Shown: positions 1 through 33,377 of the stretch, one piece after another | How the letters are laid out: the number at the start of each line of letters is the position of its first letter | How positions within the stretch are numbered: position 1 is the first letter of the stretch | Origin: Clostridiales bacterium | GTDB taxonomy: Bacteria > Bacillota > Clostridia > Christensenellales > UBA3700 | Direction: 5' to 3' | Length of the DNA: 33,377 bases | Assembly (NCBI GenBank): GCA_015055975.1 | Contig: SVHF01000021.1 | Location: forward strand, 1-33,377 | Program-made: the position numbers and the translations under genes | Notes under the pieces: model-generated | Told to the model about the DNA's origin: nothing | Databases searched by the model: none | What the model saw: the letters and a program-made list of their open reading frames with translations, nothing else

Positions 1-84
1 GATAAATTGAAATTTAACGTTCAACAACGTATAAATATATATCAAGAATTATTAAATAAAAAAATGGATGAATACTTTAATTAG
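1..84 (+). CDS. hsdS: C-terminal tail of probable type I restriction specificity subunit (partial)
   Basis: This reading frame is open from the window edge to a TAG at 82-84 and gives only the last 27 residues of a protein. The fragment contains a Q-Q-R-I followed by a heptad-like helix, which resembles the end of HsdS conserved regions (the usual 'QQ+I' segment before the terminal coiled coil). It lies 10 nt before hsdR, where hsdS or hsdM is expected in a type I restriction-modification operon. The identification rests on a short motif plus position; it could be another gene. The methylase and most of the specificity subunit would lie to the left of the window. Confidence 0.45.
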   Translation, partial: DKLKFNVQQRINIYQELLNKKMDEYFN

Positions 85-94
85 AGGTTAATGT

Positions 95-2938
95 ATGGCT
101 AAGAGTGAAAAACAAACGAGAATAGAATTAATAGACCCGGCTTTAGAAAGAGCGGGATGGCATGTATTAAAAGATTTGCATATTGTGCAAAAAGACATGG
201 CTTGTATAGAAACGCCAGTTGTAGGTATGCCTAAAACTTTTGAAAATCCAACGGGGAATGGTTTTGTAGATTACGTTTTGTTTGGTGATGATGGTAAGCC
301 ATTAGCCTTGGTTGAGGCGAAAAAGTCTGTAGTAAACGAAGAAAGAGGTAAAGTTCAGGCCTGTTTATATGCAGATGCTCTTGAAAAACAATATGGACTT
401 CGTCCAATCATTTATTATACAAACGGATATAATATTAAAATTATTGATGGGTTGTATCCAGCTAGACCGGTGTTTGGATTTCATAAAAAAGATGAGTTAG
501 AGTATTTGATTCAAAGAAGAGATTTTGTTTTAAAAGACAAAACTGTTAATCCAGAGATTTGTAATAGATATTATCAAATGGATGCCATTGAAGAGGTATT
601 AAAGCATTTAGGTAGTAAGCATTCAAGGTCTTTAATAGTTTTGGCTACAGGAACAGGAAAGACAAGAGTTTCTTGTGGAATAAGTGATATTTTTATTCGA
701 AACAATATGGTTAAAAGAATACTATTCTTGGCAGACCGAAAGAATTTGGTTAGACAAGCAAAAGAAGATACTTTTGAAAAATTTTTACCAACAATTCCAA
801 TGGCAATTATAGCAGAAGGAAAGAGAGAGGGCGATGAGAACAAAGCTAGAATTGTATTCTCAACATATCAATCTATGCTTTCAATAATTAAAGATACGGA
901 GAAATGCCCATATGGAATAGGACACTTTGATTTAATCATTGTAGATGAAGCGCATAGAAGCTTATTTAATAAGTATGCGGAGATATTTACATATTTTGAT
1001 GCATTGATGATCGGGTTAACAGCTACTCCAAGAAATGATATTCATAAATCCACATATAGAGTATTTAATCTAGATAATGATGAGCCTAACTATGAGTACG
1101 ATGTTGTTAAGGGCGTAAAGGATGGGTATTTAACATATTATAGAGCGTTAGATAGAACCCCAGATATTTTAAAGAATGGATTAACATATGACTCGTTGTC
1201 AGATGAAGAGCAGGAACAATATGAAGACTTGTTTACAGAAGAAGATGGAACTATTCCAGAAAAGATAGAAGGAAAAGAATTCTATTCCGTAATTACTAAC
1301 AAGGACACAATCAGAAAAGTATTAGCAGACCTGATGGAAGAAGGCATAAAAGTTAATAACGGCGATACATTAGGGAAAACTATCATCTTTGCTAAAGATC
1401 ACAATCATGCTGTACTCATTCAAGATACATTTAGAGAAATGTATCCGGAATTATGTATTCCAGGTAGCCCCAATGGGGTGGATTATTGTGTTGTAATCGA
1501 TAATCAAATAAGATACAACGAAGTCCTACAAAGAGAATTTAAAGAAAAGCAATCTATAAGAATTGTTGTTTCTGTAGATATGATGGATACAGGCGTTGAT
1601 ATTCCTGAAGTCGTAAACCTAGTTTTCTTTAAGAAAGTCTTGTCGAAGATTAAGTTCTGGCAAATGATAGGAAGAGGCACTAGAACATGCAAGGATAATA
1701 AGCCAATATCACCAGCAAAAACATATTTCGAAAGACAAACAAATGATTCTACACGCCAACAATACAACGATAAACAAGGTTTTTTGATATTTGATATTTG
1801 TAATGTGTTCCCATTTTTTAAAGAGAATCCTGAAGGAAAAGAAGACAAGTCTTCAGATGTTTTATCTTTATATCAAAAGATATATATGGAAAAGGTTGCA
1901 TTATATAAAGCAATGCAATCAAATTATGGCAAGTTAAGTATCGAGGATAAGAAGATGTATGAATCTTTGAGAGATGAACTTGTAAATGAGGTTAAGAATC
2001 TTAATAGGAATTATATAGGTGTAAAGGCTAATTTAGAAACAGTTGATAAATATTGTATAGTTGCTAATTGGCTAAATTTAGATCAAAAGGGATATTCAGA
2101 GATTAAAAAGAAAATAGCTCCAAATATAATAGGCGAAATTGATATAGAATCCGCAAGGGCCTTTGACTATTTATGCTATAAATTTGCTGCAACAAGATTT
2201 TATTCAGGGAAAGACTTTAAAAAAGTAGCAAAAACAATTTATTCTTTAGCATCGTATTTGCACGATTTTAAATATCACGTTTCGCAAGTATCGGAGCATA
2301 TTTCGACCTTAGAATATGTAATGACAGACGAGTTTATTAATGATTCAACCGTTTCAAAGGTGGATGAAATTAGAGCCGAGTTGAGAGATTTAATTAGATA
2401 TATTGATAAGAAAGTGTTTGACCCAATAGTTTCTGATTTTAGCGACCAAATTTCTTCTTTCAACGATGCAATAGAAGATGATGTTGATTTTAGAATAACG
2501 ATAGATGATTTTAAAACATTTGAGGATAAGGTTAAGTTCTATATTGAATCAAATCCTAAGAATGATTTAATATATTCAGTTTCGCATTTAATTAAGCCAA
2601 CGGCAAATGAGATTCAAGCTTTGAAAAACGAATTGATTATCATTGCTAAAACTGCAGATGAATATTATTCGTTGTTCTCAGAAGATAAAGATATTGTTAG
2701 ATTTGTTAGAAGTAATATTGAGTTCAATCCGGATTCAATTGCAAAATTTGTGGGTATATTCCAAGATAGAGGGTATAATGATATGCAATTAGCTTATATT
2801 AAAGAGCTATTGCTATTTATATCTGAAAACGGAAGTTTTGATAGACAAGATTTGTTAAGGCCAGAATTATCATTTAATGGCATAATGAATAGCGAAGAAA
2901 TTAAATTTTTAATTTCTAAACTTCAAGAAAGGATTTAA
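95..2938 (+). CDS. hsdR: Type I restriction enzyme R subunit (HsdR), nuclease and translocase
   Basis: HsdR is the ATP-driven translocase and endonuclease of a type I restriction complex with HsdM and HsdS; it cuts unmethylated invading DNA. The 947-residue protein begins with a PD-(D/E)XK nuclease: D59, then E74-A-K76 in a VEAKK motif. A superfamily 2 helicase core follows: Walker A ATGTGKT at 184-190, DEAH at 284-287, TATP at 309-312 and motif VI QMIGRGTR at 523-530. The last ~350 residues are a helical tail resembling the EcoEI-type C-terminal domain that binds the methylase core. The length fits the family. The start is preceded by AGAGGT about 8 nt upstream and lies 10 nt after the preceding gene, so it should be cotranscribed. 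The next gene starts 9 nt downstream. All key motifs look intact, so I expect an active enzyme if hsdM and hsdS are intact. Confidence 0.95.
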   Translation: MAKSEKQTRIELIDPALERAGWHVLKDLHIVQKDMACIETPVVGMPKTFENPTGNGFVDYVLFGDDGKPLALVEAKKSVVNEERGKVQACLYADALEKQYGLRPIIYYTNGYNIKIIDGLYPARPVFGFHKKDELEYLIQRRDFVLKDKTVNPEICNRYYQMDAIEEVLKHLGSKHSRSLIVLATGTGKTRVSCGISDIFIRNNMVKRILFLADRKNLVRQAKEDTFEKFLPTIPMAIIAEGKREGDENKARIVFSTYQSMLSIIKDTEKCPYGIGHFDLIIVDEAHRSLFNKYAEIFTYFDALMIGLTATPRNDIHKSTYRVFNLDNDEPNYEYDVVKGVKDGYLTYYRALDRTPDILKNGLTYDSLSDEEQEQYEDLFTEEDGTIPEKIEGKEFYSVITNKDTIRKVLADLMEEGIKVNNGDTLGKTIIFAKDHNHAVLIQDTFREMYPELCIPGSPNGVDYCVVIDNQIRYNEVLQREFKEKQSIRIVVSVDMMDTGVDIPEVVNLVFFKKVLSKIKFWQMIGRGTRTCKDNKPISPAKTYFERQTNDSTRQQYNDKQGFLIFDICNVFPFFKENPEGKEDKSSDVLSLYQKIYMEKVALYKAMQSNYGKLSIEDKKMYESLRDELVNEVKNLNRNYIGVKANLETVDKYCIVANWLNLDQKGYSEIKKKIAPNIIGEIDIESARAFDYLCYKFAATRFYSGKDFKKVAKTIYSLASYLHDFKYHVSQVSEHISTLEYVMTDEFINDSTVSKVDEIRAELRDLIRYIDKKVFDPIVSDFSDQISSFNDAIEDDVDFRITIDDFKTFEDKVKFYIESNPKNDLIYSVSHLIKPTANEIQALKNELIIIAKTADEYYSLFSEDKDIVRFVRSNIEFNPDSIAKFVGIFQDRGYNDMQLAYIKELLLFISENGSFDRQDLLRPELSFNGIMNSEEIKFLISKLQERI

Positions 2939-2947
2939 TAGTTTGTT

Positions 2948-3853
2948 ATGGCGAAAAATGTTAGGCTGTATAAGTATTGTAGAGTAAATGAAAACACTTT
3001 AGATGCTTTAAGAAATGAATATCTATATTTATGTCCTGCAGAAAAATTAGATGATCAATTTGAAGGTACAATAAATTTTTCTATAGAAGAACTTTTGGAT
3101 AAAGACGAGTTTGAAAGATTTCAGAATATGACTATAGATGGAACAATTAAGTGTATTGCAGACGAATTCCATGCAGATAAGAACACTATATCAGAAGCAA
3201 AGTCATTGTTGTTTAACAAGAATATCGAAGATGCATTTGAAGAATTATTTAGAGTTTATAAAACAAAGCCTCAAGATAAATTCCGTATTCAAAGTAAATT
3301 AAATGAAATCAAAGCCGACATGTCGTCTCATGAAAAAGAGTTTGATGAATTTATGCTTAATTTGTTAGAAGCGCGTGAAAAGATAGGCATAGGTTCGCTT
3401 ACACCGTTTAATGATAATCAAGTCATGTGGACGATGTACGCAGATTCGTATCAAGGTATTTGTATAGAATATGAGATCCCAGATAAGTGTGAAGACTTAT
3501 TTAGAGTAAAATATAACAATGTGCGTAATTTAAACCCGTTAGTATTTATTATAAAAATTTCAATTGAGAGCGCGATAAATAAAGTTGATATAAAAGAAAA
3601 TATTAAAAAATACCTTATGGAAATGATTACAACAAAAAGAGCAGATTGGTCTTTTCAAAATGAATTTAGAATTATGGGATATCCAAATTATCATTATCCT
3701 TTAAAAATTAAAGCTTTATATTTAGGAAAGCGAATTAGTTTAGAAAACAAAAAAGAATTATTAACAATTGCAAGAGAAAAAGGATATGAAGTATATTATC
3801 AAAAAGATGATTTTAATGATATTAAATTAATGTTCAAAAAGAAGGAGCAATAG
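2948..3853 (+). CDS. DUF2971-like protein, function unknown
   Basis: The 301-residue protein has the hallmarks I associate with DUF2971: an N-terminal LYKYCRV segment, then a 'P-x-x-x-L-x-D-x-F-E' turn around residues 31-40, a central MWTMYADSYQGICIEYE block near 155-172, and a late W-x-x-x-x-E-x-R (near 230-240). No signal peptide or membrane segment is seen. The biochemical role of this family is unknown to me; members often occur among mobile or defence genes. The gene starts 9 nt after hsdR and ends 4 nt before the next gene, so it looks like part of the restriction operon. The ribosome site is weak (AAAGGA about 14 nt upstream), which suggests dependence on upstream translation. Confidence 0.75.
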   Translation: MAKNVRLYKYCRVNENTLDALRNEYLYLCPAEKLDDQFEGTINFSIEELLDKDEFERFQNMTIDGTIKCIADEFHADKNTISEAKSLLFNKNIEDAFEELFRVYKTKPQDKFRIQSKLNEIKADMSSHEKEFDEFMLNLLEAREKIGIGSLTPFNDNQVMWTMYADSYQGICIEYEIPDKCEDLFRVKYNNVRNLNPLVFIIKISIESAINKVDIKENIKKYLMEMITTKRADWSFQNEFRIMGYPNYHYPLKIKALYLGKRISLENKKELLTIAREKGYEVYYQKDDFNDIKLMFKKKEQ

Positions 3854-3857
3854 AATT

Positions 3858-4787
3858 ATGGCAATAGGAAAATTAAAAGAAGTAGAATTAAGAGATATTT
3901 GGAGACATGAAGAATATGATTTCTCAAAGTGGTTAGCTAAAGAAGAAAATATCTCAGAGCTAGGAGAGATTCTTGGGCTTTCGTTGATTGATGTTGAAAC
4001 AGAAAAGCAAGTAGGCTCTTTTAGCTGTGATATTTATTGCAAAGATGAATTTTCTGACAAAAAAGTAATAATAGAGAATCAGCTTGAAGCAACAGATCAC
4101 CGTCATTTAGGAGAAATACTTACTTATGCTTCAGGCTTGGATGCATCTATTGTAGTGTGGATTGTTAAAGAAGCTAGGTCTGAGCATGCTAGGGCGGTTG
4201 AATGGTTAAATGAGCATTTTGACAGCGATGTTTCGTTCTTTTTAATTGAGGTTCATGCATATAAGATTGGCGATTCTGATCCTGCACCTCAATTTAAGGT
4301 TATAGAGCAACCAAACGATTTTGCTGTTCAAGTTAAAAAGAATAATAAAGCTGGCGAAAAGTTTAATCAAACAATGAATTATAGGCTTGATTTTTGGACT
4401 AAATTTAATGAAGCTATTGCTGAGAGAAATAATCCTTTTAATAAAAGAAAGCCAACGACAGACCATTGGTATGATGTTTCAATAGGTAGTTCTAAGTGTC
4501 ATTTAGGTGTTGGCCTTATCAATAAAGATAGCAAAATTAATGTTTATGTATGGGTAAATGATTCAAAAGAACAATATGATGAACTGTATTCTCACAAAGA
4601 TGAAATAGAAGCATTAACAGGTTGTAGTTATGTTTGGAACAGAAATGATAATAAAAAATCATCTAGCATAACAGCCTCAATTCCTGGCTTAGATTTTGAA
4701 CATCAAGATAATTATAATGATTTAATGAATCAAACAATTGATTTGCTTATAAAGTTAAGAACAGCTGTTAAACCTTATTTAATATAA
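3858..4787 (+). CDS. DUF4268 protein with predicted PD-(D/E)XK nuclease fold
   Basis: The N-terminal ~150 residues carry a recognisable nuclease-like module: an E-x-x-x-F-S-K-W-L-A start, S-C-D58-I-Y, and IIE73NQ75LEATDHRHLG, followed by ILTYASGLDA and IVWI. I read D58/E73/Q75 as a divergent PD-(D/E)XK site with Q in place of K, as I recall for this family. The region from about 170 to 305 matches the DUF4268 type (WY-x-x-S and E-x-L-T-G-C repeats of alpha/beta character). It is cytoplasmic. The start has a clear AAGGAG ten bases upstream. It is the last gene of the hsdR cluster and is followed by a strong hairpin (4848-4902). I infer a DNA-directed accessory nuclease of the restriction operon; the substrate cannot be read from sequence. 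Confidence 0.75.
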   Translation: MAIGKLKEVELRDIWRHEEYDFSKWLAKEENISELGEILGLSLIDVETEKQVGSFSCDIYCKDEFSDKKVIIENQLEATDHRHLGEILTYASGLDASIVVWIVKEARSEHARAVEWLNEHFDSDVSFFLIEVHAYKIGDSDPAPQFKVIEQPNDFAVQVKKNNKAGEKFNQTMNYRLDFWTKFNEAIAERNNPFNKRKPTTDHWYDVSIGSSKCHLGVGLINKDSKINVYVWVNDSKEQYDELYSHKDEIEALTGCSYVWNRNDNKKSSSITASIPGLDFEHQDNYNDLMNQTIDLLIKLRTAVKPYLI

Positions 4788-4847
4788 TGTCAATAAAGCG
4801 ATAATATAATTTTAAACATTATCGATGTATTTACTTGCTATAACAAT

Positions 4848-4902
4848 AAATAGCCCAGACAAAACATATCCGTTAAAAAGATAATTCGTCTGGGCTATTT
4901 TT
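4848..4902 (+). terminator. Probable intrinsic terminator after the hsdR operon
   Basis: A perfect 13-bp inverted repeat (4848-4860 and 4888-4900, core ATAGCCCAGAC) is followed by a T-rich tail. The loop of 27 nt is longer than usual for a terminator, so another role such as a regulatory hairpin is possible. Confidence 0.6.
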
Positions 4903-5060
4903 GGAGTTCTGCCAATGAGTAAAACCATTATTTTATATTTAAAATATTTAAATAAGCTTTTATAGCAACGCAATTTGTGTTTACAAAATTTTGAAAACTG
5001 GAACTTAATACTGGAATTTACTTTTACAAGTTACTTAATACTAAAAATTATTCTTCGATC

Positions 5061-5089
5061 TTGTTATATAAATACACGCGTGTTATACT
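5061..5089 (+). promoter_or_regulatory. Promoter for the Nudix-helicase operon
   Basis: TTGTTA (5061-5066) and TATACT (5084-5089) are separated by 17 nt, and a TG at 5081-5082 makes an extended -10 element. It ends 18 nt before the Nudix start codon, giving a very short leader with GAGG at 5099-5102. Confidence 0.7.
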
Positions 5090-5107
5090 CTTATTTGTGA
5101 GGAAAAC

Positions 5108-5518
5108 ATGAAAGAACTTGAAGTTGTAGCTGCAATTATAGAATATGATGATAAGATTTTGTGCATGCAAAGAAATGTATCAAAATATCCTTATACTTCT
5201 TTAAAATATGAATTTCCCGGAGGAAAGGTTGAGCCAGGTGAGACAAATCCTCAAGCTTTAGAAAGAGAGCTTAGAGAGGAAATGGATATGGATGTTATTA
5301 TCACAGACAAAGACTACTTTATGACAATACATCATGTATACCCAGATTTTGCAATTACAATGCATGCTTACACGGTTAAAGTAAATAATCCTGCATTTAC
5401 TAGAAAAGAACATATTAATCATGTTTGGTCTTTACCTAAAGATATGCCAACATTGGATTGGGCTGCTGCAGATCAGCCTATAGTTAATAAACTTCTAGAG
5501 GAATTCGATGTTAGATAA
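5108..5518 (+). CDS. Nudix hydrolase, MutT/NudG-like (deoxy)nucleoside triphosphate pyrophosphohydrolase
   Basis: This 136-residue protein is one Nudix domain. The Nudix box runs from G39: G-x5-E45, then x7, R53-E54-L-R-E57-E58, so the metal-binding glutamates are present; the box glycine near the end is D60 here, a mild variation. The opening VVAAIIEYDDKILCMQR and YEFPGGK segments are typical of small MutT/NudG enzymes that cleave damaged or modified (d)NTPs to the monophosphate and pyrophosphate. The gene has its own promoter. Its last 11 nt overlap the start of the PLD-helicase gene in another frame, so the two are translationally coupled and probably work together. The exact nucleotide substrate is unknown. 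Housekeeping sanitisation is the alternative to a defence role. Confidence 0.88.
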   Translation: MKELEVVAAIIEYDDKILCMQRNVSKYPYTSLKYEFPGGKVEPGETNPQALERELREEMDMDVIITDKDYFMTIHHVYPDFAITMHAYTVKVNNPAFTRKEHINHVWSLPKDMPTLDWAAADQPIVNKLLEEFDVR

Positions 5519-8399
5519 TATTTTAAGTGGCGTTAAAAATGGCCTTATAAACTCCAACGAAAAGGCTTTAGAGAGTTATAAACCAAGCTTGTTAATTAAT
5601 GATATAGACAAACAAGCTAAAGTATTATCTTCAATAGATACAGAATTATCTAAATGTGATGAATTCTATTTTTCAGTAGCATTTATAACAGAAAGTGGAG
5701 TTGCTGTATTAGTTAACAGATTAAAAGAACTAGAAAATAAAGGCGTTAAAGGAACAATTATTGCTTCGCAATATCAAAATTTCACTGAGCCAAAAGCTTT
5801 AAGAAGATTATTAAAATTTAAAAATATTAAATTATTCATTGTAACTGACGAAAAATATAGAATGCATTCTAAAGGATATATTTTTAGAACAGGCGATGAA
5901 TATTCGTTTATAGTTGGAAGTAGTAATTTAACACAAAATGCTTTATGTGAGAATAAAGAATGGAATGTTAAATTCTATGGATCTGCAAATGGCATGCTTA
6001 TAAAAGAGCTCGTAGATGAATTCAAGAAGATGGAGAGTATATCTACAGAAATTGATGAAGAATGGATAAATCAATACGAAAAAATATATAAAGCTCAAAA
6101 GAAATATAATTTGCAGTTTGAAGCTCCAGAAGATGCAACAACAAAATTGGTTCCAAATAAGATGCAGGTAGAAGCGCTAAAAGAAATCGAAGACGTAAGA
6201 TCTTTAGGTGCTAAAAAAGCATTAATAATATCAGCAACAGGAACAGGAAAGACATATCTTTCTGCGTTTGATGTTCAAAAGTTTCATCCAAAGAAATTCT
6301 TATTTATTGTACATAGAGAGCAAATAGCAAAAGCTGCATTAAATAGTTATAGAAAAGTATTAGGAAAAGATATTAAAATGGCAGTACTAGGTGGCGGTAA
6401 GACTGATGTAAAAGACGCTGATTATATTTTTGCCATGATTCAAACATTAACAAATGATGATATATTGCATAGTTTTAAGAGAGACGAGTTCGATTATATA
6501 GTAATGGACGAAGTCCATAGAGCTGGAGCACCAAGTTATCAAAAAGTTTTTAATTATTTTACACCTAAGTTTATATTAGGAATGTCTGCAACCCCAGAAA
6601 GAACAGACGGATTTAATATATTTGAAATGTTCGATTACAACATCGCATATGAAATACGATTACAAGATGCTATGAGAGAAGATTTGATATGTCCATTCCA
6701 TTATTATGGGGTAACAGATATTGATGTTAATGGAGAAGGTTTAGACGATTTGTCTTTATTTAGACATTTAACGTCAAAAGAAAGGGTTAAACATATAATT
6801 GAAAAAATTGAATTCTATGGCTATAACGGAGATAGAGTAAAAGGCTTAATTTTCTGTAGTAGAAATGAAGAAGCAGCAGAATTATCAAAATTATTTAACG
6901 AAAAAGGATATAGAACGGTTGCCTTATCTGGTGCAGATTCTCAAGCTGCCAGAGATGAAGCTGTATCAAGACTTGAGCAAGATGAAAATAATGATAACGC
7001 GCTTGATTATATTTTTACTGTAGATATTTTTAATGAAGGCGTAGATATTCCTGCTGTGAATCAAGTAGTTATGTTGCGGCCTACAGAATCAGCAATTATA
7101 TTTGTTCAACAATTAGGTAGAGGATTAAGAAAATTAAAAGGCAAAGAATATGTTGTTGTAATAGACTTTATCGCAAACTACGATAAAAATTATTTAATAC
7201 CTATTGCATTATCTGGAGATAATTCATACAACAAAGATAATGTTAGAAGATATGTTTCAGAAGGATCTAAGCTCATTCCTGGCGCATCTACAGTTCAGTT
7301 TGAAGAAATTGTTAGAGAGAAGATATATGCTTCTATCGATAGGGCTAATTTTAGTAACACTAAATTGATATATGATTCGTATTTAAATATGAAGCAGCGC
7401 TTAAATAGAATTCCAAAGCCAATTGATTTTGAAACAAATGGGGCAATCGATTTTATGAGATTGATTGACGCTTATGATTGTTATCATAATTTCTTACAGA
7501 AGAAAGAGAAAGAATATAAAATCAGTTTTACAGATTTAGAAGTTTTATATTTGAAATATATATCTACAAAGTTTGCCAGTGGTAAACGTCCTCATGAAAT
7601 AGAGTTTTTAAATCTTATATTAAATGGGGATAATGATTTGGAGAATTCATTTAAGAAGTTAATGCAATCAAAATACCCAAGCATAAAATTCACAAAACAT
7701 ACAATGACTTGTATTTTAAATCAATTTGCACAAGAATTTTTGACCGGTAGTGCAAAAACAACATTTGCTAAAGCTATATTTATTGAAAAAATTAACGGAA
7801 AGTATATAATTGCTAAACAATTTGCAAACTTGCTTAATAATGTTGATTTCAAAGCGCAAATAGTGGATGTTTTAGATATTGCATTTGATAGATATAAGCA
7901 ACATTATTCGCCAAACTATTCAGATACATGTTTTGCTTTATATCAAAAGTATACATATGAAGATGTATGTAGAGGGCTTGATTGGGAAAAGAGTGAAGTA
8001 GCTCTAAATATCGGAGGATATAAGTATGATAAGATAACAAAAACTTATCCTATATTTATTAACTACGATAAAGCCGACGATGTTGCTGCAACCATTAATT
8101 ATAAAGATAGATTTGTATCTAAATCTGAATTGATAGCAATTTCAAAGAATAATAGGACTATAGAATCTGATGATGTTCAAACAATTGTCAATGCTCAAAA
8201 CAATGGCGTTGAAATCGAATTGTTTGTTAGAAAAGACAAAAACGATCCTAACGAAGCAAAAGAATTTTATTATTTAGGAAAATTAAACCATAATGGCAAT
8301 CTAGAAGAAATCGCTAATGATGATCAGCGAGTTGTAGAAATAGGATATAATTTAGAAACTCCTGTACGAGATGATTTATATGAATATATAATGGCGTAG
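5508..8399 (+). CDS. PLD nuclease - DEAD/DEAH helicase - DUF3427 protein
   Basis: The 963-residue protein has three parts. Residues ~35-170 are a phospholipase-D-type nuclease with one H120-x-K122 motif followed by G-S-S-N-L-T (137-142); one such motif per chain implies a dimeric active site. Residues ~215-560 are a superfamily 2 helicase: ATGTGKT at 243-249, DEVH at 334-337, SATP at 360-363, and QQLGRGLR at 534-541. The C-terminal ~350 residues, ending in VRDDLYEYIMA, match my memory of DUF3427. It starts inside the 3' end of the Nudix gene with a good TAGAGG six bases upstream. I infer a DNA-translocating nuclease, plausibly anti-phage. The last 31 nt of the reading frame plus the following G and T form one copy of an exact 33-bp repeat found again at 10361. 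Family assignment is firm; function is inferred. Confidence 0.9.
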   Translation: MLDNILSGVKNGLINSNEKALESYKPSLLINDIDKQAKVLSSIDTELSKCDEFYFSVAFITESGVAVLVNRLKELENKGVKGTIIASQYQNFTEPKALRRLLKFKNIKLFIVTDEKYRMHSKGYIFRTGDEYSFIVGSSNLTQNALCENKEWNVKFYGSANGMLIKELVDEFKKMESISTEIDEEWINQYEKIYKAQKKYNLQFEAPEDATTKLVPNKMQVEALKEIEDVRSLGAKKALIISATGTGKTYLSAFDVQKFHPKKFLFIVHREQIAKAALNSYRKVLGKDIKMAVLGGGKTDVKDADYIFAMIQTLTNDDILHSFKRDEFDYIVMDEVHRAGAPSYQKVFNYFTPKFILGMSATPERTDGFNIFEMFDYNIAYEIRLQDAMREDLICPFHYYGVTDIDVNGEGLDDLSLFRHLTSKERVKHIIEKIEFYGYNGDRVKGLIFCSRNEEAAELSKLFNEKGYRTVALSGADSQAARDEAVSRLEQDENNDNALDYIFTVDIFNEGVDIPAVNQVVMLRPTESAIIFVQQLGRGLRKLKGKEYVVVIDFIANYDKNYLIPIALSGDNSYNKDNVRRYVSEGSKLIPGASTVQFEEIVREKIYASIDRANFSNTKLIYDSYLNMKQRLNRIPKPIDFETNGAIDFMRLIDAYDCYHNFLQKKEKEYKISFTDLEVLYLKYISTKFASGKRPHEIEFLNLILNGDNDLENSFKKLMQSKYPSIKFTKHTMTCILNQFAQEFLTGSAKTTFAKAIFIEKINGKYIIAKQFANLLNNVDFKAQIVDVLDIAFDRYKQHYSPNYSDTCFALYQKYTYEDVCRGLDWEKSEVALNIGGYKYDKITKTYPIFINYDKADDVAATINYKDRFVSKSELIAISKNNRTIESDDVQTIVNAQNNGVEIELFVRKDKNDPNEAKEFYYLGKLNHNGNLEEIANDDQRVVEIGYNLETPVRDDLYEYIMA

Positions 8400-8401
8400 G
8401 T
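8369..8401 (+). repeat. 33-bp direct repeat, copy 1 (3' end of helicase gene)
   Basis: This copy covers the last codons and stop of the PLD-helicase gene plus two bases, and is identical to 10361-10393. The two copies bound a cassette of about 2 kb with three small genes. Identity stops abruptly on both sides of each copy. Confidence 0.9.
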
Positions 8402-8538
8402 GAAGTATGAATTTTATGCTTATGTCATAATAGCAATTATAATAATAGCCCCAATAGTATAAAAAAATGATATTTATTTTTTTAATTTTCAAGATTGACA
8501 ATCATAACGAATTTATATATGATTAGGATAAGGTTTAT

Positions 8539-8676
8539 GGCAAGCCTGCTCATCCGTGCAAAGATTTCATCAGCCATTAAAGTAAAAATAATATAAAACT
8601 TATAAGTCGGGTTTATTGCCTAATAAGTTTACGGATGCATCATAATTTGGCAATAGGCTAGTATAAGGAGTATATT
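8539..8676 (+). promoter_or_regulatory. Possible structured leader before the 267-aa gene
   Basis: The leader has two short inverted-repeat pairs that interleave rather than nest: CATCCGT 8551-8557 with ACGGATG 8631-8637, and TATTGCC 8614-8620 with GGCAATA 8649-8655. Between them is a perfect palindrome ACTTATAAGT (8599-8608). Interleaved pairs could form a pseudoknot in the leader RNA, but 7-bp matches can occur by chance in AT-rich DNA. No known riboswitch was recognised. Confidence 0.25.
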
Positions 8677-9480
8677 ATGGATACTATTGATTTTTTTAAG
8701 CAACAAGCAAAAAACTTTTTAAAAGATTTTAAAACAAAATCCTACAACCAAGACGAAGAAATATATGTTTATAGTCCGCGATATTTTGCAGACATTGACG
8801 ACATTGTTTTAAATTTTGACATTGATGAAGAAACTGAAAATTTCAGTTTAATGAAAGCTCAGCATATAATAGCAAGGCTTGCAGGTTTTGATAAATGGAC
8901 TGAGATGATTAAAGCAAGCCCAGCACGATTGGAATTAGGCAAACTATTATTAACAAATAGAATTCCATATCAAGAAGAGATAGGAATCTTTTCTAGTGAT
9001 GAAAGCTTAATTGTAACTGACTGGAAGGATTTTGAAAAGAAATATCTTTCTGGATGCAGTGATGAAAACAAATTGGAAGTTTTTAAGACGCGTTTTCTAT
9101 CTAACGATATGCATGAGTATTTAAATACTATAACTATTTCGCTAGACTTTACTGATGATGAAATAGCTCAAGATATGATTTGTACAATAATGAAAGATAA
9201 AAAAATGAAGGTGGAACAGGCAATAAAATCATGCGTTACAGATGAAAATCTTTTATCTGTTATTAAAACTGGTTGGGCTTCAATTGCCGTTTCATTATGG
9301 GGCCATGCGGAATCAAACAAATTATTTAAAAAGCTAGACGAGCCGTTAATAAAAGTGGTTTTAGATTCAAACGAAAAAGCCATATTAGATGCGATGATAG
9401 GGAAAGAAATCCATTCATACGAAGAAGCCGTGTTACAACTAATGATATTCGATTTAGAGAGTCTGGGGTATCACATATAG
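8677..9480 (+). CDS. Hypothetical protein, helical, 267 aa
   Basis: The start is supported by AAGGAG six bases upstream. Residues ~1-90 resemble a module I have seen at the N-terminus of uncharacterised Firmicutes and 'glyoxalase superfamily'-annotated proteins: an amphipathic start (FFKQQAKNFLKDF), then D-I-D-D-I and an S-L-M-K-A-Q-H-I-I-A-R-L-A-G-F-x-K-W helix-turn with a tryptophan. The remaining ~170 residues are acidic and predicted helical, with no motif I can name, no signal peptide and no membrane segment. It is the first gene of the repeat-bounded cassette, and the next gene starts 14 nt downstream. Function is unknown; a regulator or effector of a small accessory module is possible but unsupported. 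Confidence 0.75.
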   Translation: MDTIDFFKQQAKNFLKDFKTKSYNQDEEIYVYSPRYFADIDDIVLNFDIDEETENFSLMKAQHIIARLAGFDKWTEMIKASPARLELGKLLLTNRIPYQEEIGIFSSDESLIVTDWKDFEKKYLSGCSDENKLEVFKTRFLSNDMHEYLNTITISLDFTDDEIAQDMICTIMKDKKMKVEQAIKSCVTDENLLSVIKTGWASIAVSLWGHAESNKLFKKLDEPLIKVVLDSNEKAILDAMIGKEIHSYEEAVLQLMIFDLESLGYHI

Positions 9481-9494
9481 GAAGGGAATAGAAT

Positions 9495-9833
9495 ATGAAA
9501 GACAGTGGTATTAAAGATTCGTTGATTAGAATAGGAATATTTCTTGGGATTCTCTTTATAGCAGGAGGATTCCCTGCAGTGCTTCAAGGCGTGGATGCTA
9601 TAAGGCAAGTGTTTGTTGAATTATTTCCGTTTCTTGTGAGTGGGATTGAGATAGCACTTGAGGAATATCTTCAATCTGCATATTTTATAGTTGCAGTGAT
9701 TACATTTGTGTTGTCAACATTAGGGATTGTTATTACTGTTAAAGAGAAACATTATTTGTTTGTGATTATCGATAGCATATTAGATATAGCGTCGGCTGTT
9801 AGTGTCATTTCAAATCTAGCAGTTTGTTCATAG
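9495..9833 (+). CDS. Small integral membrane protein, unknown function
   Basis: This 112-residue protein has three to four hydrophobic stretches: about 12-30 (IGIFLGILFIAGGF), 40-55, 62-82 (FIVAVITFVLSTLGIVITV) and 88-110. They suggest a small polytopic membrane protein without a cleavable signal. AAGGGA lies seven bases before the start. It sits 14 nt after the 267-aa gene and is probably cotranscribed with it. I do not recognise the family. In defence modules, small membrane proteins next to cytoplasmic sensors often act as effectors, but nothing in the sequence proves that here. Confidence 0.7.
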   Translation: MKDSGIKDSLIRIGIFLGILFIAGGFPAVLQGVDAIRQVFVELFPFLVSGIEIALEEYLQSAYFIVAVITFVLSTLGIVITVKEKHYLFVIIDSILDIASAVSVISNLAVCS

Positions 9834-9859
9834 TATAATTTAAAGGCATTCATTTTGTT

Positions 9860-10039
9860 ATGAACCCAAAAAGTTGGACTAATATTTATTATTTTTACTT
9901 AAAGCCAAACTTTTCATCACAAGAACAGTATAACAATTGTAGGAATATCAGTAAGCATGAATTAACTTTGTGGTTTATCAAAAGTAAAGAGAACGATGAG
10001 GAATTATTTAAGGAACGAGATATAAAGGGTATAATATAA
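9860..10039 (+). CDS. Small ORF, 59 aa, uncertain
   Basis: A continuous frame runs from ATG 9860 to TAA 10037-10039 and fills most of the gap between the membrane protein and the zinc-ribbon gene. The product is hydrophilic, with an aromatic start (SWTNIYYFYLKP) and a charged end (KENDEELFKERD). No ribosome-binding site precedes it, so it may be a decayed remnant or may not be translated. The family is not recognised. Confidence 0.25.
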   Translation: MNPKSWTNIYYFYLKPNFSSQEQYNNCRNISKHELTLWFIKSKENDEELFKERDIKGII

Positions 10040-10075
10040 TAGATAAACCATAATAATCGTTATATTTGGAGGAAT

Positions 10076-10330
10076 ATGGAAATTATAAAAAAGGGAGACA
10101 AATTAAATAAAAATAACATAAAACGTAAATGTCCGCATTGTGGTTGTGTTTTTACTTATTCGCCTAATGAGATTAAACATTATTATGATAAGTATTATGT
10201 GAAATGTCCTCAATGCAATGGGGAGGTCCCTACATTTCCAAAAGCTTTTAAAATAATCTTTTGGCTAATAGGCGTACTCTTAATTGGCTTATTTGTATTT
10301 TTAGGCTTATTGCTTTCTGGGATGATATAA
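10076..10330 (+). CDS. Zinc-ribbon membrane protein, 84 aa
   Basis: The first half holds a zinc ribbon: C-P-H-C at about residues 19-22 and C-P-Q-C at about 44-47, separated by 21 residues including a K-H-Y-Y-D-K-Y-Y-V strand. The second half is a single hydrophobic helix (FWLIGVLLIGLFVFLGLLL) ending at the C-terminus, so the ribbon should face the cytoplasm and be tethered to the membrane. GGAGG sits only three bases before the ATG, a tight spacing. It is the last gene of the repeat-bounded cassette, about 30 nt before the second 33-bp copy. Function is unknown; the layout resembles small zinc-ribbon adaptor or sensor proteins. Confidence 0.75.
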   Translation: MEIIKKGDKLNKNNIKRKCPHCGCVFTYSPNEIKHYYDKYYVKCPQCNGEVPTFPKAFKIIFWLIGVLLIGLFVFLGLLLSGMI

Positions 10331-10360
10331 TAATATGAGATAATTTATAATTCCAATAAA

Positions 10361-10393
10361 AGATGATTTATATGAATATATAATGGCGTAGGT
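10361..10393 (+). repeat. 33-bp direct repeat, copy 2 (orphan helicase 3' end)
   Basis: This sequence is identical to 8369-8401 and would encode the last ten residues and stop of the DUF3427 helicase, but no helicase reading frame leads into it. It marks the right boundary of the small-gene cassette. It may be an integration or recombination scar, or the remnant of a second helicase copy. Confidence 0.9.
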
Positions 10394-10527
10394 AGAACCT
10401 GGAAAAATATACTTATAATATAGGCAATAATTATTGCAGCTTCAATATTTTTTTGATGCCCATATAAAAGATGATTTAAAGGCAAATGGTATATTGCAAT
10501 GAACCCAAACATATGAATAAATTATAC

Positions 10528-10562
10528 TCAAGTTCAACTTGAATAAATAATTGAAAGTTCAA
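10528..10562 (+). promoter_or_regulatory. Inverted repeats, candidate operator of the XRE-HD gene
   Basis: Two inverted repeats lie side by side upstream of a gene that encodes a helix-turn-helix protein: TCAAGTT-C-AACTTGA at 10528-10542 and TTGAA-AG-TTCAA at 10551-10562. They share the TTGAA/TTCAA core. A TATACT at 10523-10528 directly precedes the first and another at 10580-10585 follows the second. The arrangement fits autoregulation, which is an inference. Confidence 0.4.
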
Positions 10563-10626
10563 TTGCCTCTTGCTAAACTTATACTTGAAAAGGTCTTATC
10601 ATATAAGTGCAAGGAGGAAAGCACAA

Positions 10627-11442
10627 ATGAGTGTTGGAGATAACATTAAAAGATTAAGAGAAGAAAGAAAGCTAACACAAGAGCGTTTAGCAGAAAAATT
10701 AGATGTTTCATTTCAAGCAATATCATCTTGGGAAAGAGGTGAATATAATCCAGAAACAGATAAGATCATAAAGCTTGCAGAAGTGTTTGATGTTTCTATT
10801 TCAAATATAGTAGAAGAAAATAAGAACGTGTTTAAAACAAAAGATGCTATATATAATTGGGAGCATATGGTCACTTTTGTTAAAACTACGGCAAAATATT
10901 ATCAACTAGATAATACTTTAAGAGCATTAGATTTCGCAATAAAAGCACATGAAGGACAAAAGAGAAAGAAATCAGAAATTCCATATATCTATCACCCATT
11001 AAATATGGCTTGCCATGCGTTAGCTATGGGTATTAAAGAAGACGATATAATTGCTACTTGTTTATTGCACGATGTAATAGAAGATTGTAATAAACAATTA
11101 GATGAGTTGCCAGTTGATTTAGAAATAATAGAAATGGTAAGAGTATTAACACAAACAAACGAAAACGATGATAATAGATCAGAATATATGAAGATTTATT
11201 ATAAAGGGATATTAGAAAATCCAAAAGCAGCGTTAGTTAAGTGTATAGATAGATGCAACAATTTAACGACGATGTCTTGGGGATTAAGTAGAGACAAAAT
11301 ATATAGGATGATAACAGAAACAGAAGAATATTATCCAAAGCTATTAAAAGTTATAAAAGATGTTCCAAAATATAATGATGCAGCGTTTTTATTACAGTAT
11401 CAGATAGAGAGCATGATAGATATCTATAAACGATTAATGTAG
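10627..11442 (+). CDS. XRE helix-turn-helix fused to RelA/SpoT-like HD hydrolase domain
   Basis: The start at 10627 is chosen because AAGGAGG lies at 10611-10617; an upstream in-frame extension to 10570 has no such site. Residues 1-60 are a Cro/C1-type helix-turn-helix (IKRLREERKLTQERLAEKL...SSWERG). Residues ~95-215 form an HD domain of the SpoT/MESH1 type: AHEGQKRK (H108), YIYHP (H123), LLHDVIED (H148-D149) and a distal D208 in VKCIDRCNNL, so all expected metal ligands are present. SpoT-type HD domains remove pyrophosphate from (p)ppGpp-like alarmones. I infer a transcriptional regulator that binds or hydrolyses an alarmone or related nucleotide. The length (271 residues) excludes a synthetase domain. 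It lies alone between the cassette and the primase-finger gene, with candidate operators upstream. Confidence 0.85.
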   Translation: MSVGDNIKRLREERKLTQERLAEKLDVSFQAISSWERGEYNPETDKIIKLAEVFDVSISNIVEENKNVFKTKDAIYNWEHMVTFVKTTAKYYQLDNTLRALDFAIKAHEGQKRKKSEIPYIYHPLNMACHALAMGIKEDDIIATCLLHDVIEDCNKQLDELPVDLEIIEMVRVLTQTNENDDNRSEYMKIYYKGILENPKAALVKCIDRCNNLTTMSWGLSRDKIYRMITETEEYYPKLLKVIKDVPKYNDAAFLLQYQIESMIDIYKRLM

Positions 11443-11533
11443 GCTAGATTTCAAGAAGTAAAACAATAAGATTCTGAATAGTAAGCAAAATGTCTTACAT
11501 ATGGGATTTTAATGCCAAAAATAAGAGGTTAAT

Positions 11534-11917
11534 ATGACAAAAGAATATGCAAGATTTGTTGAAAAATTATTAAAGAAAGCAAAGATTATTGAAGTTATTA
11601 ATGACTATTCAACAGTAACAATAAGTAAGAATTGGGATATGTATAAAAAATATCCAGCTATAGGAGGTAAAATTCCAAGAAAATTTTTATTAAATAACCA
11701 ATGGTTTCATTATTGTGCAAAATGTCCATTCGAAAAAGAAGAAAGATGCGGAGAAGATATAAATATATATATAGATGCTAATACATATTTTTGTGAACAT
11801 TGTAAAAGATGCGGAAATGCTCTAAATTTTATCCAAGATGTTGAGCATGTTGATTACGATAAGGCCGTTGAAATATTAGCAAAGAAATATAATATGGTAG
11901 TTCTAAATAGAGATTAG
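11534..11917 (+). CDS. Stand-alone CHC2-type (DnaG-like) zinc-finger protein
   Basis: The 127-residue protein matches the zinc-binding domain of DnaG primase: an IIEVINDYSTV helix (residues 18-28), a C61-A-K-C64-P-F segment where primases have CPFH, then Y-F-C87-E-H-C90-K-R-C93-G-N-A-L-N-F-I followed by a helix YDKAVEILAKKY. The usual histidine is E67, so C61 or C72 may replace it as a zinc ligand. There is no TOPRIM or helicase part; the reading frame ends just after the finger. Full DnaG is about 600 residues, so this is a single-domain protein or a heavily reduced one. AGAGGT precedes the start. The LRR gene follows 11 nt downstream, indicating an operon. Single-stranded nucleic acid binding is inferred. 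Confidence 0.75.
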   Translation: MTKEYARFVEKLLKKAKIIEVINDYSTVTISKNWDMYKKYPAIGGKIPRKFLLNNQWFHYCAKCPFEKEERCGEDINIYIDANTYFCEHCKRCGNALNFIQDVEHVDYDKAVEILAKKYNMVVLNRD

Positions 11918-11928
11918 GAGGTCTTATT

Positions 11929-12981
11929 ATGGGGATTGTATGCGATACAGAAGAATTATTAAATGATGAAAAATTTGTATGTAAATATAATAGCACAAGT
12001 AAGTTAATACAACTAGATAGAATTAAGACAAAAGATCAAGAACTAATTATTCCGCAAGGTGTCGAAGAAATATCTTGCAGTATCAATGATGGGGTAATAA
12101 AGATAATGATGCCTGCGTCCTTGGAAAAGATAAACTATTTAGGTATGTATAGCAGTAATAATCTTGAAGAGATAACATTTGATAAAGATTGTAAACTAAA
12201 ATACATCGGGATTCGTGGTATTTCTTTTTCTAAAATTAAGCATATTACATTACCTGAAACATTGGAGCATATTGATACATGGGCATTCGAATGGTCAAAA
12301 AATCTCGAAGAAATTGTATTCCCTAAAGCTTTAAAATACTGCGGAATGAATGCATTTGGTTATTGCCAAAAATTAAAAAAGGTCGTTGTTGAATCAGACC
12401 ATATAACATTATCTGCAAGACAATTTGAAGGTTGTAATGAATTAGATACTGTGGTTTTAAATGCTGGCGTTAATTTTTTCGGAGGAAGTCATTTTATTTG
12501 GTGCTATAAATTAAAAAGCGTTGATTTTGAAGGTACTGTAAAAGAATGTGAAAAATGGTTAGAAGATAAGAATATGTTTCTTGTAGATCCGGAAAATAAT
12601 ATTGAAAAATTTATTTGTAAAGATGGAGAGGTAAAGCCAATAGTGTTTAAACGAAAGGATGCAATCGACTATTGTGTCAAATGTGGACGATTATATATAC
12701 AGCAATATGAGGCGGAATATAATCAATATAGAGAACGAACTACACCAAATTCTAAAATGTATGAGTTATTAAACAAAGTATCAAAAATTTGGCTAGAAGA
12801 AGATAATAGGTATATTTTTTTCAACGAATTGTTCAATTGGTTCTTTACTGCAGGCTCATGTGTATCTGATTATATACAAAATCCAGATAAAGATATCATC
12901 AATGCCTATGACAAGCATATAATAAAATTGTATGCAAGATTGATATCTAGGAGGATGTTTAGTCATGATATGGCAGAATAA
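11929..12981 (+). CDS. Leucine-rich-repeat protein (BspA/LRR_5-like), probably intracellular
   Basis: AGGAGG seven bases upstream fixes the start. Residues ~35-205 contain about six repeats of the BspA-like LRR_5 type, recognisable by I-x-L-P-x-x-L-E-x-I and N-L-E-E-I-x-F/F-x-x-C-x-x-L-K-x-V patterns (for example TLPETLEHIDTWAFEWSKNL). There is no signal peptide, anchor or sorting motif, unlike secreted BspA proteins, so it probably acts in the cytoplasm. Residues ~240-350 form a second, helical part with two CxxC-like cysteines (YCVKCGRL) and an aromatic-rich FFNELFNWFFTAG stretch that I cannot assign. It is cotranscribed with the CHC2 finger gene. LRR repeats usually bind protein partners; recognition of an invader or host factor is a guess from context. 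Confidence 0.75.
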   Translation: MGIVCDTEELLNDEKFVCKYNSTSKLIQLDRIKTKDQELIIPQGVEEISCSINDGVIKIMMPASLEKINYLGMYSSNNLEEITFDKDCKLKYIGIRGISFSKIKHITLPETLEHIDTWAFEWSKNLEEIVFPKALKYCGMNAFGYCQKLKKVVVESDHITLSARQFEGCNELDTVVLNAGVNFFGGSHFIWCYKLKSVDFEGTVKECEKWLEDKNMFLVDPENNIEKFICKDGEVKPIVFKRKDAIDYCVKCGRLYIQQYEAEYNQYRERTTPNSKMYELLNKVSKIWLEEDNRYIFFNELFNWFFTAGSCVSDYIQNPDKDIINAYDKHIIKLYARLISRRMFSHDMAE

Positions 12982-13086
12982 GAGCATTTAAGAGATTATG
13001 TAAAAGTGAATGGGATAGTGCTTCCACGATATAGTTATGTGAAACAATAATGATTATGATAAAATTATAAATAGGGGGAATTGTCT

Positions 13087-13365
13087 ATGGAGTTAACTCT
13101 TAAAATACAAAAAGATGGAAAGATAGAAAACGTTAGAGCCTATGATGCTTTAATGGAGTATGTGAATTCAATACCAGACGAGGAAATCAAAGGTCATTTT
13201 GGAGCTGATGTTAAGGATAGAAGAAAAGACATTATTAAATATGTTGAAGCAATAGCTAAAGATGAAGCTGCTGTTACAACTATCCAAAATTATTATGATT
13301 ATGATAAAGGCTTTACGCAACATGCAATTATAAATACATATTTATATGAAATTGTAGGTGATTAA
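13087..13365 (+). CDS. Hypothetical protein, 92 aa
   Basis: The start at ATG 13087 is preceded by a G-rich GGGGG ribosome site about nine bases upstream; a TTG six bases earlier is in frame but less suited. The protein is small, charged and predicted alpha/beta: MELTLKIQKDGKIENVRAYD, then helices and an aromatic YYDYDKGF turn. It ends in IINTYLYEIVGD, which resembles the end of the next gene product (MINAYNYFVIGD). No family is recognised. The next gene starts two bases after its stop, so the two are coupled. Confidence 0.6.
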   Translation: MELTLKIQKDGKIENVRAYDALMEYVNSIPDEEIKGHFGADVKDRRKDIIKYVEAIAKDEAAVTTIQNYYDYDKGFTQHAIINTYLYEIVGD

Positions 13366-13367
13366 TT

Positions 13368-13808
13368 ATGTGTGATATTAAAGATGAATTAAAAAAGCAA
13401 ATAGAGAATATTGATATCAATAATTTTGATTTTCATGCATATGATAACTTAACAACGACAAGAGGATTTGGAGAAATAGAATATAAATTGCTTGCAAAGA
13501 AAATCGGAACAACAAAAATGGAAGAATTGATAAAGCAAAGTGATGAGGCGTTTTTTTATTCTTTAAGTATAGAAGACATTGCGGATAAGGAAGCAGAAAT
13601 AGAGATTTCGCATATTTTATACGAGACTGTAAGAAAAGATAAGTCAAGCATGAACGATGAACAATATTTAATCGCTAGAAGAATTATTCCACGAATTACG
13701 AATAATAAAGACAGTAGATATTACATAAAAAAACAGTTCAAAGAATATGGAAAGATAAATTTTGAAGATATGATAAATGCGTATAATTATTTTGTAATAG
13801 GAGATTGA
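13368..13808 (+). CDS. Hypothetical protein, 146 aa
   Basis: This gene starts two bases after the previous stop. The product is charged and mostly helical, with no signal peptide or membrane segment. The C-terminal dozen residues (MINAYNYFVIGD) resemble those of the upstream protein, so the two may be distant relatives or share an interaction motif. It ends with TGA, one of the rare uses of this stop in the window. AAGGAGG then leads the next gene, which lies in the same frame 15 nt later. Function is unknown. Confidence 0.6.
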   Translation: MCDIKDELKKQIENIDINNFDFHAYDNLTTTRGFGEIEYKLLAKKIGTTKMEELIKQSDEAFFYSLSIEDIADKEAEIEISHILYETVRKDKSSMNDEQYLIARRIIPRITNNKDSRYYIKKQFKEYGKINFEDMINAYNYFVIGD

Positions 13809-13823
13809 AAAGGAGGATGATTT

Positions 13824-14153
13824 ATGAGAAATAATACAATTAATTTTTTTAAAAGTTTATATAATGATAGGGGAACAGAATATGATAAAGCAGAGGATAA
13901 ACTATATATACTATATTTTTCAAATAGAATTGGGTATGTTACTGATGAATATGGGAAAATGTATTTATATAAAGATTGGACTTTAGTGGCAACATTAGAG
14001 GAAGGTTTAGGTGGAACAATAGTAATTTATGATTCTCGCGGAAAAGAACTTGGTTATTGTGATTTTGATGGTTATAATTCATTGGGATTTCATACAAAAG
14101 ATGGAAAATATACCCCTACAAAATCGGTTATTGATAATTTGCTAGGAATTTAG
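13824..14153 (+). CDS. Hypothetical protein, 109 aa, beta-rich
   Basis: A strong AAGGAGG precedes the ATG by about nine bases. The sequence starts with a short helix (NFFKSLYND) and continues with alternating strands and turns rich in Tyr and Gly (KLYILYF, KMYLYKDW, TIVIYDSRGKELGYCDFDGY). This suggests a small beta-sheet protein or WG-like repeat. No catalytic motif, signal peptide or membrane helix is visible. It is the last of three tightly packed small genes between the LRR gene and mcrB. Immunity- or antitoxin-like proteins can look like this, but I cannot assign one. Confidence 0.6.
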   Translation: MRNNTINFFKSLYNDRGTEYDKAEDKLYILYFSNRIGYVTDEYGKMYLYKDWTLVATLEEGLGGTIVIYDSRGKELGYCDFDGYNSLGFHTKDGKYTPTKSVIDNLLGI

Positions 14154-14375
14154 TAACAAAATAAACATTAACAATCGGAGGTTCCAATTGAATCATCGTT
14201 TATTATTTTAAATAAAAAGCAAAGAGTGAAGCCAAATTTAAAGAAATAATATTTGAGAGTAAATAATTGATTAATTATAATTCGTATGTGTATTTATATC
14301 ACTATAGAAAGCATTTAATATTAGAGCATATTGTTGCGCAAATACTATGATATAATAATATCGTAACAGCTTTTT

Positions 14376-14394
14376 GAATATAAAATTTATATTC
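14376..14394 (+). promoter_or_regulatory. 19-bp palindrome, candidate operator of the mcrBC operon
   Basis: GAATATAAA (14376-14384) and TTTATATTC (14386-14394) form a perfect inverted repeat around one base. It lies 37 bases before the mcrB start codon and about 20 bases downstream of a TATAAT (14351-14356). A repressor bound here would block transcription. No matching second copy was noticed in the window, and AT-rich palindromes also arise by chance. Confidence 0.45.
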
Positions 14395-14431
14395 AGGTTT
14401 AATTGATTATATTAGCCAAATTGGAGGGAAT

Positions 14432-16657
14432 ATGAACATCAAAAATATTGTTGAATGGCTAGAAAATAACGGAGGTAAAGAACATCAAGAAATTGATTCT
14501 ACGGAAGCAAAAGTGGCATGGAAATATTTTCATGATTTATGTAATAAAATATCAAACAATGACAAATGGAAATCAAAAGATGGAAGATGGTTAGCAAATT
14601 TTCATGCACTTAAATATTTTTCATATAGATATTCAAATGAAAAAGGAAATATAAGTTTAAATATATTTATTTCAAAAGTAATAGTTGACAATAGCGTTAA
14701 TCCTGAGTATTGTTTGTCGATTTCTATTGGCAGAGCATATGTAAAGTTTGCACCAATGACGATTGAAGAAAAAATGCAAGAAAATCTGTTGGTTAATAGC
14801 AAAAGAATAGAAGAGGCAAAATATTCGATAGTAACAGGAACAACGAACAGGTATAAAGAACAGTTTCTCCCTTATAACGAATTGATAGATTGTATACAAA
14901 AGAAAGATAACTATAAAAAGAATATGCTGTATCTTGCATCTCCAAGTATCAGTTATGTTATAAATAATTATGCAGAAGAAGAAATTGTTGAAAATGCGAA
15001 AAAAGCATATGCAAAACTAAAAGAAGCGTTAAATAGCATTTTAGAAAATCAAAAACTATCTATAAAAACGAATAGTATTACAGATGAAAATAATGAGTTT
15101 GTTTTGGCAAAAGAATCTAAATACAAAAAACAGGGTAAGGAGGAAGTGAAAACAAATATGGGTCTTAACACAATTCTATATGGTCCACCAGGAACAGGCA
15201 AGACTTATAATACAGTGAATTATGCAGTTGCTATTCTGGAGAATAAAAGTTTTGGGGAAATTAACAAAGAAAGGCAAGAGAACGGAGATGATGTAGAAAA
15301 TAGCGTATTAAAACGTTTTAACAGATTTAAAAACAATGGCCAAATAGCATTTGTTACGTTTCATCAATCATATGGATATGAAGAATTCATAGAGGGTATA
15401 AAACCTGTGTTATCGGAAGATGACTCGAAAAGCGTTTATTATGATATAATTCCTGGAAGTTTTAAAGAGTTTTGTGATAATGCTAAAGGAGAAATCACTG
15501 AATCTAAACTGTTAGAGAACTACGGTATTAATTCTTCTCCTGTCGTATGGAAGGTGTCACTTGCTAAAACTGGGCCGAATGAGATTAGAACGGATTGTTT
15601 GGCAAATAATTATATTAGAGTAGGATATGATTCTGCTGGGCCAGATATCAATGATGAACTTACTGAGGGGAAAAACGTGCTTAACGCTTTTGCAAATAAA
15701 ATGAAAATAGGAGATATTGTATTCTCTTGTTATTCTGAATCTGAGATTGATGCAATAGGCGTGGTTGAAGGAGAATATTTTTGGAATGAGGATTTTGAAT
15801 CATATAAAAGATGCAGAAAGGTTAATTGGATAAGAAAAAATATTAGAGAAAATATTGTCAATATAAATGGTAATGCGGTGATGACATTGCCTACCGTATA
15901 TAAGTTAAGGGTTACACCAGAAGATGCAATAAAACTAATATATAAAGGCAATAAGAACAATGAGCCTGAAATTAAATATGATTACAGTAAAAAATATGTC
16001 TATATTATTGATGAAATTAACAGAGGAAATATATCTAAAATTTTTGGAGAATTAATTACTCTAATAGAGCCACCAAAGCGTTTAGGCAATAGCGAAGAGA
16101 TGGAGTGCGAGTTGCCATATTCTGGGGAAAAGTTTGGTGTTCCTAAAAATGTATATATTTTAGGGACTATGAACACAGCAGATCGTTCTATCGCTTTAAT
16201 GGATACAGCTTTGAGACGAAGATTTGACTTTGTTGAAATGATGCCAGATTTAAATCCGATTAGAGGTATTAGAGTTGGAAATATAGAAATAGATAAAATG
16301 TTAGATGCTATAAATAAAAGAATAGAAGTACTATATGATAGAGAACATACATTGGGACATGCATTCTTTATCCCGTTACGTAATAATGCTACACTTGCGA
16401 AATTAGCATATATATTTGAAAATAAAATAATTCCATTATTACAAGAATATTTTTACGAAGATTATGAAAAAATTCAATTAGTCCTTGCTGATAATACTGA
16501 TGGGAATGATGCTTATAAATTCATAAAAGTTATTAAAGTTGATGCCAAGAGCGTATTTAAAGGCAAAGTTAACTACGATGATCTGCCAGAAAAGAGATAT
16601 GTAATAAACAAAGATGCGCTTAAATACGAAGAAAGCTTTATTAAGATTTATTCATAG
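14432..16657 (+). CDS. mcrB: McrB-type GTPase of a type IV restriction system, with EVE/PUA-like insertion
   Basis: McrB is the AAA+ GTPase that, with McrC, restricts DNA carrying modified cytosines. Residues 1-~200 are an N-terminal target-recognition region unlike E. coli McrB, with an aromatic KWKSKDGRW segment. The GTPase core has Walker A GPPGTGKT (251-258), the FHQSYGYEEFIEGIKP block (310-325), Walker B IIDEINRGN (525-533) and the McrB signature M-N-T-A-D (580-584), followed by arginine fingers near ALRRRF. Between these, residues ~368-500 are an inserted domain with VWKVSLAKTG, YIRVGYD and IGDIVFSCYSESEIDAIGVV, typical of EVE/PUA-like modified-base readers. A strong internal AAGGAGG (15137-15143) precedes in-frame Met243, just at the GTPase core, suggesting a short isoform as known for E. 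coli McrB. GGAGGG precedes the annotated start. mcrC follows after 11 nt. Confidence 0.93.
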   Translation: MNIKNIVEWLENNGGKEHQEIDSTEAKVAWKYFHDLCNKISNNDKWKSKDGRWLANFHALKYFSYRYSNEKGNISLNIFISKVIVDNSVNPEYCLSISIGRAYVKFAPMTIEEKMQENLLVNSKRIEEAKYSIVTGTTNRYKEQFLPYNELIDCIQKKDNYKKNMLYLASPSISYVINNYAEEEIVENAKKAYAKLKEALNSILENQKLSIKTNSITDENNEFVLAKESKYKKQGKEEVKTNMGLNTILYGPPGTGKTYNTVNYAVAILENKSFGEINKERQENGDDVENSVLKRFNRFKNNGQIAFVTFHQSYGYEEFIEGIKPVLSEDDSKSVYYDIIPGSFKEFCDNAKGEITESKLLENYGINSSPVVWKVSLAKTGPNEIRTDCLANNYIRVGYDSAGPDINDELTEGKNVLNAFANKMKIGDIVFSCYSESEIDAIGVVEGEYFWNEDFESYKRCRKVNWIRKNIRENIVNINGNAVMTLPTVYKLRVTPEDAIKLIYKGNKNNEPEIKYDYSKKYVYIIDEINRGNISKIFGELITLIEPPKRLGNSEEMECELPYSGEKFGVPKNVYILGTMNTADRSIALMDTALRRRFDFVEMMPDLNPIRGIRVGNIEIDKMLDAINKRIEVLYDREHTLGHAFFIPLRNNATLAKLAYIFENKIIPLLQEYFYEDYEKIQLVLADNTDGNDAYKFIKVIKVDAKSVFKGKVNYDDLPEKRYVINKDALKYEESFIKIYS

Positions 16658-16668
16658 AGGCAAAGCGC

Positions 16669-17973
16669 ATGAAAAGCATTTCTGTCAGAGAATTTGAAAA
16701 AATAAATAAGCGTAGTTTAGAAGATAAAATGCTTGCTAATGGAATTTCGTGTGATAGCGCTTTTGAAAAGCTAGTTGCTTTTATTGAAGAGTTTAAAGAA
16801 ACGACAGACAGTGAGGATGCTTTCCAATTTATGAGCATCAAAAAGAATAGAGAGCTAGGAGAGTACGTAACCTTTAAAAATTACGTAGGTCTTATCGAAC
16901 TTGATGGCGGGTTGCAGATAGAAGTACTGCCTAAAATTGATGTTAGATTGGAAGAAGATGGAAAGGATGGCGATCGTAAAATAAAACAAATCTTTTTAAA
17001 TATGCTTAAAACAATGAAAGATTTTGAGGGGAAAGCTTTTAATATGTCAAATTTAAAAGTTGATAATATGAATCTTTATGAAATATTTATAAGCCTGTAT
17101 CTTCAAGAGGTTTATTGTGTTGTAAAAAGAGGTCTAAAATCCGCATACAATACTATAGACGAGAATATAAGTGTTTTAAAAGGAAAGATAAAATTCAAAG
17201 AACATATTGCAAAAAATATAACGAGTAAAGATAAATTCTATGTAGAGCATGATGAGTATTTATTAAATCGTCCTGAGAATAGATTAATAAAAAATACGTT
17301 ACTATTATTGGTAAAAGAGTCAAATAATAACAATAATAAAAAAAAGTGTAAGCAACTATTAAACTATTTTGAGACAATAGATATTTCACACAATATTGAT
17401 GCTGATTTTGCCGCCATAAGTATAAGTAGATCAAATAAAGAATATGACACATTAATGCGATGGTCAAAAGTATATTTACAGCATAAGAGTTTTGATACGT
17501 TTACTGGGCAAACAAAGGCTAAAGCATTATTGTTTCAAATGGATAAACTATTTGAGACTTATGTTGCTAAATTACTAAGAGATGCAATGGAAGATACTCA
17601 TTATGATGTGTTAACTCAAGATGAAGGGTATTATTTGTTTGATGAACCAGAGAAGTTTAAGCTAATACCTGATATTGTTGTTTCTGATAATTCGCATAAT
17701 ATTATTTTAGATACAAAATGGAAGAATCTAAATAGTAATGAAAGACATAATTATGGCATTTCTCAAGCTGATATGTATCAGATGTATACATATTCAAAGA
17801 AATATGACAATGCGCCAGTAATTTATTTATTATATCCATTAAATAAAGATATGGCAGAATTAAAAGAAGATTTGAGTTTTAAATCAGAAGATAATGTTAC
17901 TGTGAACGTGTTTTTTGTTGATTTAGAGAATCCAGTAATAAGTATAGATGAGTTAAAATCTAAGCTAGTTTAG
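16669..17973 (+). CDS. mcrC: McrC, nuclease subunit of type IV restriction system
   Basis: The 434-residue protein has the McrC layout: an N-terminal region (~1-130) with a 'F-x-N-Y-V-G-L-I-x-L-x-x-G-x-x-I-E-V-L-P-K-I' block that contacts the McrB hexamer, a helical middle, and a C-terminal PD-(D/E)XK nuclease. The nuclease motif is P-D-I-V-V followed by I-I-L-D-T-K-W-K, giving D...D-x-K near residues 340-360. McrC cuts DNA when stimulated by McrB GTP hydrolysis. AGAGG lies eight bases before the ATG, and the gene is 11 nt after mcrB. Length and motifs indicate an intact gene. This is the last gene of the defence island; the core operon begins after the terminator at 18100. Confidence 0.92.
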   Translation: MKSISVREFEKINKRSLEDKMLANGISCDSAFEKLVAFIEEFKETTDSEDAFQFMSIKKNRELGEYVTFKNYVGLIELDGGLQIEVLPKIDVRLEEDGKDGDRKIKQIFLNMLKTMKDFEGKAFNMSNLKVDNMNLYEIFISLYLQEVYCVVKRGLKSAYNTIDENISVLKGKIKFKEHIAKNITSKDKFYVEHDEYLLNRPENRLIKNTLLLLVKESNNNNNKKKCKQLLNYFETIDISHNIDADFAAISISRSNKEYDTLMRWSKVYLQHKSFDTFTGQTKAKALLFQMDKLFETYVAKLLRDAMEDTHYDVLTQDEGYYLFDEPEKFKLIPDIVVSDNSHNIILDTKWKNLNSNERHNYGISQADMYQMYTYSKKYDNAPVIYLLYPLNKDMAELKEDLSFKSEDNVTVNVFFVDLENPVISIDELKSKLV

Positions 17974-18099
17974 ATTTTCATTGTATGTTATACAATTGCG
18001 ACATTTTTCTTCATAAAAACCTTTTTAATAAAAATTAATTCGGATAGAATAGTTGAATTATTAGAAAAACAACAAGAATCAAAAGATAAAGAATAATAC
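17974..18099 (+). other. Read-on frame after mcrC stop, possible gene remnant
   Basis: The mcrC frame continues without another stop from the TAG at 17971-17973 to a TAA at 18094-18096. It would give a hydrophobic stretch (FIVCYTIATFFFIKTFLI) followed by a charged tail (DRIVELLEKQQESKDKE) that looks protein-like. There is no ATG, so it is more likely the end of a lost membrane-protein gene than part of McrC. Confidence 0.3.
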
Positions 18100-18128
18100 A
18101 ATTGGCATCGAAAGGTGCCAATTTTTTT
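18100..18128 (+). terminator. Intrinsic terminator between defence island and cmk
   Basis: An 8-bp stem AATTGGCA/TGCCAATT, extended by a U-G and a C-G pair around a GAAA tetraloop (18110-18113), is followed directly by seven T residues. This is a textbook Rho-independent terminator. Confidence 0.85.
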
Positions 18129-18140
18129 ACCTTTAATATC

Positions 18141-18169
18141 TTGTCAAAAGTAACATAATTATATAAAAT
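18141..18169 (+). promoter_or_regulatory. Probable cmk operon promoter
   Basis: TTGTCA (18141-18146) is followed after 17 nt by TAAAAT (18164-18169); an overlapping TATAAA begins at 18162. It lies just after the terminator and about 30 bases before the cmk start, consistent with driving cmk-plsC-ispH/rpsA. Confidence 0.5.
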
Positions 18170-18201
18170 AATTAAAGTAAGTAAATTATTAGGGGTATTA
18201 T

Positions 18202-18867
18202 ATGGAAAGAATCAACATAGCAATTGATGGCCCATCTGGTGCTGGTAAATCAACAATTTCAAAACTTCTTGCAAAGAAATTAAATATAACATATTTAGAT
18301 ACAGGTGCAATGTATAGAACTGTTGCTGTATATTGTTTAAGAAAAGGTGTATCAGTTAACGATGCAGCAGCCGTTGAACCACTTCTAAAAGAGATCAACA
18401 TCTCATATATAGGAGATCCACTAGATAGACACATTTGTTTAAACGGTGAAGATGTATCTACTGCTATTAGAGAACACCAAGTATCAAAAGCAGCATCTGA
18501 TGTATCAAAAATCCCAGCAGTTAGACTATTTTTAGTTGAAATGCAAAGAAAGATTGCCAGCGAATATGATGTAGTTTTAGATGGTAGAGATATAACAAGC
18601 TATGTACTTCCAAATGCTAAATATAAATTCTTCTTAACAGCATCTCCTGAATGCAGAGCAAAAAGAAGATATGAAGAATTAAAAGCAAAAGGACAAGAAA
18701 TTCCATATGAGCAAATACTTGCTGATGTTAAAGATAGAGACTATAACGATTCAACACGTGCATTTGCGCCACTAAAGCAAACTGAAGATTCTATCCTTGT
18801 AGATAGCTCAAATATGACAATTGATGAAGTAGCCAACTTTATGTTGGATGCAATTAAGAATAAATAG
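18202..18867 (+). CDS. cmk: Cytidylate kinase
   Basis: Cmk phosphorylates CMP and dCMP with ATP in pyrimidine nucleotide metabolism. The 221-residue protein has the P-loop GPSGAGKS (10-17), the NMP-binding region with YLDTGAMYRTVA (32-43), the DGRDITSYVLPNA block near 129-141 (most homologues have GRDIGT), and a lid with A-K-R-R-Y-E-E-L. The length is normal for the family. TTAGGGGT precedes the ATG. It is the first gene of a three-gene core operon, followed after 8 nt by plsC. Confidence 0.97.
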   Translation: MERINIAIDGPSGAGKSTISKLLAKKLNITYLDTGAMYRTVAVYCLRKGVSVNDAAAVEPLLKEINISYIGDPLDRHICLNGEDVSTAIREHQVSKAASDVSKIPAVRLFLVEMQRKIASEYDVVLDGRDITSYVLPNAKYKFFLTASPECRAKRRYEELKAKGQEIPYEQILADVKDRDYNDSTRAFAPLKQTEDSILVDSSNMTIDEVANFMLDAIKNK

Positions 18868-18875
18868 CCAACCAA

Positions 18876-19703
18876 ATGTTGGACGGGAATAAAAAAGAAA
18901 TGGAAGAAACGAAAGAACAAGATAAAGTAGAAATATCTATGGAGGAGATAGAAGGACACACTATATCTCCAGTTGCTCAAGTTGCTCCAAAGGAGCAATC
19001 TCAATCAAGACTAGCTCGCGTTGGTAGAAGATTTAAATCAACTGCATTTATGAGGTTTATGGTTTGGCTTATAAAGCGTGTAATGCTAATTTTGTGGCCA
19101 ACAAAGATTTTCTTTAAAGAAAGATTCAACATTGAAGGAAGAGCTGTTGTTACTTGTAATCACTATGGATCTTTTGATACAAACCCAATTATCAACGCAT
19201 TTTATAAGAAAAAGCCAGTTTCAATTTTATTAAAGAAAGAACTTATGGAAAAGGACGACTTTAAAGCCCGTTTCTTGGACGAAATAGGTGGGATACCAGT
19301 AAATCGTCATCAAGCAGACATAACAGCCATTAAAAGGGCTCTAAAGGCTTTAAATTCAGATCAACAATTAATTATCTATCCTGAAGGTACAAGAAATCGT
19401 AAGGATACAAAGCAAATGGGTAAAATTGAAGAAGGAACAGCTATGTTTGCTATAAAAGCAAAAGCTCCAATTGTTCCACTTATGTATTATCGTTGTACAA
19501 AGTGGTATAGAAAGAACTATTTACTTGTAGGACATCCATTTACTTTGGAAGAGTTCTACGACGACAAATCTCCAGATGTAAAGAAAAAGGCAACTGCAAA
19601 GATTGTTGATGAATATGCAAAGCTTAGAAAAGAAATCGACGAGATTGTAGAAGTGTACAAAGGTTCTGAGAAAAAATACAAAAAGGCACATGGTATTAAA
19701 TAA
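18876..19703 (+). CDS. plsC: 1-acyl-sn-glycerol-3-phosphate acyltransferase
   Basis: PlsC transfers an acyl chain to lysophosphatidic acid at the membrane to form phosphatidic acid. Motif I is N-H96-Y-G-S-F-D101 (HX4D) and motif III is Y-P-E-G-T-R (169-174); a hydrophobic/amphipathic segment near 58-80 precedes the catalytic domain. An unusual charged N-terminal extension of about 45 residues may reflect a start that is too early: ATG 18876 lacks a ribosome site, while the in-frame ATG at 18900 has GGGA about 12 bases upstream. The C-terminus is lysine-rich. Its TAA overlaps the next ATG by one base (TAATG), so translation of ispH/rpsA is coupled to it. Confidence 0.93.
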   Translation: MLDGNKKEMEETKEQDKVEISMEEIEGHTISPVAQVAPKEQSQSRLARVGRRFKSTAFMRFMVWLIKRVMLILWPTKIFFKERFNIEGRAVVTCNHYGSFDTNPIINAFYKKKPVSILLKKELMEKDDFKARFLDEIGGIPVNRHQADITAIKRALKALNSDQQLIIYPEGTRNRKDTKQMGKIEEGTAMFAIKAKAPIVPLMYYRCTKWYRKNYLLVGHPFTLEEFYDDKSPDVKKKATAKIVDEYAKLRKEIDEIVEVYKGSEKKYKKAHGIK

Positions 19704-21901
19704 TGGAAGTAATTGTTGCTAAATCGGCGGGATTTTGTAAAGGTGTACAAGAGGCAATAAAGTTAGCAACTTCAATAGATAATGGTTGTGTTACGCTTGG
19801 AAAGCTTATTCACAACGAACAAGTTATTAAATCGTTAGAAGAGAAAAATATTAAAGCTATAAATACGCTTGATGACTATACATCAGGCGTTTTATTAATT
19901 AGATCTCATGGCGCAGGAAAAGACGTTTATGACGAGCTTGAAAAGCGCCATATTCCATACAAAGATGCAACATGTCCATTTGTTAAAAAAATACATGAAA
20001 TAGTTCTTAAGAACTATAACGATGGCAAAAAGATAATAATTATCGGGGATAAAAATCATCCAGAAGTTATTGGCACAAATGGGTGGTGTGGATACAGTGC
20101 AATCATTGTTTCAAACGAAGAAGACATCGCAAAAATTGATGAAAATGGAGACTACTGTGTAGTAGAACAGACCACTTTTGATGTAAAAGAGTACGAAAAA
20201 CTCTTAAATTTAATTAAAATTAAATGTAATTTAGTTGCGAATAATTCTACGATTTGTTATACTACCACGCGAAGACAAGAGGAAGCTGAGGATATTTCGA
20301 AGAAATGTGACTTAGTTTTAGTGCTTGGAAGTAGAACATCTTCAAACACGACAAAGTTATACAACATTTGTAAAGCCAATTGTCCAACGTATCTTATAGA
20401 AAACAAAGCGGATTTAGAATCCGTAGAGTATAAAAATTTAAAATTGGTCGGTATAGTCGCCGGCGCTTCAACTCCGCAAGAGTTGATTATGGAGGTAAAA
20501 AACACAATGAGCGAATCTCAAGAAACAAAAAACGTTGTAGTCGAGGACGTAAAAGAAGAAAAAACAACATCATCATTTGCTGATTTATACGAAGCATCTA
20601 AAAAGAAAGCTGATAAAGCAATGTCTATAAAGCTTGGCAAGGAATTTACAGTAACTGTTATTTCTGCTAACGAAAAGGGTATCAGCGTATCTTTTGGTGG
20701 AAAGAAAGATGGCTTCATTCCAGCTGAGGAAGCTGAAGTTGAAGGAACAGCATATGATCCAAATAACTACAAGGAAGGAGATACAATCGTTGCGAAAGTT
20801 ATAGATAACCCAGATGCTAAGAGCGGAATTTTCTGGCTTTCTAAGAAAGAAGAAGCTCAAAAGGCAATCGACGCTGAAAAGTACAAAGAAATCTTAATGC
20901 AACCAATGTTCAAGGCAACAATTACAGCTGCAGTTCCAAAGGGATTAACAGCAAACGTTGGCCCATACAAGATTTTCGTACCATCATCTCAAATCAAGAA
21001 AGGCTTCGTTGCTGATCCAGATCTACAAAAGTATGTTGGTAAGGAATTAAGACTAAGAGCTATCAAGTCTAAGAAGGAAGAAGATCAAGAATCTCCAGTT
21101 GAAATCAAATTAAACAAGACAATTTATGCTTCTCAAAAAGTTATTCTTGAAGAAGAAGCTGCAGCTGCAGATAAGGCACTTTGGGAATTCTTCGAAGTTG
21201 ACAAGGAAGTTCAAGGTAAAGTTGTTAGAATCAGAGACTTTGGTGCTTTCGTTAAAGTTAACGGTTTTGAATGCTTAGCACATAAATCAAATCTTTCTTA
21301 CAAGAAAAACGTTGCTCCAAGCGATGTATTAGAAGAAGGAAAGACATACACATTCAGAGTTTTGTCTGTAGATAAAGAAAAGAGACAAGTATCTTTAGGA
21401 TATAAGCAACTACAAAAGTCTTTATATGAAGAAGCTGCTGAAAAATATCCAGTAGGTTCAACAGTTACAGGACCAATCAAGAGCATTACAAATTATGGTG
21501 TATATGTACTTATCGAAGATGGCGTAGATGGATTAGTTCCAGTATCTGAAATCTCTAGAAAGTATGTAAAAACTCCAGCTGATGTTTGCAAGATTGACGA
21601 TGTAGTTACAGCTCAAGTTATCAAATTCGACGTAGAAAAGAACAAGATTACATTATCTATCAAAGCTTTACTTCCAGAAGAAGATCAAGTTTCTGATGAA
21701 GATGTAGAAGCAGCTAAGGAAAAGAGAGCAGCTAGAGTTTCTAAGAAGTTTGATAACGCTGAAGGCGCTAAGAAGAGAACTTCTAAGAAGAAGGAAGAAG
21801 TAGAAGAGCCACAATCATGGACAAATGACGATGGACTTGGTTCATTATCAATTGGCGAAATGATGAAGAGCTTAAAGGAATTAGATTTAACAAACGACTA
21901 A
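19703..21901 (+). CDS. ispH: Fusion of IspH (HMBPP reductase) and ribosomal protein S1
   Basis: Residues 1-~268 are IspH, the [4Fe-4S] enzyme that makes IPP and DMAPP in the MEP pathway. Conserved cysteines are in GFCKGV (C12), ATCPFV (~C95) and a third near ICYTTTRRQ; a TTK-rich end follows. Residues ~310-655 carry four S1 RNA-binding domains (about 312-385, 393-475, 493-565, 578-653), of which the third has the classical V-x-x-I-R-D-F-G-A-F-V and K-S-N-L-S motifs. The tail is lysine/glutamate-rich. This fusion is known in Clostridia. An internal GGAGGT (20491-20496) sits ten bases before in-frame ATG 20507 (Met269), exactly at the domain junction. Lysine codons switch from mostly AAA to mostly AAG after it, as expected if the S1 part is also made separately at high level. 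Confidence 0.95.
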   Translation: MEVIVAKSAGFCKGVQEAIKLATSIDNGCVTLGKLIHNEQVIKSLEEKNIKAINTLDDYTSGVLLIRSHGAGKDVYDELEKRHIPYKDATCPFVKKIHEIVLKNYNDGKKIIIIGDKNHPEVIGTNGWCGYSAIIVSNEEDIAKIDENGDYCVVEQTTFDVKEYEKLLNLIKIKCNLVANNSTICYTTTRRQEEAEDISKKCDLVLVLGSRTSSNTTKLYNICKANCPTYLIENKADLESVEYKNLKLVGIVAGASTPQELIMEVKNTMSESQETKNVVVEDVKEEKTTSSFADLYEASKKKADKAMSIKLGKEFTVTVISANEKGISVSFGGKKDGFIPAEEAEVEGTAYDPNNYKEGDTIVAKVIDNPDAKSGIFWLSKKEEAQKAIDAEKYKEILMQPMFKATITAAVPKGLTANVGPYKIFVPSSQIKKGFVADPDLQKYVGKELRLRAIKSKKEEDQESPVEIKLNKTIYASQKVILEEEAAAADKALWEFFEVDKEVQGKVVRIRDFGAFVKVNGFECLAHKSNLSYKKNVAPSDVLEEGKTYTFRVLSVDKEKRQVSLGYKQLQKSLYEEAAEKYPVGSTVTGPIKSITNYGVYVLIEDGVDGLVPVSEISRKYVKTPADVCKIDDVVTAQVIKFDVEKNKITLSIKALLPEEDQVSDEDVEAAKEKRAARVSKKFDNAEGAKKRTSKKKEEVEEPQSWTNDDGLGSLSIGEMMKSLKELDLTND
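20491..20509 (+). promoter_or_regulatory. Internal ribosome-binding site and start for a separate S1 protein
   Basis: GGAGGT at 20491-20496 is followed after ten bases by ATG 20507-20509 (residue Met269 of the fusion). It would start a 464-residue S1-only product. The location at the IspH/S1 boundary and the change in codon choice after it support real use; experimental proof is lacking. Confidence 0.6.
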
Positions 21902-21926
21902 TCTAATTAAATAGAATATTTAACTT

Positions 21927-21957
21927 GCCCGAAGTTAATAACTTCGGGCGATTTTTT
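21927..21957 (+). terminator. Intrinsic terminator after ispH/rpsA
   Basis: GCCCGAAG pairs with CTTCGGGC around a short AT loop (an almost continuous palindrome at 21927-21949), followed by six T residues. It ends 22 bases before the transporter start. Confidence 0.88.
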
Positions 21958-21979
21958 GGAAAATAAATACGAGGTAGTT

Positions 21980-23614
21980 ATGGCAAGAGATAAATGGAAT
22001 TCAAGATTAACTTTCATACTTGCATCAATAGGGTCAGCTGTTGGTCTTGGTAACGCATGGCGTTTCCCAGGTCTTTGCGCTAAATTTGGTGGCGGTGCAT
22101 TTTTGTTTGCATATATTATTTGTATGCTTGTTGCAGGTATCCCACTACTTATGATGGAAATATCGGTAGGTAGAAAGACACGTGGTGGCGCACCAAAAGC
22201 TATGAGAGGAATAAACAAGCATTTTGAAGCAGCTGGGTGGGCTGCAACAACAAATGCTTTCATGATTGTTACATATTATGCAGTTGTATTTGCATGGTGT
22301 ATTTTAATGGCAGTTGTAAGCTTTAAGTTCGCAACAACAAACTCAACAGTAGAAACTGCATCAACACTTTGGCAAGATACAATTCAAACAACATGGGGCA
22401 CATCATTTAGTGGTGCTGGTGGAAATATTCCAATTTTAGTCGTTTTAGCGCTTCTTGCAGCATGGGGCTTAATTTATTACTGTATAAGAAATGGTGCAGC
22501 TTCAGTTTCTAAAGTTGTAAAATACACAGTATTTTTGCCAATTGCAATGTTAATTATTCTTGCAATTAGAGGATTTATTAAAAACCCTAATCTAGGCGAC
22601 GCATTAGGCGCATTATTCGTTCCAAAGTGGGCGGCCCTTGGGGATGTTAATTTATGGGTTAATGCAATGGGACAAGTATTCTATTCATTATCTATAATGA
22701 TGGCTATTATGTTTGCTTATGGCTCATACTTAGATGATGGTGCAAATATCGCTGAAGATGTAATGATAATTGCGTTTTCAGATTTAGCAGTATCAGTTTT
22801 ATCTGGTATAGTTTTATTTACAACAATGTATTCAGTTGGTATGACAACTGAAGATATGTCAGCATCTGGTATTGCTACAGCATTTATAATTTATCCTCAA
22901 GCTATTGTTAAATTAACAGCAGTTCCTTGGTTAAATGCAATATTTGGCTTTGTATTCTATTTCATGTTATGTACACTTGCTATCGATAGTGCATTCTCAA
23001 TCGTTGAAGGTGTATCAACAGCTGTTTCAGATAAATTTGCCTTTGATAAGAAAAAGACAACAAAAACAATTACACTTATTGCCGCTGCAATTTCTGTTAT
23101 CTATATAACAGGAGCTGGTGTTGGCTGGTTAGATATTGTAGATCACTGGACAAATGCATATTCAATGATTATCTGCGGTATCATGGAAGCTTTAGCTGTT
23201 GGTTGGTTCTTTAAAACAAATAAAGTTTTGGATGAAATTAATAAAAATACAGGTAAATTCAAGATGCCAAAGTGGTGGTTCAATACATCTATTAAGATTT
23301 TATCTCCACTTGCTTTATCTTTATTCTTAGTATGGCAATTAATCGACTTAATCAAAACTGGTGGTAGATATAATGCAGCCGACTATTCATTGGCCGCTGA
23401 ATTAATCGGTGGTTGGTTAATTACAATTATTTCATTCTCATCAGGACTTATTATAAAGCTAATCTGCAAATACAACAAAGCACTAGGCGATAGAGTAAAA
23501 GCTGTTGAAGCTCAAGAAAAGTCTTGGGATGAAATGGGAGCTGCAAATGTTAGAATTGAAACACAAAAGGTGGACAATCAAGATATAGAAGATGGTCCAG
23601 TCCCATTTATCTAA
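21980..23614 (+). CDS. Neurotransmitter:sodium symporter (NSS/SNF) family transporter
   Basis: NSS proteins import amino acids or related small molecules with Na+. The start at ATG 21980 has GAGG six bases upstream and begins MARDKWNSRLTF; an in-frame TTG at 21956 lies inside the terminator and is rejected. The first helix carries the family signature GSAVGLGNAWRFPGLCAKFGGGAF, where main-chain atoms bind Na1/Na2 and substrate in LeuT. About eleven or twelve hydrophobic helices follow over 544 residues. The C-terminal tail is hydrophilic. The substrate cannot be predicted; tryptophan, tyrosine or other amino acids are usual in Firmicutes. It may be transcribed by read-through of the preceding terminator, since no clear promoter is visible in the 78-base gap. 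Confidence 0.93.
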   Translation: MARDKWNSRLTFILASIGSAVGLGNAWRFPGLCAKFGGGAFLFAYIICMLVAGIPLLMMEISVGRKTRGGAPKAMRGINKHFEAAGWAATTNAFMIVTYYAVVFAWCILMAVVSFKFATTNSTVETASTLWQDTIQTTWGTSFSGAGGNIPILVVLALLAAWGLIYYCIRNGAASVSKVVKYTVFLPIAMLIILAIRGFIKNPNLGDALGALFVPKWAALGDVNLWVNAMGQVFYSLSIMMAIMFAYGSYLDDGANIAEDVMIIAFSDLAVSVLSGIVLFTTMYSVGMTTEDMSASGIATAFIIYPQAIVKLTAVPWLNAIFGFVFYFMLCTLAIDSAFSIVEGVSTAVSDKFAFDKKKTTKTITLIAAAISVIYITGAGVGWLDIVDHWTNAYSMIICGIMEALAVGWFFKTNKVLDEINKNTGKFKMPKWWFNTSIKILSPLALSLFLVWQLIDLIKTGGRYNAADYSLAAELIGGWLITIISFSSGLIIKLICKYNKALGDRVKAVEAQEKSWDEMGAANVRIETQKVDNQDIEDGPVPFI

Positions 23615-23626
23615 AGAAAATAAAAT

Positions 23627-23660
23627 AGATATGAAGTAGGCGCAGCGATGCGCCTATTTT
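23627..23660 (+). terminator. Terminator within exact 34-nt repeat, copy 1
   Basis: TAGGCGCA and TGCGCCTA pair around a GCGA tetraloop, followed by TTTT. The whole 34-nt block is identical to 28420-28453, and the two copies bracket the surface-protein locus. Confidence 0.88.
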
Positions 23661-23755
23661 TCAGTTAAAAACAGTTATGTCTTAATGTGTAATTTTATCA
23701 TTTGCCAAAAACAAATACTTTTTTTGACAAATTTGCGGCTAAATATTAAGTTTTA

Positions 23756-23784
23756 TTATTACTGAATAATAATTCTTTTATAAT
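23756..23784 (+). promoter_or_regulatory. Probable promoter of the surface-protein gene
   Basis: TTATTA (23756-23761) and TATAAT (23779-23784) are 17 bases apart and end 34 bases before the start codon. A consensus TTGACA further upstream (23724-23729) lacks a good partner at 17 bases but could serve a second promoter. Confidence 0.45.
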
Positions 23785-23818
23785 AAAATTGAAAGTTCTT
23801 TGATTTTGAGAGGTATAT

Positions 23819-26800
23819 ATGACTAATAGCTTTGTTAGAAAAGTTACTATCGTTCTTGTTTTTATGGCTTTAATTGCCGGTATTATATTTGTTGGAGCAA
23901 TCGCATCTAAATCTCAAGAAGAAGTTTATGCTGCAGATGAATACACAATTCAGGTTACAGTAACTAGTTCATCATCGAGTATGTACGGATACGATATGAC
24001 ATATTACGATGTTACATTTGGAAGCAAAACGGGAAGAATTAATGGCTCAACTGGTAGTGTATCAATATCATCAACTACAAATGCAACTAGTCTTTCTTTT
24101 GCCACTCATGTAAGTATGTATGATTATGTTGGTAGTGGCTCAATAGGCGAAAATCAAACAATTACGCTTAAATATGATAATAACTTTTATGGAACAATTA
24201 CTTATTCTGCAGTAAGAGTAAAAAAAGACCCAACCGTTACAGCACCTACCGCAAAATCTAATTTAAAATACACAGGAAGCGCACAAGCGTTAGTTAATGC
24301 AGGTAGTACTGATGGTGGTACAATGCAATATAAACTAGATTCTGGTTCATATTCAACAAGCATTCCAACTGCTACAAATGCGGGCTCATATACTGTTTAT
24401 TACAAAGTAGTAGGAAACGATTTTTATAACGATTATGCAGAACATAGCGTTAGCGTTAGTATTGCAAAAGCAACAGCAAGCGTTACGGCACCTACTGCAA
24501 AATCTTTAACATATACAGGAAGTGCACAAGCTTTAGTTAACGCAGGTAGCACAAATTATGGTACTATACAATATAAACTAGGTTCTGGTTCATATTCAAC
24601 AACTATTCCAACTGCTACAAATGCGGGTTCATATACTGTGTATTATAAAGTTGATGGAACTAGCAATTATAACGGCTATTCAGAAAAGTCTGTTAATGTC
24701 ACAATTGCTAAAAAGAGCTTCACCCCAACAGTCAATATTACAGGTTGGACCTATGGAGATAGTGCAAATAGCCCTACAGTTAGTGGAAATACAAGTGGAG
24801 GGGCGGTTACATATACATATGCAACACAAGGATCTTCTTCATATTCTTCAACAGTTCCAACCAATGTTGGAAATTATACAGTGAAAGCAACAATTGCAGC
24901 TACAACAAACTATAATGAAGCAACAGCTACAAAGAATTTTAGTATATCTAAAAAGAGCTTTACTCCAACAGTCAATATTACGGGCTGGACATATGGCAAT
25001 AGCGCAAATAGCCCAACAGTTAGCGGAAATTCAAGTGGAGGATCGGTTACATATACATATGCAACACAAGGATCTTCTTCATATTCTTCAACAGTTCCAA
25101 CAAATGCAGGGAATTATACAGTAAAAGCTACAATTGCAGCTACATCAAATTACAATGAAGCAACTGCTACAAAGAATTTTTCTATTGCTAAAGCAAACGC
25201 TTCAATTAATCAAGCACCAACTGCAAAGTCTGATTTAAAATATAACGGAAGTGCTTTAGCCCTTATTAATGCAGGAAGCGCAAATGGCGGAACAATGCAA
25301 TATAAAGTGGGAAGCGGTTCATATTCTGCAACTATTCCAACTCAAGCAAATGTAGGAACATATTCTATTTATTACAAAGTAATTGGAGATTCAAATCATA
25401 ATGATTCAGCAGAAGCTGGCCCAATTGAAGTTACAATAGCAAAAGCAGACATAACAAATATTACATGTGTTCAAGATGGCCAAATTCAGTATAATGGCTC
25501 TGCACAGGCGCCACAATTAAATACATCAGCAGTTACGGTTAATAATCAACCTATAACATTTACTTATTCAAATTCAATTGATGGTCCATTTGCAGAATCA
25601 GTTACATTTACTGAAGTTAGCGAATATACTGCATATTATAAAGTTTCAGCTCCAAATCATAATGATGCAACAGGAAGCTTTAGTGTAGTTGTTATTAAAG
25701 GTGATCCTTCTATTACAGGATTAAGTGGAAAAGAAGGATTAAAGTATTTAGGTGTTAATCAAGACCTAATCACATCAGGCAGCACAAATGGTGGAACTTT
25801 ACAATATAAATTGGGAGATGGAGAATATTCAACAACTATTCCAAGTGCTAAAATCGTTGGTTCATATACTATCTACTACAAAGTAGTAGGAAATGATAGT
25901 TGGAATGATGTTCAAGAAGAATCACTTCAAGTATCAATTGCAAAAACAGATTTGGAAATAACTGCAAAAGATACTGTTATTACATATGGCGACGAGCCAA
26001 CAAATAGCGGAGTTAATTATTCTGGATTTGTTAATAACGAAACAAATGACGATTTAGGTGGTGCACTAGTTTTCGATTATAATTATGATCAATTTGGAAA
26101 TGTTGGTGTTTATACTATAAGCATTTTGGGATATACAAGTGATAACTATAACATTTCGTATGTATCTGGGAATTTAACAGTTAATCCTAAAGATATTGAA
26201 GTTACAATTGTTCCAAAAGAAAGTTCATATGGTGCAGAACCTGTTGAACTTGAATATTATATATCTTCTGGTGAAATAGTAAACGGAGATACAAACGTAT
26301 ATACCGTTACATGCTCAGTTACCGCTTCATCTGAAGTTGGAACATATGACATCGTAGGTACTGATACAAGTGAAAACTACAATGTAACATTTGTTGGTGG
26401 AGAAAATGCTTATTCAGTTACTCAACAACAACTAAGAATTATTGCAAATCCAAATACAATTATTTATGGAGATGCAGCAATTCATAATGGCGTAATATTT
26501 GAAGGATTCGTAAATGGGCAAACAGAAGCCGATTTAGGCGGTTCTATTGTGTATGCATATAGCTATAATCAATTTGATAATATAGGCAGCTATACAATTA
26601 CTCCAAGCGGTTATACGAGCGATGAATATCATATTGTGTTTGTCGATGGTGTATTAACAGTAAATCCAAAAGCGTTAGAAGTAACAATTACTCCAAAGAC
26701 AAGTGTATATAAAGAAGCAATTGAAGAATTAGAATATTCTTTAACATCTGGCGAAATAGTAAATGGAGATACAAATGTATATAGCGTAACATGTAATGTT

Positions 26801-27694
26801 ACAAGTGAATCAAATGCTGGAAGTTATAACATTTCAGGTGTTGTAAACAATAGTAATTATTCAGTTACGTTTATTAATGGTGAAAATGGATATGTAATTA
26901 CAAAGCGTCCAGTTGTATTGCAAGCTGATGATAAAGTTGGAAAATATGGCGAAGCTTTACCTCAATATACATTTACATTAAGTGAAGAAGTTGAGTCTTC
27001 TTCGTTAGAAGAAATCAAAAACAGAGTTGAATTTACAAGCTCAGCAAAAAATACAATTCCTGGAAAATATGTAATAAACGTAACATATAAGGATGGATTT
27101 AATAAAGATACTATATCTTTAAATTATAGCGTTGAGCTAAAAAATGCATTCGTAACTATTGAAGAAAATGAACAAAAATCAGAAGAAACAAAGAAAAAGG
27201 AAGAATCTGTTGATGTTCAATTTGAGGGCGTAGAAGATCCTTTTGATTATGATGTAAAAGTTTCTGCTGAAATTAGATCTGCAAATGCTTCTAGTGATGC
27301 GGGTATTAGTTATAAGACAATTGAAGAAAAATATGTAGATTCAAGAAGCGAAATCAATACAATCTACAGCGTAAAGTTGCTAAAGGTTGAAAATGTCGAT
27401 GGGACCGAGATATATGAAGTAATCGACGAAAATGACATTAAAGATGGTTTAATATTTGCTGTTAAAATGCCAGTTCCAGACGATTTAGAAGGTAGAAACT
27501 TCAGAATCTTACAAATAAGCAACGATAAAGATGAAGCAAAATATGTGGATTCTTCAAACGTTGATATAGAAGATGGCTTTGCTGTTGTTAAAACAGGAAG
27601 CTTAGATGATTTAGCGTTTGTTAGTTTAAAGCCAAATGAAGAAATGGATCATTTATCTTTCTGTATGGGATGTCCATTGTTAATTTTTGATTGA
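23819..27694 (+). CDS. Large secreted protein with Ig/MBG-like repeats, ending at an in-frame TGA before its membrane anchor
   Basis: The protein starts with a signal peptide (K-V-T then VLVFMALIAGIIFVGA, likely cut after VYA near residue 38); GAGAGGT precedes the ATG. After an N-terminal beta domain (~40-135) come modules of about 80 residues. Four are A-type (about 139-221, 222-299, 459-542, 631-714; L-K-Y-T-G-S-A-Q-A-L and Y-T-V-Y-Y-K-V). Two are nearly identical B-type (~299-378, 379-458). MBG-like pairs with I-x-Y-G-D and L-T-V-N-P-K follow (~715-1060). A charged region (~1100-1290) closes the ectodomain. The frame stops at TGA 27692-27694 but continues immediately into a hydrophobic anchor, so with one Trp codon this would be a 1530-residue anchored protein. 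It probably acts at the cell surface in adhesion or matrix binding; the ligand is unknown. Confidence 0.85.
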   Translation: MTNSFVRKVTIVLVFMALIAGIIFVGAIASKSQEEVYAADEYTIQVTVTSSSSSMYGYDMTYYDVTFGSKTGRINGSTGSVSISSTTNATSLSFATHVSMYDYVGSGSIGENQTITLKYDNNFYGTITYSAVRVKKDPTVTAPTAKSNLKYTGSAQALVNAGSTDGGTMQYKLDSGSYSTSIPTATNAGSYTVYYKVVGNDFYNDYAEHSVSVSIAKATASVTAPTAKSLTYTGSAQALVNAGSTNYGTIQYKLGSGSYSTTIPTATNAGSYTVYYKVDGTSNYNGYSEKSVNVTIAKKSFTPTVNITGWTYGDSANSPTVSGNTSGGAVTYTYATQGSSSYSSTVPTNVGNYTVKATIAATTNYNEATATKNFSISKKSFTPTVNITGWTYGNSANSPTVSGNSSGGSVTYTYATQGSSSYSSTVPTNAGNYTVKATIAATSNYNEATATKNFSIAKANASINQAPTAKSDLKYNGSALALINAGSANGGTMQYKVGSGSYSATIPTQANVGTYSIYYKVIGDSNHNDSAEAGPIEVTIAKADITNITCVQDGQIQYNGSAQAPQLNTSAVTVNNQPITFTYSNSIDGPFAESVTFTEVSEYTAYYKVSAPNHNDATGSFSVVVIKGDPSITGLSGKEGLKYLGVNQDLITSGSTNGGTLQYKLGDGEYSTTIPSAKIVGSYTIYYKVVGNDSWNDVQEESLQVSIAKTDLEITAKDTVITYGDEPTNSGVNYSGFVNNETNDDLGGALVFDYNYDQFGNVGVYTISILGYTSDNYNISYVSGNLTVNPKDIEVTIVPKESSYGAEPVELEYYISSGEIVNGDTNVYTVTCSVTASSEVGTYDIVGTDTSENYNVTFVGGENAYSVTQQQLRIIANPNTIIYGDAAIHNGVIFEGFVNGQTEADLGGSIVYAYSYNQFDNIGSYTITPSGYTSDEYHIVFVDGVLTVNPKALEVTITPKTSVYKEAIEELEYSLTSGEIVNGDTNVYSVTCNVTSESNAGSYNISGVVNNSNYSVTFINGENGYVITKRPVVLQADDKVGKYGEALPQYTFTLSEEVESSSLEEIKNRVEFTSSAKNTIPGKYVINVTYKDGFNKDTISLNYSVELKNAFVTIEENEQKSEETKKKEESVDVQFEGVEDPFDYDVKVSAEIRSANASSDAGISYKTIEEKYVDSRSEINTIYSVKLLKVENVDGTEIYEVIDENDIKDGLIFAVKMPVPDDLEGRNFRILQISNDKDEAKYVDSSNVDIEDGFAVVKTGSLDDLAFVSLKPNEEMDHLSFCMGCPLLIFD
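24711..25190 (+). repeat. Two tandem 240-bp repeats inside the surface-protein gene
   Basis: Units 24711-24950 and 24951-25190 are in exact 240-bp register and highly similar at DNA level; they encode the two 80-residue B-type modules. The low divergence implies recent duplication or gene conversion, so copy number may vary between strains. Confidence 0.85.
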
Positions 27695-27697
27695 ATA

Positions 27698-28411
27698 ATG
27701 CTTGCGTTATTAATCGTATATATTGCAACTAAGAAGAAAAAGGTTTTAGGCTTAATCGGAATGATTGCATCTGGAACTATGGTTGCATATGGAATCGTTG
27801 TATTATTTATGCATGTTTGCTATATAACAATAGCGGCGTTAGGAATAGATGTATTAATCTTCTTGGCTTTCTTGATTTTATTCCTAACAAAATATTTCAA
27901 AGATAAAAAGAAGGCACCAAAAGAAGAAATCAATAAAACAATAGAGGAAGTTTCAAAAGAGCAAGAAAAAGAGGCTGATAAGAACCACGAAAACGATAAT
28001 GATGAAAAGCAAGGAACAATATCTTTAAAAGAAAGTATGGATCTTGCAAAAACAACAGCTTCTTCTCATAAGTTTAACAAAGCATATATTTGTAATTATC
28101 TAAAAGGTAGAGAAGATATTGAACTATCTACAAGAGATAATTACACAAAGACAGGCTTGCCACTTGCGGATACTCACTATGTAATAAAAGACGGTAAGAG
28201 AATTTGCTTTGCATATGTTTACGAAACAGAAGGATCAATAATTCTGCTTGCAAAAATGGATTCGGATTATGCAAATAAGTTGAAACAAAAGCATGAAAAT
28301 ATCAACTTAAGTGCATTCCCAAAACAAAAGAATACTTGGTATAGCTTAATTATCGACGATACATATACAAAAGAAGAATTTGAACAAATTCTCGATGATA
28401 TTACAAAATAA
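27698..28411 (+). CDS. Membrane anchor plus YjbR-like cytoplasmic domain, continuation of the surface protein after TGA
   Basis: This frame lies in register with the surface-protein gene, one codon after its TGA. There is no ribosome-binding site before ATG 27698. The first residues continue a membrane helix begun upstream (CPLLIFD|..MLALLIVYIATKKKK), then two more helices follow (about 18-40 and 45-65) and a highly charged linker. Residues ~115-235 resemble MmcQ/YjbR proteins: D-T-H-Y-V-I-K-D-G-K-R-I-C-F-A-Y-V, I-I-L-L-A-K-M, and a late W-Y-S-L-I-I-D-D-T-Y-T-K-E-E. I think this is the C-terminal part of the same protein, split by a nonsense mutation, a sequencing error or regulated read-through. 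Independent translation is possible but poorly supported. The 34-nt terminator follows. Confidence 0.65.
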   Translation: MLALLIVYIATKKKKVLGLIGMIASGTMVAYGIVVLFMHVCYITIAALGIDVLIFLAFLILFLTKYFKDKKKAPKEEINKTIEEVSKEQEKEADKNHENDNDEKQGTISLKESMDLAKTTASSHKFNKAYICNYLKGREDIELSTRDNYTKTGLPLADTHYVIKDGKRICFAYVYETEGSIILLAKMDSDYANKLKQKHENINLSAFPKQKNTWYSLIIDDTYTKEEFEQILDDITK

Positions 28412-28419
28412 GAATAACA

Positions 28420-28453
28420 AGATATGAAGTAGGCGCAGCGATGCGCCTATTTT
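28420..28453 (+). terminator. Terminator within exact 34-nt repeat, copy 2
   Basis: Identical to 23627-23660, with the same 8-bp stem, GCGA tetraloop and TTTT tail. A second small hairpin (CCAAGT 28458-28463 with ACTTGG 28467-28472) follows at once. Confidence 0.88.
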
Positions 28454-28520
28454 GCTTCCAAGTATGACTTGGCCTTTATTTTTAAATACATATTTGCTAA
28501 CATAAAAATGTTAGGGGTAT

Positions 28521-28836
28521 ATGTTAAAAAAAATCAACATTCAATAAACTATTTATCATTTTTTCGATCTTGATACTCATCGCTAGTATCTATCTAGTTT
28601 TTATTCCTAACGCTACAGCTTATGCTGAAGATCCAGTTGTTATAAACTTTAAAATCGAAGAGTTTTGGAGGTTTTTTATGCGCTCGAAACCCCTATGTGT
28701 CTATCTCCCCGGACGCACCCTTCCAGCGATCCACTCATTATATTCCAGGTTTCTTCATCATAACGTCTGACTATTTATAATAACAACCTATAATTTAGTC
28801 GAAACTTACGACGGATATGCGGTAACTTTCGAGTGA
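28521..28836 (+). pseudogene. Frameshifted gene for a secreted protein
   Basis: ATG 28521, preceded by TTAGGGGT, opens M-L-K-K and runs into an A8 tract, after which this frame soon stops. Dropping one A joins it to a perfect signal peptide (FIIFSILILIASIYLVFIP then ATAYA-ED). Further on, protein-like sequence changes frame again: NPYVSISPDAPFQRSTHY in one frame near 28685-28740, then TTYNLVETYDGYAVTFE in another up to a TGA at 28834-28836. I read this as a decayed secreted-protein gene with at least two more frame changes, so simple phase variation is unlikely for the whole gene. The family is not recognised. Confidence 0.45.
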
Positions 28837-28855
28837 GGAGGCAATAAGATGATAA

Positions 28856-29074
28856 AAAGAGATCGACTTTGTTGTTAATTATTTTGATAAGAGAATTTAC
28901 ATTCAGTCAGCTTATAAAATGGATGGGGAAGACAATGCAATTTTTGAGCTTGACTCATTAACTCTAAACTACTACTTTAGTAATTTGGTTGATGGTCCAT
29001 GTTATTTTCCTTTGCAAATTTCATATGTATCAAAAAACGCTATGTTTTTCGTAGAAAAATATACAAAAAAATAA
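28856..29074 (+). pseudogene. C-terminal fragment of a DUF4143-type ATPase (relic)
   Basis: A frame open from 28856 to TAA 29072-29074 begins K-E-I-D-F-V-V-N-Y and continues K-R-I-Y-I-Q-S-A-Y-K-M, which I recognise from the C-terminal nuclease-like part of AAA/DUF4143 ATPases (E-V-D-F-V ... Y-I-Q-S-A). The ATPase part and most of the domain are missing, and an in-frame stop lies just upstream. A second relic with the same Y-I-Q-S-A-Y motif is at 31799-31986. The last ~35 residues do not match the family. Confidence 0.45.
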
Positions 29075-29121
29075 GGGTAAAAAAATCGTTCTAAAAAAGG
29101 CACAAAAAGTTTGAAAAACCC

Positions 29122-29151
29122 TTGACATACCTTTATTAAATATAGTAAATT
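29122..29151 (+). promoter_or_regulatory. Promoter of the tRNA array
   Basis: A consensus TTGACA (29122-29127) is followed after 17-18 bases by a weak -10 (TAAATT at 29146-29151), ending 18 bases before the first tRNA. No other candidate lies before the array. Confidence 0.55.
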
Positions 29152-29169
29152 ATATTCGTTGCGAAACAC

Positions 29170-29245
29170 CGGGGTGTAGCGCAGTTGGTAGCGCGCATGG
29201 TTTGGGACCATGATGCCGGGAGTTCGAGTCTCTTCACCCCGACCA
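29170..29245 (+). tRNA. tRNA-Pro (TGG)
   Basis: Acceptor stem CGGGGTG/CACCCCG, anticodon stem CATGG/CCATG with loop TTTGGGA (anticodon TGG), T-loop TTCGAGT, encoded ACCA end. First of six tRNAs in the array. Confidence 0.96.
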
Positions 29246-29266
29246 ACAAAAAAATAAAATGATTGT

Positions 29267-29343
29267 GGGCCATTAGCTCAGTTGGTTAGAGCAACCGGCT
29301 CATAACCGGTCGGTCCAAGGTTCGAGTCCTTGATGGCCCACCA
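29267..29343 (+). tRNA. tRNA-Met or tRNA-Ile2 (CAT)
   Basis: Acceptor GGGCCAT/ATGGCCC, anticodon stem ACCGG/CCGGT with loop CTCATAA (anticodon CAT), encoded ACCA. It is not an initiator by its G1-C72 pair. Elongator Met and lysidine-modified Ile2 cannot be separated with certainty from sequence alone. Confidence 0.93.
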
Positions 29344-29378
29344 AATGAAACTTAAATAGTCAATAAATATAACCTTAT

Positions 29379-29455
29379 GGCTCGTTAGTTCAGCTGGTTA
29401 GAACGCCTGCCTGTCACGCAGGAGGTCAGCGGTTCAAGTCCGCTACGAGTCGCCA
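29379..29455 (+). tRNA. tRNA-Asp (GTC)
   Basis: Acceptor GGCTCGT/ACGAGTC (one G-T pair), anticodon stem CCTGC/GCAGG with loop CTGTCAC (anticodon GTC), T-loop TTCAAGT, encoded GCCA. Confidence 0.96.
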
Positions 29456-29482
29456 TTAATTTGGGTTCAGATCCCTGAACTT

Positions 29483-29558
29483 GCCTCGGTAGCTCAGTCG
29501 GTAGAGCAGGGGACTGAAAATCCCCGTGTCGGTGGTTCGATTCCGCCCCGAGGCACCA
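29483..29558 (+). tRNA. tRNA-Phe (GAA)
   Basis: Acceptor GCCTCGG/CCGAGGC, anticodon stem GGGGA/TCCCC with loop CTGAAAA (anticodon GAA), encoded ACCA. Confidence 0.96.
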
Positions 29559-29594
29559 TTAAATGGACTTAGGTTATAATATATATAATAAGAT

Positions 29595-29670
29595 GCTGGT
29601 GTAGCTCAATTGGCAGAGCAGCTGATTTGTAATCAGCAGGTTGTTGGTTCGATTCCGATCACCAGCTCCA
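29595..29670 (+). tRNA. tRNA-Thr (TGT)
   Basis: Acceptor GCTGGTG/CACCAGC, anticodon stem GCTGA/TCAGC with loop TTTGTAA (anticodon TGT), encoded TCCA. Confidence 0.96.
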
Positions 29671-29681
29671 TTTTATTATTT

Positions 29682-29766
29682 GGGTAGGTTCCCGAGCGGC
29701 CAATGGGAGCAGACTGTAAATCTGCCGACTCTGTCTTCGATGGTTCGAATCCATCCCTGCCCACCA
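29682..29766 (+). tRNA. tRNA-Tyr (GTA)
   Basis: Acceptor GGGTAGG/CCTGCCC, anticodon stem GCAGA/TCTGC with loop CTGTAAA (anticodon GTA), and a long class II variable arm, encoded ACCA. Last tRNA of the array. Confidence 0.96.
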
Positions 29767-29778
29767 TTAAAGAACAAT

Positions 29779-29811
29779 AGGTTTGATACCGTTTGGTGTT
29801 AAACCTTTTTT
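29779..29811 (+). terminator. Terminator of the tRNA array
   Basis: A 12-bp stem (29779-29790 with 29795-29806, outer pairs AGGTTT/AAACCT, two wobble pairs) with a GTTT loop is followed by TTTTTT. It lies 12 bases after tRNA-Tyr. Confidence 0.85.
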
Positions 29812-30156
29812 CTTTGTCTAAAATCAAAAAATGGCTTAATTGAGCCAAATTGATATTTATTAATAATGTTCTTAGTATTGCTTTGTATTAATTAGCTAGT
29901 CCTAAGCCAATAAAAATGGTATCCAAACAAATTGGAATGTATAAATCTAATGATTGTTTGGTTTTAGTTATATATTTAGATAAATAGAAGAACGCTTCGC
30001 GTTTTTTTCTTTTTACGTCAATTTTTATGTTTTGAAAAGTAAGTTTAAAAACCCAAACAAATTGCCCAAAAAAAACCTAAACGAATTATCAAAAAAAGCC
30101 TAAATAAAAACTTGAAAAAAGCCGAAATGAATGCTACAATACAATTGGTGATAGAT
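29812..30156 (+). other. Gene-free stretch with a second hairpin and A-rich degenerate repeats
   Basis: No gene is seen. A small hairpin AGAACGC-TTC-GCGTTTT (29989-30005) with a T-run looks like another terminator, though no gene leads into it. From about 30047 to 30135 there are roughly four degenerate units of 20-24 bases, each an A-run followed by a CCTAAA or CCCAAA-like block, running into the 5' end of the next gene. Confidence 0.5.
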
Positions 30157-31449
30157 ATGCAAAACGATAGAAAGTATTATAAGAGAATTTCAGATAAAGT
30201 TTTAGAGTTAAAATTAAGGGCATTCGGTGCTACAAATATAGTTGGTCCTAAATGGTGCGGAAAGACCGAAACAGCACTACAAAAAGCTAAAAGTAAAATA
30301 ATGCTTCAAAAAGATCCTAATAAAGAAGGGTTAATATATACAGCTAAAATCAATCCATCTGTATTACTTGATGGAGAGAAGCCGAGATTGATAGATGAAT
30401 GGCAAGATGCACCTGAATTATGGGATGCCGTAAGAAGTTATTGTGATGAAAATCATTTTAGAGGTCAATTTATACTTACAGGTTCAACGTCAAGAGATGT
30501 AAAAACAAGCCATACAGGTACAGGAAGAATATCTACTATGAAAATGTATCCTATGAGTTTATATGAATCATTAGAATCTAATGGTAGTGTTTCACTTAGT
30601 GATTTATTTGATGGTAAGGAAAGACTTGAACGTGGTTGCCAGTCAAACTTAAAAATAGAAGATATTATTTTTGCTGCATGTAGGGGTGGATGGCCAGAAA
30701 GTGTATTGTTTGATGATAAAGAAGCTCAACTCACTATACCAAAAGATTATTTTCAACAAATATATACTAAAGATATGTTTAATGTTGATAACGTAAAAAG
30801 AAACCCTCAGACTATGAAGGCAGTATTAAGAAGCTATGCAAGAAATATATCTACATTAGCTAAAAAGGTTAGTATACTTGAGGATGTTAATTCAACAAAT
30901 AGTATATCTGATGCAACGCTTGATGATTATATTTCTGTGCTTGAAAAGTTATATATAGTAGAAGATATGAATGGATGGTGCCCATCAATTCGTTCCAAAA
31001 CTGCTATGAGAAGCGGAAGAAAAAGAGAATTTGTTGATCCTTCAATTGCTGTCGCAGCACAGGGAGGATCTCCAAAACTATACAATACTGACTTAAAATC
31101 ATTTGGTTTTATTTTTGAAACATTATGCATTAGAGATTTAAAAGTGTATTCCCAAGCTTTCAATGCTGAAATATCATATTACCATGATAACTTAGGTCTT
31201 GAAGCAGATTGTGTGCTACATTTGGATGATGGAAGATATGCGCTGATTGAATTCAAATTGGGAAGTGCTGAGATAGATGACGGAGCAAATAGTTTAAATG
31301 AACTTGAAAGATTGATTATCGAGCATAATAACAAAGACAATAATAAAATTAGAATTCCAGACTTAAAAATTGTAATAACAGGAACACAATATGGGTATAG
31401 AAGAGATGATGGTGTTTTTGTCATTCCAATTGGTTGTTTAAAAGATTAA
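30157..31449 (+). CDS. AAA_14/DUF4143 ATPase
   Basis: The start at ATG 30157 is preferred: GGTGA lies five bases upstream, and the product then begins MQNDRKYYKRISDKVLELKL, as I recall for homologues. An in-frame TTG at 30112 lies in A-rich repeats. The 430-residue protein has Walker A GPKWCGKT (30-37), Walker B PRLIDEWQ (77-83), sensor FILTGS (105-110) and a LYESLES block, then a winged-helix-like middle. The C-terminal DUF4143 region has a PD-(D/E)XK-like end: L-E-A-D-C-V-L and Y-A-L-I-E-F-K-L-G. The cellular role of this common family is unknown; it is often considered mobile or defence-linked. Here it stands alone after the tRNA array, with relics of related genes on both sides. Confidence 0.9.
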   Translation: MQNDRKYYKRISDKVLELKLRAFGATNIVGPKWCGKTETALQKAKSKIMLQKDPNKEGLIYTAKINPSVLLDGEKPRLIDEWQDAPELWDAVRSYCDENHFRGQFILTGSTSRDVKTSHTGTGRISTMKMYPMSLYESLESNGSVSLSDLFDGKERLERGCQSNLKIEDIIFAACRGGWPESVLFDDKEAQLTIPKDYFQQIYTKDMFNVDNVKRNPQTMKAVLRSYARNISTLAKKVSILEDVNSTNSISDATLDDYISVLEKLYIVEDMNGWCPSIRSKTAMRSGRKREFVDPSIAVAAQGGSPKLYNTDLKSFGFIFETLCIRDLKVYSQAFNAEISYYHDNLGLEADCVLHLDDGRYALIEFKLGSAEIDDGANSLNELERLIIEHNNKDNNKIRIPDLKIVITGTQYGYRRDDGVFVIPIGCLKD

Positions 31450-31458
31450 ATAGTTGAA

Positions 31459-31492
31459 ATGTTTCGAGTGGGCAACCCTCAGGTCCACCATA
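31459..31492 (+). pseudogene. tRNA 3'-end-like relic
   Basis: The stretch contains TTTCGAGT (a T-loop-like sequence) and ends in GGTCCACCAT, like the 3' half of a tRNA with encoded CCA. Stems do not pair well. The bases after it (about 31492-31525) resemble those after tRNA-Tyr at 29766-29795, including a TTTGATAC-x-GTTT block, which suggests a decayed duplicate of the end of the tRNA array. Confidence 0.35.
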
Positions 31493-31562
31493 ACGAATAG
31501 TATATTTGATACGGTTTTGTTTTTGATGGAACTGGCTTAGTTAAGCCGTAAATTAAATATTT

Positions 31563-31609
31563 AAGGTGTTTATTAATGGTTAGAAAACGGCAAAAATAAG
31601 CACCTTTTT
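31563..31609 (+). terminator. Terminator after the DUF4143 ATPase region
   Basis: AAGGTGTTTATT (31563-31574) pairs with AATAAGCACCTT (31595-31606) with one wobble pair, loop of 20 nt, followed by a T-run. It is 110 bases beyond the ATPase stop. Confidence 0.65.
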
Positions 31610-31798
31610 ATTTTTCTGTTGCAAGTCATAAATTTGCAACCGTACACTGTAGATATATTGAAAATTGACTCGCGATAAATTGCTTACGACAAAACGGATT
31701 TTTGTACATAAATATTAATGAATCATCGATGTTCAAACTACAATCTTTATTAAAACTTTTAAAAAAAGTAGATAAAATTTTTACAAAATAAATATTAT

Positions 31799-31986
31799 AC
31801 TGATTTTATTTGTAATAAATTAAATGAAAAATATATATTCAATCTGCTTATTCAATGGAATCGCTAGAAAAACAAAACCAAGAAAAAAGGCCTTTACTTA
31901 ATATAAAAGATAATTTTAAAAAATATATTACTGAAGAAGGTATTGAAGTTATAAGCCTAAAAGAGTGGTTATTTAGTGGTGAATGA
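31799..31986 (+). pseudogene. Frameshifted C-terminal relic of a DUF4143-type ATPase
   Basis: The frame starting at 31799 gives T-D-F-I-C-N-K-L-N-E-K-Y-I. A shift near 31830 then joins Y-I-Q-S-A-Y-S-M-E-S-L-E-K, N-I-K-D-N-F-K-K-Y-I and G-I-E-V-I-S-L-K-E-W-L-F before TGA 31984-31986. This order (V-D-F-x-C, Y-I-Q-S-A, N-I-x-D-S-F-K-K, G-I-x-x-I-x-L-x-D-F-L) is the usual end of clostridial AAA/DUF4143 ATPases. The 5' part is gone. It is not a piece of the neighbouring intact ATPase, whose end differs. Confidence 0.7.
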
Positions 31987-32000
31987 TTAATGCATATGCC

Positions 32001-32031
32001 AAAACGACTTTGTTAAATCAAGGTCGTTTTT
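32001..32031 (+). terminator. Terminator after the ATPase relic
   Basis: AAAACGACTTTG pairs with CAAGGTCGTTTT (one U-G pair) around TTAAAT and runs into TTTTT. It lies 15 bases after the relic's stop, where the lost gene would have ended. Confidence 0.75.
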
Positions 32032-32081
32032 ATAAAAAACGTAGTATAATAGTATTATACAAGAGGATATTAGGCTACAAG

Positions 32082-33203
32082 ATGTTTAACAAGAAAGATC
32101 AACAACGTAATACATTTCAATTATTCGGCGGACAAGCAAAAAGAGGATACGATTGGTGGTGGCATTCTTTTACTGCCATTGATAAAGAAACGGGGAAAGA
32201 AAAACCTTTCTATATAGAATTTTTTATATGTAATCCAGCATTAGCTCAGGATACTCCAGTTTTTGGACAATTAAAAGAAAATCAAGAAAGGGGAATTAGG
32301 CCATCATATTTAATGGTTAATGTTGGCACTTGGGGCGAAAATAAGGCTCAATTACATAGATTCTTTGCTTGGAGGGACTTTGATATTAAAAAGGATTGTC
32401 CATATGAAATTAAAGCCGATGATTGCTTTATCAATGAATATGAAACACATGGTCATATAAGAGTTACTAAAGAGGAAGCTAAAGCACATCCAGAGTACAT
32501 GTCTGATGCAGGTGAGATAACTTGGGATTTGAAGATAGAAAAGCTAATAGCTTTTAATGTTGGCTATGGAGCATCAAAATTATTTAGAAAATTACAGTTG
32601 TTTGAGATGTTTTGGCATGCTGAAGGCATGAAGTCAAAATTTGAAGGAACTATCACATATAACGGAAGAGAATATATTGTAGACAAAGAAAGATCATATG
32701 GATATTCAGATAAAAACTGGGGTAAGGATTTTACATCACCTTGGGTATGGCTATCTTCAAATAATCTATATTCTAAAAAGCTAGGAAAGAAACTTGAAAA
32801 CTCAGTTTTCGATATCGGTGGAGGCCGTCCAAAGATAGGGCCTGTTGCGCTAAATAGAAAATTGCTTTCAGCAATGTATTATGAAGGAAAGTGCTACGAG
32901 TTTAATTTTTCTAAGTTCTGGACGTTTACAAGAACAGAGTTTGAAGGAACAGAAACAGATACTCAAATTGTATGGCATGTAGAGCAAAAGACTTGGTTCA
33001 ACAAAATGGTTACAGATATAACTTGCGAGAAAAAAGACATGCTTTGGATTAACTATGAAGCGCCAAATGGCAAAAAGTTGCACAATAGACTTTGGAATGG
33101 CGGAAACGGAAAAGGAACAGTAAAACTATATTCGCATGGAAAACTTATTGATGAAATCGAATGTTTAAATGTTGGATGCGAATATGGAGAATATGATAAA
33201 TAA
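32082..33203 (+). CDS. Tocopherol-cyclase-like protein
   Basis: The start at ATG 32082 (MFNKKDQQRN) is chosen because the longer frame from 31983 would run through the terminator hairpin; AGAGGA lies about 14 bases upstream and a TATAAT 32 bases upstream. The 373-residue protein is beta-rich with aromatic motifs like tocopherol cyclase-family/lipocalin-like proteins: DWWWHSFTAIDKETG near the N-terminus, G-Y-S-D-K-N-W-G-K-D-F-x-x-P-W-V-W-L-S-S-N in the middle and an F-D-I-G-G-G-R-P block. Firmicutes do not make tocopherol, so the substrate is probably a different lipid or isoprenoid, or the protein is non-catalytic. No signal peptide or membrane segment is evident. It is monocistronic in this window. 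Confidence 0.75.
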   Translation: MFNKKDQQRNTFQLFGGQAKRGYDWWWHSFTAIDKETGKEKPFYIEFFICNPALAQDTPVFGQLKENQERGIRPSYLMVNVGTWGENKAQLHRFFAWRDFDIKKDCPYEIKADDCFINEYETHGHIRVTKEEAKAHPEYMSDAGEITWDLKIEKLIAFNVGYGASKLFRKLQLFEMFWHAEGMKSKFEGTITYNGREYIVDKERSYGYSDKNWGKDFTSPWVWLSSNNLYSKKLGKKLENSVFDIGGGRPKIGPVALNRKLLSAMYYEGKCYEFNFSKFWTFTRTEFEGTETDTQIVWHVEQKTWFNKMVTDITCEKKDMLWINYEAPNGKKLHNRLWNGGNGKGTVKLYSHGKLIDEIECLNVGCEYGEYDK

Positions 33204-33213
33204 TTCACATATT

Positions 33214-33377
33214 TTAATTGCCATTTTGTTGAAGATTCTCTATTAAATCATCAACACTTCCTATAGTGTTAACTATTGAAATTATGAACAGTGACAAAAT
33301 AGGACGGTACTGAAAAAGTCTACTCAATTTAGCTTGACAATAGAATAATACGTCATATTTAGCAAAAAGTGTTAAAA
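33214..33377 (-). CDS. Possible C-terminal part of a minus-strand gene (partial)
   Basis: On the minus strand a frame is open from the window edge to a TAA at 33214-33216, giving about 54 residues: a basic stretch, a hydrophobic helix (LSLFIISIVNTIG) and an acidic-polar end (SVDDLIENLQQNGN). The composition is protein-like, and convergent orientation with the preceding gene would be ordinary. It is too short for family recognition and could be a chance open frame. Confidence 0.3.
   Translation of the reverse strand, partial: LTLFAKYDVLFYCQAKLSRLFQYRPILSLFIISIVNTIGSVDDLIENLQQNGN

Follow-up and report, generated by a model that had tools for sequence, protein, structure and literature searches.

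The window analyzed is a 33,377-nucleotide stretch, contig C15 of the 1.59-Mb draft genome of a Clostridiales bacterium (42 contigs, 98% complete), and all coordinates given here are on its forward strand. An open reading frame at 23819..27694 encodes a protein of 1291 amino acids, starts with ATG, preceded a few bases upstream by the ribosome site GAGAGG, and ends in TGA at 27692..27694. The protein has a hydrophobic, signal-peptide-like N-terminus, an ectodomain with Pfam MBG_2 and MBG_3 repeats, a juxtamembrane domain, and the first half of a membrane helix. Directly after the TGA the same frame stays open for 238 codons until the TAA ending at 28411 (27695..28411), encoding the second half of the helix, more helices, a linker and a C-terminal domain, and read-through would give a product of 1530 residues. 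This is exactly the arrangement described in an earlier, sequence-only reading of the DNA. The continuation is not a chance extension, because 40 codons is the most that stays open in frame behind any of the window's other main ORFs and because the sister genome G002 encodes both halves as one frame. Elsewhere in the window, 19703..21901 encodes a fusion of IspH with ribosomal protein S1 domains (NCBIfam PRK00087 type), an arrangement that has its own NCBIfam model.

By hydropathy, the read-through frame contains about three membrane helices, with the TGA inside the first. The stop corresponds to residue 1292 and splits the hydrophobic segment of residues 1279-1306 (27653..27736), while more hydrophobic segments, probably helices 2 and 3, fall within residues 1309-1361 (27743..27901), which bears out the earlier proposal that the TGA interrupts a membrane helix. 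The C-terminus that ends at the TGA is not membrane-spanning by the same measure (0.83 versus a threshold of 1.6). Searches of Pfam and PDB sequences with the juxtamembrane and anchor domain gave no convincing known fold. The C-terminal domain (28022..28408) is presumably cytoplasmic and was described as YjbR-like, an assignment that rests on weak sequence and fold matches. An AlphaFold model of the domain was of moderate confidence (mean pLDDT of 72), and a Foldseek search with it found a DUF419 structure and similar ones with a probability of 0.98-0.99 but E-values no better than 7e-3. Among four aligned copies of the domain, one, from a paralogue, matched Pfam YjbR (PF04237; E = 1.1e-5), whereas the window copy did not. 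In this genome, surface proteins anchored in the membrane carry YjbR-like domains as tails that presumably lie in the cytoplasm, an unusual fusion, and the domains stand in tandem in two paralogues (G000:C1, 48873-49672; G000:C37, 18501-19308).

The congeneric genome G002 (JAEEWC010000153.1, Clostridia bacterium Tb.RUG.47) carries an orthologue as one uninterrupted frame. Its contig begins inside the repeats, leaving the last 892 codons comparable, and DNA identity to the window is 94.9% over 25733-28442, about 2.7 kb. The codon corresponding to the TGA at 27692..27694 is GGA (Gly) in G002, so that one base differs, G in the sister and T in the window at position 27692. A tryptophan codon (TGG) had been proposed for this position, and as the original codon it is rejected in view of the glycine codon of the sister. 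Comparison of homologous loci therefore upheld one half of the expectation, that homologues are uninterrupted, and contradicted the other, that the codon would be TGG. The uninterrupted homologues agree with the proposal of a single 1530-residue anchored protein that has been cut between ectodomain and anchor, and no homologue split at the position of the TGA was found in the congeneric genomes or in a wider sample of the order. The helix position occupied by the TGA codon is not conserved among paralogues. When public genomes were scanned for a second assembly of the same species, the sister record G002 alone was returned.

Both parts of the gene have evolved under constraint since divergence from G002. 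The dN/dS ratio was 0.237 (bootstrap range 0.15-0.35) before the stop and 0.12 (0.06-0.22) after it, and for the C-terminal domain it was only 0.045, with three amino acid changes in 131 codons. The low ratio after the stop implies that purifying selection acted on the tail during most of the period that separates the two lineages. With one close relative available for comparison, this ratio reports mostly on the time before the mutation, and it agrees equally with a stop of very recent origin, with an error in the assembly and with a tail that is still used. In-frame stops in genes with dN/dS below 1 were common in a survey of bacterial genes, which concluded that such stops tend to last about as long as population polymorphisms (PMC7918605).

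The surface-protein gene is bounded by two direct repeats of 41-42 bp that are 95% identical and share the core GTAGGCGCAGCGATGCGCCTA, upstream at 23619..23660 and downstream at 28413..28453. The repeats comprise a hairpin followed by T-rich sequence, the upstream copy being annotated with the hairpin, and the exact 21-bp core has no other occurrence in this genome. In the relative G004 the site is empty: its upstream genes match the window up to 23661 (86%), the transporter gene is followed by just one core copy, and beyond that copy the match to the window resumes from 28427 (78%), with no surface gene between. In G002, similarity to the window ends just after the end of the surface gene, and other genes follow. 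Judging from these comparisons, the surface-protein gene appears to be an accessory insertion at the terminator of the transporter gene, a status that agrees with weak or variable selection on it.

Family members were sought with a profile that spans the juxtamembrane domain and the three helices of the anchor. This C-terminal anchor module, with its HGFCIGW motif, is common to large surface proteins of the genus and has a patchy distribution in the rest of the order (14 of 396 genomes, among them G255, G183 and G277); it has no match in Pfam. Five full-length members are present in this genome, two of them with an in-frame stop, while none of the seven full-length members in three congeneric genomes is interrupted; the wider sample of the order added one partial match that contains a TAA. 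The second interrupted gene of this genome is a paralogue on contig C18 (L031:3536-5722, equivalent to G000:C18, 13535-15721), with an in-frame TAA at L031:5111-5113 in the context KLI*TEGG, where its tandem neighbor has AAA. Here too the stop lies between ectodomain and membrane anchor, and the tail is constrained (dN/dS of 0.138 versus the tandem neighbor). These were the only two interrupted genes recognized in a 761-kb sample, about 48% of the genome, which deliberately includes members of the surface-protein family, and in each of them the cut separates ectodomain from anchor. Long in-frame continuations elsewhere in the sample were judged by eye from their translations, not by family search, and apart from the C18 paralogue they look like two different neighboring genes. 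By our own estimate, from a small sample chosen partly for this family, the family makes up about 5% of the sampled coding length and the probability of coincidence would be about 0.003, which is no more than suggestive. Neutral reasons for two cut members remain, namely that the genes are long, that their function is accessory and that late stops are less strongly selected against. That a paralogue shows the pattern as well suggests that anchor loss is tolerated or favored in this family.

We consider it probable that the window gene is a recent nonsense allele, whose product would be a secreted, anchor-less ectodomain with at most basal leakage through the UGA. The ancestral protein would have comprised 1530 residues, consisting of the signal peptide, the MBG-repeat ectodomain, the juxtamembrane domain, about three helices and a cytoplasmic YjbR-like domain. 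The TGA would then have arisen by one G-to-T change in a codon for glycine within the first membrane helix. The sister and other homologues are uninterrupted, and the change presumably ran from sense codon to stop. The main product would be the 1291-residue ectodomain, which retains the signal-peptide-like N-terminus, is predicted to be exported through it, and would be released since only half a helix remains; the helices and the YjbR-like domain would either not be made or arise from the low level of leakage that is ordinary at UGA. Significant read-through is not expected, and the T at 27692 is taken to be real and fixed on the strength of one draft assembly. If the base is real, the gene is a clear case in which one nonsense mutation has made a surface protein of an uncultured gut-type bacterium into a secreted one.

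It is unlikely, though it deserves the most weight among the alternatives, that the T arose in error during sequencing or assembly, or represents a minority variant in the draft consensus, in a population that mostly has the sense codon and the anchored protein. In favor of this are a tail under strong purifying selection, a difference of one base from an intact sister and a draft of 42 contigs. The change is, however, a substitution rather than an indel or homopolymer error, and the site lies in single-copy sequence. Neither does the assembly appear to be generally error-prone, given that a second family member also has a stop and that no other interrupted gene was recognized in the 761 kb.

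We regard functional partial read-through, in which the UGA would be decoded in a fraction of passages, as tryptophan by a near-cognate tRNA, to give both released and anchored forms, as improbable. The constrained tail is compatible with it, and it has been proposed that bacteria often read through in-frame stops (PMC7918605). The sole permissive feature at the site is the A in the +4 position after the TGA: a following A favors misreading of UGA by tRNA-Trp in E. coli (PMC5289835), and some basal leakage is therefore possible, but A also follows the TGA at 19 of the 50 ordinary TGA stops in the sample. No stimulatory 3′ structure was detected past the TGA (fold z = +1.25), and the stop site matched no Rfam family. 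The genome yielded no suppressor tRNA, a UCA anticodon being absent from the 39 tRNA genes typed. A superwobble tRNA-Trp with a 4-bp anticodon stem, a route to UGA reading reported elsewhere (PMC13092985), was rejected, since the tRNA-Trp (CCA) of this genome has a complete 5-bp stem. Nor is the stop conserved across species ahead of an intact downstream frame, the sister having a glycine codon in its place. Partial read-through had been raised for this site, but in a regulated form it finds no support in the tRNA set, the downstream sequence or the sister; selenocysteine or recoding driven by RNA structure was rejected in view of the missing structure and Rfam family and of the glycine in the relative.

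There is an equally slim chance that stops between ectodomain and anchor are favored by selection in this family. A single nonsense codon, TGA in the window gene and TAA in the C18 paralogue, would then have converted each of two among the five full-length members, independently, from an anchored to a released form. Anchor loss of this kind would act as a switch, slow and reversible, and some read-through might keep part of the protein bound to the membrane.

Still less probable is a split gene, in which translation would restart at the ATG at 27698 and make the helices and C-terminal domain as a separate protein. This ATG lies 3 nt past the TGA in the same frame, and the tail is constrained. 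It has no Shine-Dalgarno-like sequence ahead of it, as had been claimed for the next ATG after the stop, whereas the start at 23819 has its GAGAGG; moreover, only half a helix would stand at the start of the separate protein, and no homologue was found to be split there.

The TGA codon is an ordinary stop in this genome, and the least used: 578 ORFs of at least 100 codons in the 761-kb sample end in TAA (406), TAG (122) or TGA (50, or 8.7%), and TGA terminates two of the 24 main ORFs in the window, so that to call it very rare as a stop, as had been done, overstates the case. A change of genetic code (code 4 or 25) or a suppressor, by which this organism would read UGA as an amino acid, could be suggested by that low usage but is almost certainly wrong, given that RF2 is encoded, that the typed tRNAs hold no such reader short of one in the missing 2% of the genome, that TGA ends 50 ORFs as an ordinary stop, and that no other sampled gene was recognized as TGA-interrupted.

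Taken alone, the event we favor, loss of an anchor through a recent nonsense mutation, would be an ordinary one, its kind already well known from Listeria inlA. Premature-stop (PMSC) alleles of L. monocytogenes inlA give a truncated, secreted InlA, as reported by Nightingale 2005 according to the papers that cite it (PMC10299213 and PMC5131979). In those alleles, as they are described there, a surface protein with repeats keeps its signal peptide and ectodomain but loses its C-terminal anchor to a nonsense mutation; in the window gene, likewise, the stop differs by a single base from an uninterrupted close relative (GGA versus TGA), and hydropathy indicates that signal peptide and ectodomain are kept and the anchor is lost. 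The anchors differ, InlA having an LPXTG motif and sortase and the window protein three membrane helices plus a cytoplasmic domain, and the inlA alleles are documented in many isolates, whereas the window allele is known from one assembly. The scl1.3 allele found in group A Streptococcus of M3 type is likewise cut ahead of the part that anchors the protein: a TAA upstream of the wall-membrane region yields a truncated form that cannot be anchored (PMC3268755), although that stop lies within a collagen-like repeat and the protein, which has a wall anchor, is unrelated to the one described here. The single nonsense codon in a gene with dN/dS well below 1 also resembles the cases of Belinky et al. 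2021 (PMC7918605), who discussed in-frame stops in constrained genes as young polymorphism or read-through but retained stops shared by at least two species, whereas here the sister lacks the stop. A literature search on MBG-domain surface proteins gave nothing useful; the window protein resembles that group in its MBG_2 and MBG_3 repeats and departs from it in its HGFCIGW-type anchor, outside Pfam, and in a tail domain recognizable as YjbR in one paralogue only.
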